DNA of 64,000 bases from the NCBI GenBank assembly GCA_016935315.1, contig JAFGRD010000028.1, forward strand, positions 1-64,000, given 5' to 3'. Origin of the DNA: Pirellulales bacterium. Its GTDB lineage: Bacteria > Planctomycetota > Planctomycetia > Pirellulales > Thermoguttaceae. Under the pieces are notes generated by a model. It did no database searches, was not told the DNA's origin, and worked only from the letters and a program-made list of their open reading frames with translations. How positions within the stretch are numbered: position 1 is the stretch's first letter; every line of letters starts with the position of its first letter. Below are positions 1 through 64,000 of the stretch, in pieces. A program made the translations under genes and the position numbers.

Positions 1-87
1 TGGCTTGCTAGAGTGATGCATCTCGCTCATCAGGAACTCCTTTCGGGAGCATTATCTCGCCCCCGCCCGGAGTCCGCCAGTCCTGGG

Positions 88-1377
88 CTATCGCAGCGAC
101 CAGCCGTCGGGCAGCGTGGCCCCTTTGGGCACCACCACGATGCCGTCGCGAATCATACCCTGCTCCGTTTCCACGGTCGACTCAACGTCGCGGTCGTTGA
201 CGATGCGGACGTTGTGGCCGATCCGGCAGTTTTTGTCGATGATGGCACGCTCGATGTGCGCCCCGGGCCCCACCCCCAGCGGCGGAAAGCCGCAGGACTT
301 GTCGGCGGCGATGTCCTCGGGCGCTTCGTAGAAGTCGTTGCCCATCAACACCGAGTTGCGAACGTGGACGTCGCGCCCGATCAGACATCGCAGCCCGATC
401 ACGCTGTTCTCGATCACGGCGCCTTCTTCAATCGTGCAGCCGTCGGCGATCAGGCTGTCGCGGATGGTGGCGCCCTCGATGCGGGAAGGCGGCAGGAACC
501 GGGCGCGTGAGTAGATCGGAGCGTCGACCGACGAGAGCTCAAACGGGGGATCGGCCGTCGTGAGTTGCAGATTGGCCTCGAAAAACGACTTGATCGTTCC
601 AATGTCCTCCCAGTAGCCGTCGAACAAGTGGACCTGAACGTGGCGCGAGCGGATCGAGGCGGGAAACACCTCCTTGCCGAAGTCCTGATAGTCGGTCTTC
701 ACCAACACGTCCAGCAAGGTGTCGCGGTTGAACAGGTAGATCCCCATGCTGGCCAGGCAGTCGCGGCCGGCGGCGGCGACGCCTTGCGCCTCGATCCAGC
801 CGGGATCGGTGCGCACGTGGTCGAGCTCCCGTTCGGTCTGCGGCTTCTCGAGGAAACCCACCACGCGCCCGGATTCGTCCAGCCGCATGATCCCCAGTTC
901 CGAGGCCTCCTGGCTGAAGACCGGCACGGCCGCGATCGTCACGTCGGCCCCGGCGCTCTCGTGCGAGGCGATCATGTCGCGATAGTCCATCCGATAGAGC
1001 TGATCGCCGGAGAGGATCAGCACGTAGTCGATGCCCGGCTGCTGCAAGTAGCGGAGGTTCTGCCGGACGGCGTCGGCGGTACCCTGATACCAGTCGGTGC
1101 TGGCAATCGTCTGCTCAGCCGCCAGGATCTCCACGAACCCGTCGCCGAACCCGTCGAAAATGTAGGTACGGCGGATGTGGCGGTGCAGGCTGACCGAGTT
1201 GAATTGCGTCAAGACGTAGATGCGGTTCAACCCGCTGTTGAGGCAGTTGGACAGCGGGATATCGATCAATCGGTATTTGCCCGCCACCGGCACCGCCGGC
1301 TTGGAACGGAACTTGGTCAGTGGAAAGAGACGAGTTCCTCGTCCCCCACCGAGCACGAACGTGGCCACGCGTTTCAT
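88..1377 (-). CDS. glgC: Glucose-1-phosphate adenylyltransferase
   Basis: This 429-residue protein makes ADP-glucose from ATP and glucose-1-phosphate, the committed step of bacterial glycogen synthesis in the cytoplasm. The N-terminal nucleotidyltransferase signature GGGRGTRLFPLT lies near residue 10, followed by the sugar-phosphate binding stretch KPAVPVAGKYRLIDIPLSN. The last third shows the hexapeptide rhythm of a left-handed beta-helix (for example IEEGAVIENSVIG), as in GlgC trimers and tetramers. Length matches the family. The ATG at 1377 puts the catalytic motif at the normal distance from the N-terminus, and GAGGG lies upstream. It is transcribed away from the porin gene, with no other glycogen gene in view. 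Assignment is by motif and length. Confidence 0.95.
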   Translation of the reverse strand: MKRVATFVLGGGRGTRLFPLTKFRSKPAVPVAGKYRLIDIPLSNCLNSGLNRIYVLTQFNSVSLHRHIRRTYIFDGFGDGFVEILAAEQTIASTDWYQGTADAVRQNLRYLQQPGIDYVLILSGDQLYRMDYRDMIASHESAGADVTIAAVPVFSQEASELGIMRLDESGRVVGFLEKPQTERELDHVRTDPGWIEAQGVAAAGRDCLASMGIYLFNRDTLLDVLVKTDYQDFGKEVFPASIRSRHVQVHLFDGYWEDIGTIKSFFEANLQLTTADPPFELSSVDAPIYSRARFLPPSRIEGATIRDSLIADGCTIEEGAVIENSVIGLRCLIGRDVHVRNSVLMGNDFYEAPEDIAADKSCGFPPLGVGPGAHIERAIIDKNCRIGHNVRIVNDRDVESTVETEQGMIRDGIVVVPKGATLPDGWSLR

Positions 1378-1730
1378 GAAAACCCTCGACGATCAGTCGC
1401 CCAATACGAGCCACCGGATATTGTAGCGAATCCGGCGTCTGGAGTGAACGGTTCCCACTGGCAGGGGGCCTGATCGGGCCGTCGTTGGCCGAAAAGGGCC
1501 GGCCGGCGACACCGGTCGGGCGCCGAGCGGAACGGCGACCTGAATGGTTAAGCAAGGTGTGAGGGTATCGAAAATCCCTGACACGCCAGTCCTATCAAGT
1601 GTCCCGATCGAGGAGACGATACCAGGTAGTATGAAAGTCCGTTTTGTCCCAGGTTGGGGCGGAAAATGGGACCACTCGGCCAGGAAGTCCTGACGCGGCC
1701 ACGCCACTTCAGCATGCAAGGAAAGAAACC
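1378..1730. other. Divergent intergenic region
   Basis: These 353 bases separate glgC from the porin gene and must carry both promoters. I see no gene here. The only structure I can support is the inverted repeat listed at 1557-1584. Confidence 0.6.
1557..1584. promoter_or_regulatory. Operator-like inverted repeat between glgC and the porin gene
   Basis: GTGTGAGGG and CCCTGACAC form 9-base arms with one mismatch around a 10-base AT-rich centre. It lies in the divergent spacer and has no T-run, so an operator is more likely than a terminator. The regulator is unknown. Confidence 0.35.
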
Positions 1731-3119
1731 GTGAGAAACCTATTGCCCCCGGCTATCGTGCTCGTGTTCGTGTGGGCCAGTGCGTTGCTGGCTGCCACTC
1801 CCGCGCAGCAGCAGAGCCTTCAATCGCGAATCAGCCAACTGGAGGCCGAGACCCAGGCCCTGCGCGGTGAGCTGCAGTCTCTCCGGGAAGATCCGGTCCG
1901 GCTACCCAAGGTCCAAGCCACCCCGGCGAGCCTCTCGAATTCGATGTTCGATCTGCAGGCTGACGACGAGAAACAGTTTTTCACTTTGGAAGAGCTCCAA
2001 GGCGAGATGAAGAAGTTCGCCTGGACCAAGGGGGATTTCAAGATCGTGCCCTACGGGTACCTCTGGGCCAACATGGTCTACGAAACGGAGCGCACGTACG
2101 TCGGCGACTATACGCTTTGGGCAATCTCTGCCGGCGACGAGGGTGAAGACGCCTTCCACGTCAACGCCAAGTCGACCCGGCTGGGGTTGAACGTCGCCGG
2201 CCCGAGATTGCGGTGGTTCAACTGCGCCCCGAGCGGCGGCAAGATCGAGTTCGACTTTCAGGGCAGTTACACCGTGGAAAACAAGCCGGGCGTGCTGCTC
2301 CGCCACGCCTACTGGGAAGTTAAGAACAGTGATTTCCGCCTCTTGGCCGGACAGACCTGGGACGTGGTTTCCCCCTTGTTGCCCGGCACCATTATGTATT
2401 CGGTCTACTGGGGCGCTGGCAACATCGGCTATCGGCGTCCGCAGTTTCGGGCGGAAAGGTACCTGGCCTTCTCCGACACTTTTTTGCTGACACTGCAGGG
2501 CTCGCTCAACACGGATGCCTCCAGCGACTTCACCACCGGCAAGATCGAAAACGGCGACCACAGCGGCTGGCCGCTGCTGGAAGGGCGCACGGCCGTGACC
2601 CTGGGGCGCCGCGGCAAATACTTCCGTCCAATCGTCGTGGGGGCCTCCGGACACATCGGCGAAGTCCTCATCGACTTCGGCACGCGCGACGACGCCCCCA
2701 TTCGGACCTGGTCCTTCAACGTCGATCTCCGCGCCCCGATTACCGACCGACTCGGCTTCCAGGGCGAGTTTTTCACCGGCGAGAATCTGGGCTCGTTCCT
2801 CGGCGGCATCGTCCAGGGTATCGACGTGCCCGGCCAGCGCCCCATCCGATCCACCGGCGGCTGGATGGAGATCTGGTACGACCTGACCTCGGATCTGCAC
2901 ACGCACGTGGGCTATACCATCGACGACCCGGACGACAACGACGTCAGCGCCGGCGGCAACGGGCGGACCTACAACCATGCCTACTGGGGCAACATCGTCT
3001 ACGACGTGACCGACAGCTTCCTGGTCGGGTTTGAAGTCGGCTCGTGGAGAACGCTCTACACCGACAAGCGTCCGGGCGAGTCGGTGCGGTTCGAGTTCAT
3101 GGCCCGATACGGATTCTAA
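1731..3119 (+). CDS. DcaP-like outer membrane porin
   Basis: The product is about 462 residues and begins with a signal peptide (hydrophobic stretch AIVLVFVWASALLAA). A short coiled coil rich in Q, L and E follows (about residues 27-50), then a long segment with alternating aromatic and polar residues typical of an outer-membrane beta-barrel, ending in ARYGF with a terminal aromatic. This layout is that of DcaP-like porins common in planctomycetes and Acinetobacter. The start is taken as GTG at 1731, because AAGGAAAG lies just before it and the signal peptide then begins correctly; an upstream in-frame ATG at 1644 would add an uncleavable N-terminus. A strong terminator follows. The substrate cannot be read from the sequence. 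Confidence 0.75.
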   Translation: MRNLLPPAIVLVFVWASALLAATPAQQQSLQSRISQLEAETQALRGELQSLREDPVRLPKVQATPASLSNSMFDLQADDEKQFFTLEELQGEMKKFAWTKGDFKIVPYGYLWANMVYETERTYVGDYTLWAISAGDEGEDAFHVNAKSTRLGLNVAGPRLRWFNCAPSGGKIEFDFQGSYTVENKPGVLLRHAYWEVKNSDFRLLAGQTWDVVSPLLPGTIMYSVYWGAGNIGYRRPQFRAERYLAFSDTFLLTLQGSLNTDASSDFTTGKIENGDHSGWPLLEGRTAVTLGRRGKYFRPIVVGASGHIGEVLIDFGTRDDAPIRTWSFNVDLRAPITDRLGFQGEFFTGENLGSFLGGIVQGIDVPGQRPIRSTGGWMEIWYDLTSDLHTHVGYTIDDPDDNDVSAGGNGRTYNHAYWGNIVYDVTDSFLVGFEVGSWRTLYTDKRPGESVRFEFMARYGF

Positions 3120-3148
3120 GGACTCGTACCGCGCGGGAAATCCGTGAG

Positions 3149-3188
3149 CCGGGCGCTGCCACGCGGCGCCCGGTTCCCTTTCTTTCTT
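3149..3188 (+). terminator. Intrinsic terminator after the porin gene
   Basis: CCGGGCGC at 3149-3156 pairs perfectly with GCGCCCGG at 3166-3173 and is followed by a T/C-rich tract with several TTT runs. It lies 30 bases past the porin stop and rules out starting the next gene upstream of it. Confidence 0.8.
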
Positions 3189-3215
3189 GACGGCAGACTC
3201 GGGGGTAAGCCTTCC

Positions 3216-3926
3216 ATGGAAACGTCGCTGCACCGCGAATTGAAATCGCTCTACGCCGGACGCCATGCCCAATTCGAGGTCCCGCTGGACAAGTATCGCG
3301 TCGACGTGGTCTCGGACGGGCGGTTGATCGAGGTCCAACACGGCTCGCTGGCCGCCATTCGCGACAAGGTGCGCCGACTGCTTCAAAGGCATCGGGTCAC
3401 GGTCGTCAAGCCGATCGTCATCCGGAAAACCTTGGTCAAACAGACGGCCAAGGGGGGTTCGGTCACCGGACGCCGCCTCAGCCCCAAGCGCGGCCGGTTG
3501 CTCGATCTGTTCGACGACCTGGTCCATTTCACCCGCGTCTTTCCCCATCAGCGGCTGATCCTGGAGGTCCCGCTGGTCGACATCGAGGAATGGCGCTATC
3601 CGGGCCACGGCCGTCGGCGGCGATGGCGGGCGGGCGACCACCAGATCGAAGACCAGAAACTCGTCGCGATACGCCAAACGCATCGTCTTTGCACCGGTTC
3701 CGACCTGGCCGGGCTGATTTCCTGGCCGCGGTGCCGCCCCTTCCACACCGGCCACCTGGCCGAGACACTCGAAGTGGAACGCTGGATCGCCCAGCGAATC
3801 GCCTATTGCTTCCGCCAGATCGGGGCTCTTCGGCCGGTGGGCAAGGACGGCAACGCCTGGCTCTACTCGTTGACGGCCCATCAGCACAAGCAGGGTAGGT
3901 CGAGCGCAGCGGACTCCACTCGTTAA
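3216..3926 (+). CDS. Conserved hypothetical protein, possible nuclease-like fold
   Basis: About 236 residues, not assigned to a named family. The N-terminal part reads VDVVSDGRLIEVQHGSL around residues 30-50, where a D...E-x-Q pattern in a beta-beta-alpha setting resembles the core of restriction-endonuclease-like folds; this is inference only. The middle is basic, and the C-terminal third looks like a winged-helix segment (ERWIAQRIAYCFRQIGAL). No signal peptide or membrane segment is seen. I chose ATG 3216 because the longer frame would run through the terminator at 3149-3188 and because GGGGG lies just upstream. It is followed after 33 bases by a small membrane protein gene in the same direction. 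Confidence 0.55.
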   Translation: METSLHRELKSLYAGRHAQFEVPLDKYRVDVVSDGRLIEVQHGSLAAIRDKVRRLLQRHRVTVVKPIVIRKTLVKQTAKGGSVTGRRLSPKRGRLLDLFDDLVHFTRVFPHQRLILEVPLVDIEEWRYPGHGRRRRWRAGDHQIEDQKLVAIRQTHRLCTGSDLAGLISWPRCRPFHTGHLAETLEVERWIAQRIAYCFRQIGALRPVGKDGNAWLYSLTAHQHKQGRSSAADSTR

Positions 3927-3959
3927 GCTGGCCGACGTTGAGCTGGCCGAGCGCCATCC

Positions 3960-4529
3960 ATGCATCGCGCCTTCCAATGCCTCTTGATCGTCTCCACCGT
4001 CGCCTTCTGTTGGCTGGCGATGATGGTGGTGCACGAATCGGGGCACGTGCTGCACGCGTGGCTCAGTGGCGGTTCAGTCGAAAGGATCGTGTTGCACCCC
4101 GCGGCCTTCTCCCGCACCGACGTCCGGCCCAACCCGCATCCACTGCTGGTCGCCTGGGGCGGTGCTGTCTGGGGCTGCCTGATCCCGCTGGCAATCCTGC
4201 TTCTCGTGCGCTGGGCCGTGCGATCGCAGACCTATCTGGCCGCCTTCTTCGCCGGCTTCTGTCTGATCGCCAACGGGGCCTACCTGGCCGTTGGATCGTT
4301 GATGCCCGACGGAGACGACGCCGGCGTGGTGCTCACACAGGGCGGGGCCCAGTGGCAACTGCTCCTGTTCGGCGTCCTGGCCGTGGCCGGGGGCCTATGG
4401 TTATGGAACGGCCTGGGACCCAACTTCGGACTGGGACCGGCCAAGGGCCAGGTCGATCGTCGCGCGGCCGTCGGCGTCACGTTGGCCTGGGTGCTGCTGG
4501 CCGTTGCGGAATTGGCGCTAAGTCGGTAG
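3960..4529 (+). CDS. Integral membrane protein with M50-like HExxH-type motif
   Basis: This 189-residue protein has an N-terminal hydrophobic segment carrying the sequence VVHESGHVLHAW at about residues 23-34, followed by three or four more membrane spans. HESGH fits HExxH, and a zinc motif inside the first membrane helix is the hallmark of intramembrane M50 (site-2) proteases. The second metal motif (NxxPxxxLDG) is not visible, although VGSLMPDGDDAG near residue 115 may fill its place. It could therefore be a diverged M50-type protease or an inactive relative. It sits between two unknown genes on the same strand. No substrate can be proposed. Confidence 0.55.
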   Translation: MHRAFQCLLIVSTVAFCWLAMMVVHESGHVLHAWLSGGSVERIVLHPAAFSRTDVRPNPHPLLVAWGGAVWGCLIPLAILLLVRWAVRSQTYLAAFFAGFCLIANGAYLAVGSLMPDGDDAGVVLTQGGAQWQLLLFGVLAVAGGLWLWNGLGPNFGLGPAKGQVDRRAAVGVTLAWVLLAVAELALSR

Positions 4530-4575
4530 CATGCAGGCAAGTCGACATACAATCCGATCACTCCAAGAGGCCATC

Positions 4576-4794
4576 ATGCAGCAAGTCAGAATCTTCAAGA
4601 GTCTGGAAACCGATCTGCCGGCGTTGGAAGCCGAGGTGAACGGCTGGATTCGCCAGTCGAAAGCCAAGATCGTAAGCATCACCGGCAATATCGCGCCTCA
4701 GAGCCCAACGCCCGGCGACACCAAGGGCGGCTATATGCAGAGCCGGTTTCCACCGTCGGACGTCGTGCTGATCGTATTGTACGAGACCCCGTAG
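4576..4794 (+). CDS. Small conserved hypothetical protein (72 aa)
   Basis: The frame opens at ATG 4576 and gives a compact 72-residue soluble protein with a plausible helix (LETDLPALEAEVNGWIRQ) followed by beta strands (KAKIVSITGNIAP, DVVLIVLYETP). The pattern of one amphipathic helix and strands, with no low-complexity sequence, argues for a real gene. I do not recognise the family. An in-frame ATG at 4531 would overlap the region just after the preceding stop and looks less likely. Confidence 0.5.
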   Translation: MQQVRIFKSLETDLPALEAEVNGWIRQSKAKIVSITGNIAPQSPTPGDTKGGYMQSRFPPSDVVLIVLYETP

Positions 4795-4855
4795 CCCGGC
4801 GCCCCGATCAACGGCGGGCCGTTGACCGTCTTTTCTGCAGCAGGAGCGGCAAATC

Positions 4856-5122
4856 ATGAAGAAGTGGCGGTTGCTCGCCTTGCTGGCGGTAGGTGCCCTG
4901 CTGATTGGCGGCGGGTTGCTCTATGAGCGACTTTGGCTGACGCGACCGCCGCTGGGTCGCGGGCCGGCCGGTCCGCCCGTCGCCCGCGAGGCCTTTGCCC
5001 AGCCCTGGACCGACCGCAGAGTGTTCCTGCTGGGTTTGGGCGACAGTGTCACCGCCGGCTTCGGCGTCGCGCAACGGCACTCCTACTTCGGGCGCCTGGT
5101 CACCCGGCCAAATGGTAGCTGA
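4856..5122 (+). pseudogene. Truncated SGNH/GDSL hydrolase (N-terminal fragment)
   Basis: A good Shine-Dalgarno site (CAGGAG) precedes ATG 4856. The 88-residue product has an N-terminal membrane anchor or signal (ALLAVGALLIGGGLLYERL) and then the SGNH block I motif LLGLGDSVTAGFG around residues 58-70, with the catalytic serine in GDS. The frame stops about 20 residues later, before the Gly, Asn and Asp-x-x-His blocks, so a catalytic domain of about 200 residues is missing. The break falls where the repeat at 5114-5155 begins, and the last residues (NGS) come from that repeat. The convergent neighbour follows at once, so the missing part was probably deleted. Confidence 0.75.
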
Positions 5123-5155
5123 GGTCGCAAGACTTCAGATTGGGAACGCTTGCGT
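5114..5155. repeat. REP-like element, copy 1
   Basis: The 42 bases starting GGTAGCTGA match 41825-41866 at about 32 of 42 positions without gaps. Both copies hold an imperfect hairpin (GAGGTC-GCAA-GACTTC here). This copy ends the truncated GDSL gene and reaches the stop codon of the convergent 865-residue gene. Confidence 0.55.
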
Positions 5156-7752
5156 TACGGCAATGGCACCGTGTCCCGGCCGTGGGATTTCACGTCGATG
5201 ATCCGGCTGCCGTCGACGATCACCTGATACTCGACGCCCGCGATGCCTTCGATCCGGGCCTTGCCCTCGCCGAGCGTCACCGGAAACGGGGCGGCGACGC
5301 GGTGATTCCCGTCGGCGGCAACGCTGAGGCAGTCGAGCTGCCCCTCGAGCACCAGCCGCAGGCTCATCAGCCCGCAAGGGTTGATGTCGGCCGGCTGGCG
5401 GCGCTGGTGGCGCAGGTTGAACGAGTCGGGCAGCAGTCCCACGTGCGATCCGTCGGGATACTGCTGCTGTTCGCCGCTGAGCAGGATTCCCCAGGCAAGA
5501 TGGTTCCAGTCGAGCGAATCGTCGTAGGGGGCCAGCATGGTCAAGGCATAGGCGTAGACGCCGCCCACCCACTGTACGGGCAAGCCGAACCAGGAGTGGC
5601 GCCAGAACGTCGCCCCGTAGACCGGCGGCGTGCTGTAGAGCATGATCGGATAGCGCTGCCACAAGTACGTGAACGGAACGCCTGAAAGGGCCCATTTTCG
5701 GGCGAGCTTCAGGTACTGGTCGCTGCCGGTCAGCTCGTATCCCCGCACGTAGGCCCAAACCAGGTAGGCCGAGGCGAGCTGGTCGGGCGTGTGCAGTGGG
5801 ACCTCCCAAACCTGGGCGCCGCGGGGCGTGCGGAACCGCTTCATGTACTCCAGCGTGCGGACGCCGGCTTCCAGGGCCTCCCGGTCGCCGGTTGCCCAGG
5901 CGTATTCGAGTAACAGGGCGGCCGGCCGGGCACACACGCCGCTGGCCGTGTTCTCGAAGTGGCCGCGGCGGTACTGGCCGTCGTAGCGGAAGGAACCGTC
6001 GGGCTGCTGTTGCCGCAGAATGCCGCGCACCTCCGCCGCCCGGTGGTCGAGCCACTGTCGTGCCCGGCCCGTGACGAAATAGATCGTGTCGTTGCGGACG
6101 TGGGCCCCGCCGGGGACCAGCCGGGGAAGCTCGGGCGCCTTGCCGGTCAGCCGCCAGATGGTCGAGGCCATGTCGACAAACGGCTGCCGCTGCCATTGCT
6201 CCTGGGCACAGTGTCCCCAGCCGTCCGTGGTGCGCAACGGGCCGTTGAGCCCGGCCAGGCAGAAATCCCGCTGGGCTTGCGGCGATCGGGGCGGCTTGGG
6301 CAGCGGCGGCAGGCCCGTTCTCTTGACCGCCCAGAGAATCGTCTCCTCCAAGTCCACGCGATCGACGCAGATCGTGGCGGCAATCTGCGTGCCGCGCAGC
6401 GCCATGCGATGGTCGTCCGTGCAGTCGAAGAAGTTGGGCGTGGCGTAGACGGGCTGAAGCTGCATGTCGTCGTAGGCCATGGCGACCGCCGCTCGATCGG
6501 TCACGAACGCCATCAGCGGCATGGTCACCTTCAACGTATCGGGGGCAAAGCGGACATGCTCGTCGGTCTCGATATCGAGCGTCGAGGAGCTGCGCTCGCC
6601 CTGGCCCAGGTATTCCAGGCCCGCCAGCAGCCCCTGCTGCAAACGGCCCAACGCCCGCACGACCGGCCCCTCGCACGGCTGCTCCGAATCGATCGACACG
6701 CCGATCTCCTTGCCGGCCACGGAAACGCACAGCGAGACGCCCTGGCCTTGGAAGCGAAGCGTGGGACCGTCGTCGACCAGCTTCATCACAGGCAGCTTGC
6801 CGTCGCAATGGACCAGCGGGGCGAGCAGCGCCACCGGCGTGCCGCCGCGCAGGATGCGGGCCACCGAGCCGTCCCGGGCAACCAGCAGCGACACGCCGTC
6901 ACCCCGGTCGTCGGCGCCCCGGTCGTCGGCGCCCGGCTCGGTCGAAGGCCGGACGATCCAGTCCGTCTGCGCTCGAGCGTGGTAGAGGAAGACGGTTCGA
7001 TCTACGGGAGGAAGCCCCTCCGACCGCAGCCCGAGCGAGACGGCCTCCAGCGGCCGTGTGGTGTCCAGGGGCCGATCGATTTCCAGAGTCGTCTCGCCGT
7101 CGATCGAGTATTCTTGCCCGGCGGCCGAGAACGTCAGCGGCGCGGTGCGATGGTTCCTGATATGAAAACGCGCGTGGGCGCCGCGCTGTTCGACGCGCTC
7201 GATGGTCAACGGGTGCGGCTCCTCGTGCAGCAGGCGGATCCAATCGATCTCGACGGTACCCGGCTCCGTGCCCGGGTCGATCCGCAGATCGGTCAACCGG
7301 CCGGGCGCCTTGAGCCGGGCGGTGGTCTCGTGCCACTGGCCGTCGTGCAGCAGCGAGAAGTCGGCACGTTTGTCTTCGCCGCGGCCCGGGGCCCGATCGG
7401 TCGTCCAGTAGACGGAACCGCCGCCGCCTGCCTGGCCCCGGACGCGCAGGATCAGCGCCACGCGGCCACCGGGCAGATCGACCGGCCGGTGCAGGAAGGG
7501 ATCGTTGCCGGTTGCGCGGATCTTCAGCAGCCCCTCGCCGGACGACACGTCGCACTGGCTCTCGGCGACCCATCCCTCCGCATCCCGGTCGAACGTCCAC
7601 TGTTGGAGCGTTTCGCTGAGCACGGCCCGGGGGGCAGGATCGATAGGCGGGGGATCGGTGGGCGGGGAATCGGCGGCGGGCAACACGGCAGGGGCGGCAA
7701 TGCAGGGCACCAGTGAAAGCACGACCCACAACACGGCTTTGGGGGGCTGCAT
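5155..7752 (-). CDS. Large secreted protein with a helical-barrel-like C-terminal half, function unknown
   Basis: The 865-residue product begins with a signal peptide (VLWVVLSLVPCIAAPAVLP). Residues about 50-190 are beta-rich and resemble a carbohydrate-binding jelly roll (VALILRVRGQAGGGGSVYW). From about residue 480 onward, regularly spaced helices with aromatic-rich loops (GWGHCAQEQW, DGSFRYDGQY, ASAYLVWAYVRGYEL) suggest an alpha/alpha toroid as in many glycosidases and lyases, followed by a short beta domain. No catalytic signature is certain. Residues about 275-285 contain a small duplicated GADDRG unit from a 15-base tandem repeat near 6905-6935. The ATG at 7752 places the signal peptide at the N-terminus. 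It is probably polysaccharide-related, by inference. Confidence 0.6.
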   Translation of the reverse strand: MQPPKAVLWVVLSLVPCIAAPAVLPAADSPPTDPPPIDPAPRAVLSETLQQWTFDRDAEGWVAESQCDVSSGEGLLKIRATGNDPFLHRPVDLPGGRVALILRVRGQAGGGGSVYWTTDRAPGRGEDKRADFSLLHDGQWHETTARLKAPGRLTDLRIDPGTEPGTVEIDWIRLLHEEPHPLTIERVEQRGAHARFHIRNHRTAPLTFSAAGQEYSIDGETTLEIDRPLDTTRPLEAVSLGLRSEGLPPVDRTVFLYHARAQTDWIVRPSTEPGADDRGADDRGDGVSLLVARDGSVARILRGGTPVALLAPLVHCDGKLPVMKLVDDGPTLRFQGQGVSLCVSVAGKEIGVSIDSEQPCEGPVVRALGRLQQGLLAGLEYLGQGERSSSTLDIETDEHVRFAPDTLKVTMPLMAFVTDRAAVAMAYDDMQLQPVYATPNFFDCTDDHRMALRGTQIAATICVDRVDLEETILWAVKRTGLPPLPKPPRSPQAQRDFCLAGLNGPLRTTDGWGHCAQEQWQRQPFVDMASTIWRLTGKAPELPRLVPGGAHVRNDTIYFVTGRARQWLDHRAAEVRGILRQQQPDGSFRYDGQYRRGHFENTASGVCARPAALLLEYAWATGDREALEAGVRTLEYMKRFRTPRGAQVWEVPLHTPDQLASAYLVWAYVRGYELTGSDQYLKLARKWALSGVPFTYLWQRYPIMLYSTPPVYGATFWRHSWFGLPVQWVGGVYAYALTMLAPYDDSLDWNHLAWGILLSGEQQQYPDGSHVGLLPDSFNLRHQRRQPADINPCGLMSLRLVLEGQLDCLSVAADGNHRVAAPFPVTLGEGKARIEGIAGVEYQVIVDGSRIIDVKSHGRDTVPLP

Positions 7753-8031
7753 GGAAGTTCCTTCCGCGATAGTGTAGGCTCTGGACCATCGGACCCGATC
7801 GGGCCATTGTCGACGAACGTCGCCGAGAAGTCAAACTGTCCGGCCGAAGGCAGGCCGAGACGTCCGACGCCCCTTGCCCTCGGACAGGCAGGGGCGATAG
7901 GATAGGGCAATAGAATCCTGCCGTACCACTTCCGCGCGTCGCGTGCGTGCTCTTGCAGGTCCTTCTACGGGAAAAGCCCGGGATTCACGGTACAGGATTC
8001 AGCACTTCGATTCCCCTAGCGGATGGATGCC

Positions 8032-9345
8032 ATGCCCCGTCGCAATTTCGCGCTATTGCTGGCCGTCAGCGTGATCTCGCTGATCTGCTATCAGAAGGTG
8101 CAGCACAGCCCCTACGGCCGGATTCTGGCCGGTGCAATGCAGCAGGTCGAACACCGGTATTTGGAGGAGATTCCGGAGAGCGAGCTGTTCGAGGGGGCCA
8201 TGGAAGGCATCATCAGCCGGCTGGACGAGTACTCGGCGTTCATCCCCCCGGTGCAGCTTCAGCAGTTCAACGAGGCGCTCGACCAGCAGTTCGGGGGCGT
8301 GGGCATGGAGGTGCGGCTCGACCCGCAGACCAAGGAGCTGACGGTAACCTGTCCGCTGGTGGGCACGCCGGCCTACGAGGCGGGAATCCTCGCCGGCGAC
8401 AAAATCCGCCGGATCGACGACAAGAGCACGCAAGGCATGACGCTCAGAGACGCCGTAGCCGTGATGCGCGGCGAGCCGGGCAGCCCCGTCACCTTGACCG
8501 TCTTGCACGAAGGAGACGAAGAGCCGGCCGAGATCACGATCGTGCGGGCGATTATCCACGTGGACACCGTGCTGGGCGATACCCGCAGAGCCGACGGCTC
8601 CTGGAACTTCTTCCTGGAAGGACGCCCGCGGATCGGATACGTGCGGATCAACTCCTTCGCCGACAAGACGGCCGAGGAGCTCCGCCGGGCGATCAGCGGG
8701 CTGATAGAACAGAAGATGCAAGGGCTGATCCTCGATTTGCGCAACGATCCGGGCGGGCTGCTGACCGCCGCCATCGAGGTCTGCGACATGTTCATCGATT
8801 CCGGCGTGATCGTCTCCACGCGGCGGCGTGACGGATCGATCAGCAGGACCGAATACGCTCAGCCGGACGGCACCTTCGGCGATTTCCCGATGGCCGTGCT
8901 GGTCAATCACTACAGCGCCAGCGCCAGCGAGATCGTGGCTGCCTGTTTGCAGGACCACCATCGGGCCGTGGTGGTGGGACAGCGCACCTGGGGAAAAGGG
9001 ACCGTCCAGGAGGTGATCGCATTGCCGGGCGAGCGGGGACTGTTGAAGTTGACCACTGCCAGCTATTGGCGCCCCAGCGAGAAGAACATCCATCGCGTTC
9101 GGGACGCCGGCGAAGACGACGACTGGGGCGTGCGTCCCGACCCGGGATATGAGGTCGTCGTCGACGGCGAGAATCTCCAGAAACTGCGGCTCTGGCGCCT
9201 GCAGCGCGACGTCTTCGTTCCGGCCCACAACGGGGAGGAACCCGCCGACAAGCCGTCCGATCCGCTGGCCGAAGACCCGCAATTGAGCAAGGCGATCGAC
9301 TACGTGGAAGAGCAGATCGCGAAGCGGTCGGCGGCGACCCCGTAG
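8032..9345 (+). CDS. S41-family carboxy-terminal processing protease
   Basis: About 437 residues with an N-terminal membrane anchor (FALLLAVSVISLICY). A PDZ domain follows at about residues 85-175 (GGVGMEVR..., AGILAGDKIRRIDD), then the S41 catalytic core. The serine motif SASASEI lies near residue 295 and the lysine of WGKGTVQ near 322, the Ser/Lys dyad of Ctp/Tsp proteases. Such enzymes trim or degrade proteins in the periplasm. ATG 8032 is preferred, although ATG 8023 is also in frame. It diverges from the 865-residue gene and is followed after 80 bases by an SGNH hydrolase gene. Length and motif order are standard for the family. Confidence 0.9.
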   Translation: MPRRNFALLLAVSVISLICYQKVQHSPYGRILAGAMQQVEHRYLEEIPESELFEGAMEGIISRLDEYSAFIPPVQLQQFNEALDQQFGGVGMEVRLDPQTKELTVTCPLVGTPAYEAGILAGDKIRRIDDKSTQGMTLRDAVAVMRGEPGSPVTLTVLHEGDEEPAEITIVRAIIHVDTVLGDTRRADGSWNFFLEGRPRIGYVRINSFADKTAEELRRAISGLIEQKMQGLILDLRNDPGGLLTAAIEVCDMFIDSGVIVSTRRRDGSISRTEYAQPDGTFGDFPMAVLVNHYSASASEIVAACLQDHHRAVVVGQRTWGKGTVQEVIALPGERGLLKLTTASYWRPSEKNIHRVRDAGEDDDWGVRPDPGYEVVVDGENLQKLRLWRLQRDVFVPAHNGEEPADKPSDPLAEDPQLSKAIDYVEEQIAKRSAATP

Positions 9346-9425
9346 AATCTTGCGATGGCCGACTGTTTCTGGTAGGCTGGATTCTCGTGTTTCGATCTGC
9401 TGCTGCAACCTAGGGAGCCCTCTCC

Positions 9426-10133
9426 ATGCGATGGAACCACCGTGACCGGACTTTGTCTCGCCCCTGTTTCCTCCTGGCCGCTGCCGTGATCGTGATCGCC
9501 GGGATGGTGCCGATCCAGGCGGCCCAAACGGACCAGCCGGAGCAGAACCGCTGGGAATCGGCCATCCGCCGCTTCGAGGTCCAGGACCGGCGGCAGGCGC
9601 CGACGAAGGGCGGCATCCTGTTCGTCGGCAGCTCCAGCATTGTCGGCTGGGACGTCGTCAAGTGTTTCCCCGACCTGCCCGTGATCAACCGGGGATTCGG
9701 CGGCTCGCAGATCGCCGACTCGGTACACTTCGCCGACCGCATCGTGCTGCCCTACGAGCCGAAGATCATCGTGTTCTACGCGGGCGACAACGACATCGCG
9801 TCCGGAAAGAGCCCGCAGCAAGTTCTGGCCGACTACAAGCAGTTCGTCGAAACCGTGCATGGGCGACTGCCGGAAACCCGCATTGTCTACGTCGCCATCA
9901 AGCCGAGCATCAGCCGTTGGAAGCTCGTCGACCGCATGCGTCGGGCCAACGGGCTGATTCGCGCGGTTGCCGAGAAGGACGAGCGGCTGGTGTTCGTCGA
10001 CGTCGACGCCCCCATGATCGGCGACGACGGCAAACCGCGCGGCGAGTTGTTCAAGCCGGACGGGCTGCACCTGAACGCCGAAGGATATCGGCTATGGTCG
10101 GAGTTGGTGCTGCCTCACTTGAAGCTGCCGTGA
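9426..10133 (+). CDS. Secreted SGNH/GDSL-type hydrolase
   Basis: The 235-residue protein has a signal peptide (FLLAAAVIVIAGMVPIQAA) and all SGNH blocks. Block I reads LFVGSSSIVGW with the catalytic serine, block II is RGFGGSQ, block III is YAGDNDI with the oxyanion asparagine, and block V is DGLHLNAEGY with the Asp-His pair. It belongs to the esterase/acetylhydrolase group that often removes acetyl groups from polysaccharides; the substrate is unknown. It is complete, unlike the fragment at 4856-5122, but the two differ enough in block I that a simple duplication is not evident. It converges with the next gene with only 7 bases between. Confidence 0.88.
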   Translation: MRWNHRDRTLSRPCFLLAAAVIVIAGMVPIQAAQTDQPEQNRWESAIRRFEVQDRRQAPTKGGILFVGSSSIVGWDVVKCFPDLPVINRGFGGSQIADSVHFADRIVLPYEPKIIVFYAGDNDIASGKSPQQVLADYKQFVETVHGRLPETRIVYVAIKPSISRWKLVDRMRRANGLIRAVAEKDERLVFVDVDAPMIGDDGKPRGELFKPDGLHLNAEGYRLWSELVLPHLKLP

Positions 10134-10140
10134 CCGACGT

Positions 10141-10623
10141 CTACAACCAGAGCAACTCGAGCTGAGTATCGAAGCGGACGGTGATGACCCGCCAGGTGCC
10201 GTTCTCCGCCGGTGTCTCGCCGGGGGCGGCCGTACGGTAGAAGGCGAAGTACCAGACCACCGGGAATCGCTCACACTTGTAGAGATAGCGGAACAACACC
10301 AGGTCACGGCCAATCCGCTTCGAGTTGATCTTCTCGAACCCGCGATACGCGCCGTACAGCGTCTCCAACTGTCCGGTCTTGGCCACCAGCTCTTTCAGCA
10401 GCTTGTCTTGCTTGGCCAACGCGCTGCCGGCCAGCAATTCGCTGTACGCTTCGTCGAGCTGGCCCAGGGAAACTGCTTCCAGAAACTGCTTGATCTGGTC
10501 GTCCAGGGGCGTCAACTCCTGGTCGGGCTTGGAGGCCACCTCCTGCCCCGGCGAAAATCGAGGACCAGTCAACAGGATCCCAAGCGTCAACAGGCAAGTC
10601 GCGATACGGGCAGGATACGTCAT
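10141..10623 (-). CDS. Exported small protein, NTF2/DUF4019-like
   Basis: This 160-residue product starts with a signal peptide (IATCLLTLGILLTGPRFSPG). Its mature part has helical segments (DDQIKQFLEAVSLGQLDEAY) followed by beta strands (LVLFRYLYKCERFPVVWYF, TWRVITVRFDTQLELLWL). That order recalls small exported proteins with a cystatin/NTF2-like fold, and the resemblance to DUF4019-type proteins is my inference. Its ATG overlaps the folC stop codon in an ATGA, so the two genes are translationally coupled. The coupling need not mean a shared function. Confidence 0.6.
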   Translation of the reverse strand: MTYPARIATCLLTLGILLTGPRFSPGQEVASKPDQELTPLDDQIKQFLEAVSLGQLDEAYSELLAGSALAKQDKLLKELVAKTGQLETLYGAYRGFEKINSKRIGRDLVLFRYLYKCERFPVVWYFAFYRTAAPGETPAENGTWRVITVRFDTQLELLWL

Positions 10624-12140
10624 GGCGTGATCTCCTTGGCAGGATGGATGGTGGTTCCGGGAGCCGTTGTGGACGATTCGGTTTGGCCTCTTCGGGGCGA
10701 TCGGCCGCCGGTTTCGTCGGCCGCCGGCTCGCAGGGGAGCACCAGCCGGCGGCGCATGGCAGCGGCGATGAAAAACGATCCGGTGATGCAAACCAGTTCG
10801 TCCGGACCGGCCAATGCTCGCACGGCGGCCAGGGCGTCGGCCGGATCGCGATAGACCGCGTATTCCCGCCCGGACGCCTCGTGGGCCAACGCGGCCAACT
10901 CCTCCGGCGGCACCGCGCGGAGATTGTCCAGGTATTGCGTGAACACGACCTGATCGAACCGGTCCAGCACGCAGCCGAGCATGCCGCGAAGGTCCTTTTC
11001 GCGCGTGGTCGCGAAGATCAGCCGGCGCCGGGCGACGGAGAAACTCTCGTCCAGCACGCGGAGCAACGCCTCGATCGAGGCCGGGTTGTGAGCCGCGTCG
11101 ATGACGATCGTCGGGCGGCGCGCGACGACTTCCACCCGGGCGGGACAAACGGCCTCGGCCAACCCGGTGCGGACCGCTTGCTCGGGAACGTTCCAGCCGG
11201 CCTGCCGCAGCTCGTGCAATGCGGCCATCGCAACCGCCGCATTGGCCGCCTGATGGTGCCCGAGCATGCGCAGTGAAATCCCCGAAATTCCCTGGCAAGA
11301 GCCATCGCCTGTAGCGTCTCCCTTGGCGCGGCCAAGGAAATCGAGCTTGCCGGTCGCCGCCGCCTGCTCCAGGCCGCGGGGCGGGTAGTAGCGGAAATCG
11401 AAATCAACGCCGCGTTCGACCAGCCGGCACCCGCACCGACGGCAGATCTCGCGAATCACCTGGCGGGGCTCGTCTTCGACCACGCCGCTGACCACCGGCA
11501 CCCCCGGCTTGACGATGCCCGCCTTCTCGCGAGCGATCGAGCCCAACGTGTTGCCCAACTGCTTGGTATGATCGAAGCTGATGCTGGTGATGACGGAAAC
11601 GCACGGCCGGCAGACGTTGGTCGAATCGAGCCGGCCGCCCAGCCCGACCTCCAACACGGCGGCGTCGGCCTGGCGGCGGAGAAAATGCAGCAGCGCCATG
11701 GCCGTGGTGATCTCGAAGTAGGTCGGCCCGATCTCGTCGGGATCGCCGGCAGACGCCTCGCGGTCCATCGCCTCGACGGCGGGCCGGATGCGATCGACCA
11801 GCTCGACCAACTCGTCGGACGAACAGGGCTGCCCCGCGACGGCCAGGCGCTGTTCAATGCGGTCGAGATGGGGCGAGCTGAACACGCCCGTGCGGTATCC
11901 GGCGACGGTCAGCACGGCCCCGATCATCGCGGCGGTCGATCCCTTGCCCTTCGTGCCGGCCACGTGGATGATCGGCAGGTGGTGGTGCGGGTTTTCCAGC
12001 CGGTCCAGGAAGCGGCGCATCCGCTGAAGCTTGAACTCCTGAGGCCGATAGGGCACGTTCAGCGCCCGCTCGTAATCGATTCGGCCGTAGAGAAACTCCA
12101 GGGCGGCGGCGTGGGGGTCGAGGGTGGGGCGGAGAGACAT
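10620..12140 (-). CDS. folC: Bifunctional folylpolyglutamate synthase / dihydrofolate synthase
   Basis: The 506-residue cytoplasmic ligase adds glutamate to dihydropteroate or folate using ATP. The P-loop is HVAGTKGKGSTAAM (about residues 60-73). The Mur-ligase family motifs LEVGLGGRLDSTN and SFDHTKQLGNT follow, and the C-terminal domain carries VIDAAHNPAS. The product is longer than the usual 420-440 residues because of an acidic/basic C-terminal tail of about 40 residues. ATG 12140 is chosen because it precedes the conserved helix AALEFLYGRIDYE by the usual distance. It is transcribed with the exported protein gene that overlaps its stop codon. Confidence 0.92.
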   Translation of the reverse strand: MSLRPTLDPHAAALEFLYGRIDYERALNVPYRPQEFKLQRMRRFLDRLENPHHHLPIIHVAGTKGKGSTAAMIGAVLTVAGYRTGVFSSPHLDRIEQRLAVAGQPCSSDELVELVDRIRPAVEAMDREASAGDPDEIGPTYFEITTAMALLHFLRRQADAAVLEVGLGGRLDSTNVCRPCVSVITSISFDHTKQLGNTLGSIAREKAGIVKPGVPVVSGVVEDEPRQVIREICRRCGCRLVERGVDFDFRYYPPRGLEQAAATGKLDFLGRAKGDATGDGSCQGISGISLRMLGHHQAANAAVAMAALHELRQAGWNVPEQAVRTGLAEAVCPARVEVVARRPTIVIDAAHNPASIEALLRVLDESFSVARRRLIFATTREKDLRGMLGCVLDRFDQVVFTQYLDNLRAVPPEELAALAHEASGREYAVYRDPADALAAVRALAGPDELVCITGSFFIAAAMRRRLVLPCEPAADETGGRSPRRGQTESSTTAPGTTIHPAKEITP

Positions 12141-12621
12141 AGGCGTTGGCAGCGACCGCACGCATGCCCAACTTGATTTCTGACAGGCCCGTACTGGCCG
12201 CGACCGCGGTGAGGCGATCGTCGATGACTGGGCAGGCATCGACAGAAGACCATTCTACTGCAACCGGCGCCCCGTGTCTTCCGCCCAGTCGATCCTCCGT
12301 CCGGCGGATCTTCCCTCGGGCCGACCTCCCAGCCGACCGACCCGACCGACCGCCGCCGGGAAAATGGTAGTCGGCCGGCTCCGCGAGATGAAGCCCTCCT
12401 CCGCAGGCGCGACGAGCCGATACGTGCCTTCCGGTACGGCCGAACCGAAAACCCCTCGCAAGAGCGGATAGCCACCGGATCCTCCGGCCCGGCAGCCATG
12501 GCTTGAAACGACCACCCTGCCAGCCTATAGTGTAGAATTCAGCGTTTCTCGCGACGGTCGAACATCGTCGCCACCGGCATCGTACTTAACGTGTCCCGGT
12601 GCGCGATCACGAGGCAACCCT
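12141..12621. other. Divergent intergenic region between folC and the ABC operon
   Basis: These 481 bases hold no gene I can support. The right end carries the promoter listed at 12504-12532. The rest is GC-rich, with short homopyrimidine stretches but no clear repeat. Confidence 0.55.
12504..12532 (+). promoter_or_regulatory. Sigma-70-type promoter of the ABC/VWA operon
   Basis: TTGAAA and TATAGT are separated by exactly 17 bases and lie 90 bases before the first gene of the operon. Five of six -35 positions and five of six -10 positions match the consensus. Confidence 0.6.
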
Positions 12622-13518
12622 ATGCAAGCATCCAACGATGTCGTTATCGAAACCCGAAATCTCACCAAGGTCTATCGGGATTTCTGGGGTCGGCAGAAGG
12701 TTCGGGCGCTGAAGGCCCTGGATTTGGAGGTTCGGCGGGGCGAGATTTTCGGGTTGTTGGGACCCAACGGATCGGGCAAGACAACCACCATCAAGCTGCT
12801 TTTGGGGCTGCTGTTTCCGACCAGCGGCCAGTCGCTGGTCTTCGGGCGCGACGCGACCGACGTCAGTAAGAATGAGCGGCTCGGCTACCTCCCCGAGGAG
12901 TCTTACCTCTACCGCTTCCTTAACGCCGAGGAAACGCTCGACTTCTATGGGCGGCTGTTCAAGATCCCGCGGGCGGTCCGCCGTCAGCGGACGTTCGAGC
13001 TGATCGAGATGGTCGGGCTGGATTGGGCCCGGCGGCGGCAGTTGAAAGAATACTCCAAGGGCATGGTCCGACGGATCGGCCTGGCCCAAGCCCTGATCAA
13101 CGACCCCGAGTTGATCCTCCTGGACGAGCCCACCACGGGGCTGGACCCCATCGGCACCCGCGAAATGAAGGACCTGATCCTGAAGCTGCGGGACCAGGGC
13201 AAGACCGTGCTGATGTGCAGCCACCTGTTGGCCGACGTGCAGGACGTGTGCGACCGGATCGCCATCCTCTACCAGGGCGAGTTGAAGGAGTTGGGCCGCG
13301 TAGACAACTTGCTGAAGGTGCGCGACGTGACCGAGATCCGGGCCTCCGGGCTGGACGCACAAGCCCAGCAGGAGATCAAGGCGGTCATCGAGAAGCACCA
13401 GGGCAAGTTGCTGTCGATGGGCAATCCGACCAGTACGCTGGAAGAACTCTTCCTGAAGATCATCCGCGAGAGCGAGGCCCATCCCGGCCGCCGCGTGCGA
13501 GGCGAAAAGGAATCGTAA
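12622..13518 (+). CDS. ABC transporter ATP-binding protein
   Basis: This 298-residue ATPase has Walker [10 protein letters not shown] at residues 47-55, a signature loop in the variant form YSKGMVRR, Walker [15 protein letters not shown] and the switch histidine in MCSHLL. About 80 C-terminal residues follow the nucleotide-binding domain, as in exporters of the CcmA/NatA/Gld type that pair with ABC-2 permeases. It is the first gene of a four-gene operon; the permease starts 3 bases after its stop. The likely role is energising export or membrane-protein handling by the 609-residue partner. Substrate unknown. Confidence 0.9.
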
Positions 13519-13521
13519 GAG

Positions 13522-15351
13522 ATGGTCATCGAGTATGCAATCGTGCCGTTCCTCGAGTGGCTTTCCACCAGCTTCGTCTATTGGCTGATGATCCTCGGGG
13601 GCGTGGTCGCCGCGGCACTGATCGGCAGTTGGCTGGTGGTGACGTTGCGGCACGGGCCGGTGGTGGCGTTTCGGTGCGTCGGCCGAGTGCTTTCGGACAC
13701 CGTGGTCGACCTGGCGCTGATCGCGCCTCGCCGCGTGCTGGCCATGGCCTGGCTGGCCGTCAAGGAATCGATCCGCCGGCGCGTGGTGGTCGTATTTGCG
13801 GTGTTTCTGGTCCTCCTGCTGTTTGCCGGGTGGTTCCTCGATCCGGCCAGCAGCGAGCCCGCCCGGCTGTACCTCAGCTTCGTCCTCACCGCGACCAGCT
13901 ACCTGGTCTTGCTGTTGGCGCTGTTTCTCAGCGCGCTGAGTCTCCCGGCCGACATCAAGAACAAGACCCTGCACACGGTCGTCACCAAGCCGGTTCGGCC
14001 CAGCGAGATCGTGCTCGGACGGATCCTCGGGTTTACTGCGGTCGGAACGGTGCTGCTGGGGATCATGGCCTTGATGAGCTACGTGTTCGTCGTCCGGGGG
14101 CTTTCCCATACTCACCAGGTGGCCGACGCCGACTTGCGGGCCGTCGAGCAGATCGACGACGGCGAGCCGGCCATCCGCCAAGGGCACAGCAGCCGGGTCC
14201 ACAAGCATCGGCACGAAGTGACGGTCGACGCCTCCGGCGGCGTGCGGGTGGAATTGGAGCACGGACATTGGCACGACGTAAGCGCCGGGCAGTCGGCGGG
14301 TGAAACCGTCTACCAGTTCGGCCCGCCGCGAGGAAGACTGGTCGCCCGCGTCCCCGTCTACGCCAGGCAACTCCGTTTTAAAGACCCGACCGGCGAAGAC
14401 GCGGAAGAAGGCGTCAACGTGGGCGACGAATGGGGGTATCGGAGTTTCATCCGGGGCGGAAGCCTGGCGGCGGCGATTTGGACTTTCGAGGACATCACCA
14501 CCGACCGGTTCCCCAAGTCGAGTTTTCCCGACGGGTTGCCGCTGGAGATGACGCTGGAGGTGTTCCGCACGTACAAGGGCCAGACCGACGACCCGAAAAC
14601 CATCCCGGGCATCCTCGGCAGCCTTTCGGTGGGCGACCCGAAGACCGGCAAGCCGATCGAAGTGAGGCTCTTCACCGCCAAAGACTTCGCCACCGACGTG
14701 CAGTACATTCCGCGGCAGGTCGAGACCCCCGACGGGCGAAAGCTCGACCTGTTCAAGGATCTGGCCCCCGACGGACGGCTCGAGGTTTGGATCCGCTGTA
14801 TCCAACCGATGCAGTACTTCGGTATGGCCCGAGCCGACGTCTATTTCCGTGCCCGCAATGCCCAGTTCTGGGTCAATCTCGCCAAGGGTTATTTTGGCAT
14901 CTGGCTGCAGATGGTGCTGGTGATCGGCATCGGCGCGATGTACAGCACGTTTCTCAGCGGACCGATCGCCCTGCTGGCGACCATGGGGACCCTGCTGGGC
15001 GGCTTCTTCAGCCGGTTCATGGGTGACCTGGGCGCCGGGGCAGTCATGGGTGGAGGGCCGATCGAATCGCTCTACCGCCTGGTCACTCAGAAGAACCTCA
15101 TCCAGGACCTCGAGCCGGGGCTGAAGACGACCGTCATCGAGATGATCGATCACGTCCTGGAATATGGGCTCTGGGTCACGTCGTCCTTATTGCCGGAGTT
15201 CGACCGATTCAGCTTCAGCGAGCACGTGGCCAAAGGCTTCGACGTGTCGGGCAATCTCGCGGCTCAGTGCGCCCTGCGCTCCCTGGCGTTTCTGATTCCC
15301 GTATTCGTGGCCGGTTACCTGTTCCTCAAGACGCGCGAGGTGGCCAGATGA
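13522..15351 (+). CDS. ABC-2-type permease with large extracytoplasmic insert
   Basis: The 609-residue membrane protein has spans near residues 10-38, 90-110, 117-142 and 172-195, a long soluble region from about 196 to 450, and further spans near 455-500 and at the C-terminus (FLIPVFVAGYLFLKT). The soluble insert holds a histidine-rich stretch at about residues 225-250 (HKHRHEV, ELEHGHWHDV) that could bind metal. The fragment MAWLAVKESIRRRVVVVFAVF resembles the opening of NosY/ABC-2 permeases. It follows the ATPase gene by 3 bases and its stop overlaps the next start as ATGA, so the genes are coupled. Transport substrate and direction are not known. Confidence 0.75.
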   Translation: MVIEYAIVPFLEWLSTSFVYWLMILGGVVAAALIGSWLVVTLRHGPVVAFRCVGRVLSDTVVDLALIAPRRVLAMAWLAVKESIRRRVVVVFAVFLVLLLFAGWFLDPASSEPARLYLSFVLTATSYLVLLLALFLSALSLPADIKNKTLHTVVTKPVRPSEIVLGRILGFTAVGTVLLGIMALMSYVFVVRGLSHTHQVADADLRAVEQIDDGEPAIRQGHSSRVHKHRHEVTVDASGGVRVELEHGHWHDVSAGQSAGETVYQFGPPRGRLVARVPVYARQLRFKDPTGEDAEEGVNVGDEWGYRSFIRGGSLAAAIWTFEDITTDRFPKSSFPDGLPLEMTLEVFRTYKGQTDDPKTIPGILGSLSVGDPKTGKPIEVRLFTAKDFATDVQYIPRQVETPDGRKLDLFKDLAPDGRLEVWIRCIQPMQYFGMARADVYFRARNAQFWVNLAKGYFGIWLQMVLVIGIGAMYSTFLSGPIALLATMGTLLGGFFSRFMGDLGAGAVMGGGPIESLYRLVTQKNLIQDLEPGLKTTVIEMIDHVLEYGLWVTSSLLPEFDRFSFSEHVAKGFDVSGNLAAQCALRSLAFLIPVFVAGYLFLKTREVAR

Positions 15352-16868
15352 GTCCGCAGAACACGTTTCAGCGAAAGATCCTCTACCTGGTGGGAATCGT
15401 CGTGTTGCTGACGCTGCTGAGCGTGCTGGGTCGTCCGGCCACCCGCGGCACGGAGCAGGCCCAAGATAGTCCCGGGGGATACTTGGCGCAGCTCCGACAG
15501 AAGAGCGGGCTGAGCCAGGCCGAGCTGGGGCAGATCGATCCGACCAGCGAGACGATCAAGCTGGCCACCTTCGGCATGCGCGGCGTGGCGGCCAATATCC
15601 TCTGGGAGAAGGCCAACCGCTACAAGATGAAGAAGGACTGGACCAACCTGGCCGCCGCGGTGAGGCAAATCATCAAGCTCCAACCCAACTTCATCTCCGT
15701 CTGGATCTTCCAGGGCTGGACCTTCGCCTACAACGTCTCGGTCGAGTTCGACGACGTCCGCGACCGCTACGAGTGGGTGATCAAGGGAATCAACTTCCTG
15801 AAGGAAGGTTGTCAGTACAACCAGCACGATCCGCGGCTGCGTTGGGAAACGGGTTGGACCCTCTCCAACAAGATCGGCAACTCCGACGAAAGAAGACAGT
15901 TCCGGAGTTTCTTCAAGGCGGATGACGATTTCCATGGTGACCGCCCCTTGGCCGAGCGCGACAACTGGCTGGTCGCAAAGTCGTGGTTCCGCAAGGCCGA
16001 GCGGTTGGTCGACGAGTACGGCGTGAAGATGAAGGGCCAAGGCCCCCTGATCTATCGCGCGAACGCGGCCAAGTGCCAAATGAGCTACGCCGAGGCCATT
16101 GAGGACGACGGCGTCTTTGGTGAAGTCGCTCGCCAAGCGTGGAAGACCGCCGCCGACGAATGGCAGGAATACGGAAAGATCGACCTCCCCGGTTTCGGCG
16201 GCGTCGTGATCCAGCTCAACGATCTCGAGGAACGCGAGGCGACGGCCGAAAAGCTGTCTCGAGAAATGGATGCTCTTCAGGAGGGGCTTCGCGGGCAAAT
16301 CCGTGAAGAGAAGAAGAAGACGCTGGAATTGACCAACGCGCAGCGCGAGGCCTGGGAAACCCCGCCCGCCGAACGAGACACGGCGCAAATGATTCTGGCC
16401 GACGAAGTGGAACAGCTTTTGAAGGTCAGCGATCCCGAGGTCGCCCGGCGGATCACCGGCCCCGCACGAAAACAGGCCCAGGAGCTGGCCAAACGATCGG
16501 CTGCCAACGAGGCGGTCGCCTTGGCCATTCGCAAGGCCCGTCAGATCGTCAACTTCGAGTACTGGCGAATGCGCGCCGCGCTGGAACAGTTGGACGATAC
16601 GCTGGCCGCCCGCGAACTGGTCTACGATGGAAGCCAGGCCTTTTACGACGGGGACCTCGACACCGCGAAACGAACGTTCGAGGACGGTTTGGCCGCCTGG
16701 CGCAAGGTGCTCGACGCCTATCCGGAAATGCTCGCCGATCCGACTGCCGGCGACGATCTGATGGATGTGATCGAGCGCTACCGACAGATCCTCGAGCTCC
16801 GGGACGAGCAGCTTCCCAAGAATTTCGTGCTCCAGGACGTCATTGATCGGTATGCCAACAGAGAATAG
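15348..16868 (+). CDS. Membrane-anchored helical protein of unknown function, ABC operon
   Basis: About 506 residues with one N-terminal membrane segment (ILYLVGIVVLLTLLSVLG, residues 11-28). The rest is almost wholly helical and TPR-like (AAVRQIIKLQPNFISVWIFQ, FYDGDLDTAKRTFEDGLAAW), with a coiled coil near residues 315-350. The TPR-like reading is inference from the helix pattern and the W/Y/A spacing. It starts inside the stop codon of the permease gene (ATGA) and overlaps the next gene, so it is probably a partner of the transporter. I do not recognise a named family. Confidence 0.65.
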   Translation: MSPQNTFQRKILYLVGIVVLLTLLSVLGRPATRGTEQAQDSPGGYLAQLRQKSGLSQAELGQIDPTSETIKLATFGMRGVAANILWEKANRYKMKKDWTNLAAAVRQIIKLQPNFISVWIFQGWTFAYNVSVEFDDVRDRYEWVIKGINFLKEGCQYNQHDPRLRWETGWTLSNKIGNSDERRQFRSFFKADDDFHGDRPLAERDNWLVAKSWFRKAERLVDEYGVKMKGQGPLIYRANAAKCQMSYAEAIEDDGVFGEVARQAWKTAADEWQEYGKIDLPGFGGVVIQLNDLEEREATAEKLSREMDALQEGLRGQIREEKKKTLELTNAQREAWETPPAERDTAQMILADEVEQLLKVSDPEVARRITGPARKQAQELAKRSAANEAVALAIRKARQIVNFEYWRMRAALEQLDDTLAARELVYDGSQAFYDGDLDTAKRTFEDGLAAWRKVLDAYPEMLADPTAGDDLMDVIERYRQILELRDEQLPKNFVLQDVIDRYANRE

Positions 16869-18018
16869 GCTCGGCTGCCGCAAAGGCCCGCCGGCGGGCG
16901 ACAGCCCGAGCAGACCCGATCGCCGAGACGAGATCGACGCGGCCGGAGCCGAGTTGGCCAGACTCTGGAGCGACGCCAAGGCAGCGCAGACGCGAGCCGC
17001 CCAAGACGCGCTCTCCGGCGTGCAGACCCAGCCCGGCCGCCGTCGCCCATGGCCGGCCGCCTGGCGGCGGAGCTTGCCGGGATACGCCGCCAGCGCCACG
17101 GTCCACCTGGCGCTGCTGGTCGTCTTCGGTGCACTCACCTTGACGGCGGCCGATCGGCCCGACGGCGTCTTTCTGAGGGCGATCGTCCGGCCGCAGGAAG
17201 ACCCGGAGCTCCTGGACCCGTTGCTCGGCCGCTCCGGCGAAATCGAGCTCGAGCCGAGCGTTCCCTTGGCGCCGGCCCTCGAAGAACCCGGCGCGGCAAG
17301 GTGGGACGTGCTGCCGGACGGCCTGCCCGCGGGCAATGCCTCTCGCCCGCGCGGTCCCGGTCTTGCGGAGCTTCCGGGAGGACTCGGCGGGCCGTTCGGC
17401 AACGGCGGAGACGGTTCGGCGCAAACGGGCGAGGGTCGTGGCGGGGCCGAGTTTTTCGGGCTGAAGGCCGAGGGCAATCGATTCGCCTTCGTGGTCGACG
17501 GCTCGGTCAGCATGGCCCGCAAATGGGAGGCATGCCGGCGCGAGCTGTTGGCCGCCGTAGGCCGGCTGAAGCGGCACCAGCTCTTCTATGTGACGCTCTT
17601 CAACAACCGGGCCCATCCGATGTTTTCCGACGAGGCACCCGAGCCCCACCCTTTGCCCGCCACGCCCGAGAATATCGCCCGGCTGAAACAGTGGCTCGAC
17701 GAGTTCCCTCTTCGTTCGGGAACCCGACCGCTGGAGGCCATGAAGTCCTCGCTGCGGATGCACCCCGACGCCATCTACTTCCTCACCGACGGGGAACTGC
17801 ACGACGACACACAGCAGTACCTGAGCGAGAACAACAAGCGGAAAGACGCCTACGACAATCCGGTGGCCGCTTCGGTCGTCCACGCGATCGGCTTCCATGC
17901 CGAAAAGGGCCGACAAGTGCTGCAGCAGATCGCCGAGCAAAACGCCGGAGATTGCACTTTCGTGGGGGAGCCGCAGGAAGACGACGAGGCAAAGACGACT
18001 CGGGACGACACGAATTAG
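16852..18018 (+). CDS. Von Willebrand factor A domain protein, ABC operon
   Basis: The roughly 388-residue protein has a basic, proline-rich N-terminus, one membrane span (YAASATVHLALLVVFGALTL, about residues 76-95), a Gly/Pro-rich linker and a C-terminal VWA domain from about residue 195. The metal-ion site shows DGSVSM (D-x-S-x-S) and a later LTDGELHD, so the MIDAS appears intact. VWA proteins next to ABC genes often act as assembly or adhesion partners. The frame overlaps the end of the previous gene by 17 bases; a TTG at 16843 is an alternative start. It closes the operon and converges with comM. Confidence 0.75.
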   Translation: MPTENRLGCRKGPPAGDSPSRPDRRDEIDAAGAELARLWSDAKAAQTRAAQDALSGVQTQPGRRRPWPAAWRRSLPGYAASATVHLALLVVFGALTLTAADRPDGVFLRAIVRPQEDPELLDPLLGRSGEIELEPSVPLAPALEEPGAARWDVLPDGLPAGNASRPRGPGLAELPGGLGGPFGNGGDGSAQTGEGRGGAEFFGLKAEGNRFAFVVDGSVSMARKWEACRRELLAAVGRLKRHQLFYVTLFNNRAHPMFSDEAPEPHPLPATPENIARLKQWLDEFPLRSGTRPLEAMKSSLRMHPDAIYFLTDGELHDDTQQYLSENNKRKDAYDNPVAASVVHAIGFHAEKGRQVLQQIAEQNAGDCTFVGEPQEDDEAKTTRDDTN

Positions 18019-18058
18019 CCCACCTGGCGAGAGCACGGAACGAAGGCGTCCGTCCGCC

Positions 18059-19597
18059 TCACGTCCAGAAATCCCGGTCCAGCATCCGGTAGTTGATCGC
18101 TTCGCTCAGGTGCATCGGGTGGATGGCCTCGCTCGATTCCAGATCGGCGATGGTCCGGGCGACCCGCAGGATCTTGTCGTGGGCCCGGGCAGACAAGCCC
18201 AGCTCGGTCATCGAGCTGCGCAGCAGGTTCGTGCCCTCCTCGTCGAGGCGGCAGAACTGGCGGGTCTGGCGGTGCGTCATGTCGGCATTGTGCCGCGTAG
18301 GACCGCCGTCGAAACGGGACGCTTGAATCCCTCGGGCGGCCACCACCTGCCGGCGCATCTCCTCGCTCGACGTGCCCGGCTGCCCGCCGGAAAGCTCGCG
18401 AAACGGCACGGCGGGCACCTCCAGGTGGAGGTCGATGCGGTCCAGCAGCGGCCCGCTGATCTTGCTCATGTAGCGCTCGATCTGCGGCGGCGTGCAATGG
18501 CAACTGCGTTGGGAATCGCCCCGATAGCCGCACGGGCACGGGTTCAGCGCAGCGATCAGCATGAAGTTGGCCGGGAAAGTCGTGCTGGAGAGCGCCCGGG
18601 AAATCGTCACCGTGCCGTCCTCCAACGGCTGGCGGAGGACCTCAAGCGTCTGGCGGTTGAACTCCGGCAACTCGTCGAGAAAGAGCACACCGTTGTGGGC
18701 CAGGCTGATCTCGCCGGGCGAAGGCGTCGAACCGCCGCCCACCAGGCCCGCGTTGCTGATCGTGTGGTGCGGCGAGCGAAACGGGCGAACGGCCAGCAGC
18801 GGCTGGCCCGGCTTCAACCGGCCGACCGCACTGTAGATCCGCGTGGTTTCGATCGACTCGCCGGAGGTCAAGTCCGGCAGGATCGTGGGCATGCGCTTCG
18901 CCAGCATCGTCTTGCCGGAGCCGGGAGGCCCGACCATCAGAATGTTGTGTCCGCCGGCGGCCGAGATGGTCATCGCCCGCTTGGCCATCTCCTGGCCGCG
19001 GACGTCGGCGTAATCCTCGGCGTAGACCGAGAGTTCGCGGAACAGGACGTCCAGCCGGGAAGGCGTTGGCTCGATTTCGATCTCGCCGGCGAAGAAGCCG
19101 ACGGCCTGGGCAAGGCTGGAGACGGGAATCACCTCGATGCCTTCGACCACGGCCGCTTCGGCCGCGCTGTCGCTGGGCACCAGCATGCCCCGCAGTCCCG
19201 ACTGCCTGGCCGCGGCCATGGCCATCGACAATGCCCCCCTGGCCGGCCGGGTGGTGCCGTCCAGGGCCAACTCGCCGACCGCCGCGTAGCTGTCGAACCA
19301 CTCCGAAGCGATCTGTCCGCTGCCGGCGAGGATGCCCAGCGAGATGGGCAAATCGAACGAGGCGGCCTGTTTGGGCAGCTCGGCCGGGGCCAGGTTGATC
19401 ACGATCCGGCTCTGCGGCCGCTGGAACCCCGAGTTGACTATCGCCCGCTCCACCCGGTGCGTGCTCTCCTTGACGGCCGCCTCGGGCAGCCCGACCAGCA
19501 TGGTCTTGGGCATTCCCGCAGGCGAGACGTCGACCTCGACCTCGACGGGCACCGCGTCGATCCCCAGCAGCGAAAAAGTCTTGAGTTTTGCGAGCAC
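18059..19597 (-). CDS. comM: Mg-chelatase-family AAA+ ATPase, ComM/YifB type
   Basis: This 512-residue protein matches ComM in length and order. The N-terminal S5-like/Lon-protease-like domain begins MLAKLKTFSLLGIDA. A Mg-chelatase AAA+ core follows with Walker A GPPGSGKTML (about residue 220) and LFLDELPEF, then a C-terminal domain. Cysteines in CPCGYRGDSQRSCHC form a probable zinc site. In Vibrio and other bacteria ComM is a branch-migration helicase in natural transformation. The start is GTG 19597, which gives the usual N-terminus. A 68-base diverged copy of part of this gene lies upstream at 19743-19810. Its presence, along with pilus genes in the window, is compatible with competence but does not prove it. 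Confidence 0.9.
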   Translation of the reverse strand: MLAKLKTFSLLGIDAVPVEVEVDVSPAGMPKTMLVGLPEAAVKESTHRVERAIVNSGFQRPQSRIVINLAPAELPKQAASFDLPISLGILAGSGQIASEWFDSYAAVGELALDGTTRPARGALSMAMAAARQSGLRGMLVPSDSAAEAAVVEGIEVIPVSSLAQAVGFFAGEIEIEPTPSRLDVLFRELSVYAEDYADVRGQEMAKRAMTISAAGGHNILMVGPPGSGKTMLAKRMPTILPDLTSGESIETTRIYSAVGRLKPGQPLLAVRPFRSPHHTISNAGLVGGGSTPSPGEISLAHNGVLFLDELPEFNRQTLEVLRQPLEDGTVTISRALSSTTFPANFMLIAALNPCPCGYRGDSQRSCHCTPPQIERYMSKISGPLLDRIDLHLEVPAVPFRELSGGQPGTSSEEMRRQVVAARGIQASRFDGGPTRHNADMTHRQTRQFCRLDEEGTNLLRSSMTELGLSARAHDKILRVARTIADLESSEAIHPMHLSEAINYRMLDRDFWT

Positions 19598-19742
19598 GTC
19601 GTCGTCCGGGTTGCCGCGACCGTGTCAGGTTCCCAAAATGCCTTTAACAAGATGGCCAAACCGACCCTTCATTCTGGCAGGCAGCAGACCGCACTGCAAG
19701 GTATGCAGGTGCGGACGCTGCCCAACTGGGGGCCCAACCGGG

Positions 19743-19810
19743 CGTCCAGCCGGGAAGGCGTCGGCTCGATGTCAATCTCGCCGGCGAGAAACCCGACGGC
19801 CCGGGCAAGG
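19743..19810 (-). pseudogene. Duplicated fragment of comM
   Basis: These 68 bases match 19048-19115, inside comM, at 61 of 68 positions with no gaps. Read on the minus strand the copy encodes LARAVGFLAGEIDIEPTPSR, against LAQAVGFFAGEIEIEPTPSR in the intact protein. It lies 146 bases upstream of the comM start with no extension I can recognise, so it is the remnant of a partial duplication. Confidence 0.7.
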
Positions 19811-19862
19811 CCGGCGAAATCGGGCTCCCGCTGGTCGCTCCTGGTAATTGACGGTGCAAACG

Positions 19863-21020
19863 TCAAGAAGACTCAGTGGCCTTAGCCAACGCCTGCCCAA
19901 GATCGTCCCGCAGGTCTTCGAAGGCCTCCAGCCCCACGGACAGACGAATCAGACCGTCGCTGATCCCGTGGGCCGCCCGATCGGCCGGGGCGTAGCTGGC
20001 GTGAGACATGGCCGCCGGCTGTTCGATCAACGATTCGACGGCGCCAAGGCTGACGGCCAGTTGAAACAGCCGTGTGCTCTCCACCACGGTCTTGGCGGCC
20101 AGAAAATCGCCCGCCACCTCGAAGCTGAGCATGGCCCCGAACGCTCCGTCCATTTGCCGGGTGGCGATCTCATGGCCCGGATGGCCCGGCAGCCCCGGAT
20201 ACAGCACCCGAGCGACCCGCGGATCGGCGGCCAGCAGTTCCGCCAGCCGGGCGGCCGTGCGACACTGCTCCCGGACCCGCAGCTCGAGTGTCTTGATACC
20301 GCGGCTGCACAGGAATGCCTCGAGCGGCCCCATCACGGCACCCGTCGCGTTTTGGATGAAGTACAGCCGATCGTACAGCTCGCGGTCGTTGACCACCAGC
20401 GCTCCTCCGAGCACGTCGCTGTGGCCGCCCAGGTACTTGGTTGCCGAGTGCATCACGATGTCGGCCCCCAGTTCCAGCGGCCGCGTGAGCACCGGCGTGG
20501 CAAATGTGCTGTCCACGCCCAGCATCGCACCACGGCGATGGGCCAATTCGGCACAGGCGGCCAGGTCGGTAATCGACATCAACGGATTGCCCGGGCTCTC
20601 GACCCAAATCAGCTTCGTCTCGGGCCGCGCGGCCGCCTCGAAGGCCTCCAGGTCGGTCGAGGGCGCCAGCGTGACTCCGATGCCCGCCGAATCGAGGATC
20701 CGGTGCAGCAGCCGATAGGTCCCGCCGTAGATATCCGTGCCGGCCAGAACGTGGTCGCCCGGCTCCAGCAGCATGGTGGCACAGTGGATGGCCGCCATGC
20801 CGGACGAGAAGGCCAGCGCGCCCGCCCCCGATTCGAGCGAAGCGAGCGTGGCCTCCACGGCGGCCCGGGTGGGGTTTCCACTTCGCGCGTAATCGAACTC
20901 GCCCCACTCGCCGGCGCCCGGCTGGATGTAGGTGGCGGCCAGGTGGATCGGCCGCACGACGGCGCCCGTTTGCGGGTCCCGCTCGTTTCCGACGTGAATG
21001 GCGCGAGTGCGAAAACGCAT
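19863..21020 (-). CDS. PLP-dependent trans-sulfuration enzyme (cystathionine gamma-synthase/lyase family), second gene
   Basis: The 385-residue enzyme belongs to the Cys/Met metabolism PLP family. It shows the N-terminal pattern RAIHVGNERDPQTGAVVRPI, the substrate region YARSGNPTRAAVE and the PLP lysine in HSATKYLGGHSD. Family members make or cleave cystathionine or sulfhydrylate O-acyl-homoserine; the sequence alone does not decide which. It lies 28 bases after the related gene at 21049-22272 on the same strand, so the two form an operon controlled by the leader upstream of the first gene. Together they could make and break cystathionine, which is inference. Confidence 0.85.
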   Translation of the reverse strand: MRFRTRAIHVGNERDPQTGAVVRPIHLAATYIQPGAGEWGEFDYARSGNPTRAAVEATLASLESGAGALAFSSGMAAIHCATMLLEPGDHVLAGTDIYGGTYRLLHRILDSAGIGVTLAPSTDLEAFEAAARPETKLIWVESPGNPLMSITDLAACAELAHRRGAMLGVDSTFATPVLTRPLELGADIVMHSATKYLGGHSDVLGGALVVNDRELYDRLYFIQNATGAVMGPLEAFLCSRGIKTLELRVREQCRTAARLAELLAADPRVARVLYPGLPGHPGHEIATRQMDGAFGAMLSFEVAGDFLAAKTVVESTRLFQLAVSLGAVESLIEQPAAMSHASYAPADRAAHGISDGLIRLSVGLEAFEDLRDDLGQALAKATESS

Positions 21021-21048
21021 GGTTCCAACTCACGGGGCCGGTGGCCGA

Positions 21049-22272
21049 CTATCGCTCCAGCGCTTGTTTCAGGTCCTCGATCAGATCCTCCGTGTTCTCG
21101 ATCCCACACGAGATGCGGATCATGTTGTCGGCTATGCCGATGGCCCGCCGCTGCTCCATGGTGAAATCGTGATAGCTCATCACGATCGGCTGCTCGATAA
21201 TCGACTCGACGCCCCCCAGGCTCGGCCCGATCCGCGGAATGCGGACCGCGTCGACCACGGCGGCCGTCCGGTCCTGGTCGGCGTCCTTGACAAGAAACGT
21301 CACCAGCCCGCCGTAGCCGTTCATGGTTCGCTCGGCCACGTCGTGGTACTTGTGGCTCGGCAGCCCCGGGTAATAGACCTTCTCCACGCGCGGATGCCCT
21401 TCGAGGAAACGGGCCACGGCCAGCCCGTTCTCGTTGTGGCGCTGCATCCGCAGCTCGAACGTCTTCAGCCCTCGCAGCAGCAGGTAGATGTTGTGCGGTC
21501 CGTTGACCATGCCGATCACGCCGCGGAGCTTGCGCAGCGGCTCGATCTTCTCTTGCGAGCCGATCACCACGCCGCCAAGCATGTCGTTGTGACCCGACAG
21601 GTACTTGGTCAGCGAATGGATCACGTAGTCGACCCCGTAGTCGAACGGCCGCAGGTTGTAGGGCGTGGCCAGCGTCGAGTCGATCACCGTCTCCACACCG
21701 TATTTCTTGCCCAGGCCGACGAAGCGCTGCAGATCCACCACGCTGAGGTGCGGATTGGTGGGCGATTCGCTGACCAGCAAGGCCGTGCGGGAATTGATCG
21801 CCGCCTCCATCTTCTCGTAGTCGCAGGCGGGGATCTGATGCGTCACCACGCCGAACTTGCCGAGGTGCTTCGTGCACAGTTCGCGGGTGCGATGATAGCA
21901 CTCGTCGAACAGCACGACCTCGTCGCCTGCCTTCAGCTTCGCCAGCAGCAGTCCGGTCACGGCCGACATGCCGGAGGAATAGATGGCGGCTGCCTCCGCT
22001 CCCTCCAAGGCCGCCAGCTTCCGCTCGGCCACCTTCTCGCTGGGATTGCCGTAGCGGGCGTACTCCTCGCGGGGCAGCTTCCGGGCGACGAAATCGATCG
22101 CCGACTGCGTATCGGGGAACGTGTAAGTAGCCGTGCAGAAGATGGGGTCGGTGATCGCGTTGCCTAATTTCTGGCGGTCTTCCCCGGCGTGAACCGCCCG
22201 GGTCGACACGCCTTGTCCGGCCCACTGATGGTCGCCCGACGGCCGGGGCTTTTCAGTCGAAACGTCGCTCAT
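21049..22272 (-). CDS. PLP-dependent trans-sulfuration enzyme (cystathionine gamma-synthase/lyase family), first gene
   Basis: This 407-residue paralogue of the next gene has STRAVHAGEDRQKLG at the N-terminus, EEYARYGNPSEKVAERKL in the substrate region and the PLP lysine in HSLTKYLSGHND. Likely reactions are cystathionine synthesis or cleavage, or O-acyl-homoserine sulfhydrylation. ATG 22272 is chosen because family homology begins about 20 residues in; the open frame continues upstream, but only through the leader and its terminator. The leader at 22273-22475 suggests control by premature termination. The two paralogues differ clearly, so this is an old duplication or a pair of distinct enzymes. 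Confidence 0.85.
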   Translation of the reverse strand: MSDVSTEKPRPSGDHQWAGQGVSTRAVHAGEDRQKLGNAITDPIFCTATYTFPDTQSAIDFVARKLPREEYARYGNPSEKVAERKLAALEGAEAAAIYSSGMSAVTGLLLAKLKAGDEVVLFDECYHRTRELCTKHLGKFGVVTHQIPACDYEKMEAAINSRTALLVSESPTNPHLSVVDLQRFVGLGKKYGVETVIDSTLATPYNLRPFDYGVDYVIHSLTKYLSGHNDMLGGVVIGSQEKIEPLRKLRGVIGMVNGPHNIYLLLRGLKTFELRMQRHNENGLAVARFLEGHPRVEKVYYPGLPSHKYHDVAERTMNGYGGLVTFLVKDADQDRTAAVVDAVRIPRIGPSLGGVESIIEQPIVMSYHDFTMEQRRAIGIADNMIRISCGIENTEDLIEDLKQALER

Positions 22273-22336
22273 GGCAGGGGGTCTTCCAGGTCCGAGGGGT
22301 ACGTTATACTTCCAAGGGATGTTTGAGGCCGGACAC

Positions 22337-22374
22337 AAAAAAACCGCGACGGGCGCCTCGTTCGGCGGTCGCGG
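22337..22374 (-). terminator. Intrinsic terminator inside the leader of the trans-sulfuration operon
   Basis: On the minus strand CCGCGAC (22374-22368) pairs with GTCGCGG (22350-22344), extended by GCC/GGC inside, and is followed by seven T. No minus-strand gene lies upstream for it to terminate, so it probably acts within the leader of the gene starting at 22272. Confidence 0.75.
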
Positions 22375-22475
22375 CTTGGCTCGGTTCAAGTTGGTCGCCA
22401 AAAAGATCAACAGATTGCGATTTGGCGATGGCTCTTTAGCAGAGAGTGGCTGCAAGCGGCCGCAAATCCCATATC
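22375..22475 (-). ncRNA. Candidate regulatory leader (riboswitch or attenuator)
   Basis: About 100 bases lie between the predicted transcription start and the terminator hairpin, the size of an aptamer. On the minus strand GCAG-CCA-CTCT-CTGC-TAA-AGAG (22453-22432) could form an H-type pseudoknot, with GCAG/CTGC as the first stem and CTCT/AGAG as the second. GATTTG and CAAATC could close an outer stem. I cannot match it to SAM-I or T-box consensus elements. The class is open. Confidence 0.45.
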
Positions 22476-22481
22476 AGTGTG

Positions 22482-22510
22482 ATTCTACTCAGGCCGGCAT
22501 CTCAAAGCAA
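22482..22510 (-). promoter_or_regulatory. Promoter of the trans-sulfuration operon
   Basis: On the minus strand TTGCTT and TAGAAT are separated by 17 bases. The predicted start near 22475 leaves a leader of about 200 bases before the first gene, with the terminator in its middle. Confidence 0.5.
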
Positions 22511-22653
22511 GTCTCCGGTTGTCCCCGATCCGCGTCGCCGGGTTTTGCTATCTCTTCTTGACTGCGGCAGCCGATATCCCAATAATCCCGCGATCCGCTG
22601 CGACCCGCCACGTTGGCGACTATTCAGAGGTCTACCCCGCGAGGAGTTCGATC

Positions 22654-23295
22654 ATGGACCGCAAAGCATTGACCTGTCTGACTTTAGGGATTCTGGTGAT
22701 ATCGGCGGCGGGCGGATGCCAATCGCCTTATCGGGCGGATCAGGGTGCACTGTTCGGGGGGCTTCTGGGCGCCGGAACCGGCGCGATCATCGGCGACGCC
22801 GTGGGAAACGCCGGCGCCGGTACTGCGATTGGGGCGGGTGTGGGTGCCTTGACCGGGGCAGCCATCGGCAGCGAACTCGACCAGATCGAGGCCCAGAACC
22901 GGGCCGCCATCGCCCAGCAACTCGGGCGCGAGGTGCCGGCCGGCGCCGTAACGCCCCAAGACGTGGTGTACATGACCCAAGCTGGGGTCGACGACGAGCT
23001 GATCGTCAACCACGTCCGCATCCACGGCGCGGCCTCGCCGCTGCAGCCCAGCGACCTGATCTACCTGCAGCAACAGAACGTCAGCACCAGTGTGATCAAG
23101 GCGATGCAGACGCCGCCCACCCGGCAGACCCAGACGACGGTCGTCCGGGAAGCGGCCCCGCCGCCGGTCGTGGTCCAAGAGTATCACTACGCGCCGGCGC
23201 CCTACTGGTGGGGACCGCCACGGTATCGCCGCCCCGTCCCCATGCATCCGCGGCACCGCCCCGGCGTCAGTTGGGGACTTTCGTTCCACAACTGA
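22654..23295 (+). CDS. Lipoprotein with glycine-zipper domain
   Basis: The product is about 213 residues. A lipoprotein signal ends in ISAAGGC near residue 22. A glycine-zipper segment follows (GLLGAGTGAIIGDAVGNAG, AIGAGVGALTGAAIGSELD), as found in membrane-embedded or membrane-associated outer-membrane lipoproteins. The middle has two short repeats (TPQDVVYMTQAGVDDELI and PSDLIYLQQQNVSTSVIK) and the C-terminus is rich in Tyr, Pro and Arg. ATG 22654 is preceded by GAGGAG. It diverges from the trans-sulfuration operon. A role in envelope integrity is likely but not shown. Confidence 0.75.
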   Translation: MDRKALTCLTLGILVISAAGGCQSPYRADQGALFGGLLGAGTGAIIGDAVGNAGAGTAIGAGVGALTGAAIGSELDQIEAQNRAAIAQQLGREVPAGAVTPQDVVYMTQAGVDDELIVNHVRIHGAASPLQPSDLIYLQQQNVSTSVIKAMQTPPTRQTQTTVVREAAPPPVVVQEYHYAPAPYWWGPPRYRRPVPMHPRHRPGVSWGLSFHN

Positions 23296-23546
23296 CAGGC
23301 GACCTGAGACGCCGATTCGGGCCTTCTTCTCCGCGCAACCACGCACCGCTTCTCGACGCTACGAGACACTGCCTGCGGCAACGAGACACTGCCACCAGGC
23401 CAAGCGCCGGCGCTGCTGCCCGCCATGCCGGATGACGTCTCCGCCACGGGTTTTTCGTGCACCCCGTCATGAGTACCATTGGCATTGCCGACGTGGTACA
23501 TTGCGTGTGGCAGGTTTGTCATCATGGCCGGAAGAAAGGTGCCCTC

Positions 23547-24290
23547 ATGAAGATACATGCGCGTGTTGCGCTGGTCCTGATCGTTGCAGCCGCCTGGGGC
23601 TCGTGGCCATTCACACCGCGGTTGGCCGGCCAGGAGCCGGCCGGTAAGGTGCTGCGAGTGCGGCAAACAGCGGATTTCACCGTCAACGGCAGCGGCGACG
23701 CATCCGCCTGGAGAGCGTCGGAGTGGGAGCCGATTCACTTGCGTGTGACCGATGGCCAGCAATACCAGACCCGTTTCAAGGTGCTCTACTCAAAGACCGG
23801 ATTGTACGTTCTCATGGAGGCCGAGGATCGCAGGATCACTGCCACGATGAACGAGGACTTCCTGGATCTGTGGAACGAGGATGTATTCGAGTTCTTCCTC
23901 TGGCCCGACGAGCGATACCCGGTTTACTTCGAGTATGAGATTTCGCCGCTGGGTTTCGAGTTGCCCATCCTCATTCCGAACTTCGGCGGCCAGTTCCTCG
24001 GTTGGCGCCCCTGGCACTACGAAGGGGCGCGCAAGACGCAGAAGGCCACCACGGTCCTCGGCGGCCCGAAGCAGTCCGGCGCCCGCGTGACGGGCTGGAA
24101 AGCCGAGGTCTACGTCCCTTACGATCTGCTCAAGCCCCTGCAGAATGTCCCACCGCGACCGGGCACGAAGTGGCGGGCCAATTTCTATCGCGTCGACTAC
24201 GACGACAACAAGAACACAAGCTGGGACTGGGCCCGCGTCGGGCGCAGTTTCCACGAGTTCACCCGGTTCGGCACACTGGTCTTTGAGTAG
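23547..24290 (+). CDS. Secreted CBM9-like carbohydrate-binding domain protein
   Basis: The 247-residue product has a signal peptide (ARVALVLIVAAAWGSWPF) and one beta-sandwich domain. The sequence DLWNEDVFEFFLWPDERYPVYFEYE followed by GWKAEVYVPYDLL and WRANFYRVD matches the family 9 carbohydrate-binding pattern found in xylanases and in many free-standing planctomycete proteins. It carries no catalytic domain, so it may bind glycans or serve as a receptor-like module. The start at ATG 23547 is set by the signal peptide. It converges with the beta-helix gene. Confidence 0.75.
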   Translation: MKIHARVALVLIVAAAWGSWPFTPRLAGQEPAGKVLRVRQTADFTVNGSGDASAWRASEWEPIHLRVTDGQQYQTRFKVLYSKTGLYVLMEAEDRRITATMNEDFLDLWNEDVFEFFLWPDERYPVYFEYEISPLGFELPILIPNFGGQFLGWRPWHYEGARKTQKATTVLGGPKQSGARVTGWKAEVYVPYDLLKPLQNVPPRPGTKWRANFYRVDYDDNKNTSWDWARVGRSFHEFTRFGTLVFE

Positions 24291-24354
24291 CTCCTCCGAC
24301 CATCAGTGGGCCAGGCGGCGTCCCGTGATCAGCAACGTGAAGAGATGTTCGCCC

Positions 24355-26535
24355 CTACTCCTTCCACCCGTCGGGGACGACCGGACCCCAATCGTCGAGA
24401 ACGATCTTGTCCCGGCCTTGCGGCATCCCCGCAGGAAGCCGCCACGCGCTTTTCGGCGCGGGCAGGTCAGGTATCTTGATCTCGGGCAAGGGAGGAAGAG
24501 CCTCGGCATCCCCGCTCGTCAGAATCTGTCCCGAGTCCGCGCTGACTCTCTGAGCCTGCTTGTCCGCCGGGGGTGAAGTCGGAATCCAGGAGTTCCCGCG
24601 GGCGTCCACGGGGGCCTTCGCGGCGTTGCGGACCCCGACTCCGCCGCAGAAGTATTCCTCCACGATTTTCGGCCAGAGAAACACCTCGAACTCCTCCAGA
24701 TGCACCCAGTCCACGACCTCGTCGTTCACGAGCCGGAGATAACGGTAGCCTCCCTTCGGGAACGCGTACGGAACGACCAGCTTGTGCGGCCGGGCGGTCT
24801 CCTTGCAGAGCAAGGTCTCCTCGCCACGGAACTCGCCCGTCTTCGAGCCGAATATACGGAAGACGCGGCAGAAATCGTGGGTGTTCCCGTCGCGGGGAAA
24901 CAGGACCAAGCCATCCACCTCGCAGACCTTCTTGAGGTCCACCTCGAACCAGTCACCCACGGCGACGTGCCCCGGTGCCCAGGCATGGTCGTCCCCGCGG
25001 CAGACGCCGTCAAGGGCGCGTGCGGCGGTTTCGGGGGAGCATGACGCCGAAGCCAGGCCCTTCGCGGCAAGGTTCTCAGGGCGCGGCGATTCCAACTCGA
25101 CGCGATTGCCCTGAACCTGAATGCCGGAACTGCCCGTCTCGACCGCAAGGGTCGTGCCGTTGCGCGAGAAACGGTTTTCTCGGATTGCGGTGTCCTGGGT
25201 CTCGGCCAGGAAGATCGCGGCCTCGCGACAGCGCCGGATCTCGTTGCGAAAGATACGCGCATCCCGCGAGGGGTTGCGACGTTTCGGGTTGTTGGGATCC
25301 CGCTCCGGCGGAATCTTCCAGAGATTCACGCCCCTGCCGGCGTTGGCGATGAGGTTATCCTCGATAAGGTTGCCCGCGCCGTGCTCGATGGCGATTCCGT
25401 CGGCCAGGCAGCCGTCGATCTCGTTCCGGATGAAACTGCTCCGGCTGCTGAAGCCGGCCCAGACGCCGTAGCCGGAGTCGTGACAGATATTCCCATAGAA
25501 GACGTTGTCGGTGGAGAACGTGGCCTCAATCGCGTTGTGGGGGGAGTACGAAAAGTCATTAAAGGCCACCAAGTTTCGGCTGGACGGACTCTCGAGCGAC
25601 TCGGCCGCGGCCGAGAGGAAGAAACCGTCGCCGCCGTGGGTAGCGCGGTTGTAGGCGAAGAGGTTGTCGCAGGAGCCCTGCATGACGAGGATGCCGGCGG
25701 AGTCGCCGCCGGCGGAGTCCTTGCCCCACTTCTCGCAGCGCACACAGAAGTCGAAGCGGTTGTCCAGGACGCGGTTGTTGCTGGAGCCGTGCATGGCCAG
25801 CCCCCACGAAGAGTTGAAGGAGGCGTTGCAGCCGAGGATCTCGCACCGGCTGCAATCGATCATCAGGATTCCGTTCTGTGCGTGGAGGCTCCGGCAGTCA
25901 GTCATTCGCACGCCTTCACATCGGTCCAGGAGGAAGCCCGCTCCGTAGGCGCTGCGCCAGGCGTCGAGTGCATGGCCACCGAGCCACTGCCCCCAGCCGG
26001 CGATACGCTCACAGCGGTTGCCGGATGCATCGCAGGTCTCCAGCCGTATCCCAAAGCAGTTTTTGGCCATGATCCCTACCAGGTAGCCGTTGACAACGGC
26101 GTTGCGCAGGGTGACATCGCGGCAGCCATCCAAGAGGATGCCAATGCCCTGAAAACTGTTGGCGGGGACTTCCGTCCGGTCGGCCCCCTGGAGGACGGCG
26201 CCCCGAAAGTCCACGGTGAATCCCTGGCCGCGGATTACGACGGCGGCCTGATCCGGAGACGCGGGCCGACGGTAGATTCGCTTCTCCAGGGTCGTGCCGG
26301 CGGAGACCACAGGCTGGCCCTCGGGGAGGAGGACCCCGCTTGGGTCTGCGGCCTGGCATACAGCCGCTTCAAGCCAAGCCAGGGTGAAGAACGCGACTGC
26401 GGCAAGGCCGCGGAGAGGAGCGATCACAGAGGCGCGAATGGGGCATCTCCGTCCCGATGGCATCGGACTGATGGGAATTGCCTCGTCCGTCGCGTCGGTT
26501 TGTGACGCTGCACCTGCAAAGGAGAATTGGCTCAT
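24355..26535 (-). CDS. Secreted right-handed beta-helix protein with discoidin-like domain
   Basis: About 726 residues. A hydrophobic export segment (IAPLRGLAAVAFFTLAWLEAAV) is followed by many parallel beta-helix coils of the NosD/pectate-lyase type. Repeated N-x-x-x-x-N ladders such as RDVTLRNAVVNGYLVGIMAK, NRVLDNRFDF and NLIEDNLIANAGRGV cover about residues 95-490. After that, a beta-sandwich resembling an F5/8-type (discoidin) domain appears (GDWFEVDLKKVCEVDGLVLF, KGGYRYLRLVNDEVVDW). This suggests a polysaccharide-acting or adhesive surface protein. ATG 26535 has GAGG before it; ATG 26463 would put the signal nearer the N-terminus. The gene starts 48 bases downstream of tRNA-Leu on the same strand. 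Confidence 0.75.
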   Translation of the reverse strand: MSQFSFAGAASQTDATDEAIPISPMPSGRRCPIRASVIAPLRGLAAVAFFTLAWLEAAVCQAADPSGVLLPEGQPVVSAGTTLEKRIYRRPASPDQAAVVIRGQGFTVDFRGAVLQGADRTEVPANSFQGIGILLDGCRDVTLRNAVVNGYLVGIMAKNCFGIRLETCDASGNRCERIAGWGQWLGGHALDAWRSAYGAGFLLDRCEGVRMTDCRSLHAQNGILMIDCSRCEILGCNASFNSSWGLAMHGSSNNRVLDNRFDFCVRCEKWGKDSAGGDSAGILVMQGSCDNLFAYNRATHGGDGFFLSAAAESLESPSSRNLVAFNDFSYSPHNAIEATFSTDNVFYGNICHDSGYGVWAGFSSRSSFIRNEIDGCLADGIAIEHGAGNLIEDNLIANAGRGVNLWKIPPERDPNNPKRRNPSRDARIFRNEIRRCREAAIFLAETQDTAIRENRFSRNGTTLAVETGSSGIQVQGNRVELESPRPENLAAKGLASASCSPETAARALDGVCRGDDHAWAPGHVAVGDWFEVDLKKVCEVDGLVLFPRDGNTHDFCRVFRIFGSKTGEFRGEETLLCKETARPHKLVVPYAFPKGGYRYLRLVNDEVVDWVHLEEFEVFLWPKIVEEYFCGGVGVRNAAKAPVDARGNSWIPTSPPADKQAQRVSADSGQILTSGDAEALPPLPEIKIPDLPAPKSAWRLPAGMPQGRDKIVLDDWGPVVPDGWKE

Positions 26536-26582
26536 GGTGTCGCCTCGATCTGCAACGGGATGCATCGGGCTGCATCCCAAAA

Positions 26583-26665
<83 letters not shown>

Positions 26666-26791
26666 AAACCGTCTATTCCCAATAGGTTAGGGCGTCTTTC
26701 GCGTGCCAGAACCACGCTTCATTATACCCCAACACACCGCAGACATTCCAGGCCACCCCGGCCGGCGTCTGCCGTGGAGGCTCCTCTGACA

Positions 26792-27964
26792 CTAGCGAGG
26801 CTGCACGACCGAGTCCCGGTCGGGCACGGTCGGCATGGATTCGGTCGCCGAGTGGTCGGGGTCCGTCTTGCCCCGCAGCCGTCGCAGCAGCGGCCCGAAG
26901 CGTTGGTAGCCACGCAGGAAGGTGCGGCCCAGGCCCCGTCGCGGCGCCACGAGCACGCGCCCGAGCCGGTAGGTGTCGGGCCGCCATTGCCGATGGGCCT
27001 CAGTCATCGGCCCGATGAAATCGACGGCCCGGCACTGGGGGTCGTCGTGAAAGGCCTCGAGCATCCGGCAGCGGAGGAGCTGTCCTGGGGCATAGGCGGC
27101 ATACTCGGCGTCGTAGCCTATCTTGCACGAGTGGTAGACGCCCTTGGCTTGCATGCCGTAGGCAAAGGCGATCGGGTGGCCCTGGGCTTCGAGGAAGTGC
27201 AGCGCCAACTGGCCCCACTCGGCCAACTGCTCGGCCTGCCGGTTGAAGAAGGCGAACATGCCCGGCCAGCGCAGCACGGAGCTGCCCGCGCCGCCCTTCC
27301 AACTGCGGTCCTCGACCTCGAACGCCTGCCGCATCCACTCCTCGACCTGATCCGGAGCCAGTTGCCCAAGCGTGGTCAGTTGGACTTCTCCCCGGTCGCT
27401 CAGCCGGCGCGCCAACCGCGACATGGCCTGGCGGTGCTTGCGCGACCAGTGCCGGCGATACGCCTGCCAGTCGTGATCGATGGTCATCCGTCCGACGCAG
27501 TAGCGCGGCCGGATCTCCACCGTCATGCCGGCCCGTGCCAAGGCGCGCACCAGCGCCTGCCAACGAGGCGCATCGAGCGGGACCTCGTCAAACCAGAGCA
27601 GTTGCCGGGGGAGATCGGCGGTGGCTTGCGCCAACAGGTCCATGACCGCGTCGGCATCGGCGGCGGCGTCCCAGAGCACCTCGCCGCGAGAGATCCATTC
27701 GTTCAGGGGCAACTCGCACGCGCGGATGACCTTGCACAGCTTCCGCGAAACCAGCGGCAGCGCGGCGACCCATTGCCGCTGGTCGGCAACGACCAAGGCA
27801 CGAAACTCTTCGCCGGGCGCAAACTGCTCGACCCATTGGGCCACCAGTTCCGCCCGATAGGTGGGAAAGGCGACGTCGCTGCGCCACCAGAGGTCATCCC
27901 AAACCGGCGCAGCGGCCCGCAGCTGGTCGATCGAATCAAGCTGGACCAATCGATAGCGATTCAC
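26792..27964 (-). CDS. FemAB-like GNAT acyltransferase
   Basis: The roughly 390-residue cytoplasmic protein has a double GNAT arrangement as in FemAB/BioF2-like acetyltransferases. The pattern SRKHRQAMSRLARRL and the C-terminal GHPIAFAYGMQAKGVYHSCKIGYDAEYAAYAPGQLL motif region (about residues 280-315) are typical of the Acetyltransf_6 group, which often acts in exopolysaccharide or peptidoglycan modification. GTG 27964 gives a normal N-terminus; the longer frame adds about 50 unlikely residues. It lies downstream of no clear partner. The substrate is unknown. Confidence 0.8.
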   Translation of the reverse strand: MNRYRLVQLDSIDQLRAAAPVWDDLWWRSDVAFPTYRAELVAQWVEQFAPGEEFRALVVADQRQWVAALPLVSRKLCKVIRACELPLNEWISRGEVLWDAAADADAVMDLLAQATADLPRQLLWFDEVPLDAPRWQALVRALARAGMTVEIRPRYCVGRMTIDHDWQAYRRHWSRKHRQAMSRLARRLSDRGEVQLTTLGQLAPDQVEEWMRQAFEVEDRSWKGGAGSSVLRWPGMFAFFNRQAEQLAEWGQLALHFLEAQGHPIAFAYGMQAKGVYHSCKIGYDAEYAAYAPGQLLRCRMLEAFHDDPQCRAVDFIGPMTEAHRQWRPDTYRLGRVLVAPRRGLGRTFLRGYQRFGPLLRRLRGKTDPDHSATESMPTVPDRDSVVQPR

Positions 27965-28244
27965 CGGGCGTGGCTCGTCTTCCCGTGGACTTCTGGACTT
28001 CCGCAACCCTTTTGTACTATTCGTCAGAATCGGCGCGATGCAAGCCGGCTTGTTCGGAAAACGATGCGTAAGAGGCACGACCGTCCCATGCGTACCCCGA
28101 TGCGGAGGATGCAACCCGCAATCGGACCGCGCTGGACGGTCCGTCGTCCGGGTGTCCCCAGTAGTAGAAGCACAGCCGTTGCTCGTCCCACAGCCAGAGC
28201 CCGCGTGGTCCAGCGACCGTGGTGGCGACCAGGCCGAATTCCAG

Positions 28245-29273
28245 TCAGAACCCGAGTCCCTTCGTGTTCGTCTCGATACGGCAGAGGAACATGTTGGCCG
28301 TGAGATAGAGCACCGACCCGTCTTCGGCGAAGCAGCAGTTCGCCGTGGGCTGGCCGGAATTGATGCGTCCCAGTAGCGTGCCGTCGGGCGCGAAGACGTT
28401 TACGCCGCCTGGCCCCGTGGCGAACAGGTTGCCCGCCTGATCGACTTTCATCCCGTCGGGAAGCCCTGGGAGGCCCTTTTTTCCGACCCAACGCGTGGCA
28501 TCGTAGAAAACGCGTGCGGCCCCCAACGTGCCGTCGTCGTTGACGGCGAATGCCATCCAGACGGCGCGTTTCGGGTCCGATTGGGCGACGTAGAGCGTCT
28601 TCTCGTCGGGGGCGAAGGCGATTCCGTTCGGCCGGGTCATCTGCTTGGTCAGCAGCGTGACCTTTCCGTCGGCCGACAAGCGGTAGACGCCGCACAAGTC
28701 CAACTCCCGCACGGCGTTCTCGGCCAGCCCGTAGGGCGGATCGGTGAAGTAGAGATCGGCGTTCGACTTGAACGCGGCGTCGTTAGGGCTGTTGAAGCGT
28801 TTCCCCTGGTATCGGTCGGCCAGAGTGGTGAAGCGGCCGTCGGCCTCCAGGCGTGCTATCCGCCGGTCGCCGTGCTGGCAGAGCACCAGGCGTCCCTCGC
28901 GGTCCAGCAACAAGCCGTTGGATCCCGACTCACCGCCCCGCGGCGTCGTGCCCGTGTAGCCGGCCGGTTTGAGAAACAGGCTGACGCCTTTGCCCCGCTG
29001 CCACTGCATCACCGAGTTTCGGGGAATATCGGAAAACAGCAGATAGCCGGCATCGGGAACCCACACGGGGCCCTCCGACCACTGGAACCCCTCGGCCAGT
29101 TTCTCCAAGACGGCGTCGCGGGCAATGAGCTGGTCGAACCGGGGATCGAGCCGCTCGATGGTGCCGATAGTCGTGTTCGATTCGGCCGCTCCGGCCGGAA
29201 TCGAGCAACTCGACGGCAAGATGGCTGCTGCAAACAACAGCGCGGTTGGGATCCACTGCTTGATGTGCTTCAT
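28245..29273 (-). CDS. SMP-30/gluconolactonase family protein, exported
   Basis: The 342-residue protein has an N-terminal signal ending in a possible lipobox (ILPSSC) and a six-bladed propeller of the SMP-30/gluconolactonase/LRE family. Key motifs are EGFQWSEGPVW with the metal-binding Glu, NSPNDAAF and RPNGIAFAPDEKTLYVAQSD, which carry the usual Asn and Asp ligands. The enzymes hydrolyse sugar lactones in the periplasm or act on related esters. The ATG at 29273 is followed by the signal peptide. After the stop codon the frame stays open for about 75 further codons, which is discussed as a finding. Confidence 0.88.
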   Translation of the reverse strand: MKHIKQWIPTALLFAAAILPSSCSIPAGAAESNTTIGTIERLDPRFDQLIARDAVLEKLAEGFQWSEGPVWVPDAGYLLFSDIPRNSVMQWQRGKGVSLFLKPAGYTGTTPRGGESGSNGLLLDREGRLVLCQHGDRRIARLEADGRFTTLADRYQGKRFNSPNDAAFKSNADLYFTDPPYGLAENAVRELDLCGVYRLSADGKVTLLTKQMTRPNGIAFAPDEKTLYVAQSDPKRAVWMAFAVNDDGTLGAARVFYDATRWVGKKGLPGLPDGMKVDQAGNLFATGPGGVNVFAPDGTLLGRINSGQPTANCCFAEDGSVLYLTANMFLCRIETNTKGLGF

Positions 29274-29658
29274 GGGTTCGACCCTCCTGCGAGCTGGAGT
29301 GCTGCGTGTCATGTCCCGGAAGGCCACAAGGCGACGCGCCTCTGCCGCTCGTGTGACCCGGCGACGTCATGGTAGTGGTCGGCCTGCTTTCCCGCAAGCG
29401 ATTCGCCGGCGAACCGTGCGTGGTTTCGCGTCATGGCGGTCGCCCGGAGGCAGCGTGCCTGCCAAGGCAAGCACCCCCCCGGAGGATGGTATGTTAGCAG
29501 AGTACCGGCATCTGGCCCGTCCCACCGAGGCCTTCCCGTGAATGTCGGCTTCCCATGGATGGTGACCCAGCTGAGACGTATAATACCAGAGTCACGGAGG
29601 GACCGCAGATCGTTCCAGGGACTTCAGCACGACTCTGTCTCCAAGAAGACGATCCATC
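29274..29658. other. Divergent intergenic region before the polyphosphate cluster
   Basis: These 385 bases hold no gene. The only site I can support is the -10 element at 29579-29584 on the plus strand. Confidence 0.5.
29579..29584 (+). promoter_or_regulatory. Perfect -10 box before the CHAD gene
   Basis: TATAAT matches the consensus and lies 75 bases before ATG 29659. The hexamer 17 bases upstream (TGGATG) is a weak -35 match, so the promoter may need an activator or another sigma factor. Confidence 0.4.
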
Positions 29659-30870
29659 ATGACCCCGCCGCTCGACGTGGGCTACCGGTTGCTGGCTGCC
29701 CAATACATCCACAAGCAAGCACGACAACTCGCGGAGCAGTTCGACGGGGCGCGCCGGGCGGACGACGTCGAGTTTGTGCACCGGGCGCGGGTCGCGTCGC
29801 GTCGTTTGCGGGCGGCCTTTCGGATGTTCGCCGATTGCTTCAAGGCGAAGAGACTGAAGAGGTGGCGTAAGCACATCCGCCGCGTGACGACCGGCCTCGG
29901 CGAAGCACGCGACAAGGACGTACAGATCGAGTGGCTCGGCAAGACTCTCGCGAGCTTGGAGGACAAGGCCTGCTGCGACGGAGTCGCACGGCTTCTGGTC
30001 AGACTGGAGCAGCAGCGCGAACGCCTTCAGCCGAAGGTCACCGAAGCGGCCGACCGGCTGCAAGCCAGCGGAGTACTCGGCGAAATGCAGGCCGCGGCGA
30101 AGCGGATCCTCGCCGAGGCCAAAGCGGGCGAGTCGACCATGCAGAGCCCGGCCGCTTTCCGCCAGATCGAGAGACACATCCTCAACCATCTGGGACAATT
30201 GCTGTCGTACCAGGACAGCCTGGCGCGGCCGGAAGACAAGCAGCGCCATCACGCCATGCGGATTGCCGCCAAGCGATTGCGTTACACCATGGAGATTTCC
30301 GGCCCGGTCTACGTGGGCGCGGTTTCCGACGCTATCTCGGTCGCCAAGAAACTGCAGAACCTGTTGGGAGAGGTTCACGATTGCGACGTTTGGGATGAGC
30401 ATCTCCGGGATTTTGCGGCCAGGCAACGCAAACGCATCGTCAAGTATTTTGGCCACCCCGAGCCGTTTGCCCGCCTGGAGGTCGGCATCGAGCACCTTCG
30501 CAACGAACGCCGGCAGCGTCGCCGACAGGTGTTTCACGAGTTGGGGGAGTATTGGCAGGATCTCAGCCGTCGGGAATACTGGGGAGTTCTGGTGGCAGCC
30601 GTGAAATCGCGCGGCCGCACAGCGCTCGAGCCGGCCGCGGCCAGCGATCCCGCGGCGGAGACCGCTGGGTCGCAGAACTCCGGCGACGGAGGCCCGGATG
30701 TAGACGGAGGCCCGAACGGCGACGGGGCAGGTGAATGCACCGAGCGCGAGGACGTGGTCGGCCAGGATCTCGCCCGAAGATCGGACGGTGGTGCCAACCG
30801 TGCCAGCGAACCCCGGCAGCCGAAGGCGGCAACGGCACAAGCGGTCAGGGAGAAGGCAATCAGCCAATGA
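29659..30870 (+). CDS. CHAD domain protein (polyphosphate-associated)
   Basis: The 403-residue protein is an all-helical CHAD domain with its conserved basic helices. FVHRARVASRRLRAAFRMF (about residues 38-56) and HHAMRIAAKRLRYTMEIS (about 195-212) carry the conserved His, Arg and Lys residues thought to bind polyphosphate, and VHDCDVWDEHL follows. CHAD proteins bind polyphosphate granules. The last 90 residues are low-complexity and acidic (DGGPDVDGGPNGDGAG). It opens a cluster with a metallophosphoesterase, Ppx/GppA and Ppk1, which strongly supports the link to polyphosphate. Its stop overlaps the next start (ATGA). Confidence 0.88.
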   Translation: MTPPLDVGYRLLAAQYIHKQARQLAEQFDGARRADDVEFVHRARVASRRLRAAFRMFADCFKAKRLKRWRKHIRRVTTGLGEARDKDVQIEWLGKTLASLEDKACCDGVARLLVRLEQQRERLQPKVTEAADRLQASGVLGEMQAAAKRILAEAKAGESTMQSPAAFRQIERHILNHLGQLLSYQDSLARPEDKQRHHAMRIAAKRLRYTMEISGPVYVGAVSDAISVAKKLQNLLGEVHDCDVWDEHLRDFAARQRKRIVKYFGHPEPFARLEVGIEHLRNERRQRRRQVFHELGEYWQDLSRREYWGVLVAAVKSRGRTALEPAAASDPAAETAGSQNSGDGGPDVDGGPNGDGAGECTEREDVVGQDLARRSDGGANRASEPRQPKAATAQAVREKAISQ

Positions 30871-31601
30871 AGGTGGCGCTGCTCGGCGACGTCCACGGGA
30901 ATCTGCCCGCCCTGGAAGCGGTGCTTGCCGATGCGCGAAGCCACGATGTCGAGGCCGTCTGGAACCTGGGGGATTTTTTGGGCTACGGCCCGTTTCCCGA
31001 CGAGGTGGTCAGGCGTCTGCGAACCGAAGGGGCCCTGAGCATCCTCGGGAACTACGACGCCAAGGTGCTGGCCTTCGAGAAAAAGAAGGACAAGTGGCGC
31101 GTCAGCAAGAGGGCCGAGAAGTATCTCGCCTTTCGCTGGGCCCACCAGCGGCTGTCGGAAGAGAGCCGCCGCTATCTGCGGTCGCTGCCGTCGCTGTTGC
31201 GAGTCGAGGCGGGGCCGCGGCGCGTGCTGCTGACGCACGGCAGCCCTGCCGCCGACGATGAAGCCCTGGGGCCCGAGACGCCCAAGCGGCGGCTCGAAGA
31301 GCTGGCTCGTTTGGCGGATGCCGACTTGGTGGCCTGCGGCCATACGCATCGGGCTTTCGAGAGACGAGTTGGCGGCGTCCGGTTCGTCAATCCCGGAAGT
31401 GTGGGACGGCCCGAAGGCGGCGATCCCCGCGCCAACTGGACCCTTCTGAAGTTCCAGTCAGAACGGTTCGAGGTGGCACACCGGCGCATCGAGTACGACG
31501 TGGAGCGCACGGTGAAGGCAATTCGCCGTTTTGGCTTGCCGGAGGACTTCGCCCGGATGTTGTTGGATGGCAAGAACCTCAAGCAAGTGCAGTGTCATTG
31601 A
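30867..31601 (+). CDS. Metallophosphoesterase, YfcE-like
   Basis: This 244-residue enzyme has the calcineurin-like motifs in order: GDVHGNLPALEAVL near the N-terminus, NLGDFLGYGP, LGNYDAK, LLTHGSP and CGHTHRAF. All expected metal ligands (Asp, His, Asp, Asn, His, His-x-His) are present. It presumably hydrolyses phosphodiesters or phosphomonoesters in the cytoplasm. ATG 30867 overlaps the CHAD stop codon, and the Ppx/GppA gene follows after 61 bases. Its position suggests a role in phosphate or polyphosphate turnover, but the substrate cannot be read. Confidence 0.88.
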   Translation: MKVALLGDVHGNLPALEAVLADARSHDVEAVWNLGDFLGYGPFPDEVVRRLRTEGALSILGNYDAKVLAFEKKKDKWRVSKRAEKYLAFRWAHQRLSEESRRYLRSLPSLLRVEAGPRRVLLTHGSPAADDEALGPETPKRRLEELARLADADLVACGHTHRAFERRVGGVRFVNPGSVGRPEGGDPRANWTLLKFQSERFEVAHRRIEYDVERTVKAIRRFGLPEDFARMLLDGKNLKQVQCH

Positions 31602-31662
31602 GCCGTGAGACCGCCGTGCGCCGGTCTTCTCTACGGTGCACCGAGGACAGGACGTACTGAAG

Positions 31663-33228
31663 ATGGCAAATGCCGAGAACCCGCCGGAACCCGAAGCAGC
31701 GGCCAAAACCGTAGCGGCGATCGATGTCGGGTCTAATTCCCTGCGCATGGCCATTGCCGAGGTCCTACCCGACGGCCGTGTCGAAGTGCTCGAACGATTC
31801 CAGCGGGCGGTTCGCCTGGGGCAAGACACCTTCCGGCGTGGGCGGTTGGGAGGAGAATGCATGCGGGCCGCGGTGGCCGTGCTGCGAGATTTTCGGCAAT
31901 CGTTGCGACTGTACAACGTGGAGCACGTACGGGCGGTAGCCACCAGCGCCGTTCGCGAGGCCGGCAACGCCGATACGTTTCTGGATCGGATCTTCATGGC
32001 CACGGACCTTCAGGTGGAAGTGATCGACACCTCGGAGGAGAGCCGCCTGACCGTCTCGGCGGTGCGCCAGGCGGTCGGCAACGCGCTGGAAGTCAACCGG
32101 CGCGAGACACTGGTGGTCGACGTGGGCGGGGGCAGCACACTGCTGACCGTATTGCACGAGGGCGAGATTGCCACCGCGCAGAGCCTTCGTCTGGGTTCCA
32201 TCCGCCTGCAAGAGGTCCTCTCGACCAGCCAGGAAACGCCGCAGCGCTCGGCCGAGTTGCTTCGGCAGCAGATCATTAATGAGACAGCCCCCTTGAAGGG
32301 CTCTCTGCCGCTTAAGGGCATCGACTCGTTCGTGGCCGTCGGCGGGGACGCCCGCTTCGCCGGCCGAGAAGCGGGCCAACCAAGTGGCTCGGCCGATCTT
32401 GCCACGGTGGATCAACCCGCGTTCGACAAGCTGGTGCGCCGCTGTGAACGGCAGAGCGCCCAGGAGTTGGCCAAGCGCCACGGTCTGCCCTATGCCGAAG
32501 CCGAGACCCTGGGGCCGGCCCTGCTGGTCTATCAGATTCTCTGGCAGAAGACGCGGGCCGACAAGATGATCGTATGCAACGTCTCGATCCGCGACGGCCT
32601 CCTGCTGGATTTGGCCCGCAGCGTGACCGGGCAGGAAGACGAAGTCCTGCTGAAGGGCGTGATCCACTCGGCCATGGCCGTTGCCGAGAAGTATCGCATC
32701 GATCTCGACCACGCCCGGAACGTGGCCGATCTGGCCGTTGGCCTGTTCGACCGGCTGCAGGCGGATCACGGGCTGGGAGCCCGTTACCGACTGCTACTGA
32801 GGGTGGCCGGCCTGTTGCACGAGGTGGGCAACGTGGTGAGCAGCCGGACCCATCACAAACACAGCTACTACCTGATCAGCAACTCGGAGATCTTCGGCCT
32901 CAACCGCGACGAAATCGTGATCGTTGCCCACATCGCCCGCTACCATCGCCGCGGCATCCCCAAGCCGTCGCACATCGAATACATGGCGCTGCCGAGGAAG
33001 ACGCGCGTGGTGATCAACAAGCTGGCCGCGCTGCTGCGGGTGGCCGACGCGCTGGCCCGCGGCCATTTGCAGAACACCTCCGAGTTGCGTTTCGAGCGAG
33101 AAGGTGACGAGTTGATCGTCTACGTGCCCGGCGGCGTCGATTTGCTGTTGGAACGCCGGGCCGTTGCCACCAAGGGAGACCTGTTCGAGGACATCTACGG
33201 AATGAAGGTCCGACTGGAAGAAGTCTGA
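31663..33228 (+). CDS. Exopolyphosphatase / guanosine pentaphosphatase family protein with HD-like domain
   Basis: The 521-residue product has the two ASKHA ATPase-like halves of Ppx/GppA: AIDVGSNSLRMAIAEV near residue 18 and VVDVGGGSTLLTV near 150. From about residue 330 an HD-type helical domain follows (HARNVADLAVGLF, VAGLLHEVGNVVS, SEIFGLNRDEIVIVAHIARYH). That domain structure matches long Ppx/GppA enzymes that degrade polyphosphate or pppGpp. The start ATG 31663 gives the normal short leader before the first motif. The Ppk1 gene lies 11 bases downstream, placing polymer synthesis and breakdown side by side. Confidence 0.9.
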   Translation: MANAENPPEPEAAAKTVAAIDVGSNSLRMAIAEVLPDGRVEVLERFQRAVRLGQDTFRRGRLGGECMRAAVAVLRDFRQSLRLYNVEHVRAVATSAVREAGNADTFLDRIFMATDLQVEVIDTSEESRLTVSAVRQAVGNALEVNRRETLVVDVGGGSTLLTVLHEGEIATAQSLRLGSIRLQEVLSTSQETPQRSAELLRQQIINETAPLKGSLPLKGIDSFVAVGGDARFAGREAGQPSGSADLATVDQPAFDKLVRRCERQSAQELAKRHGLPYAEAETLGPALLVYQILWQKTRADKMIVCNVSIRDGLLLDLARSVTGQEDEVLLKGVIHSAMAVAEKYRIDLDHARNVADLAVGLFDRLQADHGLGARYRLLLRVAGLLHEVGNVVSSRTHHKHSYYLISNSEIFGLNRDEIVIVAHIARYHRRGIPKPSHIEYMALPRKTRVVINKLAALLRVADALARGHLQNTSELRFEREGDELIVYVPGGVDLLLERRAVATKGDLFEDIYGMKVRLEEV

Positions 33229-33239
33229 ATGGGAGAACG

Positions 33240-35348
33240 ATGGCCAAAAAAGATCTCGACGCCCCCGAACTCTACATCAATCGCGAGCTGAGCTGGCTGG
33301 AATTCAATGACCGGGTGCTCCAGGAAGGGCTCTCGGAGGATCTGCCGCTTTGGGAGCGGCTGAAGTTCTTGGCAATCGTCAGCTCGAATCTCGACGAATT
33401 CTTCATGGTTCGCGTAGCGGGGTTGATGCAGCAGCAGGCGGCGAAGGTCCGCCGGCGCGATCTGGCCGGAATGACGCCTGCCAAGCAGCTTGCCGCCATC
33501 AGCCGGCGGGCGCACCAGATGGTGGAGGAGCAGACCGGCGGCATCCGCGACGTGCTGGGGAAGCTCACCGAGCACGGTCTCGGGGTATTCGGACCGGAGG
33601 CCTGGACGCCGGAGCAACACCGCTTCCTGCAGTCCTACTTCACCAAGGAGTTGTTGCCCATCTTGACGCCCCTGGCCGTTGAGGAACTGGAACCCGCCCC
33701 GTTGCTGCCCGGGCAACGCTTGCACGTGGCCGCCGTGTTGGGCCGCGGGACCGGCGAAGTCGAAGAACGGATCGTGGCGGTGCCGGTCCCCAGCCGGATT
33801 CCCCGCCTGATCACCATGCCGGGCGAAGGGGACTTGCAGCTTGCCCGGCTGGAGGACGTCGTAGCCGAGAACATCGGCGCGCTGTTTTCGGGCTGCGAAG
33901 TACTGGCCACGGCCGTATTCCGCATTACCCGCGACGCCGACGTGGCGATGCAGGACGACGACGCCGGCGATCTGCTGCAGGCCATCGAGGAGGCCGTGCT
34001 CGATCGGCGGCGGCGCGCAGCGGTGCGGCTGGAAATCTCGGCCAAACCCGATCGGCGGCTGAAGAGCTGGCTCGCCGAGTGGCTCCATCTCACGACGGCC
34101 GAAGTCTACGAGATCGACGGCATGTTGGACGCGACGGTGCTGTGGGAGATCGTCGGCCGGCCGGGATTCGACAAGCTGAAGGCGCCCGACTGGCCGCCCC
34201 AGCCGCCTCGCGATCTGATCGGAACCGAGGACCTTTGGGCCGCCCTGCAGGACCACGACGTGCTCCTGTTCCACCCCTACGAGAGCTTCGATTCGGTTGT
34301 GCAATTGCTCGAGTTGGCCGCCCACGACCCCGGGGTGCTGGCCATCAAGCAGACGCTCTACCGAACCAGCGGCGATTCCCCGATAATCCAGGCGTTGCGG
34401 CGCGCCGCCGAGAACGGCAAGGAAGTGACGGTGCTGGTCGAGTTGAAGGCCCGATTCGACGAAGCCCGCAACGTCCAATGGGCACGCCAGCTCGAAGACG
34501 CCGGCTGTCACGTAGTCTACGGGATCGCCGGGTTCAAGACCCACGGCAAAGCCCTGCTGATCGTTCGGCGCGAGTCCCAGCGGATCCAGCGATACGTCCA
34601 CCTGTCGACCGGTAACTACAACGACAAGACGGCCCGCCTCTATTCCGACATCGGGCTGATGACCGCCGACCGGGATGTGGCTACCGACGTGGCCGCCTTT
34701 TTCAATCTCTTGACCGGATACTCGGAAACGGTGGGCTGGTCGAAGCTGACGATCGCCCCGACCGGCCTGCGGCAGCGATTCGTCGAGTTGATCGAAAGGG
34801 AAATCCAGGTCGCCACTCCCGACCAGCCGGGGCTGATTATGGCCAAGGTCAATTCGCTGGAAGACCCGGAGATCATTCGGGCGCTGTACCGGGCCAGCCA
34901 GGCCGGCGTCAAGGTGATGCTGAACGTCCGGGGCATCTGCTGTCTACGGCCGAACGTGAAGGGGATCTCGCGGAAGATCGAAGTCACCTCGATTGTCGAT
35001 CGCTACCTGGAGCACATCCGGCTCTTCTATTTCCGCAACGGTGGCCACGAAGAGGTCTACCTCAGCAGCGCCGACTGGATGCGCCGCAATCTGAGCAAGC
35101 GGCTGGAGATTCTCTTCCCCGTACTCGACCCCAACCACCGTCAGCGGCTGGTCGACATGCTGGAGACTCTGTTCGCCGACAACGTCAAGGCCCGGCAACT
35201 CACCTCGGACGGGACCTATGAGCCGGTGGTCCGCAAGGGAAAGAAGGTCCGTGCCCAGGAGCGGTTTTTCCGAGAGGCCGTGAAGATCGCACGCTCCGCC
35301 GACCAAACGAGCATGCGGTTTCGGCCGCTGAGGCGCCCGAAGGACTGA
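33240..35348 (+). CDS. ppk1: Polyphosphate kinase 1
   Basis: The 702-residue enzyme polymerises the gamma-phosphate of ATP into polyphosphate. The N-terminal region YINRELSWLEFNDRVL and SSNLDEFFMVRVAG are classic Ppk1 sequences. The catalytic histidine in GFKTHGKALLIV lies at residue 435, the same number as His435 of E. coli Ppk. The phospholipase-D-like C-terminal domains follow (VHLSTGNYNDKTARLY, VNSLEDPEIIRALYRAS). ATG 33240 is preceded by GGGAGA. It closes the polyphosphate cluster and is followed by a short 16-base tandem repeat, not a clear terminator. Confidence 0.96.
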   Translation: MAKKDLDAPELYINRELSWLEFNDRVLQEGLSEDLPLWERLKFLAIVSSNLDEFFMVRVAGLMQQQAAKVRRRDLAGMTPAKQLAAISRRAHQMVEEQTGGIRDVLGKLTEHGLGVFGPEAWTPEQHRFLQSYFTKELLPILTPLAVEELEPAPLLPGQRLHVAAVLGRGTGEVEERIVAVPVPSRIPRLITMPGEGDLQLARLEDVVAENIGALFSGCEVLATAVFRITRDADVAMQDDDAGDLLQAIEEAVLDRRRRAAVRLEISAKPDRRLKSWLAEWLHLTTAEVYEIDGMLDATVLWEIVGRPGFDKLKAPDWPPQPPRDLIGTEDLWAALQDHDVLLFHPYESFDSVVQLLELAAHDPGVLAIKQTLYRTSGDSPIIQALRRAAENGKEVTVLVELKARFDEARNVQWARQLEDAGCHVVYGIAGFKTHGKALLIVRRESQRIQRYVHLSTGNYNDKTARLYSDIGLMTADRDVATDVAAFFNLLTGYSETVGWSKLTIAPTGLRQRFVELIEREIQVATPDQPGLIMAKVNSLEDPEIIRALYRASQAGVKVMLNVRGICCLRPNVKGISRKIEVTSIVDRYLEHIRLFYFRNGGHEEVYLSSADWMRRNLSKRLEILFPVLDPNHRQRLVDMLETLFADNVKARQLTSDGTYEPVVRKGKKVRAQERFFREAVKIARSADQTSMRFRPLRRPKD

Positions 35349-35361
35349 AGTGCACGGAGCC

Positions 35362-35402
35362 TGAACGGCAGGGAGTCTGAACGGCAGGGAGTCTGAACGG
35401 CG
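35362..35402. repeat. Tandem 16-base repeat after ppk1
   Basis: The unit CTGAACGGCAGGGAGT occurs twice in full and once as its first nine bases. It is non-coding and lies between ppk1 and the convergent protease gene. Confidence 0.8.
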
Positions 35403-35419
35403 ATCGAGCGGCTGCCCTT

Positions 35420-36275
35420 TTATCGCGGGCGGTCGAACTGGCCCGTATCAAGCCAATCCTGCCGCAACACGGTCCAGAAATCCACGGCCAGTTGTTCTGT
35501 CACGTAGGCGTGCGGCAACCAGCCGTAGCCTTCGTCTCCCCAATCGGTTCCCCAAGAATTGCGGATCAACAGCGCGCCCTTGTCGGCACCGATCCGGTGG
35601 TCGTCGTCGTAACCCACCGCCATCACGGCGTGCCCGCCTCGAAGCCGATCGCCCTCGCTTGGGAAAGGTATGTCGGGATCGTCGGAGAGCGAGCTGTAAA
35701 CCGGAAATCCGAACATGCTGGGAAACCCGGCGGCCAAATACGACTTGACGGTCCGCAACGTCTCTTCGCCGCCGGTGCCACGAGGATCGAGCCTGGCGTA
35801 TTGGATCGACTGGTATTCCCGGGCGAAGGAGTAGAGAAAGGCCCCGGGCTCCTCGTCATATCGCGAAGTGTCATATTCCCAATACTCTTCGGGCGGGACG
35901 CCGAAGGCGACCATGGCCTTCATCGTCGTGCGGAGATAGGCGCCCGTGTCGCCCGTCCAATGCAGGAGATTCCTGGTCACCTTGTAGAGGAACAGCCGCG
36001 AGGCATCGACGTGCCGTTCGAATGCGCGTCGCTGAAAGTACTCAATCAGCCCCACGCCGGCGTGCGCCGTACACGCCCCGATCTGTTCTTGGTCTTCAAT
36101 CAGCGAGCAGCCGTCGCGCAAAGTCGACCTGCGCCGGCAGCGACGAATTCCCCGCGGACCGGCTTCCCTTGAGCCCCTTAAGCATGCCGGCGACTTGCGT
36201 GTGGCTGGGCGAGAAATCACGCACGTCGGGCAGATCGCGGTGCCAGCCCATGGCTGGCGGTACGAAACGTGTCAC
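35420..36275 (-). pseudogene. Papain-type (C1) cysteine protease with a frameshift
   Basis: The N-terminal part from GTG 36275 (preceded by AGGAG) reads MGWHRDLPDVRDFSPSHTQV and then SLPAQVD. At 36120-36122 an extra A breaks the frame; removing one base gives VDLRDGCSLIEDQEQIGACT and joins the rest. The downstream frame has the catalytic Cys in IGACTAHAG, the histidine in GGHAVMAVGYDDD and the asparagine in IRNSWGTDWGDEGY. So all catalytic residues remain, and the one-base change could be a recent mutation or a sequence error. Restored, the protein would be about 284 residues, normal for bacterial C1 proteases. The upstream gene overlaps its start. Confidence 0.7.
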
Positions 36276-36624
36276 GGCAGATCTCCTGGTTACTTGGGGT
36301 CTGGTGCAGCCGACGCTCTCCGCCTTGCTCCGGGCGGGCGCGGAGCGGATCGTCGATCCTGGGCGACCAGGCTTCCTCCTCGAACACCGCGAGGAATGTT
36401 CCCTGGTCGAGAGCCGGCAGCAGATATGGCTTGGCCAACTGCCCGCCAAAACGAGCCTCCCGAAGATCACCATCCCCGCGAGGGAGTCGTCTTTCAGGGT
36501 AGCTATCGCCGGGCAGCGATGCGGCGAAAAGATGTCCGGTCCACGCCGACCCGTCGCATAACGGACCTGTCAGCAACGGCTCGGCCGGCGAATAGAGAGG
36601 TCGGCACAGACGGACGACGCTCAT
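36217..36624 (-). CDS. Hypothetical protein (135 aa), possibly disrupted
   Basis: ATG 36624 follows a strong AAGGAG at 7 bases, which supports translation. The 135-residue product starts SVVRLCRPLYSPAEPLL and has no recognisable domain. Its C-terminus overlaps the start of the C1 protease gene by 59 bases, which is long for a real overlap, so the end may be frameshifted like its neighbour. I do not recognise the family. Confidence 0.35.
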   Translation of the reverse strand: MSVVRLCRPLYSPAEPLLTGPLCDGSAWTGHLFAASLPGDSYPERRLPRGDGDLREARFGGQLAKPYLLPALDQGTFLAVFEEEAWSPRIDDPLRARPEQGGERRLHQTPSNQEICRDTFRTASHGLAPRSARRA

Positions 36625-36889
36625 GGCAGACTCCTTCGGACCAGCGTCTATTCTCGCAAGTCCGCTTGCCACGACAAGCGTAGGTCGCGCAAAGATTCCT
36701 GCCGCGATGGGTGGTCATCCCATGGGGCGATGGAATGCCAAATCGTTCGCGCCCATCCAGGTGCAATTGCCATAGAGAATGTGCCGTCAAGGCAACGCGC
36801 CACCGCCGGAGTCACACCGGCGGTGACGTAATGCTACGCTCAACTTGGCTACTGCCCGCAACGTCCCGAACGCATAAGTGTGTCCGGAC

Positions 36890-37729
36890 TCACGACAGGG
36901 CGGCTTCCGCCAAATCGCGAACGTATTTCTCCGACGGATCCGTGCGGGTCTCGCGGAGATGCGAGTAGATCTTCTCGGCCAGGTCCTTCTTGCCCGCTGC
37001 CGCCAGTTGTTCGGCCAGCACCAGACAGTGCTTCGTCTGCTGGATCCTTTCCCACCCCGGTTCGCAGTCGGCCGCCTTCAACAGCAGGTTGATCGCCGAG
37101 GCGTCGCCCAACTTGGCCAGGCCGGAGCCGGCCGCCAGACGCACTTCGCGGTCGTCGTCCTTCATGGCCTCCTGGAAGGTGGCAGCCGATCTCGGATCGG
37201 CCAGCGCAGCCAGGGCGTCGATCACGCTGAGCCGGCACTTGCCCGCTGCCTTCGGCGCCGCCGCACGCAATGGCGAGGCCGCACACTCCCCGCCGATCGC
37301 CGCCAGCGCCAGCGCCGCAGGCTCCGTCAGATCCTCATTCAGCAGCACCTTGCCCAAGGCAGGACAGGCCTCATCCCGGCCGGCCCACTGCAGTTCCTGG
37401 CAGAGATAGGCCCGGTTGCACGGGATCAGGTCGCCATTGTCCAATTGCGAAGCCATGGCGTCGCAGAAGTCCTTCCGCAGCTTCTCGTCGCCGGCTACCA
37501 GCGCGTAGTTGACCACGCAGTGCAGGGCGTAGTGCGGCTTGACGTCCTCGTCCGTGCCGGGCTCGCCGAGCATTTCGATCAGGCCGAGGACGTGCTCCTT
37601 GCCGCCCCCGGCGATCTCGGCCACCGCCTTTTCGATCTTCTCCTTGTCGATGTCGGTCGTATACATGCCGCGACTGTCGGGGTCGGGCATCTGGGCCACC
37701 AGTCTCTTGAGTTCGTCGGATATGGCCAT
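36890..37729 (-). CDS. HEAT-repeat protein
   Basis: The 279-residue soluble protein consists of helical hairpins typical of HEAT or PBS-lyase repeats, for example LTEPAALALAAIGGE, SVIDALAALADPRSAATFQE and DDDREVRLAAGSGLAKLGD. The start ATG 37729 has GGAG upstream. Such proteins are scaffolds or protein-binding modules; no catalytic site is visible. It lies between the protease region and the oxidoreductase gene on the same strand, with 135 bases separating it from the latter. Function unknown. Confidence 0.75.
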   Translation of the reverse strand: MAISDELKRLVAQMPDPDSRGMYTTDIDKEKIEKAVAEIAGGGKEHVLGLIEMLGEPGTDEDVKPHYALHCVVNYALVAGDEKLRKDFCDAMASQLDNGDLIPCNRAYLCQELQWAGRDEACPALGKVLLNEDLTEPAALALAAIGGECAASPLRAAAPKAAGKCRLSVIDALAALADPRSAATFQEAMKDDDREVRLAAGSGLAKLGDASAINLLLKAADCEPGWERIQQTKHCLVLAEQLAAAGKKDLAEKIYSHLRETRTDPSEKYVRDLAEAALS

Positions 37730-37864
37730 CGAATGGCTCCTCCAAAGTGGTAAATCGCACATAAAACGGGGAATCACAGAGGGAACCCGGTCGCCTCCTC
37801 CGCATCTGTCTGGCGCCGCAAGCCGGCGATTCCGGGCAGGGCCGGGGAGGCCGACGCCGGGGTC

Positions 37865-39085
37865 CTACAGCCGCCAGGGTGCCCGCATCGGCTGGTTGAC
37901 CAGGCGGTTTGCCTCCTCGTCGCCGACGATCTGCTCGGTGTCGGGGTCGAACTTCAGCGGCCGTCCACAGCGGAAAGCCACGTTGGCCAAGTGGTAGATC
38001 GTGGCCACGCGTTGTGAGCGCTCGGCGTTGCTGCCGGTCGGCCTTCGTGTGCGGATCGCCTCGGGAAACATGGGCAACGGCTCCGGATCGGGCATGGCAT
38101 CGAGTTTCTTCCGATCGTCCTCGCTGAGCATGTTCAACAAGTCGCCCTCGCTCGTGTGCTTCGGTTCGAGCCGGCCGTACGGCTCGCCCCACTCGCCGCT
38201 GTCGAGCACCACGGTGAAGCCGTCGGCGTATTTCAATTCGCACCAGCCCCACAGACCGCAGGCCTCCGGATGCGCCGGCGGGGCATGGGGCGTGATCTCG
38301 ACCGGGGCGGTCAGATCGCGGCCAAACTGGTAGGCGGGGGCGTGCAGGGCGTGGTGGGCCATGTCGGCCAGACCGCCGCCTTCGTAGTCCCAGTATCCTC
38401 GATGGGTGCCGCCGAAACGATGCCTATGGTAGGGCCGCAACGGAGCCGGCCCGCAGTAGAGATCCCAGTCGAGATTGGCAGGCACGTCTTCGACCCGGTA
38501 TTTCACCATGCCGCTCCACTCTTTCACCTTCTTACCGCCGCGCTGGATGTACACCGAGTCGCAATTCTCCAGCAGCCCGCTCTCGAAGATCTTGCGGACC
38601 TTGTTTGCGCGGTAGCCCCCTTTCGCCTCGATCTGGAAGACGCGGCCGAATCGCTTCTCGGCCTCGGCCACCGCGCGGCCTTCGGCGATGAATCGGCACA
38701 TCGGCTTCTCGCACACCACGTCCTTGCCGGCCTCCATGGCGGCGATTGAAATCAGGGCGTGCCAGCCGGGGTGGGTGGCGATGGCCACCACGTCGATGTC
38801 CTTCCGCTCCAGCACCCGCCGGAAGTCGACGTAGAACGTCTGGTTGTCGCAGCGGTCCTTGTACTTCACGTCGCAAGAGGCCAAACGACGGACGCCGGGG
38901 CCAAGGCATCCGAACGTCCCCCCGCCGCGCCCGCCGCAGCCGATCAGCGCGCCGCCGAACTCCTCGCTCGGGGGCGTCTCGCCCTGGCCCAACACGTTGC
39001 GCGGCACGATGGTCGCTGCCGCCACCCCCGCCGCCGTACTCTGCAAGAAACGCCGGCGGGTCACTCCGCGATTCGCTTTCTTCAT
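37865..39085 (-). CDS. Gfo/Idh/MocA-family oxidoreductase, Tat-exported
   Basis: The 406-residue protein starts with a twin-arginine signal (RRRFLQSTAAGVAAATIV). The Rossmann motif is ALIGCGGRGGGT, and the family motif CEKPMCRF (EKP) follows near residue 115. The C-terminal domain contains the planctomycete pattern YWDYEGGGLADMAHHALHAP. Exported members of this family are abundant in planctomycetes and are thought to act on sugars in the periplasm, with NAD(P) bound tightly before export. ATG 39085 puts the twin-arginine motif at residue 8. The substrate is unknown. Confidence 0.85.
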   Translation of the reverse strand: MKKANRGVTRRRFLQSTAAGVAAATIVPRNVLGQGETPPSEEFGGALIGCGGRGGGTFGCLGPGVRRLASCDVKYKDRCDNQTFYVDFRRVLERKDIDVVAIATHPGWHALISIAAMEAGKDVVCEKPMCRFIAEGRAVAEAEKRFGRVFQIEAKGGYRANKVRKIFESGLLENCDSVYIQRGGKKVKEWSGMVKYRVEDVPANLDWDLYCGPAPLRPYHRHRFGGTHRGYWDYEGGGLADMAHHALHAPAYQFGRDLTAPVEITPHAPPAHPEACGLWGWCELKYADGFTVVLDSGEWGEPYGRLEPKHTSEGDLLNMLSEDDRKKLDAMPDPEPLPMFPEAIRTRRPTGSNAERSQRVATIYHLANVAFRCGRPLKFDPDTEQIVGDEEANRLVNQPMRAPWRL

Positions 39086-39399
39086 GGTTTCTCCTTCGTC
39101 GGATTGACTGGCTTCCGTTGGGCTTCTCCCGTTCGTGCGTGCCTCGACGCACAAGGAAAACGCTTGCGGGAATACGTTGTGCCGAAAGCGACTCCTCAAC
39201 GGCTGCCGCTCCAACACCGAGGCTCAGTCTAGTGGACGGCCGGGCCGTTGTCGAGTACCTGGGCAACCATGGCGAAGCCTGAGGTGGGATAGCCCTCCAA
39301 CCCGCTGATGGACTGTCCCTCGTGATCCGGTTCCGGCGAGCCGCGTCACTTCCGCCCGTTGATGACCCGTCTTGCGTCTGCTGCGACAAGACGTCCGGC
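39086..39399. other. Spacer between bshB1-like gene and oxidoreductase
   Basis: These 314 bases hold no gene. A minus-strand promoter is proposed at 39226-39254. Confidence 0.5.
39226..39254 (-). promoter_or_regulatory. Candidate promoter of the oxidoreductase gene
   Basis: On the minus strand TCGACA and TAGACT are separated by 17 bases, about 140 bases upstream of ATG 39085. Confidence 0.35.
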
Positions 39400-40128
39400 T
39401 CAAAGATCCGGGCCGAAGAGCATCCCCATCAGGTCCTGCGTGCCCAGCGCCGTGGGGCTGGCTACCACTTCGCCGGCGGCGAAACCGGCCGCCATTCCCT
39501 GCTGCCGGGCGAACACGCGAAAGCGATCGAGCACCCCGGCCCGCTCCGGCGGGAACTGGCTTTGATACGCGGCGATCGCCGCAAGCTTCTTCTCCAGCGT
39601 GCTGCCGATGTCGACCACCAGACCGCCCGCGGCAACCGGCGCAAGCGTGCGAAAGGCCAGGAAGCATTGCAGGTATCGGGAAACGACGTGAACCGGCAGA
39701 CCGTCGAACTTCTCGTCCCACTTACTCAGCCGCGAGTAGAACACGGCCGCCTCGGTGATCAGCGACGCCTGGTAGTGGTCCGGCGAAGCCATCGGCGTGT
39801 GGCCGCCAAGACCCAGCACCAATCGCGGACGATACTTGCGGAACTGCTTGGCCAACGCGACGCGGGCCTCGAGCGAATCGAACAACCGGCGGTTCGGCAA
39901 ATCCAGCGTGATTCGGGTGCTAACCCCCAACACCTCCGCCGCGCGGCGCGCCTCGTCGAGCCGGACTTCCGGCCCCGGCGAGCCGGGCGTAGGTTCTCCG
40001 TCGGTCAGGTCGACGATGCCCACGCGGTAGCCCTGCTCGGCCAATCTGGCCACCGTTCCGCCACAGGCGATCTCCACGTCGTCCGGATGGGCCCCGACCG
40101 CAATCACGTCCAGTGCTGGCTCTTCCAT
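39400..40128 (-). CDS. bshB1: PIG-L/LmbE deacetylase, BshB1-like
   Basis: The 242-residue enzyme carries the zinc motif [13 protein letters not shown] (residues 13-25), with the His and Asp-Asp of the AHPDD signature, and later [15 protein letters not shown] with the third His. The closest family by eye is BshB1, which deacetylates GlcNAc-malate in bacillithiol synthesis; the ASPDHYQAS pattern supports this over mycothiol enzymes. No other bsh gene is in the window. It lies 109 bases downstream of cobL on the same strand, without an obvious functional link. Confidence 0.85.
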
Positions 40129-40237
40129 CGGTACATCCCGTCGCGGAAACTGCCGGCAGCGTCTTCGCCGCCCCCGCCGCCGACAAACACTCTCGACCGC
40201 CTTGCCCCGCCCTTTGCCGCCTTGCCGGAGCCCAAGT

Positions 40238-41485
40238 CTATCCCGGCTTGACGACCGACACCAGGAACACCGGATTGACCGATTCGAAACGGACGCGCTC
40301 GAACTGGTAGTTTCCGCGAGCGAAATTGACCATCCAGACTTTCACGTCGCGGCAATGCGCGTGGAGCATTCGGTGGGTCTCGGCCAGATTGTCCACGCTG
40401 CTGATCGTGGCCACCAGACGCCCGCCGACGCGAAGCCTCTGATAGGCCGCGTCGACCAGCCGGCTGATCCCCCGGCCCGAGCCTCCGACGAAGACGCTGT
40501 CGGGATCGGGCAGATCGGCCCAGGCCTCCGGGGCGCGGCCCAGCACGGGCACCAGGTTGGAAACCGCGAAGCGCTTGGCGTTCTCGACGATCAATTGGTG
40601 GTCTTCCAGGTCCTGTTCGATGGCATAGACGGTCCCCTCCTTGGCGATCTGCGCCGCCTCGACCGCCACCGACCCGCTGCCGGCCCCGATGTCCCACACG
40701 ATGCTGCCCGGGCCCAGATCCATCTCCGCCAACGCCATGGCACGGATCTCGCCCGGCGTCAGCAGGGCTCGCTTCGGCTTCGACTGCAGGAACGCGTCGT
40801 CGGGGTTGCCGAAGAGCCGCCGCCCGATCGATTCGGCCGGCCGGTCGGGAACGTGCGGCTTACGGACCAGGATCATCACGTTCAGCGGCGCGAATTCCTG
40901 GTCGACCAGCTCGCTGAGTTCGCCCTGGGTCACCCGCTCGTCCGGCGAATTGAGGTTCTCGCAGACGTACGCCGTGAAGTAGTCGATCCGCAACTCCAGC
41001 AGCGTCTTGGCCACCATCGACGGCGGACAGGCCTCGCTGGTGAAAAGCCCCACCTTCTCCGCGGTGCGAATCTGCTCCAACACGGCGTGCAGGCTGTGCG
41101 TGGCCAGGTTCGTCAAAAAGGCCTCTTCCCAGCTCTCCTTCACCCGGGCGAACGCAAGCTGCATGCTGCTGACGTGCGGCACGACCTCGAACCGCTGCTT
41201 GCCGAGCTTCTCGCACAGATAGCGGGCGACGCCGTAAAACAACGGGTCGCCGCTGGCCAGCACGACCACCCGCTTGTCGGGCGCGGCCAGGATCTCCTCG
41301 CTGGCCTCGTCGAGATGCGTGCCCACGACCAGACGCCGGGCCTCCGACTCGGGGATCATCGCCAGGGTGAGGACCTCGCCGACGAGCAACTCGGCCCGTT
41401 CGATCAACTGCCGGGCGGCCGCCGTCAGACCGTCCAGACCGTTTTCGCCGATGCCGATGATGTGGACTTTTTCCGTAGTAGACAA
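40238..41485 (-). CDS. cobL: Precorrin-6Y C5,15-methyltransferase (CbiE-CbiT fusion)
   Basis: The 415-residue fused enzyme methylates C5 and C15 and decarboxylates precorrin-6Y in cobalamin synthesis. The CbiE half (about residues 1-205) opens with [13 protein letters not shown] and carries [18 protein letters not shown]. The CbiT half has [16 protein letters not shown] and the SAM site [16 protein letters not shown] choose TTG 41485 because AGGAGGG lies 9 bases upstream and the frame then starts just before the first strand of the methyltransferase; no ATG or GTG nearby fits. No other cobalamin gene is in this window. Confidence 0.92.
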
Positions 41486-42348
41486 CGGACCGTACCCTCC
41501 TGGAAAGGGGCCGCAAACCTGCCAATGACGCCCGATTGTAGACCACCGGGCCCGTCCAGGGCAAGGCGTTGCCCGACCGCCAGGCCAGGGGAAGCCGACG
41601 TCGCATCCAGAGCGAGCGTTATGGCCGCAAAGGCGTTTGCGCCGTTGCACCCATACGAATGCCCAACTCATTGCTCCCGAGAGTCCCAAGGGCAATCTGG
41701 CGTCACTTGTTTTTCGCAACCCGTTGGCAGACAACCATTTCGGGCCGAAACACTGATGAGTGCTTTCTGCCGCCCGAAACGCGACGATTTTTGGGAGATG
41801 GCGGCCGAAATCGTTCAGCCCAACGGTAGCTGAAGCCGCCGGACTTCCGATTGGGGATCTTGGCGTATCCCCACAGCCCGAAGCTTCTGCGGCCGCCACC
41901 GGCCTTCCGTGCCTGGTTGCGAGTTGCCGGTAGCGGTGCGAGGCATCAAGGCGCGGCGTCCCGAATCGAGACATATACGGGTGAATAGCACCTCGCCACG
42001 GTCATCAACTCGGGTCTTGGGCCACGGCACGTACGTGCGATCGTGCGGTCGCCTGAAGCCAGCCGATGCGCGCCGGCCCGACGCGAGGCAGAAGCCAAGC
42101 CGGGCGTCATGTCCCGCTTGCCGTGGGCATGCTTCGGAAGATAGAATGAGCCTACGACCCAGGGACATCGAAGGCAGTGCAGACGATGCGATGTCCCGCC
42201 CGAGGCTCACCGCCTGACATTCACATGCTGGCAATGCTCGCCTCTGCTCGTCGAGTTGTCGAGCGCGGGAAACGGACATCGGTGGGCCGATCGGTGTCGA
42301 TCGCCGCTGGCTGCCAATGCGGACGCCAATCGAGCAGAGGAAGGAAAC
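41486..42348. other. Gene-free stretch of the accessory pocket
   Basis: These 863 bases hold no gene I can support; the open frames are short or unlike proteins. The repeat copy at 41825-41866 is the only defined element. The right side leads into the lower-GC Lit-like gene. Confidence 0.5.
41825..41866. repeat. REP-like element, copy 2
   Basis: It matches 5114-5155 at about 32 of 42 positions, with the same spacing throughout. The hairpin core is GAAGCC-GCCG-GACTTC with one mismatch. Like copy 1, it starts with a stop-containing GGTAGCTGA and closes an upstream open frame. Confidence 0.55.
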
Positions 42349-43395
42349 GTGAGGCATGTCCACGACAAGCGTGGACAGGGCACCCGCCTCATGTCAAAAC
42401 AGCAGACGAACGGACGCGCAGACACAATGACCAATCTCAAAGAGATGGATGTACAGCGGGTGGTCGATTTCTTGAAGCTGTGGGCACCTGGCCGCGCAGA
42501 TCGGTTGGACAACCTGTTCCGTCGCGTTTCCCCGCGCTTTCGATTGGACCGGGAAGCAGAGGAGATTGTGTTCTGTGCAGACCCTCCTACACACACGATC
42601 ACTCTCGGCAACAGAGGATCATGCCGCTTGCAGGCACACGCATACGCAGCCGGTATCTGGTTGACAGCAATGGCCACTCCCGGCTATCTGGAAATGGCGT
42701 CTGAAGAACGAAAGCGACTCTGCGACCCCGCGGATCCACTGCTTACCTGGGCGGTTGGGCGGGATTTGCAGCAGATGCTGAAGGACGTCGAGGGTCACAC
42801 GAGGGACTTGGATGAGATCATGGTTGGAGCCGGACCCGAGTTGCCCAGTGGATTGTTGAAAAGCCTGTCGAAGCAACAACGCTGCTTTGGTGAGGGCTTC
42901 TTCTCCACGGCAATAGCCTTCATCATTCTACATGAGCTGGCCCATCTAGACCTGAACCACTCCGCCAGATGCACGAGTGACGTCTCGATCCAACAAGAGG
43001 CAGCGGCTGATCGGTATGCGGCAGAATGGTTGCTTGAATGCCCGAACGTGAGTCAAGCGCGTCGTCTTAATTGTCTGTTCGGCATGACAATCGCCATGGC
43101 CTGGTTAACGGTCCTCAATGTTTACCTCGGTCCGACGAGGAGCGCAACTCACCCCGAGTCCTGCGATCGGCTCTACAACTTGCTTCACGAGTTCGTAGAT
43201 GAGGAATCCGACGACGAACGGCTCACCGTGTGGGGCTTCACCGCTCGAACCCTGTTTGTCCACGTTGACAATGCCGGGATTGCGGTGGACGCAGCGGCTC
43301 TGCAAGGCTCGGAAGAGGAACGGGTCAAATACTTGATCGACCTGATTGCGTGCCGCACCGACAGTCCTGGGGACCGGGCAGAAGGGACCGCATAG
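42349..43395 (+). CDS. Putative metallopeptidase resembling peptidase U49 (Lit)
   Basis: The 348-residue protein carries the zinc motif HELAHLDLNH with HExxH at residues 195-199, followed by QEAAADRYAAEWLL with a probable third ligand at Glu217. The HExxH, the E-x-x-A-D-x-x-A-x-x-W-L-L helix and the downstream THPESCDRLYNLL segment resemble the U49 family, whose E. coli member Lit cleaves EF-Tu and blocks phage T4. The match is by eye. GTG 42349 is chosen because AGGAAGG lies just upstream; ATG 42391 is an alternative. The gene has visibly lower GC than its neighbours, which suggests transfer. No partner gene is seen. Confidence 0.55.
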   Translation: MRHVHDKRGQGTRLMSKQQTNGRADTMTNLKEMDVQRVVDFLKLWAPGRADRLDNLFRRVSPRFRLDREAEEIVFCADPPTHTITLGNRGSCRLQAHAYAAGIWLTAMATPGYLEMASEERKRLCDPADPLLTWAVGRDLQQMLKDVEGHTRDLDEIMVGAGPELPSGLLKSLSKQQRCFGEGFFSTAIAFIILHELAHLDLNHSARCTSDVSIQQEAAADRYAAEWLLECPNVSQARRLNCLFGMTIAMAWLTVLNVYLGPTRSATHPESCDRLYNLLHEFVDEESDDERLTVWGFTARTLFVHVDNAGIAVDAAALQGSEEERVKYLIDLIACRTDSPGDRAEGTA

Positions 43396-43602
43396 AGTGT
43401 GTCGCAGGATGCTCGTCGGCGATTCGTCGTTTCGGTTGTGTCGGCCGTAGGATGTGGCCCGAAGGTTTGCAGTTCTTCGTGTTCGCCGGTGGATGCGTAG
43501 CTGCGATCGCCTCCATTGTCACGGCTGCGCCGAGCAGAGAGCACGCTTGCGCGCGCCGATTCCAGATGACGTCAACGACACACGGCCGAGGAGAAGGGCT
43601 CG

Positions 43603-43809
43603 ATGAAGGACAATTGCCGCCAACCCCTCGTCGTGCTGTGCTTCGTCGCGGTGCTGATCTGCGGACAAAAATCGGCCGGGCAGGGTGATTCCCAATCGCC
43701 GGGGGCCGCCTTCCTCATCGGCGCCGACGTTTCGCGGGTCCAGCAGATCCACGCGATGGTGCGGGATCTTCGCCGCTGGTGGTCGCGGTGCCAGCGTGGG
43801 CGATCATGA
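43603..43809 (+). pseudogene. N-terminal remnant of a secreted glycosidase (GH53-like)
   Basis: The 68-residue frame opens with a signal peptide (PLVVLCFVAVLICGQKSAG) and then FLIGADVSRVQQI, which resembles the first strand of GH53 endo-galactanases (GADxSxxxQ). It then runs into sequence with no protein character and stops. The barrel of roughly 300 residues is missing, so this is a decayed or truncated gene. The family call rests on one short motif. Confidence 0.4.
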
Positions 43810-44088
43810 TGGCCCACCATCTCCTGACGGCCTCAGGCACCCCGCAGGAGTGAAGTCGCCCCCCGGGGACATCGATCGCGCGTCGAGCGGGCGGGTATCG
43901 AAGCCGGCGACCGTGGTTGACCGGTTGACCAGTGCGCCGTTTTCACCTCTTTCACCGAACGGGGATCTTTGATATGATCCCGAGGTTGATTGTGCGGCTG
44001 GGGCCGATACCAGTCTGGCAGTCAGCCTTGGACAACGGTCTGCGGCGGCGGGCCCAAGCAGTGGCGTCGCCGCGGTCCGATCGGCTCA

Positions 44089-44161
44089 GGCGCCGTAGCC
44101 AAGCGGCTAAGGCAGCGGATTGCAAATCCGTTATTCGCCGGTTCGAATCCGGCCGGCGCCT
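44089..44161 (+). tRNA. tRNA-Cys (anticodon GCA)
   Basis: The acceptor GGCGCCG pairs with CGGCGCC, the D-arm is GCCAAGCGGCTAAGGC, and the anticodon loop TTGCAAA presents GCA. The T-arm is CCGGTTCGAATCCGG. The discriminator base is T and CCA is not encoded. Length is 73 bases. It lies at the right edge of the accessory pocket. Confidence 0.95.
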
Positions 44162-44335
44162 CTTATTGACGTCTGCATTGACTGTGCCTACGTCAATAGG
44201 AACGTCCTGCCCCGCAGGGATTCACGCCGAAGACCTGCGGGGCGTCTTCGCGCGCCGGGCAGGCCAACACCCCACGCTCAGCCCCCACCCTCTCTTGCCG
44301 CAAACGGGCGAGGGCAGCACTCTCGGTGATCGGGC

Positions 44336-45910
44336 CTATTGCATCGGCGTTCCGAGCTGCTTGCCCAAATCGTCTCCTGCGCCGGGTAAGCTCTGGTCCG
44401 GAGCCTGTGATGCATCGCTGGCCGGCTTGTCGCTGCGCTGAGTGTATTTCTCGTAGTCCGCCAGGTCGTCCAACTCGTTGTGGACCATGAGCGTCCCGTC
44501 GGGGCCGAGGAAGAGGAATTCGGCGGGCTGATCCAGCCGCACCTCGCCCATCGTTCGCTTTCCGCCGCGCAGGTCCAGCGCGATCGCATTGGTGCGATAA
44601 TCGATATCGCCGGAGCCGGACTGGCCCTTGTAGTTCAGCACCTTGCCACGGGTCACCGGGAACTCTTCGTACGCTTGCGTGCCGGTTTCGTTCACCCATC
44701 GGACCACCACGATCTTGCCCGTCGGCTCGGCGGCCGACGACATGACGGTGCGGGCCAGCAATTGGGTGTCGGGCGGGACGGAGATGATCTCGCTGGGGTC
44801 GGAGAAGGCCGTCAGCAGGAAGCTGCGCTCGGCGAGATCGGATTGCGCCAGGTAACGCGGATCGACACCATCATTGGGGTTTTTCAGTCCTAGCTGCACG
44901 CGGTAACAGTATTGCTTTCCCGGTTCCACCGTGCAATCGAAGACGCGGAAGAGCTTGAATTCGACGGACTCTTCGTCCTCCGCGAGCGGATTGCCGGCAG
45001 TCGGCTGCGGCTGCTGAGGAGCCGCCTCGGGGGCGCCGCCGAAGGGATTGTCTCCCGAGGCTTCGCGCGTGTCGGCCGGAACCGCCGGATCAGGCTGCTT
45101 CGGCTCCGTGCCTGTATTGGCCAGCAGCGGGATTTCGGGCGGATGGGCGACTTCCGGACCCCAGGAAGCATCGATCCAGGGCAGCAAGGGGAGCGTGAGA
45201 TCCTCGTCCAGGTACTTCTCGTCGACCAGTTCCCCGCCCCTCTGCACGCCGAACCGTGTTTGGAGATCTTTCTCCACGCCACGGGACCAGAGAGTCACAC
45301 TCCAATCGAGATTCGCGGTGTTGCCCGGGCTGGTCACCTCGGCGCGCTGCACGGCGTATCCGAGGTACTCGACGGTGTCCTTCTGCGGGTCGGGGTGTAC
45401 CGAGTTGGCATAACAATTCGCGTACTCCTCGGCCTGTTGCCTCAGCGGCACGATGGCCGTGAGGACGATCCAGCGGGCGCCGCGCTTGCCCCCGCGCTCG
45501 TCTGTCGCGCCCCTTGCCGGGACATTGACTGCGCCCATCCCCGCGGAGCCGCGAAGTCCTCTGATGCTGAAAAGCTTCGGCTCAGGGCGCAACTTCAGAT
45601 CGAACAGGGGGGGATTCCAGATGTGCTTGTGCTGGTAGGCGTCCTGTTGGAAGGGACTGAGATTGACCTCGTTTCCCGGCCCGATGTTGGGATCTTCGGG
45701 CTCGGGCGGACTGTTTTCGATGTGGACTTTTGCCCTATCGATCTCCCGCAGCAAGTCGTCGCTCGTCAATTCGTATCGATCGCCGCCCATCGCCTTGAAG
45801 ACAATCAGCACCGAGCAGATGGCGAAGCCGGCGAAGACGATCTTCTCGACGTGCTGAAGGAAGAACTGCCGGATGGCCTGTTTGTCGATATTCAGCTTGA
45901 CCTTCTTCAT
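44336..45910 (-). CDS. Single-pass membrane protein of the pilus operon (PilO/PilP-like position)
   Basis: The 524-residue protein has a short basic cytoplasmic N-terminus, one membrane span (IVFAGFAICSVLIVF, about residues 27-41) and a large extracytoplasmic region with a Pro/Gln/Glu-rich linker (about residues 260-310). Beta-rich segments flank the linker (ARWIVLTAIVPLRQQ, KIVVVRWVNETGTQAYEEF). Standard PilO or PilP signatures are not visible, so the assignment rests on its place as third gene after the PilM-PilN fusion. Its start overlaps the stop of the preceding gene as ATGA. It probably joins the inner-membrane alignment complex of a type IV pilus. Confidence 0.55.
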   Translation of the reverse strand: MKKVKLNIDKQAIRQFFLQHVEKIVFAGFAICSVLIVFKAMGGDRYELTSDDLLREIDRAKVHIENSPPEPEDPNIGPGNEVNLSPFQQDAYQHKHIWNPPLFDLKLRPEPKLFSIRGLRGSAGMGAVNVPARGATDERGGKRGARWIVLTAIVPLRQQAEEYANCYANSVHPDPQKDTVEYLGYAVQRAEVTSPGNTANLDWSVTLWSRGVEKDLQTRFGVQRGGELVDEKYLDEDLTLPLLPWIDASWGPEVAHPPEIPLLANTGTEPKQPDPAVPADTREASGDNPFGGAPEAAPQQPQPTAGNPLAEDEESVEFKLFRVFDCTVEPGKQYCYRVQLGLKNPNDGVDPRYLAQSDLAERSFLLTAFSDPSEIISVPPDTQLLARTVMSSAAEPTGKIVVVRWVNETGTQAYEEFPVTRGKVLNYKGQSGSGDIDYRTNAIALDLRGGKRTMGEVRLDQPAEFLFLGPDGTLMVHNELDDLADYEKYTQRSDKPASDASQAPDQSLPGAGDDLGKQLGTPMQ

Positions 45911-47247
45911 GGTGATCCTCCCGTGCCCGCGCTGGACGCAGTCCCCGACGTAGCAGTCGGCGGGGTGGTGGCCGGTGGGGTGGCCGGCGGGGTGGTGGCC
46001 GGTGGGGTGGCCGGTGGGGTGGCGGCCGGTGGCGTCGTCGGCGCCGGCACGGCGGGAGTGGTCGGCGGCGCGCCGGCCGGTTGTTCCGCGGCCGCTCCCG
46101 TGCCCAGCAGTTCCATGTCAGGGGGGTTGTAGATGCAAATGATCCCCTCGATCTCCACCGGGATATACCGATAAGCCGTGGCGTCGGCGGCTGCGTCGGA
46201 AGATTGCGTGGATTTTCCGCGCGTCAGCGCCGGCTTGCCCGCTTCGTTGGGGTTGAAGAGGGACCCTTCGTTCGGCCACAGCCGCACCGACCGGATTTCG
46301 ATCGGCATAGTCGAGTTGGCACACTCGACCATCAGTTTCGGGAGCATGGTTTGGTCGACGAGCAGATCGAGACGAATGGGCATCATCTTGAATTCGGCGA
46401 AGGGCCCGGGCTTGCCGGGCGACAACGCTTGTCCGTCCTCGTCGACGTAGCGTCCGCCCGAGTCCTGCTTCATCGCCGCGGCGGCTCCCGCCTGGGGAAG
46501 CGTGATGCCCACACCCCGACTGCCCGTACCCAGGCCGGCCACGTCTGCGCCGATCTCCATGGCGTTGATACGTTTGACCGCGGCCATGTCGGGCCGGGTC
46601 GCGCCCTCGTTGGTGTTGCGGATAATCCTCACCAGGGCTTCGTAGACCCAGAGATCCTCTTGCGTCTGCCGGATCAGCTCCGTGCCGGGTGGCGTCGCCC
46701 ACTCGAAGCGGCTTCGGATGATGTCTTCCCAACCGTCCCAGTCGACGATGCCAACCATCTCCTTCGACGTGGGCTCGGGGTCGCCGTACTTCCAGCCCTT
46801 CGGCCGGATCTGATCGAGCTTCTCGAAGAACAGTTCGCCGACGTAGCCGCGGAGGAAGATCTGGTACTCTGCCCGGTACTCCTGCGGGATCTCCTCCCCC
46901 GACTCAAAGAAGGTCTTGAATTCACTGGTCAGATTGTCGGGCAGCCTGTTCTTGTCTTTTTGTTCCTGGTAGAGTTTCTTCCAGGTCTCCAGGGCCTTTT
47001 CCTTTTCGGCCTCGTCCTTTTCCTCGATGATGCTGATGGTTTCTTCGTTCGGGTGCTTTGCGTCAGCCAGAATCCGCGTCATCGCCTGGAACTTGCTGTC
47101 GATCTTGGCTTTGCGATCGTCGCTCCGCTTGGTGACGTCGGCAGTGGCCGTCGCCCAGACCGCCAGCGCGACGGCCACGATGATTCCGGCCAACACCCAG
47201 AAATGGTGCTTCTTGAGCACGGACAAAACGACTTTCAACTTATCCAT
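45907..47247 (-). CDS. Single-pass membrane protein of the pilus operon (PilO-like position)
   Basis: The 446-residue protein begins with a cytoplasmic KVVLSVLKKHHF, a membrane span (VLAGIIVAVALAVWA) and a helical, charged stretch (EEKDEAEKEKALETWKKLYQ) as in PilO-type coiled coils. A folded domain fills residues about 120-370. The C-terminus is a Pro/Thr/Ala-rich tail made of repeats such as TPPATPPAT, encoded by near-repeated DNA at about 45960-46060. It lies 36 bases after the PilM-PilN gene. Role by context: the inner-membrane pilus platform. Homology to PilO is inferred from order and topology only. Confidence 0.55.
   Translation of the reverse strand: MDKLKVVLSVLKKHHFWVLAGIIVAVALAVWATATADVTKRSDDRKAKIDSKFQAMTRILADAKHPNEETISIIEEKDEAEKEKALETWKKLYQEQKDKNRLPDNLTSEFKTFFESGEEIPQEYRAEYQIFLRGYVGELFFEKLDQIRPKGWKYGDPEPTSKEMVGIVDWDGWEDIIRSRFEWATPPGTELIRQTQEDLWVYEALVRIIRNTNEGATRPDMAAVKRINAMEIGADVAGLGTGSRGVGITLPQAGAAAAMKQDSGGRYVDEDGQALSPGKPGPFAEFKMMPIRLDLLVDQTMLPKLMVECANSTMPIEIRSVRLWPNEGSLFNPNEAGKPALTRGKSTQSSDAAADATAYRYIPVEIEGIICIYNPPDMELLGTGAAAEQPAGAPPTTPAVPAPTTPPAATPPATPPATTPPATPPATTPPTATSGTASSAGTGGSP
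45960..46060. repeat. GGCCGGTGGGGT-type repeat coding the Pro/Thr tail
   Basis: Short imperfect repeats built from GGTGGGGTGGCCGG run for about 100 bases inside the gene at 45907-47247. They encode alternating Pro, Thr and Ala and are prone to slippage. Confidence 0.7.
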
Positions 47248-47283
47248 GGTATCGGTCCTTCGCGACCGGCTTTGGGAATGGCC

Positions 47284-49347
47284 TTACGGTTGCCCGGAAG
47301 CCTTGGCCTCTTCATCCTCCGCTCGGATCGTTTCCCGCTCGCTGGGCGAGAGCGGCTGCCAGCAGAAATGGACGGTGAAATCAAAACGTTCCAGTCTGAC
47401 CGGTTTCTGGGTCTTCAGATCGGTCACCTGCTCGGGAACGGGGCGTCCCTGGCAGACCAGGGTGGCATACTTGATGCCCAATTCGCGGACCGAGAAGGGG
47501 ACCATCGTCTTTCGGTCGGCCGAAGGCAGAATCACTCGTGCGTTGTGCAGCCTTTTGACCAGGGTCTCGTTGACATATTCGCCGGCGATATTCGGCCGCT
47601 GTTCCTGCAGATTGTGGTAATGGTATCCGTCCACGACCACCAGCCAACCCTGGTCCGACGGCCCCGGGTCTTCTGCCGGTTCGGCATTGGCGGGGGCGGC
47701 AGGAGGGGTCGCCGGCGCCGCACCCGGCTCATCGGCTTCCGCCGACTCGACGGCCTCTTCTTTTGCTTCCTCCTCGGTCAGGTCTTCGTAGTACTGCTTC
47801 ACGCTCTCGTACCAGGCGGAAAGGTCGTCCAGTCTCCGCGTCTCGATGCAAGTGATGTACAACTTGTTGCGTTTCGGGATGTCCGCGGCGGCCTCGAAGT
47901 CCTGGCCGGGCAAGTCGCGCGGCAGACACTCGTTGAGTGCTTTGAGCATTTCCAGCCAGAGGATCCGATCCTCGACGTTGCCGATGAGATTCTGCTGGAT
48001 GGAACGGGTCTCGGCCAGCTTGGCCTGGGCCTCTTGGGTTCCGCTGACGAGTTGCGCGGCCGCGGCGGCCTGGTTATCGGCCAAGCTTTCGGCGGATTTC
48101 CAGAGATCCTCCTGGACCGTGCTGAGGGAACGCGCCTGGGCGGCAAAACCGATTCCACACCCCAACAGCACGGTGGCGGCCGCGGCAACCGCCCAGGGCT
48201 TCTTCTGCCGGACGACACGGTCCTGGACGATTTCCTTGGGCAACAGGTTGGTCCGCAGGCCGGACTTCCCCAGCCCCTGCAACGCCAGCCCGTAACAGAC
48301 GCCGAAGCACAGCAGATTGTCCTTGAACGCCGGTGCGGTGAGCACCTCGGAGCCGGACAAGGCGCGAAACTCCTCGAGCCGCACGATGTCGAAGCCCAGG
48401 CTTTGTGCCAGGTATCGGCGCAGCCCGGGCAGCTTCATCGCGTTGCCCAGCGCCACCACGCGGCCGATCTTTGCCGCCCGATCGAGGCTGGTGAAGTAGC
48501 CGATCGAGCGCTGCACCTCGGTCAACAGGTCGCTGAACACGGGGCGCATCGCCTGGAAGACCGCCTTGGGGTCTTGGGCGGCGGTCGCGTTGCGTTTGAG
48601 GTGTTCCGCCTTGGCGAAGGTGAGCTTCAACTCCTTGGTCAGCGCCTTGGTGAAGTGGTTGCCGCCGATGGGAACGCTGCGCTGCCAGACGCGGAAGCCG
48701 TTGGTTACGACCAGGTCGGTGGCGTCGGTTCCCAGGGAGAGCACGACGATCGACTCCGGCGGACTCTCGGGATCGTACTCATCGGCGGGCGGGAGGTCCG
48801 TCAACTGGTCGAAGAGCATGAAGTTGTACAACGCCAGCGGGGTCAGTTGGACGAAGTCGATTTCGATGCCCGCTTTCTGAAACGGTTCCAGGGTGCGAAA
48901 CACGGCGTCGCGCTTCATGGCGAACAGGCCGATCTCGGTCTCCAGGGCAAAACCTTCCTCTTCGCTGCCGCCTCCCATCCGCTGGTAGTCCCAGATGACG
49001 TCGTTGAGGTCGAAGGGGATCTGCTGTCGGGCCTCGTAGCGGACGATGTCGGGGATCTTCTTCGCCTCGACCGGCGGCAGCTTGATGAAGCGGGCGAGGC
49101 CGGCCTGGCCCGAGACCGAGATGGCCACTCGATCGCCGCGGATCGAGTTTCGCGAGAGGAATTGCTTCAGCGCCTCGCCGATCAACTCGTGAGGGTCGGC
49201 GCCGGCCTGGGAGAGGATTTTCGGATACTCGATGTAGTCGAAGGCGTCGGCAACGAGCCTTCGCTTCTCGTCGTGCGGACGACATCGCAACGCCTTCAGG
49301 GCACACTGCCCGACGTCAATCCCCCAAACCGCGTCGTTCCTGGCCAT
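47284..49347 (-). CDS. pilM: PilM-PilN fusion protein, type IV pilus assembly
   Basis: The 687-residue protein joins two pilus parts that are usually separate. Residues 1-370 are a PilM actin-like ATPase: WGIDVGQCALKALRC, RYEARQQIPFDLNDVIWDYQ, VLSLGTDATDLVV and VVALGNAMKLPGL. The sequence TNLLPKEIVQDR then marks a PilN start, followed by a membrane span at about residues 385-405 and a periplasmic coiled coil and ferredoxin-like region to the end. PilM normally binds the short N-terminal tail of PilN in the cytoplasm, so a covalent link makes mechanistic sense. It is first in a three-gene leftward operon with a good promoter at 49490-49518. Confidence 0.85.
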   Translation of the reverse strand: MARNDAVWGIDVGQCALKALRCRPHDEKRRLVADAFDYIEYPKILSQAGADPHELIGEALKQFLSRNSIRGDRVAISVSGQAGLARFIKLPPVEAKKIPDIVRYEARQQIPFDLNDVIWDYQRMGGGSEEEGFALETEIGLFAMKRDAVFRTLEPFQKAGIEIDFVQLTPLALYNFMLFDQLTDLPPADEYDPESPPESIVVLSLGTDATDLVVTNGFRVWQRSVPIGGNHFTKALTKELKLTFAKAEHLKRNATAAQDPKAVFQAMRPVFSDLLTEVQRSIGYFTSLDRAAKIGRVVALGNAMKLPGLRRYLAQSLGFDIVRLEEFRALSGSEVLTAPAFKDNLLCFGVCYGLALQGLGKSGLRTNLLPKEIVQDRVVRQKKPWAVAAAATVLLGCGIGFAAQARSLSTVQEDLWKSAESLADNQAAAAAQLVSGTQEAQAKLAETRSIQQNLIGNVEDRILWLEMLKALNECLPRDLPGQDFEAAADIPKRNKLYITCIETRRLDDLSAWYESVKQYYEDLTEEEAKEEAVESAEADEPGAAPATPPAAPANAEPAEDPGPSDQGWLVVVDGYHYHNLQEQRPNIAGEYVNETLVKRLHNARVILPSADRKTMVPFSVRELGIKYATLVCQGRPVPEQVTDLKTQKPVRLERFDFTVHFCWQPLSPSERETIRAEDEEAKASGQP

Positions 49348-49489
49348 ACTGCAACCTCTACGTTGATCCGAATCCGGTGCCTGGCATCGATTGGGCGATA
49401 CCCTGTTCCTGACAGCCCCAGGCCCGAAGGTGGCCCGTCAAGAAATGAGCGCATATAAGGCCGTCTGCCTGCCTCTTGATCTATCTCTA

Positions 49490-49518
49490 ATCTATCGTGG
49501 CGGCCCGGGTTTTGTCAA
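49490..49518 (-). promoter_or_regulatory. Sigma-70-type promoter of the pilus operon
   Basis: On the minus strand TTGACA, a perfect -35, and TAGATT are separated by 17 bases. It lies about 140 bases before the pilM start. Confidence 0.6.
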
Positions 49519-49656
49519 CCAAATGTCGTGGGCCGGTCGCCGACTCGACTTGACCGATCAGACCGGATATGGTGGACAGTGGCGAAGCGCTCTCGGCAGG
49601 CCGGAGGGGCCGGGCTGGTCCGAATTCTGTGCAAACACTCTAAGTTATTGTGCAAC

Positions 49657-52542
49657 ATGAAGTTCAACCAACTGGTCATCCTACTTCCCTGCCATAGTCT
49701 GGAGGATTTCTCGCTGAATCGCCAGACCGACGAGGCCGATCAGGTGCTCTCGGCATGGTCCGCCCTCTGGCACCCCTCGCTACTGGGGGTCGCGCAAAGT
49801 ATGCCAACCTGGCATCCCGCCGATGCTCCTCCATCACAACCGGCGTCTTATCTGATCGTGATCCCCCAGTGCAGCCGGGACCTTCTGCCCGAAGGATGGG
49901 TTCAGCAGGCTCAAAGCGAGGGAGCGTGCGTCATCGACGGCCAGCAGTCTCGCCAACAGATGGTTGCCGAGGCCCTGCAACGACTCGACGGCGGCCCAAC
50001 GCAGATTGCCCAGGAACTGCTGAGCGATTTTCTGGCATTGGGTTTCTGTCATCTCCAGGTCGAGTTGCTCACGCGCCAATTGCGATACATGAGCAATCTC
50101 GACGAAGACGCGTTCCGCCGAGAGACGTTGGCGGCCGCCCAAGGGGCCCTGGAGGGCGACGAGGAAACGGCCCGCAGCCGTCTCCGGTCGGCCTTTGATC
50201 TGCTGCACGAAGGGCGCGAGTACTTCTACCCCGTCGAGGCCCATCTGTTGGACTTGACGCTCGTGGCCCCGACGACCTTGGGGAAAGCGCTGCGGGCGGA
50301 GCTTGCCCGCCCATCGCCGATCAATCTACTGGTGACCGGCGAAGCGATCGAGGCCCTGGCCCGCGAGGAGCCCGAGACGTTGCGAGCCCTGGCCGGCGCC
50401 ATCGAAAAGGGCACCGCGGCGATCGTCGGCGGCGAGTTCTACGAACCGGCGCTGCCGCTGCTTACGCCCGAGGCCATCGGCGAGCAATTGCGCCGCGGGC
50501 TCGATGCGTATCAACGGCACCTGGGCTGCCGGCCGACGATCTTCGGGCGTCGCCGGTTTGGGCTTTCGCCCGTGCTGCCGCAGATCCTCAGGCGGTACGG
50601 TTTCACGGGTGCGGTGCACAGCACGCTGGACGACGGGCGTTTTCCCACCGGCAACCAGAGCCGCATTCAATGGCAGGGTCTCGATGGAACGGTCATCGAG
50701 GCGCTGGGCCGAGTGCCGCTGGACGCCAGCCGAGCCGAGGCGTTTCTGCGACTGCCCGAAAGGCTGGGCGACGCCATGGACCTCGATCACGTGGCCACGG
50801 TGATCCTGGCCCACTGGCCGGGGCAAACCAGTTCCTGGTACGAAGACTTGCGGCGGATCGCCTCGTATTCGACGGCCCTGGGAACGTTCGCCACGATCGA
50901 CCACTACTTCGATCAGACCGGCCTGGCGGGACAACAGACAAGCTATCGCCCGGACCAGTACCGTTCACCCTACTTGCGCCAGGCCGTGTCCGCCGGGCAA
51001 GCCGATCCGATCTCGCGCTGGGCCCGGTACTTTCAACGGCGTGCGGCCGTCGAGGCCGCGGCAACGCTCGACGCGCTGGCGACGATCGTATCCGGCCGGG
51101 CCGCGGAGCAGCCCGCCGACGGCGCCAACGAGCACGCACGCCCGGCCGCCGAGCGGCTTCTCGACGAGGTGGAGGATTGCCTGAACGGCCGCTCCGATTC
51201 GGGCGAAGAGCTGGACCGTACGATTGAAGGGCAATTGCACGAGGCGACGGAGCGGTTTTCCGGCGCGCTCGGCAGCGGCCCCGGGCCGGATGACGGTCAA
51301 GGGCCGGGGTTTCTGGTCGCCAATCCGTGCAGTTTCTCGCGACGTTTGTGCGTGGAGGTTCCCGGGCTACCACGGGCGCCGGAGACGGCGGGCGCGGTAC
51401 GGGCGGCGGCGGACGACCTGGCAATTGTCGACGTGCCGCCGATGGGATTTGCCTGGTTGGGCCCGGGGGCGGGCGGTCCGCCGGCGGCCAAACCGTCGCG
51501 GACCGGGCGGACGCGGCGTCGAGCCGAATCCAAGGAAGATCCGCCGTTGGCCGAAGAGAACACGCTGCGCAACGAGTTCTTCGAGGTGACGATCGATCCG
51601 CATACCGGCGCGATCCAGTCGATTGCCGATTACTACAGCCGCGGCGCGCGGCTGGCGCAGCAGATTGCCATGCGGCTGGCGCCGGTCGGCCGCCACGACG
51701 ACGGCGACGACGAGGGGTATTCGCTGATGGCGGCCGACCAAATAAGCGTCACGTCGGTGGGGCCGATCATCGGCGAGATCGTTTGTCGCGGGCGACTAGT
51801 CGATCGGCAGGCGCGGCGGCTGGCCGGATTCGCCCAGACCACGCGAATTCGGCGTGGCAGCCGGGTCATCGAGCTGCGGATCGACCTGGACGTCGAGCGG
51901 CCGCTGGACCGCGACCCATGGCACTCGTATTATGCCGTCCGCTTCGCCTGGGGCGATGCCACGGCGAACCTCTACCGCAGCGTGAATCTGGCCAATTGCC
52001 CGACCGACGTGTTGCTCTTGGAGGCTCCTCACTTCATCGATGTCCGCGCGGGCAAGGCCCGCACGACGCTGCTGACCGGGGGGCTGCCTTACCACCGCCG
52101 CTTCGGGTTGCGGAAGATCGACACGCTGTTGGCCGTCCACGGCGAGAGGGCCCGATCGTTTCGGCTAGGGATCGGTGTCGATTTGCCCCATCCGGTGCCC
52201 GCGGCGCTCGATTTCGTGGCCCCCAAGGCGATACGCTCCGCCACCGTGCATCCTCCGGCTCCGAGCGGCTGGCTGTTTCACGTCGATTGCCGCAACGTGA
52301 TTGCGACCCACTGGGAGCCGGTGTTGTCGCAGGGACGCGTGGAGGGATTCCGCGTGCGTTTGCTGGAGACCGACGGTCGCAAGACCGAAGTCGGGTTGCG
52401 CGCGTTCCGTCCACTGCAATCGGCCGAGAAGATCAACGCGGGCGAAACGCCGCCGACGCAGTTGTGCGTGCAAGCCGATCAGGTGACGGTGCCGATGGGG
52501 CCGCACAACTGGATCGACGTGGAGGGGCGTTTTGCCGACTGA
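49657..52542 (+). CDS. GH38-like (alpha-mannosidase-type) protein, possibly inactive
   Basis: The 961-residue protein has the layout of GH38 enzymes: an N-terminal barrel-like domain, a helical bundle around residues 430-530 and a large C-terminal beta domain (NEFFEVTIDPHTGAIQSI). The region GGEFYEPALPLLTPEAIGEQ then FGRRRFGLSPVLPQIL aligns with the GH38 nucleophile motif W-x-P-D-x-F-G, but the aspartate is replaced in FGRRRFG. The N-terminal H-x-H metal motif is also not evident. It may therefore be a non-catalytic relative or use other residues. No signal peptide is seen. ATG 49657 is the first good start; it diverges from the pilus operon. Confidence 0.6.
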   Translation: MKFNQLVILLPCHSLEDFSLNRQTDEADQVLSAWSALWHPSLLGVAQSMPTWHPADAPPSQPASYLIVIPQCSRDLLPEGWVQQAQSEGACVIDGQQSRQQMVAEALQRLDGGPTQIAQELLSDFLALGFCHLQVELLTRQLRYMSNLDEDAFRRETLAAAQGALEGDEETARSRLRSAFDLLHEGREYFYPVEAHLLDLTLVAPTTLGKALRAELARPSPINLLVTGEAIEALAREEPETLRALAGAIEKGTAAIVGGEFYEPALPLLTPEAIGEQLRRGLDAYQRHLGCRPTIFGRRRFGLSPVLPQILRRYGFTGAVHSTLDDGRFPTGNQSRIQWQGLDGTVIEALGRVPLDASRAEAFLRLPERLGDAMDLDHVATVILAHWPGQTSSWYEDLRRIASYSTALGTFATIDHYFDQTGLAGQQTSYRPDQYRSPYLRQAVSAGQADPISRWARYFQRRAAVEAAATLDALATIVSGRAAEQPADGANEHARPAAERLLDEVEDCLNGRSDSGEELDRTIEGQLHEATERFSGALGSGPGPDDGQGPGFLVANPCSFSRRLCVEVPGLPRAPETAGAVRAAADDLAIVDVPPMGFAWLGPGAGGPPAAKPSRTGRTRRRAESKEDPPLAEENTLRNEFFEVTIDPHTGAIQSIADYYSRGARLAQQIAMRLAPVGRHDDGDDEGYSLMAADQISVTSVGPIIGEIVCRGRLVDRQARRLAGFAQTTRIRRGSRVIELRIDLDVERPLDRDPWHSYYAVRFAWGDATANLYRSVNLANCPTDVLLLEAPHFIDVRAGKARTTLLTGGLPYHRRFGLRKIDTLLAVHGERARSFRLGIGVDLPHPVPAALDFVAPKAIRSATVHPPAPSGWLFHVDCRNVIATHWEPVLSQGRVEGFRVRLLETDGRKTEVGLRAFRPLQSAEKINAGETPPTQLCVQADQVTVPMGPHNWIDVEGRFAD

Positions 52543-52587
52543 GGCGTCTTGACGATCAACGCGTGTTGCCGCTGAGATAATCCCAAG

Positions 52588-53013
52588 ATGTTCAACGCCC
52601 GTGCCTGGAATATCGCGATGCGGACGGCCCATATCGCCGCCATGGGCGTCCTGCTGGGAGGACACGCCTTCGACGTGCCGCGCGAGAAGCTCTACGTGAG
52701 CCTGGGTCTTACGATTGCCACGGGCGTTGCCTTGGCGATGCTGGAAGCGGGAGCGAGCTTGATCTGGTTCCACCAAGGGCGCGGCGTGATCACGCTGGTG
52801 AAGCTGGGCCTGCTCTGCGCGGTGCCGTGGTGCTGGGACGATCGCTTCGCGATTCTGCTGGTGGTGGTGACGATCGCCTCGGTCGGCGCGCACATGCCGG
52901 CCCGGTTCCGATACTATTCGCTGGTCTACAAGCGAGTCCTGCGCTGCCACGGCGGTCCGGGAGACGCCGAGTTGGCGGCGGAGACGCACATGCAGGAGGA
53001 TGAAGATGCCTGA
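52588..53013 (+). CDS. Small membrane protein of unknown function
   Basis: This 141-residue protein has three or four membrane spans (AHIAAMGVLLGGHAF, LYVSLGLTIATGVALAML, GVITLVKLGLLCAVPW, FAILLVVVTIASVGAHM), with His and Arg near their ends (RTAHIAAMGVLLGGH). Membrane histidines of this kind occur in heme- or copper-handling proteins such as CopD or the HemJ type, but I cannot assign it. Its end overlaps the radical SAM gene by 8 bases, so the two are likely coupled. Confidence 0.6.
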   Translation: MFNARAWNIAMRTAHIAAMGVLLGGHAFDVPREKLYVSLGLTIATGVALAMLEAGASLIWFHQGRGVITLVKLGLLCAVPWCWDDRFAILLVVVTIASVGAHMPARFRYYSLVYKRVLRCHGGPGDAELAAETHMQEDEDA

Positions 53014-54151
53014 GAAAACGGCCGCACCGATGCGCCACGGCGACTATCGGCAGGAAGACTTCGGCCGCAACCCGTTGATGTTCTACTACGAGGTCACGCT
53101 GGCGTGCGATTTGGTGTGTAAACACTGCCGGGCGTCGGCCCAGGAGCAACCTCACCCGGAAGAGCTCGCCACGGAGCAGTCCAAGGCCTTGATCGATCAG
53201 GTGGCCACGTTCCCGCGGCGGCCGATGATGGTGATGACCGGCGGCGACCCGTTGAAGCGGGCCGACCTGTGCGCGCTGATTCGCCACGCGGTCGGGCGGG
53301 GCTTGCAGGTGGCGCTGACGCCTTCGGCCACGCCGCTGGCGACGCGGGAGGCCTTCGAGCGGGTGCGACAAGCCGGAATCCGGCGGCTGGGGATCAGCCT
53401 CGACGGTGCCGACGAGGAAGTCCACGACGGGCTGCGCGGCCTGGAGGGGAGTTTCCAACGGACCTTGAAAATGCTCGACGACGCCAAGGACCTGCAGATG
53501 GCCGTGCAGGTCAACACCAGCATCACCCAGCGGAACGTCCACCAGTTGGACGCCATCGCCGAGTTGCTGGCCGGGAGGCAGATCGCCATGTGGTCGGTCT
53601 TCCTTCTGGTCCCCGTGGGAAGGGGGCTGGAGGAACAGCGGATCGAGCCCGAGCAGTACGAGCAAGTCTTCGAGCGGCTCTGGCACCACGCCCAAACGAA
53701 GCCGTACGGGGTGAAGACGACCGAAGCGCCGCACTATCGGCGTTTTGTGTTGCAGCGAGGCGGCGACCCGCTGGCCGGCCCCCGAGGCGAGGCCGACTCG
53801 GCCGAGCGTCGCGGACATCGGGCCCCGCTGGGCGTGGGCGACGGCAAGGGAGTGATGTTTGTCAATCATATGGGCGAGATCTACCCGGCCGGCTTCCTGC
53901 CGCTGCGCTGCGGCCGATTCCCGGAGGATTCGGTAGTGGAGGTCTATCAGAACCACCCCACGTTTCGGGCGTTGCGCGACCCCGATGGTTTCAAGGGCCG
54001 TTGCGGCGCCTGCGAGTATCGCCACGTCTGCGGCGGAAGCCGCGCGCGGGCCTATGCCGTGACGGGCGACCCGTTGGAGACGGAACCGGATTGTGTGTAC
54101 GTTCCCGGGCAGGATCGACGCGGCGAAGACCAGGCCCCGACGGGTCGCTGA
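53006..54151 (+). CDS. Radical SAM/SPASM protein
   Basis: The 381-residue protein has the radical SAM cysteines CDLVCKHC at residues 34, 38 and 41 and the SAM-binding MTGGDPLKR. Near the C-terminus CGRF...GRCGACEYRHVCGG gives extra cysteines of a SPASM-type domain. Related enzymes include the AhbD/NirJ heme-pathway proteins and peptide-maturing enzymes. ATG 53006 is chosen because AGGAGG ends 6 bases before it, whereas ATG 53000 directly abuts that site. Coupling to the small membrane protein hints at a shared job, perhaps heme-related; this is inference. Confidence 0.85.
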   Translation: MPEKTAAPMRHGDYRQEDFGRNPLMFYYEVTLACDLVCKHCRASAQEQPHPEELATEQSKALIDQVATFPRRPMMVMTGGDPLKRADLCALIRHAVGRGLQVALTPSATPLATREAFERVRQAGIRRLGISLDGADEEVHDGLRGLEGSFQRTLKMLDDAKDLQMAVQVNTSITQRNVHQLDAIAELLAGRQIAMWSVFLLVPVGRGLEEQRIEPEQYEQVFERLWHHAQTKPYGVKTTEAPHYRRFVLQRGGDPLAGPRGEADSAERRGHRAPLGVGDGKGVMFVNHMGEIYPAGFLPLRCGRFPEDSVVEVYQNHPTFRALRDPDGFKGRCGACEYRHVCGGSRARAYAVTGDPLETEPDCVYVPGQDRRGEDQAPTGR

Positions 54152-54269
54152 GCGGACCGACGGACACGATTCGCTGCTGCATCCGATAGCCTTCTTGGCT
54201 CAAGTGCCCCCCCGACGGGTAACGTCAGTTCGCCACAAGAGTCATGGCGGGCCGGCTCCGAGATACCTC

Positions 54270-54290
54270 GCCCTCCACTAGAGGGAGGGC
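54270..54290. terminator. Hairpin between the radical SAM gene and rpiB
   Basis: GCCCTCC pairs with GGAGGGC around a 7-base loop. There is no T-run, so it may be a Rho-assisted terminator or a processing hairpin. Confidence 0.35.
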
Positions 54291-54293
54291 CTA

Positions 54294-54322
54294 TTGCGTG
54301 GCCGGCCGGCGGTCGGTAAAAT
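54294..54322 (+). promoter_or_regulatory. Candidate promoter of the sugar operon
   Basis: TTGCGT and TAAAAT are 17 bases apart, 40 bases before ATG 54362. The -10 matches five of six positions and the -35 only three. Confidence 0.4.
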
Positions 54323-54361
54323 GGGTCTACTTGTCACTTGGCCCTCAGGAGTGAGTGCACC

Positions 54362-54814
54362 ATGCGAATTGCGGTGGGGAGCGACCACCGCGGCGTCCAC
54401 TTGCGCGTCAAGCTGGTTGAGCTGCTCGATCGGCTCGGCCAGCAAGTGATCGATTTCGGGACCGACAGCCAGGAAAGTGTCGATTACCCGGACGTGGCCG
54501 AAGTGGTCGCTCGAAAGGTCAGCAGCAAGGAGGTGGATCGCGGGATCTTGATCTGCGGAACCGGGCTGGGGATGTGTATCGCAGCCAACAAGGTCCCCGG
54601 CGTTCGGGCTGCGCCTTGCCACGACGACCTGACCGCGGAGCTCAGCCGCCGTCACAACGATTTGAACGTGCTCTGTCTTTCCGGCGATATCCTCGGCGAG
54701 AAGCTCGTAGACCGGCTGGTCGAGATCTGGCTCAAGACGGAGTTCGAGGGCGGCCGGCATTTGCGGCGGGTCGAAAAGATCGCAGCGTTGGAGAACGGCA
54801 ACGGCAAGGCATAG
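54362..54814 (+). CDS. rpiB: RpiB/LacAB-family sugar-phosphate isomerase
   Basis: The 150-residue enzyme interconverts aldose and ketose phosphates, classically ribose-5-phosphate and ribulose-5-phosphate. It shows VGSDHRGVHLRVKL at the N-terminus, VDYPDVAEVVA, and the catalytic cysteine in ILICGTGLGMCIAANK. ATG 54362 has CAGGAG upstream. RpiB in E. coli also serves as allose-6-phosphate isomerase, and the next gene carries an AlsE-like domain, so a rare-sugar role is as likely as the pentose phosphate pathway. It is the first gene of an operon of five. Confidence 0.92.
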   Translation: MRIAVGSDHRGVHLRVKLVELLDRLGQQVIDFGTDSQESVDYPDVAEVVARKVSSKEVDRGILICGTGLGMCIAANKVPGVRAAPCHDDLTAELSRRHNDLNVLCLSGDILGEKLVDRLVEIWLKTEFEGGRHLRRVEKIAALENGNGKA

Positions 54815-54874
54815 GCGGGCCGCTTGTACCGTGGCGCCAAGCCGGTAGACTGAGCGTTTTTCGCGGGCGAGCTT

Positions 54875-56632
54875 GTGGCACGGTGGGGTGGGCGCGTCCG
54901 GTGGCCAGACTGTGATTTCAACGTACGGAGCAACCGGGCATTGGCCGATCTCACACTTCAGCTTGGCATCAAGACGGACCCGGCTCAGTATCGATTCTCG
55001 TACGAGTGGCTCTTTCGCCTGCTGGCCGATGAAGGGATCGAGAACATCCAACTGGGAACGTTCTTCGAGATCTACCAGTTGCCCGATGACTATTTCGTGC
55101 AGCTTCGCCGCCAGGCCGAGGACTTGGGCCTGCGGATTCGCAGCATCTTTACCGCCCATCGCGAATTGGGGGGCTTCTTCATCGACGGTCCCGGGTGGGA
55201 GGCGGTTGCGCGGCGGAACTTCGAGCGTCTGATCGAAGTCGGCTCGCTGCTGGGGGCCTCATCGGTCGGCTCGAACCCCGGCGCGGTCTATCGCGATCGG
55301 ATGGGAACCAAGCAGCGGGGAATCGAGTGCTATCTGCGGCACATGAAGGAGCTAATGGAATTCGCCTGCCGGAAGGGTGTGCCCCGCTTGACCGTCGAGC
55401 CCATGTCCTGCCTGGCCGAGCCGCCCACGCTCCCGCAAGAAATCCGTCAGGTGGCCGACGAGTTGATGGCGCACCATCGCCGGAACCCGAACGGCACCGC
55501 CCGGCTCGGCTATTGCACGGATATCGCCCATGGCTATGCCGACGCCGAGGGGACGATTCGCCACGACCACATCGAGCTGCTCGAGGCCACGCTGCCCTAT
55601 CTGTACGAAATCCACCTGAAGAACACCGATTCGCAGTACTCCTCCACGTTCGGCTTCAGCGCCGAAGAGCGTAAGGCGGGCGTTGTCCAGATCGGGCCGA
55701 TCCGAGAGATGTTGCTGGCCCGGGCCGAAACGATTCCGGTCGACGAGGTGGTCGGATATCTCGAGATCGGCGGCCCGAAGCTGGGGCGGGACTACTCCGA
55801 CAAGCATCTGGCCGATCAGCTTCGCGCCTCGCTGTCGCACTTGAAGGAGACCTGGCTTGCCGACGGGGCGGAAACGAACGCCGCCGGGGATTCCGCTTCG
55901 GTTCGAGCGGTTTCGGCTGTACGCAAGGAAGCGCCGGCAGAACAACGGCCGGTGAGGGTCTCGCCGTCGGTGATGTGCGTCGACCTGGGCCACATCGAGG
56001 ATTCGCTGCGGCAACTGGAGGCGGTCGGCGCGGACCTGCTGCACCTGGACATGGCCGACGGCCATTTCGTGCCGAATCTTCTGCTGGGGCTGGACGTGAT
56101 CCGCTGGTTGCGGCCGAAGACGGCCCTGCCGCTGGACGTGCACCTGATGGTGGAGAATCCGGACCTGTACATCGAGCCCTTGGCCGAGATCGGGGTCGAC
56201 TACGTGGCCGTCCACGCCGAGGTCTGCCGCCACCTGGACCGGACGCTGACGCAGATTCGCGAGCTGGGAATGAAGGCCGGTGTGGTGCTCAACCCGGCGA
56301 CGCCGCTGCCGAGCGTCGAGTTCGTGGTGGAGCGGCTCGATTTCGTGTTGTTGATGACGGTCAACCCGGGTTTTGCCGGCCAGAGGCTGGTGCCTTCGGG
56401 CATCCGCAAGATCGCGGCCTGCCGCCGCTTTCTCGGGGACCGCGGGCTGGAGGCACCCATCATGGTCGACGGCAACGTGAGCTTCGAGCATATTCCGAAG
56501 ATGGTGGCCGCCGGCGCCGACATCCTGGTGGCGGGTACCAGCAGTTGGTTCCACCGCGGCGCCTCGTTGGCCGAGAACGTCAGGAAGACCGAGGCGGCAA
56601 TCGCCGAGGGTCTGCGGAAGAGGAGCGGGTAG
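54875..56632 (+). CDS. Fused sugar isomerase/epimerase barrel and AlsE-like 3-epimerase
   Basis: The 585-residue protein joins two TIM barrels. Residues about 40-330 form a xylose-isomerase-like AP-endonuclease-2 barrel (NIQLGTFFEIYQLP, RLTVEPMSCLAEPP, LGYCTDIAHGYADAEG, YEIHLKNTD) with candidate metal ligands Glu, Asp and His. From residue 362 a ribulose-phosphate-3-epimerase-type barrel follows, with SPSVMCVDL, HLDMADGHFVPN, LDVHLMVENP, LLMTVNPGFAGQ and IMVDGN. This half looks closer to E. coli AlsE (allulose-6-phosphate 3-epimerase) than to Rpe, since AlsE also has SPSLMCMDL and PGFAGQ. GTG 54875 is the start. The fusion implies two consecutive sugar steps. Confidence 0.8.
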   Translation: MARWGGRVRWPDCDFNVRSNRALADLTLQLGIKTDPAQYRFSYEWLFRLLADEGIENIQLGTFFEIYQLPDDYFVQLRRQAEDLGLRIRSIFTAHRELGGFFIDGPGWEAVARRNFERLIEVGSLLGASSVGSNPGAVYRDRMGTKQRGIECYLRHMKELMEFACRKGVPRLTVEPMSCLAEPPTLPQEIRQVADELMAHHRRNPNGTARLGYCTDIAHGYADAEGTIRHDHIELLEATLPYLYEIHLKNTDSQYSSTFGFSAEERKAGVVQIGPIREMLLARAETIPVDEVVGYLEIGGPKLGRDYSDKHLADQLRASLSHLKETWLADGAETNAAGDSASVRAVSAVRKEAPAEQRPVRVSPSVMCVDLGHIEDSLRQLEAVGADLLHLDMADGHFVPNLLLGLDVIRWLRPKTALPLDVHLMVENPDLYIEPLAEIGVDYVAVHAEVCRHLDRTLTQIRELGMKAGVVLNPATPLPSVEFVVERLDFVLLMTVNPGFAGQRLVPSGIRKIAACRRFLGDRGLEAPIMVDGNVSFEHIPKMVAAGADILVAGTSSWFHRGASLAENVRKTEAAIAEGLRKRSG

Positions 56633-56686
56633 TTGCCGATGGCGGATTCCCAACCGCGGGGGCCGGGCACTGCCGGAAAGACGACC

Positions 56687-57751
56687 ATGACCGATACGCA
56701 GACAATGAACGCCCTGGTGCTGCACGCCGTCGGCGACGCCCGATACGAGCGGATTGCCCAGCCCAAGCCGGCGGCGGACGAGGTCCTGGTGCGGGTGGGC
56801 TTCTGTGGCGTCTGCGGGTCCGACATTCCCAGGATCTTCATCAAGGGAACCTATCGGTTCCCAACCGTTTGCGGCCACGAATTTGCCGGCACGGTCGAGG
56901 CGTGTGGGACCGAAGTGCAGGACTACCGGCCGGGCGACCGCGTGGTGGTCTTTCCGCTGCTGTGGTGCGATCGGTGCGCTTCCTGCGAGCTGGGCAACTA
57001 CGTCCAGTGCTCCCATTACGACTACTACGGCTCCCGCCGCGACGGGGCGTTCGCCCAGTACGTGTCGGTGCCGCCGAGGAACCTGGTGCCGGTGCCCGAC
57101 GGAGTCTCGATGGAAGCTGCCTCGATGACCGAGCCGGCTGCCGTGGCGCTGCATGCGTTGAAGCGGGCCGGCGGCAGTTTCATCGGCGAGACGGTGGTGA
57201 TCTTCGGTGCAGGGCCCATTGGACTGATGGCCGCGCAGTGGGCACGCATGATGGGCGCCGCCCAAATCGTCGTTTTCGATCTGATTCCCGAGAAGCTGGC
57301 CATGGCCCGGCGGCTGGGTTTCCCGTCGGCGATCAACGCCCGGGACGGCGACCCGGTCGAGAAGATCAACGAGCTGACCGGCGGCCGCGGGGCCGAAGTC
57401 TGCGTCGAGGGGGCCGGCGTGCCGATCACGCTCGGCCAGGCCATCGCCGCCGCCCGGGTCGGTGGTCGCGTGGTCATCATGGGCAACCCTTCCGCCGACG
57501 TGACCTTGCCGGCGGGGCTGATTTCGCAGGCGATGCGTCGCGAGCTGGACATTCTGGGCACGTGGAACTCGGCGTTCAGCGCCGCGGGCAACAACGACGA
57601 CTGGCGGGCCGTGCTGGCTGCGGCGGCGTCCGGAGCAATCGATCTCGACTCGCTAATCTCGCATCGCGTGCCGCTGGAGAAGGCGCTGGACGCCCTGGTG
57701 ATGATGCGCGATCAGAGCGAGTTCTTCGCCAAGGTTCTGATCCAACCGTGA
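56687..57751 (+). CDS. Zinc-dependent medium-chain dehydrogenase, GatD-like
   Basis: The 354-residue enzyme has the catalytic zinc site in FCGVCGSD and GHEFAGTV, and the structural zinc cysteines in CDRCASCELGNYVQC. The Rossmann motif is VVIFGAGPIGLMAAQWA. Length and motifs fit the sorbitol/galactitol-1-phosphate dehydrogenase branch. The substrate is probably a polyol or polyol phosphate, oxidised with NAD. ATG 56687 is taken as start; a TTG at 56633, right after the previous stop, would add 18 residues. It is the third gene of the sugar operon. Confidence 0.85.
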   Translation: MTDTQTMNALVLHAVGDARYERIAQPKPAADEVLVRVGFCGVCGSDIPRIFIKGTYRFPTVCGHEFAGTVEACGTEVQDYRPGDRVVVFPLLWCDRCASCELGNYVQCSHYDYYGSRRDGAFAQYVSVPPRNLVPVPDGVSMEAASMTEPAAVALHALKRAGGSFIGETVVIFGAGPIGLMAAQWARMMGAAQIVVFDLIPEKLAMARRLGFPSAINARDGDPVEKINELTGGRGAEVCVEGAGVPITLGQAIAAARVGGRVVIMGNPSADVTLPAGLISQAMRRELDILGTWNSAFSAAGNNDDWRAVLAAAASGAIDLDSLISHRVPLEKALDALVMMRDQSEFFAKVLIQP

Positions 57752-57787
57752 GAACGTGTTCATTCTGCATTGGGAAGAGAGGTCTCC

Positions 57788-58831
57788 ATGAAAGCAGCCG
57801 TACTGGAACAGCTCGGCAAAATCACCGTCCAAGAGGTGGACGACCCGCAGATCGGCGACGATTCGGCCCTGTTGAAGGTCGAATCGGTCGCGGTGTGCGG
57901 CTCCGATATCCGCATTTTCCACCATGGAAACCCCCGGGTGAAGCCGCCGACGATTATCGGACACGAGACGGCCGGCACTGTGGTGAAGGTTGGCAAGAAC
58001 GTCACCCGTGTCAAGCTGGGGGATCGCGTGGCCGTGGGGGCCGACGTGCCCTGCGGACAGTGTCATTGGTGCCGTAACGGACTGGGCAACAATTGCGCGA
58101 TCAACTACGCCGTCGGCTACCAGATCCCCGGCTCATTCGCCCAGTACATGGAGTTGCCGCGACTAGTCTTGGAGGAAGGGCCGGTGACGCCCTTCGGCGA
58201 AAACCTCAGCTTCGACGACGCGGCCCTGGCCGAACCCCTGGCCTGCGCGATCAACGGGCTGGAACTGGTCAACCTCTCGCTGGGCAAGACAATCGTGCTG
58301 ATCGGCATGGGGCCCATCGGCTGCATGATGATCGACCTGGCCCGGGTGATGGGCGCGATCAAGGTCATCTGCGTGGGACGCGGCCCCCGGCGGACGGCCA
58401 TCGCCAAACAGTACGGCGCCGACGTGTACATCAGCTCCAACGACGAGGACGTGGTGGCCCGCTGTCGCGAGGAAACCGGCGGCGAGGGACCCGACGTGGT
58501 CGTCACCACCTGCCCCTCCGTCGAGGTCCACGAGCAGGCGATCGAGATGGTGGCCCATCGCGGCTATGTGAATCTGTTCGGCGGGCTGGGCAAGAACGAG
58601 CGGCCCATGTCGGTGCTTTCCAACACGATTCATTACAAGGAGTGCTTCGTGACCGGTTCCCACGGCTGTGTGCCCCGGCACCACGAGTTGGCCGTCAGGC
58701 TGCTGGAGGCAGGCAAGATCCGCACGGCGCCGATCATCACGCACCGCTTCCCGCTCGACGAGGTCAACCAGGCGTTTGCGACCGTTCAGAGCCGCGAGGG
58801 CATGAAGGTCATTGTCCACCCGCACGAATAA
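57788..58831 (+). CDS. Zinc-dependent medium-chain dehydrogenase, sorbitol-dehydrogenase-like
   Basis: This 347-residue enzyme has AVCGSDIRIFHHG and IGHETAGTV at the catalytic zinc, and CGQCHWCRNGLGNNC at the structural zinc. The nucleotide motif is IVLIGMGPIGCMMIDLA. It is a paralogue of the preceding gene but clearly diverged, so the two likely act on different substrates or on two carbons of one substrate. ATG 57788 is preceded by a purine-rich GAAGAGAGG. The class II aldolase gene follows after 48 bases. Confidence 0.85.
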   Translation: MKAAVLEQLGKITVQEVDDPQIGDDSALLKVESVAVCGSDIRIFHHGNPRVKPPTIIGHETAGTVVKVGKNVTRVKLGDRVAVGADVPCGQCHWCRNGLGNNCAINYAVGYQIPGSFAQYMELPRLVLEEGPVTPFGENLSFDDAALAEPLACAINGLELVNLSLGKTIVLIGMGPIGCMMIDLARVMGAIKVICVGRGPRRTAIAKQYGADVYISSNDEDVVARCREETGGEGPDVVVTTCPSVEVHEQAIEMVAHRGYVNLFGGLGKNERPMSVLSNTIHYKECFVTGSHGCVPRHHELAVRLLEAGKIRTAPIITHRFPLDEVNQAFATVQSREGMKVIVHPHE

Positions 58832-58879
58832 CGGCAGGGCGGCCGAAGCGTTGCGAATACGCCGCAAAGGAACCCACGC

Positions 58880-59536
58880 ATGTCTTCGATCAAAGACGAA
58901 CTCGTTCAGTACGGCAGGAAGATCTACGCGGCCCACCTGGTTGTAGGCGGGGGTGGCAACATCAGCGCTCGCGACGACGAGACGATTTGGATGAAGCCCA
59001 GCGGTTTCGCCATGGACGACATGGGGCCGGACGATCTCTGCGGCATGGCCCTGGACAGCGGCCGGCAGACCGAGGGGCCGCACAAGCCGACCTCGGAAGT
59101 CAACATGCACCTGGCGATCTACCGAGTGCGGCCGGACGTGAAGGTCGTGTTCCACACGCATTCGCCGTGGCTTTGCGGAGTCGTCAGCGCGGGCATCGAC
59201 ATGGCCCGCAAACCGATGTTCGCCGAGGTCGTCAACGACCTGGGCCGTCGCGTGACGGTTCCCTACGTCACGCCGACGACCCAGACCCTGGCCGATCTGG
59301 TGGCCGAGGCAGCCAGCAGCGCGGAGACCATTTTCATGGCCAACCACGGTGTGTGTGCGTTGGGCGTGAACATGAAGCAGGCGTTCTACCGCTGCCTGAT
59401 CGTGGAAGATGCCGCCCAATCGCTGGTGGCCGCCGCCGTCGTCGGCACGCCTCAGATCCTCACGCGGGAACAGGAGGAGGACCTGATGTCGCAATCCGGC
59501 CCGCAACATCGGGTGAAAATGATGGAACGGCCGTAG
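58880..59536 (+). CDS. Class II aldolase/adducin family protein
   Basis: The 218-residue enzyme has the family zinc site with VVFHTHSPW (His-x-His, residues 93-95 region) and a third histidine in MANHGVCALG. The phosphate-binding part is GGGGNISARDDETIWMKPSG. Members include fuculose- and rhamnulose-phosphate aldolases and ribulose-5-phosphate 4-epimerases. As last gene of the operon it could split a ketose phosphate or a keto-acid phosphate formed by the dehydrogenases. The reaction is not decided by sequence. Confidence 0.85.
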   Translation: MSSIKDELVQYGRKIYAAHLVVGGGGNISARDDETIWMKPSGFAMDDMGPDDLCGMALDSGRQTEGPHKPTSEVNMHLAIYRVRPDVKVVFHTHSPWLCGVVSAGIDMARKPMFAEVVNDLGRRVTVPYVTPTTQTLADLVAEAASSAETIFMANHGVCALGVNMKQAFYRCLIVEDAAQSLVAAAVVGTPQILTREQEEDLMSQSGPQHRVKMMERP

Positions 59537-59625
59537 GGACTCGCAGGACGCGAGCGTGCTCTGTCCGGAACGAGGACCGTGCTCACGCCTGGGACACCCA
59601 CGAGGTTTGCGAGTCTTCACCCTCC

Positions 59626-59654
59626 TTGACTGCCCGCTGGGGGGTCTCTAAGAT
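59626..59654 (+). promoter_or_regulatory. Sigma-70-type promoter of folE
   Basis: TTGACT and TAAGAT are separated by exactly 17 bases. The predicted start falls near 59661, about 130 bases before folE. Confidence 0.6.
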
Positions 59655-59659
59655 GATCT

Positions 59660-59680
59660 ATTGACCTTTGCACAGTCAAT
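59660..59680. promoter_or_regulatory. Operator-like palindrome at the folE transcription start
   Basis: ATTGAC and GTCAAT are perfect 6-base arms around a 9-base centre, placed at the expected +1 of the folE promoter. A repressor site is plausible. Confidence 0.35.
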
Positions 59681-59793
59681 GCGCGAGGGTGACCAACGGG
59701 AGCCCGGTGTTTCCGGCTTCTCGTTGGTCGGCCTGGATCATTTGCAGTGCAGACTCCAATAAGAGGCCGTTTTGCGATCGAGGTACCTGGCCC

Positions 59794-60444
59794 ATGGCAT
59801 CCCCCATCGACGCTCCGGAGATTCTTCACGGCAGTATGGCCGGCGAAGCGGATCAACCGGAGCGCGAACCGTCGCCGCAGATCGACCGGCCGCGCATTGA
59901 GCGAGCGGTCCGCGAGATTCTCCTGGCCGTGGGCGAAGACCCGAACCGGGAAGGCCTTCGGGAGACCCCGGCCCGCGTGGCCCGCATGTATGCCGAGCTG
60001 TTCGTCGGCCTGCACGAGGATCCCCGTCGTCACTTGCAGAAATGCTTCAGCGAGACTTGCGACGAGGTGGTGCTGGTGCGCGATATCAGCTTCGACAGCA
60101 TGTGCGAGCACCACATGCTGCCGTTTCTGGGTAAGGCCCACATCGGCTACCTTCCCAACGGCCGGGTGGTCGGGCTCAGCAAGCTGGCCCGGGTTGTCGA
60201 AGAAGTGGCCCGGCGGCCGCAGGTCCAGGAACGGATGACCGAACAGATTGCCAATCTGTTGGTGGACGAGCTGCAGGCGAAGGGCGTGGCGGTCGTGATC
60301 GAGGCCGTGCATACGTGCATGACCATCCGCGGCGTCCGCAAGCCCGGTTGCGTCTGCGTCACTTCGGCCATGAAGGGCGTCTTCCGCTCGAAGGTTTCCA
60401 GCCGGGCCGAAATCATGACGTTGATCTACGGGGATCGTCGCTGA
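59794..60444 (+). CDS. folE: GTP cyclohydrolase I
   Basis: The 216-residue enzyme converts GTP to dihydroneopterin triphosphate, the first step of folate or tetrahydrobiopterin synthesis. The zinc ligands are in [11 protein letters not shown] (Cys and His) and HTCMTIRG (Cys). [21 protein letters not shown] is the classic core, and the C-terminal [11 protein letters not shown] is conserved. The ATG at 59794 adds about 45 residues before the usual domain start, and ATG 59836 is a possible alternative. A 7-base hairpin covers its stop codon and the next start. Confidence 0.94.
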
Positions 60445-60458
60445 GAAGGTGTTCTCAG
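60441..60458. promoter_or_regulatory. Hairpin at the folE stop / next start junction
   Basis: CTGAGAA and TTCTCAG form a perfect 7-base stem with a GGTG loop. It contains the folE stop and the GTG proposed as the next start, so it could affect translation of the next gene. Confidence 0.35.
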
Positions 60459-63400
60459 CGGGACCGAAGCAGCCGGATCTCGCCCGATTCATGGACCAGC
60501 TCGACCAACAGCGCGAACGAATTCAGGCCGATCTGCGGGGGTTGCTGGCCGGAGACGTTCGTTGCGATCGGGTCTTTCGCCAGCTCTATGCAAGCGACGG
60601 AAGCATCCACGAGATCGTCCCGCTGGGCGTGGTCCGCCCGCGCACCGTGGCCGACGTGAGCGCCTGTGTGCAATATGCCGCGGAGAAGCAGATTCCCGTC
60701 CATGCGCGCGGCGCCGGAAGCGGCGTGGCGGGCGAATCGCTCGGGCCGGGGCTGGTGTTGGACTTCTCGAAGTACCTTCGGCGGGTGATCCGGCTCGACG
60801 CCAAGACGGTCCGCGTTCAATCGGGCGTCGTCTGCGAACGGCTCAACAGCCAGCTCCGCCCGATGGGCCGCATCTTCGGCCCCGACCCGGCCAACAACGC
60901 CGTGACGACCATCGGCGGCATGGTCGCGATCAACGCCGCCGGCAGCCGATGGCTGCGATACGGCTCGACCCGGCGGCACGTCGCAGGGCTCCAGGTGGTG
61001 CTGGCCGATGGGGAAACGCTGGAAGTGGGCCGCGAGCCGCTGGTCGACGGAATGAGCAAGGACGGGAACCCGCGGAAACGCGACCTGGTCAACCGCCTCG
61101 TGGCCGTCTTGCACCAGCGGGCCAGTCTCATCCGCAAACATGAGGCGAAGTGTCCGTCGGACCGGTGCGGATACGATCTCAGCGACGTCCTGGACGAGGG
61201 GCATCTCGACCTGGCCCGGCTGCTGGTCGGCTCGGAAGGAACGCTGGCCCTGACGACGGAGGCCACGTTGACGACCGATCCGCTGCCCCGACATCGCGGC
61301 GTGGCGCTGCTGCTGTTCGACGGTCTGGAGAAGGCATCGCGAGCCGCGCTGCAGATTCTCCCCCTGAAGCCGGCGGCGTGCGACTTGATGGATCGTCGGC
61401 ACCTCAGTCTGGCCCGGGAGCTGGAAGTGCGATTCGATCTGCTGATTCCGGCCGAGACGGAGGCCGTGCTGCTGATCGAACAGGAAGGCGACGAGCCGCT
61501 CGAGGTCCGCGACTGGGTACACGCAATGGTCGACGAGATCTGGCACCAGAAGCGGTTGGCGTTCGGTGCCCGGCAGGCGTTCGACCTGGAAGAAACGGAG
61601 CTGTTCTGGCGTCTTGGCCGGCAGATCCAGCCGACGTCCTACCCGGTTAAGGGCCCCAGCCGACCGGTTCCGGTCGTCGAGGACGTGGCGGTTCCGCCCG
61701 AGGTGCTTCCCAACTTCCTGGTACGCATGCAGAACGTGTTGAAGCATCATCACGTGACGGCTTCGTTGTTCGCGCACGCCGGCCAAGGACAACTTCACCT
61801 TCAGCCGTATCTGGATCTGGCCGATGCGGGCGACGTCCGGCGGATGTGCCGCCTGGCCGAAGAGCTCTACAAAGAGGTGCTCGCCGTCGGCGGCACGATC
61901 AGCGGGGAACACGCATGTGGACTCAGCCGCACCCCGTTCGTCGCCCGACAAGTCGGCAGATTGTACGACGTGTTTCGCCAGGTGAAGCAGGTTTTCGATC
62001 CGGCCGGCACGCTGAACCCGGGCAAGATCGTCGGCGACGACCCGGACCTGTTGACCCGGCATCTGCGCCCGCGGACGATCGTATCGGAACAGGCGGCGGA
62101 AACGCCGTCGGCCGAGGCGGAATCGCCACAACTCCGCGATCTGGTCGAGCTGCAGTTGAATTGGGATGCAACGCGCGTGGCCCCGGCCGCGGCGGAGTGT
62201 ACCCGGTGTGGTCAATGCCGCACTCAGTCGCCGGGCCTGCGAATGTGTCCGATCTTCCGCCTCTCGCCGGCCGAAGAGTCGGCGCCGCGGGCGAAGGCGA
62301 ACCTGATTGCCGGCGTGTTGACCGGCGGCGTGGAGCTGAGTCGCCTGACCGGCGAGCAGTTCAAGGCCGTGGCCGACCTCTGCGTTCACTGTCACATGTG
62401 CCGGCTGGAATGCCCCGCTCGGGTCGACGTGCCTCGATTGATGCGCGAGGGCAAGGGGGCCTACGTGGCGTCGAACGGGCTGCGACCCTCCGACTGGGCG
62501 ATGACGCGGCTGGACAAGCTCAGCGCGCTGGGCAGCATGGTCCGCCCCCTGGCGAACTGGGCGATCGGCAACCGTCAGGTGAGGTGGCTGCTGGAGAAGA
62601 CGCTGGGGATTGCCCAGGGTCGCAAGCTCCCGCGGCTGGCGTCGCGCAGCTTTCTTCGCCGCGCGGCGCGCCAACGCTTGACCCGCCCGATTCGCCACAG
62701 CGGGCGCAAGGTCGCCTACTTCGTCGATATCTACGCCAACTACTTCGATCCGCAACTGGCGGCAGCGCTGGTGGCGGTGCTTCAGCACAACGGCGTGCCT
62801 GTCTACGTCCCTCCACAGCAACAGCAGGCCGGCATGCCCTCGATCGCCTGCGGCGCCTTGGATCATGCCCGCCGGCTGGCCCAGCACAACGTGGCGCTGT
62901 TTGCCGAACTGGTTCGGCAGGGGTACGACGTGGTGGCCACCGAGCCGTCGGCGGCGTTGTGTCTGGTGCGGGAGTATCCGGATCTGGTCGACGATCCCGA
63001 GGCGATCCTGGTGGCCGAACACAGCAGCGAGGCCTGTAGCTACCTGTGGAAGATGCACATGCAGGGCAAACTGCAACTCGATTTCAAGCCGATCCACGCG
63101 GCACTGGCCTACCACTTGCCCTGTCACCTCAAGGCATTGGAGGTCGGCTCGCCCGGCGAGAACCTCTTGCGGCTGATCCCGGGCGTGCGGTTGGAGCGGA
63201 TCGAAGCGGGGTGTTCCGGCATGGCCGGCACATTCGGCCTGAAACGTGTGAACTACCGGGCCAGTCTTCGTGTGGGCTGGGGCCTGATCTCTCGGCTTCG
63301 CGACCCGGGACTTCAGGCCGGAGCGACCGAGTGCAGCGCGTGCAAGATCCAGATGGAGCAAGGAACGACCAAGCCCACCGTCCACCCGATCAAGCTATTG

Positions 63401-63475
63401 GCCTTGGCGTACGGCCTGATGCCCGAGGCGGCCCAGTTGCTCACCACCCCGGGAGAGGAGTTGCTCGTCACGTGA
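60449..63475 (+). CDS. FAD-linked oxidase / Fe-S (GlcD-GlpC type) fusion oxidoreductase
   Basis: The 1008-residue protein joins a FAD-binding type 4 dehydrogenase (residues about 45-540, with VHARGAGSGVAGESLGPGLV and GPDPANNAVTTIGGM) to an Fe-S and cysteine-rich electron-transfer part. The cluster motifs are CTRCGQC (near 584) and CVHCHMCRLECP (near 645), followed by two CCG-like domains that include YHLPCHLKALEVG and GCSGMAGTFG. Related proteins oxidise 2-hydroxy acids such as D-lactate or glycolate and pass electrons to the quinone pool. GTG 60449 is the start used; ATG 60491 is possible and avoids the hairpin. Its stop overlaps moaD. Confidence 0.88.
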   Translation: MFSAGPKQPDLARFMDQLDQQRERIQADLRGLLAGDVRCDRVFRQLYASDGSIHEIVPLGVVRPRTVADVSACVQYAAEKQIPVHARGAGSGVAGESLGPGLVLDFSKYLRRVIRLDAKTVRVQSGVVCERLNSQLRPMGRIFGPDPANNAVTTIGGMVAINAAGSRWLRYGSTRRHVAGLQVVLADGETLEVGREPLVDGMSKDGNPRKRDLVNRLVAVLHQRASLIRKHEAKCPSDRCGYDLSDVLDEGHLDLARLLVGSEGTLALTTEATLTTDPLPRHRGVALLLFDGLEKASRAALQILPLKPAACDLMDRRHLSLARELEVRFDLLIPAETEAVLLIEQEGDEPLEVRDWVHAMVDEIWHQKRLAFGARQAFDLEETELFWRLGRQIQPTSYPVKGPSRPVPVVEDVAVPPEVLPNFLVRMQNVLKHHHVTASLFAHAGQGQLHLQPYLDLADAGDVRRMCRLAEELYKEVLAVGGTISGEHACGLSRTPFVARQVGRLYDVFRQVKQVFDPAGTLNPGKIVGDDPDLLTRHLRPRTIVSEQAAETPSAEAESPQLRDLVELQLNWDATRVAPAAAECTRCGQCRTQSPGLRMCPIFRLSPAEESAPRAKANLIAGVLTGGVELSRLTGEQFKAVADLCVHCHMCRLECPARVDVPRLMREGKGAYVASNGLRPSDWAMTRLDKLSALGSMVRPLANWAIGNRQVRWLLEKTLGIAQGRKLPRLASRSFLRRAARQRLTRPIRHSGRKVAYFVDIYANYFDPQLAAALVAVLQHNGVPVYVPPQQQQAGMPSIACGALDHARRLAQHNVALFAELVRQGYDVVATEPSAALCLVREYPDLVDDPEAILVAEHSSEACSYLWKMHMQGKLQLDFKPIHAALAYHLPCHLKALEVGSPGENLLRLIPGVRLERIEAGCSGMAGTFGLKRVNYRASLRVGWGLISRLRDPGLQAGATECSACKIQMEQGTTKPTVHPIKLLALAYGLMPEAAQLLTTPGEELLVT

Positions 63476-63717
63476 ACGTCCAGGTGCGTTTGTTCGCCGC
63501 GGCCAGGCAGGCCGCCGGTCGCGACCGGCTTGAGCTGGAATTGCCCGACGGGGCCACGATCGGTCAGTTGCGCCGCCGGCTGGGGGAGGAATTGCCCGGT
63601 TTTTCCGGCCTGATAGCGCGGGCGATGTTTGCGGTCGATATGCAGTACGCGCTCGATGCGCAGCAGATCCCTGTCGGCGCCGAGGTGGCGCTGATCCCGC
63701 CGGTCAGCGGCGGTTAG
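63472..63717 (+). CDS. moaD: Molybdopterin synthase small subunit
   Basis: The 81-residue ubiquitin-like protein carries sulfur on its C-terminal Gly-Gly to MoaE for molybdopterin formation. It reads VQVRLFAAARQAAGRD at the start and ends PPVSGG, with the required terminal GG intact. GTG 63472 overlaps the stop of the large oxidoreductase (GTGA), which couples the two. The moaE start follows after the large hairpin at 63717-63780. Confidence 0.9.
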   Translation: MNVQVRLFAAARQAAGRDRLELELPDGATIGQLRRRLGEELPGFSGLIARAMFAVDMQYALDAQQIPVGAEVALIPPVSGG

Positions 63718-63780
63718 GACTCGCAAAAGGAACAAGTTGGACCTGCATAGGAAAGCCCAACTTGTTCCTTTTGCGAGTCC
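63717..63780. repeat. Perfect 24-base inverted repeat between moaD and moaE
   Basis: The arms at 63717-63740 and 63757-63780 are perfectly complementary over 24 bases around a 16-base loop. The left arm overlaps the moaD stop codon. No T-run follows, so it is not a standard terminator; a mobile-element-like palindrome or a strong processing hairpin is more likely. Confidence 0.85.
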
Positions 63781-63850
63781 TTCGAGCTGGGGAGTTGCAA
63801 ACGAGCGGAAGTCTGCCAATAATCGAACAACCGCACCCGATGTCCCGCCT

Positions 63851-64000
63851 ATGATCCGCCTGACCCACGACCCGATCGACCCGGCAACCGTGATCCAGGC
63901 CGTCTGCGCGTCGGCGGCCGGCGCCGTGGTGCTATTCCTGGGAACCGTTCGGGAGAAGACGGGGCGGCGAATAACCAGCTCGTTGGAATACGAGTGCTAT
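63851..64000 (+). CDS. moaE: Molybdopterin synthase catalytic subunit, partial
   Basis: Only the first 50 residues lie in the window. ATG 63851 opens a frame reading MIRLTHDPIDP and then GAVVLFLGTVREKTG and LEYECY, the characteristic N-terminal third of MoaE. With MoaD it forms the heterotetramer that adds dithiolene sulfur to precursor Z. The gene continues past the window edge. The call rests on the conserved GTVRxxTxG motif and on the moaD neighbour. Confidence 0.88.
   Translation, partial: MIRLTHDPIDPATVIQAVCASAAGAVVLFLGTVREKTGRRITSSLEYECY

Follow-up and report, generated by a model that had tools for sequence, protein, structure and literature searches.

A probable compact SAM-II-type riboswitch ahead of sulfur amino acid genes in the Pirellulales

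What is an intrinsic terminator doing between a promoter and the two sulfur amino acid genes that the promoter appears to serve? This arrangement is found on the minus strand of a 64,000-nucleotide stretch of contig JAFGRD010000028.1 from a Pirellulales bacterium, which we refer to in its entirety as the window. The first-pass annotation had proposed a new riboswitch or attenuator here and suggested, among other checks, an Infernal/Rfam search of the leader and a look for its conservation in relatives, for covarying base pairs and for an alternative antiterminator. Our analysis points with high confidence to a compact SAM-II-type riboswitch that acts as a transcription-attenuating OFF switch. 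The proposal holds in that the leader is conserved, SAM-II-like, probably pseudoknotted and equipped with a predicted antiterminator, but not as a new class with an open ligand, given that 13 pocket nucleotides are kept and that a related set of elements, group B, scores up to 36.3 bits against the SAM-II model.

Layout and conservation of the leader

The promoter TTGCTT-17-TAGAAT (22482..22510, minus strand, as are all features of the leader and both genes) lies where it had been placed, with TTGCTT at 22510-22505 and TAGAAT at 22487-22482, and it recurs in relatives. The pattern TANNNT ends 6-14 nt ahead of the conserved motif in 120 of 145 leaders, compared with 9 of 145 in a control window 65 nt further upstream, and TTG stands 15-19 nt ahead of TANNNT in 112 of those 120. 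The promoter predicts a transcript start near 22475, a few bases ahead of the aptamer (22430..22470), which in the window begins 11 bases past the TAGAAT box. A spacer hairpin, UCGCCAAA/UUUGGCGA (22395..22428), occupies the gap between aptamer and terminator. The strong terminator that had been called ahead of the first gene is present (22337..22377), with a hairpin from about 22377 followed by seven T at 22343-22337 and a folding energy of -23.0 kcal/mol when hairpin and T run are folded alone. The first gene (21049..22272, ATG at 22272) encodes a Cys/Met metabolism PLP enzyme resembling cystathionine gamma-synthase or methionine gamma-lyase, and the second (19863..21020) starts 28 bp past its end. 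Both match PF01053; for the second, the nearest NCBIfam model is cystathionine gamma-synthase, below its cut-off. A mechanical list of open reading frames includes minus-strand frames upstream, as predictions only. The divergent neighbor on the plus strand is a glycine-zipper/OmpA-like lipoprotein reading frame (22519-23295; NF053611, below its cut-off) that abuts the promoter region of the riboswitch or extends into it.

The leader of the first PLP gene contains GGGATTTGCGGCCGCTTGCAGCC-N5-CTGCTAAAGAGCC (22470-22430), the whole aptamer reading GGGATTTGCGGCCGCTTGCAGCCACTCTCTGCTAAAGAGCC. A search of 60 relatives with the first enzyme retrieved 30 gene loci by protein alone, the window's own included. 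The motif precedes the orthologous gene in 27 of the 30, with zero substitutions in GGGATTTG[C/T]GGCCGCTTGC, so that the leader is indeed conserved in relatives; it is absent from the retrieved stretch at L013, L019 and L029. A covariance model, R1, built from 26 of these 27 loci (L007, with a long insert, was omitted) matches 137 of 246 genomes of the window's order, one match apiece, at E up to 0.01. Across 392 genomes of the phylum, R1 matches 68 at a loose E of 1; all matches at E 4.1e-8 or better fall within the order, and group B is among the next. A pattern scan of named genomes returned at least 80 records, all of those listed being planctomycetes by title or genus, and the genera among the matches listed are Rhodopirellula, Rubripirellula, Neorhodopirellula, Bythopirellula, Lacipirellula and Blastopirellula.

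For statistics on the leaders, we reduced 197 loci to 146 distinct aptamers: the pattern (2 substitutions allowed, plus GC[TC]AAA) was fitted by 166 loci and missed by 31, and 20 duplicates were then removed. Because these leaders were chosen by pattern and model, conservation of letters among them is partly by construction, and the 30 ortholog loci form the less biased set; the named-locus set (80 among the matches listed) shares species with the 146 leaders. The downstream gene is identical in kind for 141 of the 146. In one genome, G055, the full aptamer and spacer hairpin lie at the end of contig 12 (L098), and the PLP gene ortholog sits on a different contig, C31.

SAM-II pocket nucleotides in a probable reduced pseudoknot

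Thirteen nucleotides of SAM-II (U10-U12, U20, U21, G22, C23, G42, C43, U44 and A45-A47) are described as fully conserved because they form the SAM pocket (PMC3764141). All 13 occur in the window, as GATTT, TTGC and GCTAAA in the SAM-II order, so the resemblance of GATTT, TTGCA and GCTAAA to SAM-II that had been remarked on is a resemblance to the pocket itself. They are kept in all 27 motif-bearing ortholog loci and in 146 of 146 selected leaders, the latter partly by construction of the pattern. The shared order of elements with SAM-II (SAM_alpha, RF00521) is P1, GAUUU, P2a, UUGCA, P1, L3, GCUAAA, P2a. In the window, P1 begins with GG/CC (22470-22469 with 22449-22448) and is followed by L1 GAUUU (22468-22464), P2a GGC/GCC (22461-22459 with 22432-22430), UU (22455-22454), P2b GCAG/CUGC (22453-22450 with 22442-22439), a 5-nt L3 (22447-22443) and UAAA (22438-22435). 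The pairs of an H-type pseudoknot formed by P1 and P2 are thus present, its third P1 pair covarying and P2 being near-invariant. The pseudoknot previously sketched at 22432-22453 was right in outline, but its predicted extent is 22470-22430. The proposed outer stem GATTTG/CAAATC, on the other hand, exists in the window but finds no backing elsewhere, CAAATC occurring in one of the 146 distinct leaders, the window's own.

In group A, to which the window belongs, P1 has 2-3 pairs and L3 is mostly 3-5 nt, whereas the Rfam consensus of SAM-II has a 6-bp P1 and an A-rich L3; P2a, GGC/GCC only, is also shorter than in the RF00521 consensus, and the host here is a member of the Planctomycetota. It is because P1, L3 and P2a are shortened that the leader misfits the SAM-II consensus, a misfit already pointed out. 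At E up to 10, the proposed Infernal/Rfam check turned up nothing related to SAM, either for the window or for nine relatives' loci, probably owing to a P1 of just 2-3 pairs and an L3 of 5 nt. None of 60 relatives exceeds the RF00521 cut-off of 36 bits, and among the matches listed the 15.3 bits at two relatives' leaders are at noise level. The SAM-V model (RF01826) finds nothing above its cut-off of 41 bits in 30 genomes and nothing in the window's own genome, where SAM-I (RF00162) is also without a match at E up to 1.

Within group A, L3 measures either 2-7 nt or 31-62 nt. The long form replaces the short loop in six distinct leaders (L007, L050, L107, L116, L183 and L187), where the inserts fold as hairpins of -11.2 to -26.0 kcal/mol and recall P3 of SAM-V. 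The pseudoknot core and ligand site of SAM-V are reported to superimpose on those of SAM-II (PMC6061858), and a stem inserted in L3 is a feature that some leaders here share with SAM-V. The family SAM-II long loops (RF01726), which differs from SAM-II in its loops, is recorded from Bacteroidetes and marine sequences (PMC2864571); the loops here are mostly shorter.

Covariation was the next of the proposed checks, and its result is divided between the two stems. The third P1 pair, just outside GG/CC, is standard in 97 of the 146 distinct leaders, where 61.1 are expected and 0 of 5000 shuffles reach as high; it is AT in 35, TA in 28 and CG in 24, and unpaired in 49. Sliding the partner by +1, +2 or +3 leaves 59, 50 and 39 paired against 52.3, 45.9 and 38.0 expected, and sliding it by -1 leaves 10 against 6.8 (14 of 5000 shuffles as high). 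In a 138-tip tree built from the downstream enzyme, the pair undergoes 8 compensatory double changes, compared with 2, 0, 0 and 4 in four misaligned controls, and 25 changes break it. The third pair thus helps without being essential. Some excess of pairing is also seen at the fifth pair (52 of 146, 37.9 expected, 4 of 5000 shuffles as high) and no clear excess at the fourth (63 of 146, 56.3 expected, 633 of 5000). P2a and P2b, which scarcely vary, yield no covariation.

A bridge to canonical SAM-II comes from group B, represented by four genomes that share a genus and belong to a different class of the phylum (example, GTGGGATTTGCGGCGTATTGCAGCCACGTTAAAAACTGCTAAAAAGCC); here P1 has 5-6 bp and L3 is A-rich. 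These elements align end to end with RF00521 at 36.3, 34.6, 30.1 and 28.9 bits, one of the four above the cut-off of 36, and they score 25.7-27.3 bits with RF01726 against a cut-off of 44. Judged by sequence, group B links the window's form to SAM-II; measured against the RF00521 consensus, this compact form is without most of P1 and L3. Across the 392 phylum genomes, RF00521 at E up to 0.001 picks up six loci, namely the four of group B and two others (L319 and L322) that we took as chance because part of the pocket words is missing. Downstream of the group B aptamer stands a gene encoding a protein of ~170 aa rather than a recognized methionine gene, which counts against a simple story for this group. 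The gene lies at 562-1083 (+) in L191, with matching places in L051, L053 and L055; its conserved product matches nothing in Pfam or PDB, gives a single weak NCBIfam match well under that model's cut-off, and is a candidate for a role in SAM or methionine metabolism.

G268 (L189), which belongs to group B's genus and matches R1 weakly, was rejected for want of TTGC and GCTAAA. Outside group B and the order, ten of the 12 weak matches inspected proved at first to lack the motif's second half or to lie inside long open frames. On closer inspection, two genomes of one other genus among these give a good fit to SAM-II. They carry AGTCGCCGATTTACGACCACTTGCAGGGCGACCCACAAAT[C/G]CTGCTAAAGCGTCGG (L061, about 1496-1546, and L062, reverse strand), with all SAM-II pocket words, a possible 6-bp P1 (GTCGCC/GGCGAC), GCAG/CTGC and a P2a of CGAC/GTCG. 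R1 matches it at E about 0.2, Rfam returns no SAM match at E up to 5, and a MoxR-like ATPase reading frame lies downstream. This is probably a further SAM-II-like group.

Terminator and apparent start-codon platforms

An alternative antiterminator, also among those checks, is predicted in the relatives as well as in the window. A strict terminator was recognized in 91 of the 146 leaders, and in 78 of these 91 the first 12 bases of its 5' arm contain GCCGC, the complement of GCGGC in the aptamer, while the stems otherwise differ. Four of the 13 exceptions are those of group B, in which CGCCGC lies slightly deeper in the arm and the aptamer reads GCGGCG. In the named-locus set, among the matches listed, GCCGC occurs in 31 of 40 leader terminators versus 4 of 133 other terminator-like hairpins. 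Part of the GCCGC count is owed to shared descent.

In the window, the two sides of this pairing are UUGCGGC in the aptamer (22459..22465) and GCCGCGA in the terminator 5' arm (22369..22375). When the window leader is cut at the terminator loop, TTGCGGC and GCCGCGA are paired in its minimum-energy fold, whereas the uncut leader forms P2 and the terminator. Among the 78 leaders folded only up to the 5' arm, the antiterminator has a pairing probability above 0.5 in 61 and is unfavored in the computed fold of the other 17. A terminator together with a mutually exclusive pairing in the aptamer supports, at the level of modeled folds, a transcription attenuator with an antiterminator. A second antiterminator segment, suggested by the window fold, is weakly supported elsewhere, AAGC preceding GCCGC in 19 of 78 leaders versus 6 of 78 for a control stretch. 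Hairpins of at least 4 bp starting within 3 nt of the aptamer occur in 70 of 87 terminator-bearing leaders tested, and their sequences differ.

A different platform appears in nine loci from three genera, where an ATG follows directly on the P2a strand. A strict terminator is missing from all nine, and in six of them G13, which would pair in the antiterminator, is changed to A, as against 0 of the 137 other leaders; these six cases represent few events, since five belong to one genus. By analogy, the nine loci suggest translational control, which has been proposed for SAM-V and described for the metX SAM-II (PMC6061858). The start codon adjoining P2a is thus another feature shared with SAM-V in nine leaders; by contrast with SAM-V, most leaders here with a recognized platform have a terminator. 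Of the 146 leaders, 46 lack a recognized platform of either kind, strict terminator or adjoining ATG.

Proposed mechanism and alternatives

Conservation, complementarity, P1 covariation and the exclusive folds are results of computation, and on them we place a ligand, SAM, and a sense of response, binding as OFF, that are taken over from SAM-II and SAM-V. Transcription would begin a few bases ahead of the aptamer. At low SAM, UUGCGGC of the aptamer would pair with GCCGCGA of the terminator 5' arm, and this antiterminator would allow read-through into both sulfur amino acid genes. When SAM is present, the pseudoknot would close through P1, P2a GGC/GCC and P2b GCAG/CUGC, with GAUUU in the P2 groove, and would hold the bases of the antiterminator, so that the terminator folds and transcription ends. 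Because the antiterminator and the P2/terminator folds are mutually exclusive, SAM binding should favor termination. By analogy, then, the RNA very probably senses SAM and turns the genes off when SAM is plentiful. SAM-II is often coupled to terminators (PMC2258182) and stands upstream of methionine genes, metY among them (PMC4239095); the gene under this leader likewise encodes an enzyme of sulfur amino acids.

The same fold could instead bind SAH, decarboxylated SAM or another relative of SAM, making this a SAM-II-derived class of altered specificity. P1, L3 and P2a do deviate from SAM-II, and SAM aptamers are known to have variants that bind something else, spermidine in one case (PMC10853860). 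We nevertheless consider a different ligand unlikely, as the 13 pocket nucleotides, including the equivalents of the U residues facing the sulfonium, are unaltered in 146 of 146 selected leaders and the enzyme controlled is one of sulfur amino acids, as in SAM-II (PMC4239095). If a DNA- or RNA-binding regulator bound the motif next to the promoter, and the terminator further on were an ordinary one, the near-constant short distance from the -10 box and the palindrome GCGGCCGC would be accounted for; the way the SAM-II words are ordered and spaced, the covariation in P1, the match of group B to RF00521 and a terminator arm complementary to the motif would all be unexpected, and we regard such a site as very improbable.

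Leader-peptide attenuation draws on an open frame with a TTG start (21049-22455, minus strand) that crosses the leader in frame with the first gene. A shared frame would break, however, because L3 in group A varies between 2-7 and 31-62 nt, and the conserved letters match the SAM-II pocket, leaving this explanation with hardly any probability. From its sequence, a divergent SAM-II riboswitch is a better description of the element than a new class. A bolder version, which we put forward tentatively and hold to be doubtful, is a third branch of the SAM-II/SAM-V superfamily, with an aptamer of ~41 nt, a P1 of 2-3 pairs at the first bases of the transcript, movement between terminator control and start-codon occlusion within one order and possibly a shifted ligand preference.

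Among the papers listed by searches of open-access main text, none describes a planctomycete SAM-II-type riboswitch in its title or abstract opening. The divergent SAM-II riboswitch proposed here would give the window's planctomycete order a predicted SAM riboswitch that current Rfam models do not report. Apparent gaps in riboswitch distribution, it has been suggested, may hide extreme structural variants (PMC2258182), and the compact planctomycete aptamer would be one of these. It shows how far P1 and L3 may be reduced with a SAM-II pocket still in place, and how one aptamer family may serve, in related genera, a terminator platform as well as what appears to be a start-codon platform.
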